DNA of 8,671 nucleotides from Peptostreptococcaceae bacterium (lineage in GTDB: Bacteria; Bacillota_A; Clostridia; Peptostreptococcales; Acidaminobacteraceae), in NCBI GenBank assembly GCA_013619035.1, contig JABXKX010000223.1:1-8671 (forward strand), in the 5' to 3' direction. The translations under genes and the position numbers were made by a program. Shown in pieces: positions 1 to 8,671 of the stretch (its first letter is position 1; every line of letters begins with the position of its first letter). The notes beneath the pieces were generated by a model. That model was not told where the DNA came from and made no database searches. It was given only the letters and a program-made list of their open reading frames with translations.

Positions 1-26
1 ACCCTAAATTAGTCTAGAAAAACCTC

Positions 27-56
27 TTGACATTAATTGTGAAGAAATAGTAATAT
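27..56 (+). promoter_or_regulatory. sigma-A-type promoter for the surE leader
   Basis: A perfect -35 hexamer TTGACA lies at 27-32. An 18-nt spacer leads to TAATAT at 51-56, which matches 4 of 6 positions of the -10 consensus. Transcription would start near base 62-64, about 20 nt before the first RAT element, which is the arrangement expected for an antiterminator-controlled leader. No other plausible promoter is seen between here and the first gene. The start site is inferred. Confidence 0.7.
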
Positions 57-80
57 GTAGGTAAGAATAATTCTATATTT

Positions 81-108
81 GGATTGTGACTGTTCGGCAG
101 GCAAGACC
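81..108 (+). promoter_or_regulatory. RAT element 1 (LicT/BglG-family antiterminator RNA site)
   Basis: This 28-nt element begins GGATTGTGACTG and ends CAGGCAAGACC, which matches the LicT/SacT/BglG-family ribonucleic antiterminator pattern (GGATTGTTACTG...CAGGCAAAACC). The outer GG/CC and TG/CA pairs flank the usual asymmetric internal loops. The apical stem is CTG/CAG plus a possible U-G pair around a TCG loop. Its 3' part (103-108) is also the start of terminator stem 1, so the two structures exclude each other. The likely ligand is the antiterminator encoded at 2209-3036. Confidence 0.9.
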
Positions 109-160
109 TTAATTAACGAAAGAAATCATGTTTCTTTTGCTACTTAAGGTCTTTCTTTTT
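103..160 (+). terminator. Terminator 1, competing with RAT 1
   Basis: Bases 103-112 pair perfectly with 144-153 (AAGACCTTAA with TTAAGGTCTT). A second inner helix pairs 117-125 with 131-139, with one G-U pair. The hairpin is followed by a T-rich run at 151-160 and further T-rich sequence. Six bases of the left arm belong to RAT 1. Without antiterminator this should stop transcription about 90-100 nt after the promoter. Confidence 0.88.
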
Positions 161-172
161 AATTTTATATTT

Positions 173-200
173 GGATTGTTACTGCGATGCAGGCAATACC
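173..200 (+). promoter_or_regulatory. RAT element 2
   Basis: This is the best consensus match of the three RATs: GGATTGTTACTGC, a GAT loop, then GCAGGCAATACC. The apical stem is a full CTGC/GCAG. It lies only 13 nt after the T-rich tail of terminator 1, so it forms a second switch in series with the first. It overlaps its terminator by only three bases (198-200, ACC), much less than the other two modules. Confidence 0.92.
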
Positions 201-243
201 TCGTTTACTTTGGATATAGTCCATAGTTTGTCGAGGTTTTTTT
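198..243 (+). terminator. Terminator 2, competing with RAT 2
   Basis: ACCTCG (198-203) pairs with CGAGGT (232-237). Inner pairing ACT/AGT (207-209 with 225-227) and TGGA/TCCA (211-214 with 220-223) extends the hairpin. Seven consecutive T residues follow at 237-243. The left arm shares ACC with RAT 2, so folding of the RAT would remove the three outermost pairs of the stem. Confidence 0.85.
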
Positions 244-406
244 GTACTTATTTTCTAGAGATTTGTACAGTGCTTTAGTCCAAGTAATCATCCAGACGAG
301 AATTTGCTTTCTGGACGAGGAAAACGTTTTTAAGGAATTATTAAAAGAAAGTCGTAATGTTTTATGAATGAAACAACTATTAATTAAAAGGTAAAGGGGG
401 AGCAAC
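244..406 (+). other. Long untranslated leader before surE, with an inverted repeat
   Basis: This is a 163-nt gene-free stretch between terminator 2 and the surE start. It contains the inverted repeat TCCAGA (291-296) and TCTGGA (310-315) around a 13-nt loop. GACGAG occurs twice, at 295-300 and 314-319. A palindrome AAAACGTTTT lies at 321-330. The distal end carries a strong GGGGGAG ribosome binding site at 396-402, four bases before the ATG. No convincing second promoter and no third RAT were found. Any role of the inverted repeat is unknown. Confidence 0.6.
319..332 (+). promoter_or_regulatory. Possible weak catabolite-responsive element (cre)
   Basis: The 14-mer GGAAAACGTTTTTA fits the CcpA-site pattern TGWNANCGNTNWCA except at two positions (G for T at position 1, T for C at position 13), and its core is palindromic. 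It lies roughly 260 nt downstream of the predicted transcription start, so if real it would act as a roadblock. AT-rich palindromes around CG occur by chance, so this is tentative. Confidence 0.3.
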
Positions 407-1384
407 ATGAGTACGAGATTTAAAAAACTAGTTGGTTTTGTTTTAGCATTAACTCTGATGACATCTTCACTAATCGGGTGTACAGGTAGTGCTGCAGAAT
501 CAAAAGTTGAAACAGTTACACCAGAAGTTATGTTAGTTGATAACGGGGTTTCTGTTGAAGAACGAGCTGATCGCCCAATGCGTATTTTACTTATAAACGA
601 TGATGGTTTCGATGCTATGGGATGTCAAATGTTATTTGATGATCTAAAAGCAGAAGGCTTTGATGTTTGGATGGTAGCACCAATCGAAAATCAAAGTGGT
701 ACAGGAACATCTATCAAATGGAACAAAGAAGCACATGAACTTGTAGAGTATGGTGACAACAAATATGCGTTTGAAGGTACACCTTCAGATTGTTTTAAAG
801 TTGCAGTGAATTACATAATGCCTGAAAAGCCGGATTTAGTGGTTTCTGGTGTTAATGACGGACCAAACTTTGGAGAGGTTCAATTCAACTCAGGTACGGT
901 TGGTGGTGCAGCTAGAGCAGTTAGACATGGTTATCCAGCAATTGCAGCAAGTTTAAGTTACCTTGGTGGTCCTGATTTAGAATCATACATGGAACCCGCG
1001 GTTGCATTTACAGTGGATATGGTGAAAGAATTAAATGATGAGTGGAAAGCTGGAAACATGCTAATGCCTTTAGGTACGGGCGTAAGTATTAATTATCCTG
1101 CTGTACCGTATGAAGAAATTCAAGGTGTTAAATTTATTGAAAATGAAGAAGTGTATACTGATTTCCAAAACTATGCATACGATGAAGAAAAAGGTGGCAT
1201 CTTCAACTCAATGGAAATGGATGTATTCCAAGGTCAAATAGCAGATCCTGAAGTAGTAACTGATTTAACTGAAGCGATGAGAGGTTTTGTAACAATGACT
1301 GTTATAGATGCCAATTGGAATGCGGATCAGGAAAAAGTGGATTACATGCAGTCTGTACTTGGAGAACTTGAAGCAAACAATTAA
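407..1384 (+). CDS. surE: SurE-family phosphatase, exported lipoprotein
   Basis: SurE enzymes are divalent-metal phosphomonoesterases acting on 5'- and 3'-nucleotides, and some split polyphosphate. Here the SurE domain starts at about residue 58. The metal and active-site motifs are intact: NDDG (64-67), the ENQSG loop with S97, GTPSDC (124-129), SGVNDGPN with N154, and SGTV (162-165). The C-terminal GFVTMTVID strand also fits the family. Unlike typical cytoplasmic SurE of about 250 residues, this 325-residue protein has a signal peptide: basic RFKK, a hydrophobic stretch, and lipobox LIGC with C25 as the lipidated residue, then a linker of about 30 residues. It should sit on the outer face of the membrane. 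The start is supported by GGGGGAG at 396-402. It is first in an operon behind two RAT/terminator switches, which suggests induction by beta-glucosides. The physiological substrate is not known. Confidence 0.9.
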   Translation: MSTRFKKLVGFVLALTLMTSSLIGCTGSAAESKVETVTPEVMLVDNGVSVEERADRPMRILLINDDGFDAMGCQMLFDDLKAEGFDVWMVAPIENQSGTGTSIKWNKEAHELVEYGDNKYAFEGTPSDCFKVAVNYIMPEKPDLVVSGVNDGPNFGEVQFNSGTVGGAARAVRHGYPAIAASLSYLGGPDLESYMEPAVAFTVDMVKELNDEWKAGNMLMPLGTGVSINYPAVPYEEIQGVKFIENEEVYTDFQNYAYDEEKGGIFNSMEMDVFQGQIADPEVVTDLTEAMRGFVTMTVIDANWNADQEKVDYMQSVLGELEANN

Positions 1385-1412
1385 AACATAACATTGTAAT
1401 AAAGGCGGAAAT

Positions 1413-2102
1413 ATGGAAAAACTATCAGTAGAACTTTACTTTGCAAGACACGGAAAAACAATGCTTAATATAGCTGACAGAATGCAAGGTTGGGCGGACA
1501 CGCCTTTAACAAATGAAGGTACTGAGGTTGCATCCTTTTTAGGAAAAGGCCTTAGGGATCAAAAATTTATAAGTGTGTATACGAGTGATAGTGGCAGAAC
1601 CATTGAAACTGCTAAGATTGTCCTTGAAAACAGCGGACAGACAAATCTTCGAATACAAAAAAGAAAACAGTTAAGAGAAGTTTGTTTTGGTGATCATGAA
1701 GGTGAATTGAATCAGGTATATTGGGATAAACTATCATCTATAGGTGGCTTCTCGATTGATCAATTTCAGGAGAAACCTGATATGAAAGCATTTTTAGATC
1801 TTAATGTTACTTTAGACGCCAGTGGTCAAGCTGAAAACTGGAAACAATTAATAACAAGATCAAAATCAGAACTTGATAGAATTGTACAGGAATCAATGAA
1901 CTTGGGTGGTGGAAAAGTGCTAATAGTCTCTCATGGTGTGACGATAATGACATTGCTCACAGAAATGAGTGATAACTTGATTGCTATGGTACCTTTAGAG
2001 AACTCAAGTATCTCAAAAGTTGTGTATAAAGATGGAGAGTATAAAATATTATCCATAAATGATATGACTTATATCCAGAGAGGCATGTCTGCTGATAAAT
2101 AA
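1413..2102 (+). CDS. Histidine phosphatase family protein (phosphoglycerate mutase-like)
   Basis: This 229-residue protein belongs to the histidine phosphatase superfamily, branch 1. The catalytic RHG is at residues 12-14 (H13 would be phosphorylated), with R62 in SDSGRTIETA, E89 in LREVCFGDHEG and the second histidine in SHG (H174). The motif GWADTPLTNEG is also characteristic. No signal peptide is seen, so it should be cytoplasmic. The family includes phosphoglycerate mutases and broad sugar-phosphate or cofactor phosphatases; an insertion after residue 97 and the degenerate C-terminus make a phosphatase more likely than a glycolytic mutase, but the substrate cannot be read from sequence. 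It starts 28 nt after surE behind AAGGCGG (1402-1408) and is probably co-transcribed with it. No terminator was found after it. Confidence 0.85.
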   Translation: MEKLSVELYFARHGKTMLNIADRMQGWADTPLTNEGTEVASFLGKGLRDQKFISVYTSDSGRTIETAKIVLENSGQTNLRIQKRKQLREVCFGDHEGELNQVYWDKLSSIGGFSIDQFQEKPDMKAFLDLNVTLDASGQAENWKQLITRSKSELDRIVQESMNLGGGKVLIVSHGVTIMTLLTEMSDNLIAMVPLENSSISKVVYKDGEYKILSINDMTYIQRGMSADK

Positions 2103-2129
2103 GAATACTTTAATTATTAGCCTCAAGAC

Positions 2130-2158
2130 TTGACTCATTATCCTTACAAACGTAAAAT
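2130..2158 (+). promoter_or_regulatory. sigma-A-type promoter for the antiterminator gene
   Basis: TTGACT (2130-2135, 5 of 6) is followed after exactly 17 nt by TAAAAT (2153-2158, 5 of 6). This is the strongest promoter-like sequence in the 106-nt gap between the phosphatase and the antiterminator gene. No RAT or terminator lies between it and the coding region, so it should give antiterminator mRNA independent of sugar. Confidence 0.72.
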
Positions 2159-2208
2159 GAAGTAAAGAGACAGATAATATGAACGGATAAATATGGTGGT
2201 GATTTGAA

Positions 2209-3036
2209 TTGCTTATAAGTAAAATTTTCAATAATAATGTTGCTTTAATAAAAAACAACGATAAGAAAGAAATCGTTGTTATGGGCTGTGGCATCACATT
2301 TGGGAAACGAGTGGGAGACTACTTGGATGATGACAAGGTGGAAAAGGTTTTCAAACTTCAGCAAGAAGAAACCTCTGAAAAGTTCAAATTGTTATTAGAA
2401 CATATCCCAATGGAAGAAGTAGCACTTTGTTATGATATAATAGAATATGCAAAAGGAATTATAAATGTTGAGTTTAGTGACTATATATATGTTACATTAA
2501 CGGACCATATCAACAGAGCTTTAAAGTTATTTGATGACGGGTATGATATCTCAAATCCACTGATTTGGGAGATTAAGAGATTGTATCCAAAGGAATTTGC
2601 AGTCGGAAAAAAGGCTCTAGAGCTGATTGAAGAGGCAATGGACAAACAAATACCTGAAGCTGAAGCAGGGAATATTGCAATGCATCTTATAAATGCACAA
2701 CTCAATCCATCTTCAAATGAGTTTAGCAATGTTTTTGAAATCACACAGAAGGTACAAGACATCTTGAATATTGTTAAATATACCTTTAAAATTGAGCTAG
2801 ATGAGAAATCACTTGATTTCGAAAGATTTGTAACACATTTAAGATTTTTCTTTAGAAGAGAAAAAGGTCAGGCAAAAGGTACTGAAGCAGATGATTTTCT
2901 GCTGTTACAGATAAAAGCCACTTATGAAGAAGCATACAGTTGTATGAAGAAAGTGGAACAATATTTAGGAAAAGTGTTATCGAGTAGTCAGCAACTGTAT
3001 TTAACAGTGCATATACAAAGGGTAACTCAGTTATAA
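2209..3036 (+). CDS. licT: LicT/BglG-family transcriptional antiterminator
   Basis: This is an RNA-binding antiterminator that stabilises RAT hairpins and prevents terminator folding. The order is a CAT RNA-binding domain (about residues 1-56, with the family-typical start ISKIFNNNVALI and GCGITFGKRVGD), then PRD1 and PRD2. All four regulatory histidines are in place: H100 (TDHIN) and H159 (AMHLINAQL) in PRD1, H210 (FVTHLRFF) and H268 (TVHIQRV) in PRD2. In the family, the permease phosphorylates PRD1 to inhibit and HPr phosphorylates PRD2 to activate. The 275-residue length is normal. The start codon is TTG, chosen because it places the conserved N-terminus correctly behind GGTGGTG (2195-2201); upstream ATG/GTG codons are out of frame. 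It has its own promoter and is followed by RAT 3 and the PTS gene. It is the only candidate regulator here for all three RATs. Confidence 0.95.
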   Translation: MLISKIFNNNVALIKNNDKKEIVVMGCGITFGKRVGDYLDDDKVEKVFKLQQEETSEKFKLLLEHIPMEEVALCYDIIEYAKGIINVEFSDYIYVTLTDHINRALKLFDDGYDISNPLIWEIKRLYPKEFAVGKKALELIEEAMDKQIPEAEAGNIAMHLINAQLNPSSNEFSNVFEITQKVQDILNIVKYTFKIELDEKSLDFERFVTHLRFFFRREKGQAKGTEADDFLLLQIKATYEEAYSCMKKVEQYLGKVLSSSQQLYLTVHIQRVTQL

Positions 3037-3046
3037 ATAAATAGTT

Positions 3047-3073
3047 GGATTGTGACTTTAAGTAGGCAATACC
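3047..3073 (+). promoter_or_regulatory. RAT element 3, divergent
   Basis: The element starts GGATTGTGAC and ends AGGCAATACC, keeping the outer stem and internal-loop sequences of RATs 1 and 2. It is 27 nt, one base shorter than them. Its apical part (CTTTAAGTAG) cannot form the usual four-pair CTGC/GCAG stem; only an ACT/AGT pairing around a TTA loop is available. It begins 11 nt after the antiterminator stop codon. Its 3' ten bases are the left arm of terminator 3. Confidence 0.85.
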
Positions 3074-3117
3074 TAAAATTCAGAATCGTATTCTGATTTT
3101 TGGTATTGCCTTTTTAT
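3064..3117 (+). terminator. Terminator 3, competing with RAT 3
   Basis: AGGCAATACC (3064-3073) pairs perfectly with GGTATTGCCT (3102-3111). An inner helix pairs TCAGAAT (3080-3086) with ATTCTGA (3090-3096) and AAAA with TTTT, leaving one mismatch and one bulge. The T-run TTTTTATT follows at 3111-3118. Ten bases are shared with RAT 3. This should limit transcription from the antiterminator gene into the PTS genes. Confidence 0.92.
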
Positions 3118-3127
3118 TATGATTTAT

Positions 3128-3133
3128 GGGAGG
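3128..3133 (+). promoter_or_regulatory. Ribosome binding site that fixes the PTS permease start
   Basis: GGGAGG lies six bases before the ATG at 3140. An in-frame ATG at 3119 would add seven residues, but it falls in the T-rich tail of terminator 3 and has no ribosome binding site, so the later start is preferred. Confidence 0.85.
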
Positions 3134-3139
3134 ATACAC

Positions 3140-6464
<3,325 letters not shown>

Positions 6465-6512
6465 AAAGACAGTGGGTATTGTACTAATTAGTATATATCG
6501 TGGAGGAATGAC

Positions 6513-6776
6513 ATGAGTAAAATTGTTAAAATATTAAATGAAACTGGTTTGCACGCTAGACCAGCATCTCAATTGGTACAAGTGGCTAATAAATTTGCAT
6601 CGGATGTTAGTATTGAGTTTAATGGTAATGAAACAGATGCAAAATCGATTTTGGGTCTTATGGGACTTGGATTAAAGAAGGATGACGAAATTAATGTTAT
6701 TGCAAATGGTCATGATGCTGCAGCTGCAGTTGATGCGATTGTAAACTTAATTGATCAAAAGTTTGGTGAGAATTAG
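6513..6776 (+). CDS. ptsH: HPr, phosphocarrier protein of the PTS
   Basis: HPr carries phosphate from Enzyme I to EIIA domains and to PRD regulators. The active histidine is H14 in GLHARPA. The regulatory serine is S45 in AKSILGLMGLG, equivalent to Ser46 of other Gram-positive HPr, so control by HPr kinase/phosphorylase and CcpA is possible. The 87-residue length is standard, and the presence of the histidine excludes Crh. GGAGG (6502-6506) lies six bases before the ATG. It follows bglA by 48 nt with no terminator, so it is probably part of the beta-glucoside transcript. Whether it is the only HPr of the cell cannot be seen here. Confidence 0.97.
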   Translation: MSKIVKILNETGLHARPASQLVQVANKFASDVSIEFNGNETDAKSILGLMGLGLKKDDEINVIANGHDAAAAVDAIVNLIDQKFGEN

Positions 6777-6799
6777 TCATACCGTAATAGAGCAATATA

Positions 6800-6829
6800 T
6801 TAAAGAGGTGAAATTATTCACCTCTTTAA
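6800..6829 (+). other. Perfect 13-bp hairpin between ptsH and ptsI
   Basis: Bases 6800-6812 pair without mismatch to 6817-6829 around an ATTA loop; the core is AGAGGTGAA/TTCACCTCT. The 3' side continues AAATCTATAAAC, with no U-tract, so it is not a standard intrinsic terminator. It ends about 13 nt before the AAGGAG ribosome binding site of ptsI. It could protect the 3' end of upstream mRNA, mark a processing site or cause partial termination; the role is inferred. Confidence 0.75.
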
Positions 6830-6854
6830 ATCTATAAACTGTAAGGAGTTAATC

Positions 6855-8573
6855 ATGAAATTAGGAAGTGCTGCTTCACCGGGCATTGGACTTGGTAAAG
6901 TATTATTAATAAAAAATGAAGAGCTAAAGATTGAAAATCTAAGCATAGATAATGCTTCAGAAGAAATAAATAAGTTAGAAGAAGCCATCAGAAAATCTAA
7001 ACAACAATTAGAGTTGATTCGTGACAAAGCTTATTCTGAACTTGGAAAAGATAAAGCTGAAATTTTTGAGGCTCATTTGATGCTTTTGGAAGATCCAGAA
7101 GTCATGAAAAGAACCGTTGCAAAAATAACAACAGACTTATCAAATGCTGCCAGTTCGTATCATCAAGTGGTAGGAGAGTTTATTCTATTATTTGAGTCAA
7201 TGGATAATGAATATATGAAAGAAAGAGCTGCAGATATAAAAGATGTATCTGATAGAGTTCTAAGAAATATGTTGAATATCAGCATTGTTGATTTATCGAT
7301 TTTAAGTGAAGAAGTTATTTTAGTATCTGATGATTTAACGCCTTCTCAAACAGCAACAATGGATAAATCAAAAGTAATTGGATTCTTAACAGATATTGGT
7401 GGTAGAACTTCTCATTCAGCGATTATGGCTAGATCTTTAGAAATTCCAGCAGTTGTAGGATTAAAAGATATTACAAAATCTGTGGTAGCAGGTGATATAG
7501 TAGCTTTTGATGGCGATACGGGTATGGTTACTATTAATCCTTCTGATGAAGCTATCTTAAACTATGAGAAGCAAAAAGAAGAACAGAAAGAACAAAAGAA
7601 AGCATTAGAAAGTATCATTGGACAATCAAGTGTGACACGAGATGGTGTTAAAGTTGAAATTGCTGGGAATATTGGTACACCAAATGATATTGCTGGTTTA
7701 TTAAAAAATGATGCTGAAGGTGTTGGTCTTTATAGAACGGAATTCATCTATATGGATAGAGATACATTGCCTACAGAAGATGAACAATATGAATCTTATA
7801 AAAAAGTACTAGAAGCGATGAATTCTAAACCAGTGGTTATCAGAACACTTGATATTGGTGGGGATAAGGAAGTTTCTTATCTGAAGTTTGAGCATGAGAT
7901 GAATCCATTCTTAGGTTATAGAGCCATCAGACTATGTTTAGATAGAACCGATATCTTTAAAACACAATTAAGAGCGCTTTTGAGAGCCAGTGTTTATGGA
8001 AACCTTAAAATAATGTTCCCTATGATCTCTAGTTTGGAAGAATTGTTAGATGCCAAAGAGATGTTGGAAGTCTGTAAAGAAGAACTTACAAAAGAAGGAA
8101 TAGAGTATTCTAATACCTTTGAAGTGGGTATGATGATTGAAGTACCTTCTGCTGCGATCATCAGTGATATTTTAGCCAAACATGTGGACTTCTTCAGTAT
8201 TGGTACAAATGACTTGGTTCAGTATACCTGCGCAGTGGATAGAATGAATCAACAAATTAGTAATCTATACAATCCTTTTAATCCAGGTGTTTTAAGACTG
8301 ATTAAGATGGTGATTGACAATGGTCATAAAGAAGGGCTTTGGGTTGGTATGTGTGGTGAAACTGCAGGAGACCCAAGAATCATACCAATTCTGATAGGTT
8401 TTGGTTTAGATGAATTTAGTATGAGTCCGATTTCCATTTTAAAAGCTAGAAAATTGATTAGATCTTTAGATGCTTCTGAGATGAAGTTAATCGCTGATAA
8501 AGTGATTCAAATGGGAAGAGCAGATGATATTGAAGCTTATATAGCTGAGTATTTTAGCCGTGAATCGAATTAG
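6855..8573 (+). CDS. ptsI: Phosphoenolpyruvate-protein phosphotransferase (PTS Enzyme I)
   Basis: Enzyme I takes phosphate from PEP and passes it to HPr as the first step of all PTS transport. The N-terminal half contains the HPr-binding helices and the phosphorylated H187 in GGRTSHSAIMARS. A charged Lys/Glu/Gln-rich linker spans about 232-256. The C-terminal PEP-binding barrel has GLYRTEF (R294), VIRTLDIGGDKE (R330), GMMIEVPSA (425-433), FSIGTNDLVQYT and the catalytic C500 in VGMCGETAGD. At 572 residues it is complete. The start is supported by AAGGAG at 6843-6848. It is the last gene of the cluster, separated from ptsH by 78 nt that hold a strong hairpin, and is followed directly by a terminator. 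Confidence 0.97.
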   Translation: MKLGSAASPGIGLGKVLLIKNEELKIENLSIDNASEEINKLEEAIRKSKQQLELIRDKAYSELGKDKAEIFEAHLMLLEDPEVMKRTVAKITTDLSNAASSYHQVVGEFILLFESMDNEYMKERAADIKDVSDRVLRNMLNISIVDLSILSEEVILVSDDLTPSQTATMDKSKVIGFLTDIGGRTSHSAIMARSLEIPAVVGLKDITKSVVAGDIVAFDGDTGMVTINPSDEAILNYEKQKEEQKEQKKALESIIGQSSVTRDGVKVEIAGNIGTPNDIAGLLKNDAEGVGLYRTEFIYMDRDTLPTEDEQYESYKKVLEAMNSKPVVIRTLDIGGDKEVSYLKFEHEMNPFLGYRAIRLCLDRTDIFKTQLRALLRASVYGNLKIMFPMISSLEELLDAKEMLEVCKEELTKEGIEYSNTFEVGMMIEVPSAAIISDILAKHVDFFSIGTNDLVQYTCAVDRMNQQISNLYNPFNPGVLRLIKMVIDNGHKEGLWVGMCGETAGDPRIIPILIGFGLDEFSMSPISILKARKLIRSLDASEMKLIADKVIQMGRADDIEAYIAEYFSRESN

Positions 8574-8595
8574 ACAATAAACTGCTTTAACAGTG

Positions 8596-8629
8596 CCTTC
8601 TAGGATATCCTAGGGGGTTTATTTTTTTC
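8596..8629 (+). terminator. Intrinsic terminator after ptsI
   Basis: CCTTCTAG (8596-8603) pairs with the segment ending CTAGGGGG (8610-8617), including two G-U pairs, around the palindromic CTAGGATATCCTAG core. It is followed by TTTATTTTTTT at 8618-8628. An outer AATAAAC/GTTTATT pairing is also possible. It marks the end of the operon. The last 40 bases hold no recognisable gene; a TATAAT at 8661-8666 has no properly spaced -35. Confidence 0.88.
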
Positions 8630-8671
8630 TGTAAGAAGAATATTTGCAGTAAATAACTCATATAATTATAG

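Follow-up and report, generated by a model that had tools for sequence, protein, structure and literature searches.

RAT switches are textbook examples of antitermination and serve as parts in synthetic biology; the usual picture is of a single unit for each gene. In the bgl operon of E. coli, two terminators flank the antiterminator gene bglG (PMC9499468), and in the bgl operon of C. acetobutylicum RATs lie upstream of both bglG and bglT, deletions in both having been tested with reporters (PMC12628678). Among riboswitches, the name pseudo-cooperative is given to complete units that follow one another in tandem and respond to one ligand, TPP being an example (PMC9481103); the terms 'antiterminator' and 'protein-binding' do not occur in that review of tandem riboswitches. 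A C. difficile review names the bglG motif, RF03530 (PMC11477304), while the accessible parts of PMC12502629 and PMC2965389 hold nothing on RAT arrays. Among the matches listed for the open-access literature, titles and abstract openings gave no recognisable case of a single leader that holds several RAT modules in a row. Gordon et al. (2015) is said to be a genome search for RAT sites, and RAT arrays may already be mentioned there or elsewhere in the subscription literature.

In the window (the whole 8671-nt stretch of DNA analysed here), a promoter-like site is followed by RAT/terminator modules 1 and 2, genes for a SurE-type protein, a histidine phosphatase and LicT, a third RAT/terminator, and then genes for EIIBCA, GH1, HPr and enzyme I (Table 1). 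The arrangement resembles E. coli bglGFB in placing terminators on both sides of the antiterminator gene on one transcript (PMC9499468). It differs in having two modules in the leader, where E. coli has one terminator before bglG, together with one between licT and the PTS gene, and in the two phosphatase-type genes that precede licT. The C. acetobutylicum bglGTH operon likewise has one RAT before bglG and another before bglT (PMC12628678), but these lie on either side of bglG, whereas the window has RATs adjacent to each other within one leader. With pseudo-cooperative tandem riboswitches the locus shares the use of several sensor-plus-expression-platform units for one signal in one leader (PMC9481103), although there the RNA binds a small molecule and here the partner would be an antiterminator protein. 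We consider it very probable that a single transcript meets two LicT-controlled conditional terminators in the leader, one after the other, before it reaches licT.

Table 1. Features of the window and, below them, loci from the genome scan that carry RAT/terminator modules in series
Feature or organism	Position or locus	Strand	Remarks
Sigma-70-type promoter-like site, TTGACA-N18-TAATAT (putative)	27..56	+	10/12 consensus matches; start predicted at about 63
10 nt preceding RAT1	71..80	+	Matches 163-172 at 9/10
RAT1 antiterminator hairpin	81..108	+	RAT pattern and pairing
Intrinsic terminator 1	103..160	+	Stem 103-153, U-rich tract to 160; 6 nt shared with RAT1
10-nt stretch from terminator 1 to RAT2	163..172	+	Near-copy of 71-80
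RAT2 antiterminator hairpin	173..200	+	RAT pattern and pairing
Intrinsic terminator 2	198..243	+	Stem 198-237, T-run 237-243; 3 nt shared with RAT2
SurE-family protein, lipobox-like N-terminus (by eye)	407..1384	+	PF01975, E 2.7e-44
Histidine phosphatase superfamily protein	1413..2102	+	PF00300
LicT/BglG-type antiterminator	2209..3036	+	PF03123 (CAT RNA-binding domain) and two PF00874 (PRD) stretches
RAT3	3047..3073	+	RAT pattern; between licT and PTS gene
Intrinsic terminator 3	3064..3115	+	Stem 3064-3111, T-run to 3115; 10 nt shared with RAT3
Beta-glucoside-type PTS EIIBCA	3140..5014	+	In-frame ATG at 3140 with GGGAGG upstream; listed ORF start 3119
Glycoside hydrolase family 1, probable 6-phospho-beta-glucosidase	5034..6464	+	PF00232; substrate suggested by context
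HPr	6513..6776	+	PF00381
PTS enzyme I (PtsI)	6855..8573	+	PF02896, PF05524, PF00391
Rossellomorea marisflavi	L003		At least 2 complete modules
Clostridioides difficile (record titles)	L004, L006, L015		4, 4 and 3 modules
Brevibacillus laterosporus	L008		At least 2 complete modules
Domibacillus iocasae	L009		At least 2 complete modules
Clostridiales MAG21	L010		At least 2 complete modules
Salinicoccus	L012, L019		At least 2 complete modules
Bacillus glycinifermentans	L013		At least 2 complete modules
Peribacillus kribbensis	L014		Two modules and a third RAT with weaker hairpin
Virgibacillus halotolerans	L016		At least 2 complete modules
Klebsiella oxytoca, Klebsiella michiganensis	L017, L020		At least 2 complete modules

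The PTS and sugar-cleaving genes (EIIBCA, GH1, HPr and enzyme I) all lie downstream of the RATs and are predicted to be under their control. The genes for HPr and enzyme I (6513-8573) share this gene run with a substrate-specific PTS, and the first gene of the beta-glucoside operon encodes a SurE-family protein whose N-terminus looks lipobox-like by eye.

The three RATs are beyond chance: the pattern GGATTGTNAC...GGCAADACC matches the window three times, always on the plus strand, and none of 200 dinucleotide shuffles of the window contains a match. All named pairs are standard ones (eight in RAT1, eight in RAT2 and seven in RAT3), and a hairpin with a U-run comes after each RAT. The leader counts as a tandem array in the sense of an untranslated stretch with two or more RATs that each have a terminator of their own. 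These matches, shuffles and hairpins bear out the original prediction of two complete modules before the first gene, and the RAT/terminator overlaps are as it gave them: module 1 has 6 shared nt (103-108), module 2 has 3 (198-200). The fold of the leader that it had proposed as a check, run on 55-250, gave z = -4.14, with none of 200 shuffles as good.

With the named pairs forced, isolated RAT1 has an energy of -4.4 kcal/mol and isolated RAT2 of -7.4 kcal/mol, in agreement with the expectation that RAT1 is the weaker; left unforced, RAT1 adopts a fold of its own without the two outer G-C pairs as named. Forcing RAT1 within module 1 costs 13.1 kcal/mol (from -27.0 to -13.9) and forcing RAT2 within module 2 costs 5.6 kcal/mol (from -23.4 to -17.8), so that the terminator is the predicted default fold without protein. 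RAT and terminator folds are predicted to be mutually exclusive in both modules. When the whole leader is folded, about 10.6 pairs run between the modules, against 22.5 within module 1 and 18.4 within module 2, and the modules may thus not fold fully independently. A predicted 7-bp hairpin at 67-87 (67-73 with 81-87) would mask the 5' half of RAT1; it is a possible anti-antiterminator, perhaps a chance one.

Covariation was assessed in 61 distinct RATs from 92 sequences, unweighted for kinship. The first apical pair is supported by it (paired in 59 of 61; shuffle maximum 56), the second is too invariant to be informative (paired in 57 of 58; the shuffles reach 57), and the third shows none (21 of 51; shuffle mean 21.9). 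A search of the window with Rfam RF03530 (bglG-cis-reg) returned no match, whether E was limited to 1 or to 0.5, and the modules, which fail the gathering cut-off of 80 bits, are not classed in that family. Against the same cut-off, loci L025, L014 and L017 reach only 29-37 bits, with 36.5 for L025, a single-RAT locus in a C. difficile genome.

The same operon start, with identical letters in RAT1, RAT2 and RAT3, is present in Clostridiales MAG21 (L010), whose DNA is 91.2% identical to the window over 6326 positions compared. The search of relatives for both modules, suggested with the original prediction, thus found them kept in one relative, where the double-module stretch (81-245) differs at a single one of its 165 positions. 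By comparison, the remaining leader sequence (246-390) has differences at 22 of 144 positions (15%; Fisher p 5e-7), as have 253 of 1451 third codon positions (17%) in the SurE-type, phosphatase, licT and PTS genes (Fisher p 8e-12). The promoter-like site (27-56) shows one difference in 30 positions and the stretch 57-80 four in 24. Of 6183 intervals of 165 columns, 20 hold at most one difference, and these start either at 75-83, where they span both modules, or at 2944-2954, where they take in RAT3 and the last part of licT. Modules 1 and 2 and the third RAT/terminator appear to be under strong constraint, as judged from this one pair of genomes. Elsewhere in L010, a match resembling a tandem glycine riboswitch (RF03166, E 2.6e-11, below the gathering score) lies at 6604-6764 (+), upstream of the operon and on the other strand. 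SurE-type matches occur in 29 of the 61 genomes around that of the relative (G001), but the sole close full-length homologue is the one in G001 (94% identity). The remaining 28 are partial and only distantly related (30-41%), and the operon is therefore not traceable further.

The 10 nt that precede RAT1 and RAT2 (71-80 and 163-172) are identical at nine positions, a similarity equalled by 24 of the 72390 10-mer pairs in 1-400. Together with the RATs themselves, this suggests that the unit was duplicated and that the terminators diverged afterwards. One module may be a copy of the other, and the second could then be a neutral duplicate that adds nothing while a single module does the work; the variation of Clostridioides-type arrays between three and four copies is what slippage would give. 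Such a neutral copy seems to us highly improbable, since the modules have changed so little relative to the rest of the leader and to third codon positions, and since terminators 1 and 2 are unlike in sequence while each still folds.

In 1-400, the site at 27-56 is the sole promoter-like site with 16-18 nt spacing and at least 9 of 12 consensus matches. The same scan over 1-3200 found 13 sites where shuffles lead one to expect 12.8, so this promoter is proposed as a candidate. A transcription start between 160 and 172, which according to the original prediction would assign the modules to different transcripts, was checked by consensus only and with a divided answer: among sites spaced by 16-18 nt, none with 9 of 12 matches would give such a start, and at 137-163 one 9/12 site, its spacer 15 nt long, would start RNA at about 170. 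This latter site, unchanged in L010, is what a second promoter inside module 1 would have to use in order to start an RNA at about 160-172 that meets one switch only. We regard two such transcripts as more improbable still, because the site would overlie the terminator hairpin and U-tract, falls outside the 16-18 nt spacing of the scan, and belongs to a class of matches that occurs at the chance rate given above. Moreover, RNA started from 27-56 would pass both modules anyway.

The operon encodes its own cognate CAT-PRD antiterminator, recognised by PF03123 and two PF00874 stretches, whose sequence matches the solved LicT chains 1tlv, 1h99 and 1l1c (PDB). A protein search returned 2305 homologues at E <= 0.001 among 2853 candidates, the closest other being 95% identical. 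The LicT of the operon is the probable ligand of RAT1-3. Genome-wide counts were taken from the relative's genome (L010/G001); there, the strict RAT pattern has three matches, all in this operon, and two CAT-domain proteins are encoded. The gene for the second (L089, 3529-4443) is flanked, within 3503-4458, by RAT-like sites of another spelling (CAGGCATGAACC, CAGGCATAAGCTT; by eye) and precedes EIIC-like and EIIA-like frames (by eye). The least probable reading of all is an AND gate for two sugars in which RAT1 and RAT2 are read by different antiterminators: the two do differ in apical-loop and internal-loop letters (TGTGAC/CAAGACC versus TGTTAC/CAATACC) and the relative has two CAT-domain proteins, but we rank it low because the second CAT gene has differently written RAT-like sites of its own on both sides (by eye), and RAT3, beside licT, joins the 5' half of RAT1 to the 3' half of RAT2, as expected if a single LicT reads all three.

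For two LicT-controlled terminators in series, the following mechanism can be proposed. In the absence of beta-glucoside, LicT would be inactive, being phosphorylated through the PTS as in others of its family. RAT1 and RAT2 would then lose to the more stable terminators, and uninduced polymerase would halt at about 154-160 or, after leak-through, at about 238-243. Once substrate is present, dimers of active LicT would hold RAT1 and RAT2 as each emerges, and the held RATs would take the 5' bases of their own terminators (6 nt in module 1, 3 nt in module 2), allowing the polymerase to read into the genes for the SurE-type protein, the phosphatase and LicT. The test would recur at RAT3, ahead of the PTS, GH1, HPr and enzyme I genes, and licT would be positively autoregulated. 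Here we infer the promoter, termination in vivo, LicT binding and control by phosphorylation. With two switches ahead of licT, the basal amount of LicT would be lowered by both leak rates multiplied together. For transcription from this promoter, licT would need two antitermination events and the PTS gene, which also lies behind RAT3, three. The original idea that two such events are needed on one transcript finds support in the anatomy of the leader and its near-perfect conservation in one relative.

The expected effect of doubling was calculated with a product model that assumes independent sites, a leak p0 and hyperbolic binding, and leaves out LicT dimerisation and phosphorylation. In this model two modules in series would lower a leak of 10% to 1%, or of 5% to 0.25%, from which the predicted lower leakage follows. 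The effective Hill coefficient would rise only from 1.0 for one site to 1.13-1.16 for two, so doubling should pay off mainly through tightness rather than steepness; the 'steeper response' of the original prediction is borne out slightly and was overstated. When feedback through LicT was modelled, one module gave no bistable range at p0 of 0.2, 0.1, 0.05 or 0.02. With two modules, bistability was absent at 0.2 and limited to one grid value (3.19 K) at 0.1, and it extended over 3.66-5.55 K for a p0 of 0.05 and over 3.93-12.74 K for 0.02.

Arrays in other bacteria were sought in a collection of one genome per species (84,980 species, contigs of at least 3,000 bases), using exact RAT letters with 45-75 nt between RATs, a spacing and spelling by which other arrays are missed. 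The scan returned 20 stretches, all of which were examined. A module was called complete where a hairpin with a T-run, predicted at -14 kcal/mol or lower, comes after the RAT. Of 800 positions picked at random in the 20 loci, 72 also pass, so a lone terminator call is not strong by itself. At least two complete modules in series were found in 14 of the 20 stretches, L010 included (Table 1). Given these and the two sites in E. coli bgl and C. acetobutylicum, it is incomplete to say, as the original prediction does, that known systems place one module before a gene or operon. In L001, L002, L011 and L018 several RATs lie close together with a qualifying terminator behind just one. Stretches L005 and L007 were rejected as arrays, since each has one RAT-like match without a terminator and looks like chance. 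For ten of the 18 multi-RAT loci the next gene was identified by Pfam, being PTS EIIC in eight (L004, L008, L009, L011, L012, L013, L014 and L016), a LamB porin in L017 and a carboxylesterase in L018.

Within the order of the L010 genome, 39 of 297 genomes contain the strict RAT pattern, with 85 matches forming 67 loci. Eight of these loci are arrays (starts at most 200 nt apart): one double, four triple and three quadruple. Seven are alike in RAT letters and spacing, that of the C. difficile genome G002 included, and the eighth is L010's own. A survey of Bacilli gave a RAT match in 109 of 398 genomes, with at least seven close RAT pairs, counted by eye, among the matches listed.

The Clostridioides difficile arrays (L004, L006 and L015) lie on the minus strand, for example at reverse-complement 4088-4475 in L004. 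They consist of three or four modules about 104 nt apart, the number varying between genomes, ahead of a PTS EIICB gene that was identified by Pfam in L004 and by the same protein start in L006 and L015. Like the window, they place RAT/terminator modules in series before a PTS gene; unlike the window's, their modules are near-identical to one another. In the L004 genome a CAT-domain gene lies upstream of the array, and this gene is not behind the array because the array follows it. Klebsiella has two RAT/terminator modules in series at 5460-5632 of L017 and a matching array in L020; the two CAT-domain matches of the L017 genome sit on contigs other than that of the array. In Neobacillus sp. 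(L002, reverse-complement 4310-4484), three RATs recur with a 43-nt period and the only terminator by our definition follows the last; as predicted from these folds, the RATs are arrayed there and the terminators are not.

The doubled LicT-type switch looks like a real and conserved, little-described variation on a known switch. Its layout is uncommon and common to scattered other bacteria, and its mechanism is ordinary. The occurrence of units in series, up to four, in several lineages suggests that cells tune leak through the number of terminators; such arrays would be a protein-gated counterpart of pseudo-cooperative tandem riboswitches. A broader proposal, tentative and on the whole doubtful, is that RAT arrays are a recurrent design of adjustable copy number, arrived at in several lineages by multiplying the entire antiterminator/terminator unit, in which the basal level would fall as a power of the number of units. 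Placing licT behind the array would, in the model, make the autoregulated response sigmoidal and possibly bistable, because the antiterminator gene then depends on the product of two hyperbolic steps. If this is true, two modules could turn a graded induction into a two-state one, which a single module cannot do in the same model. With licT behind a double gate, the operon makes bistability by doubling directly testable.
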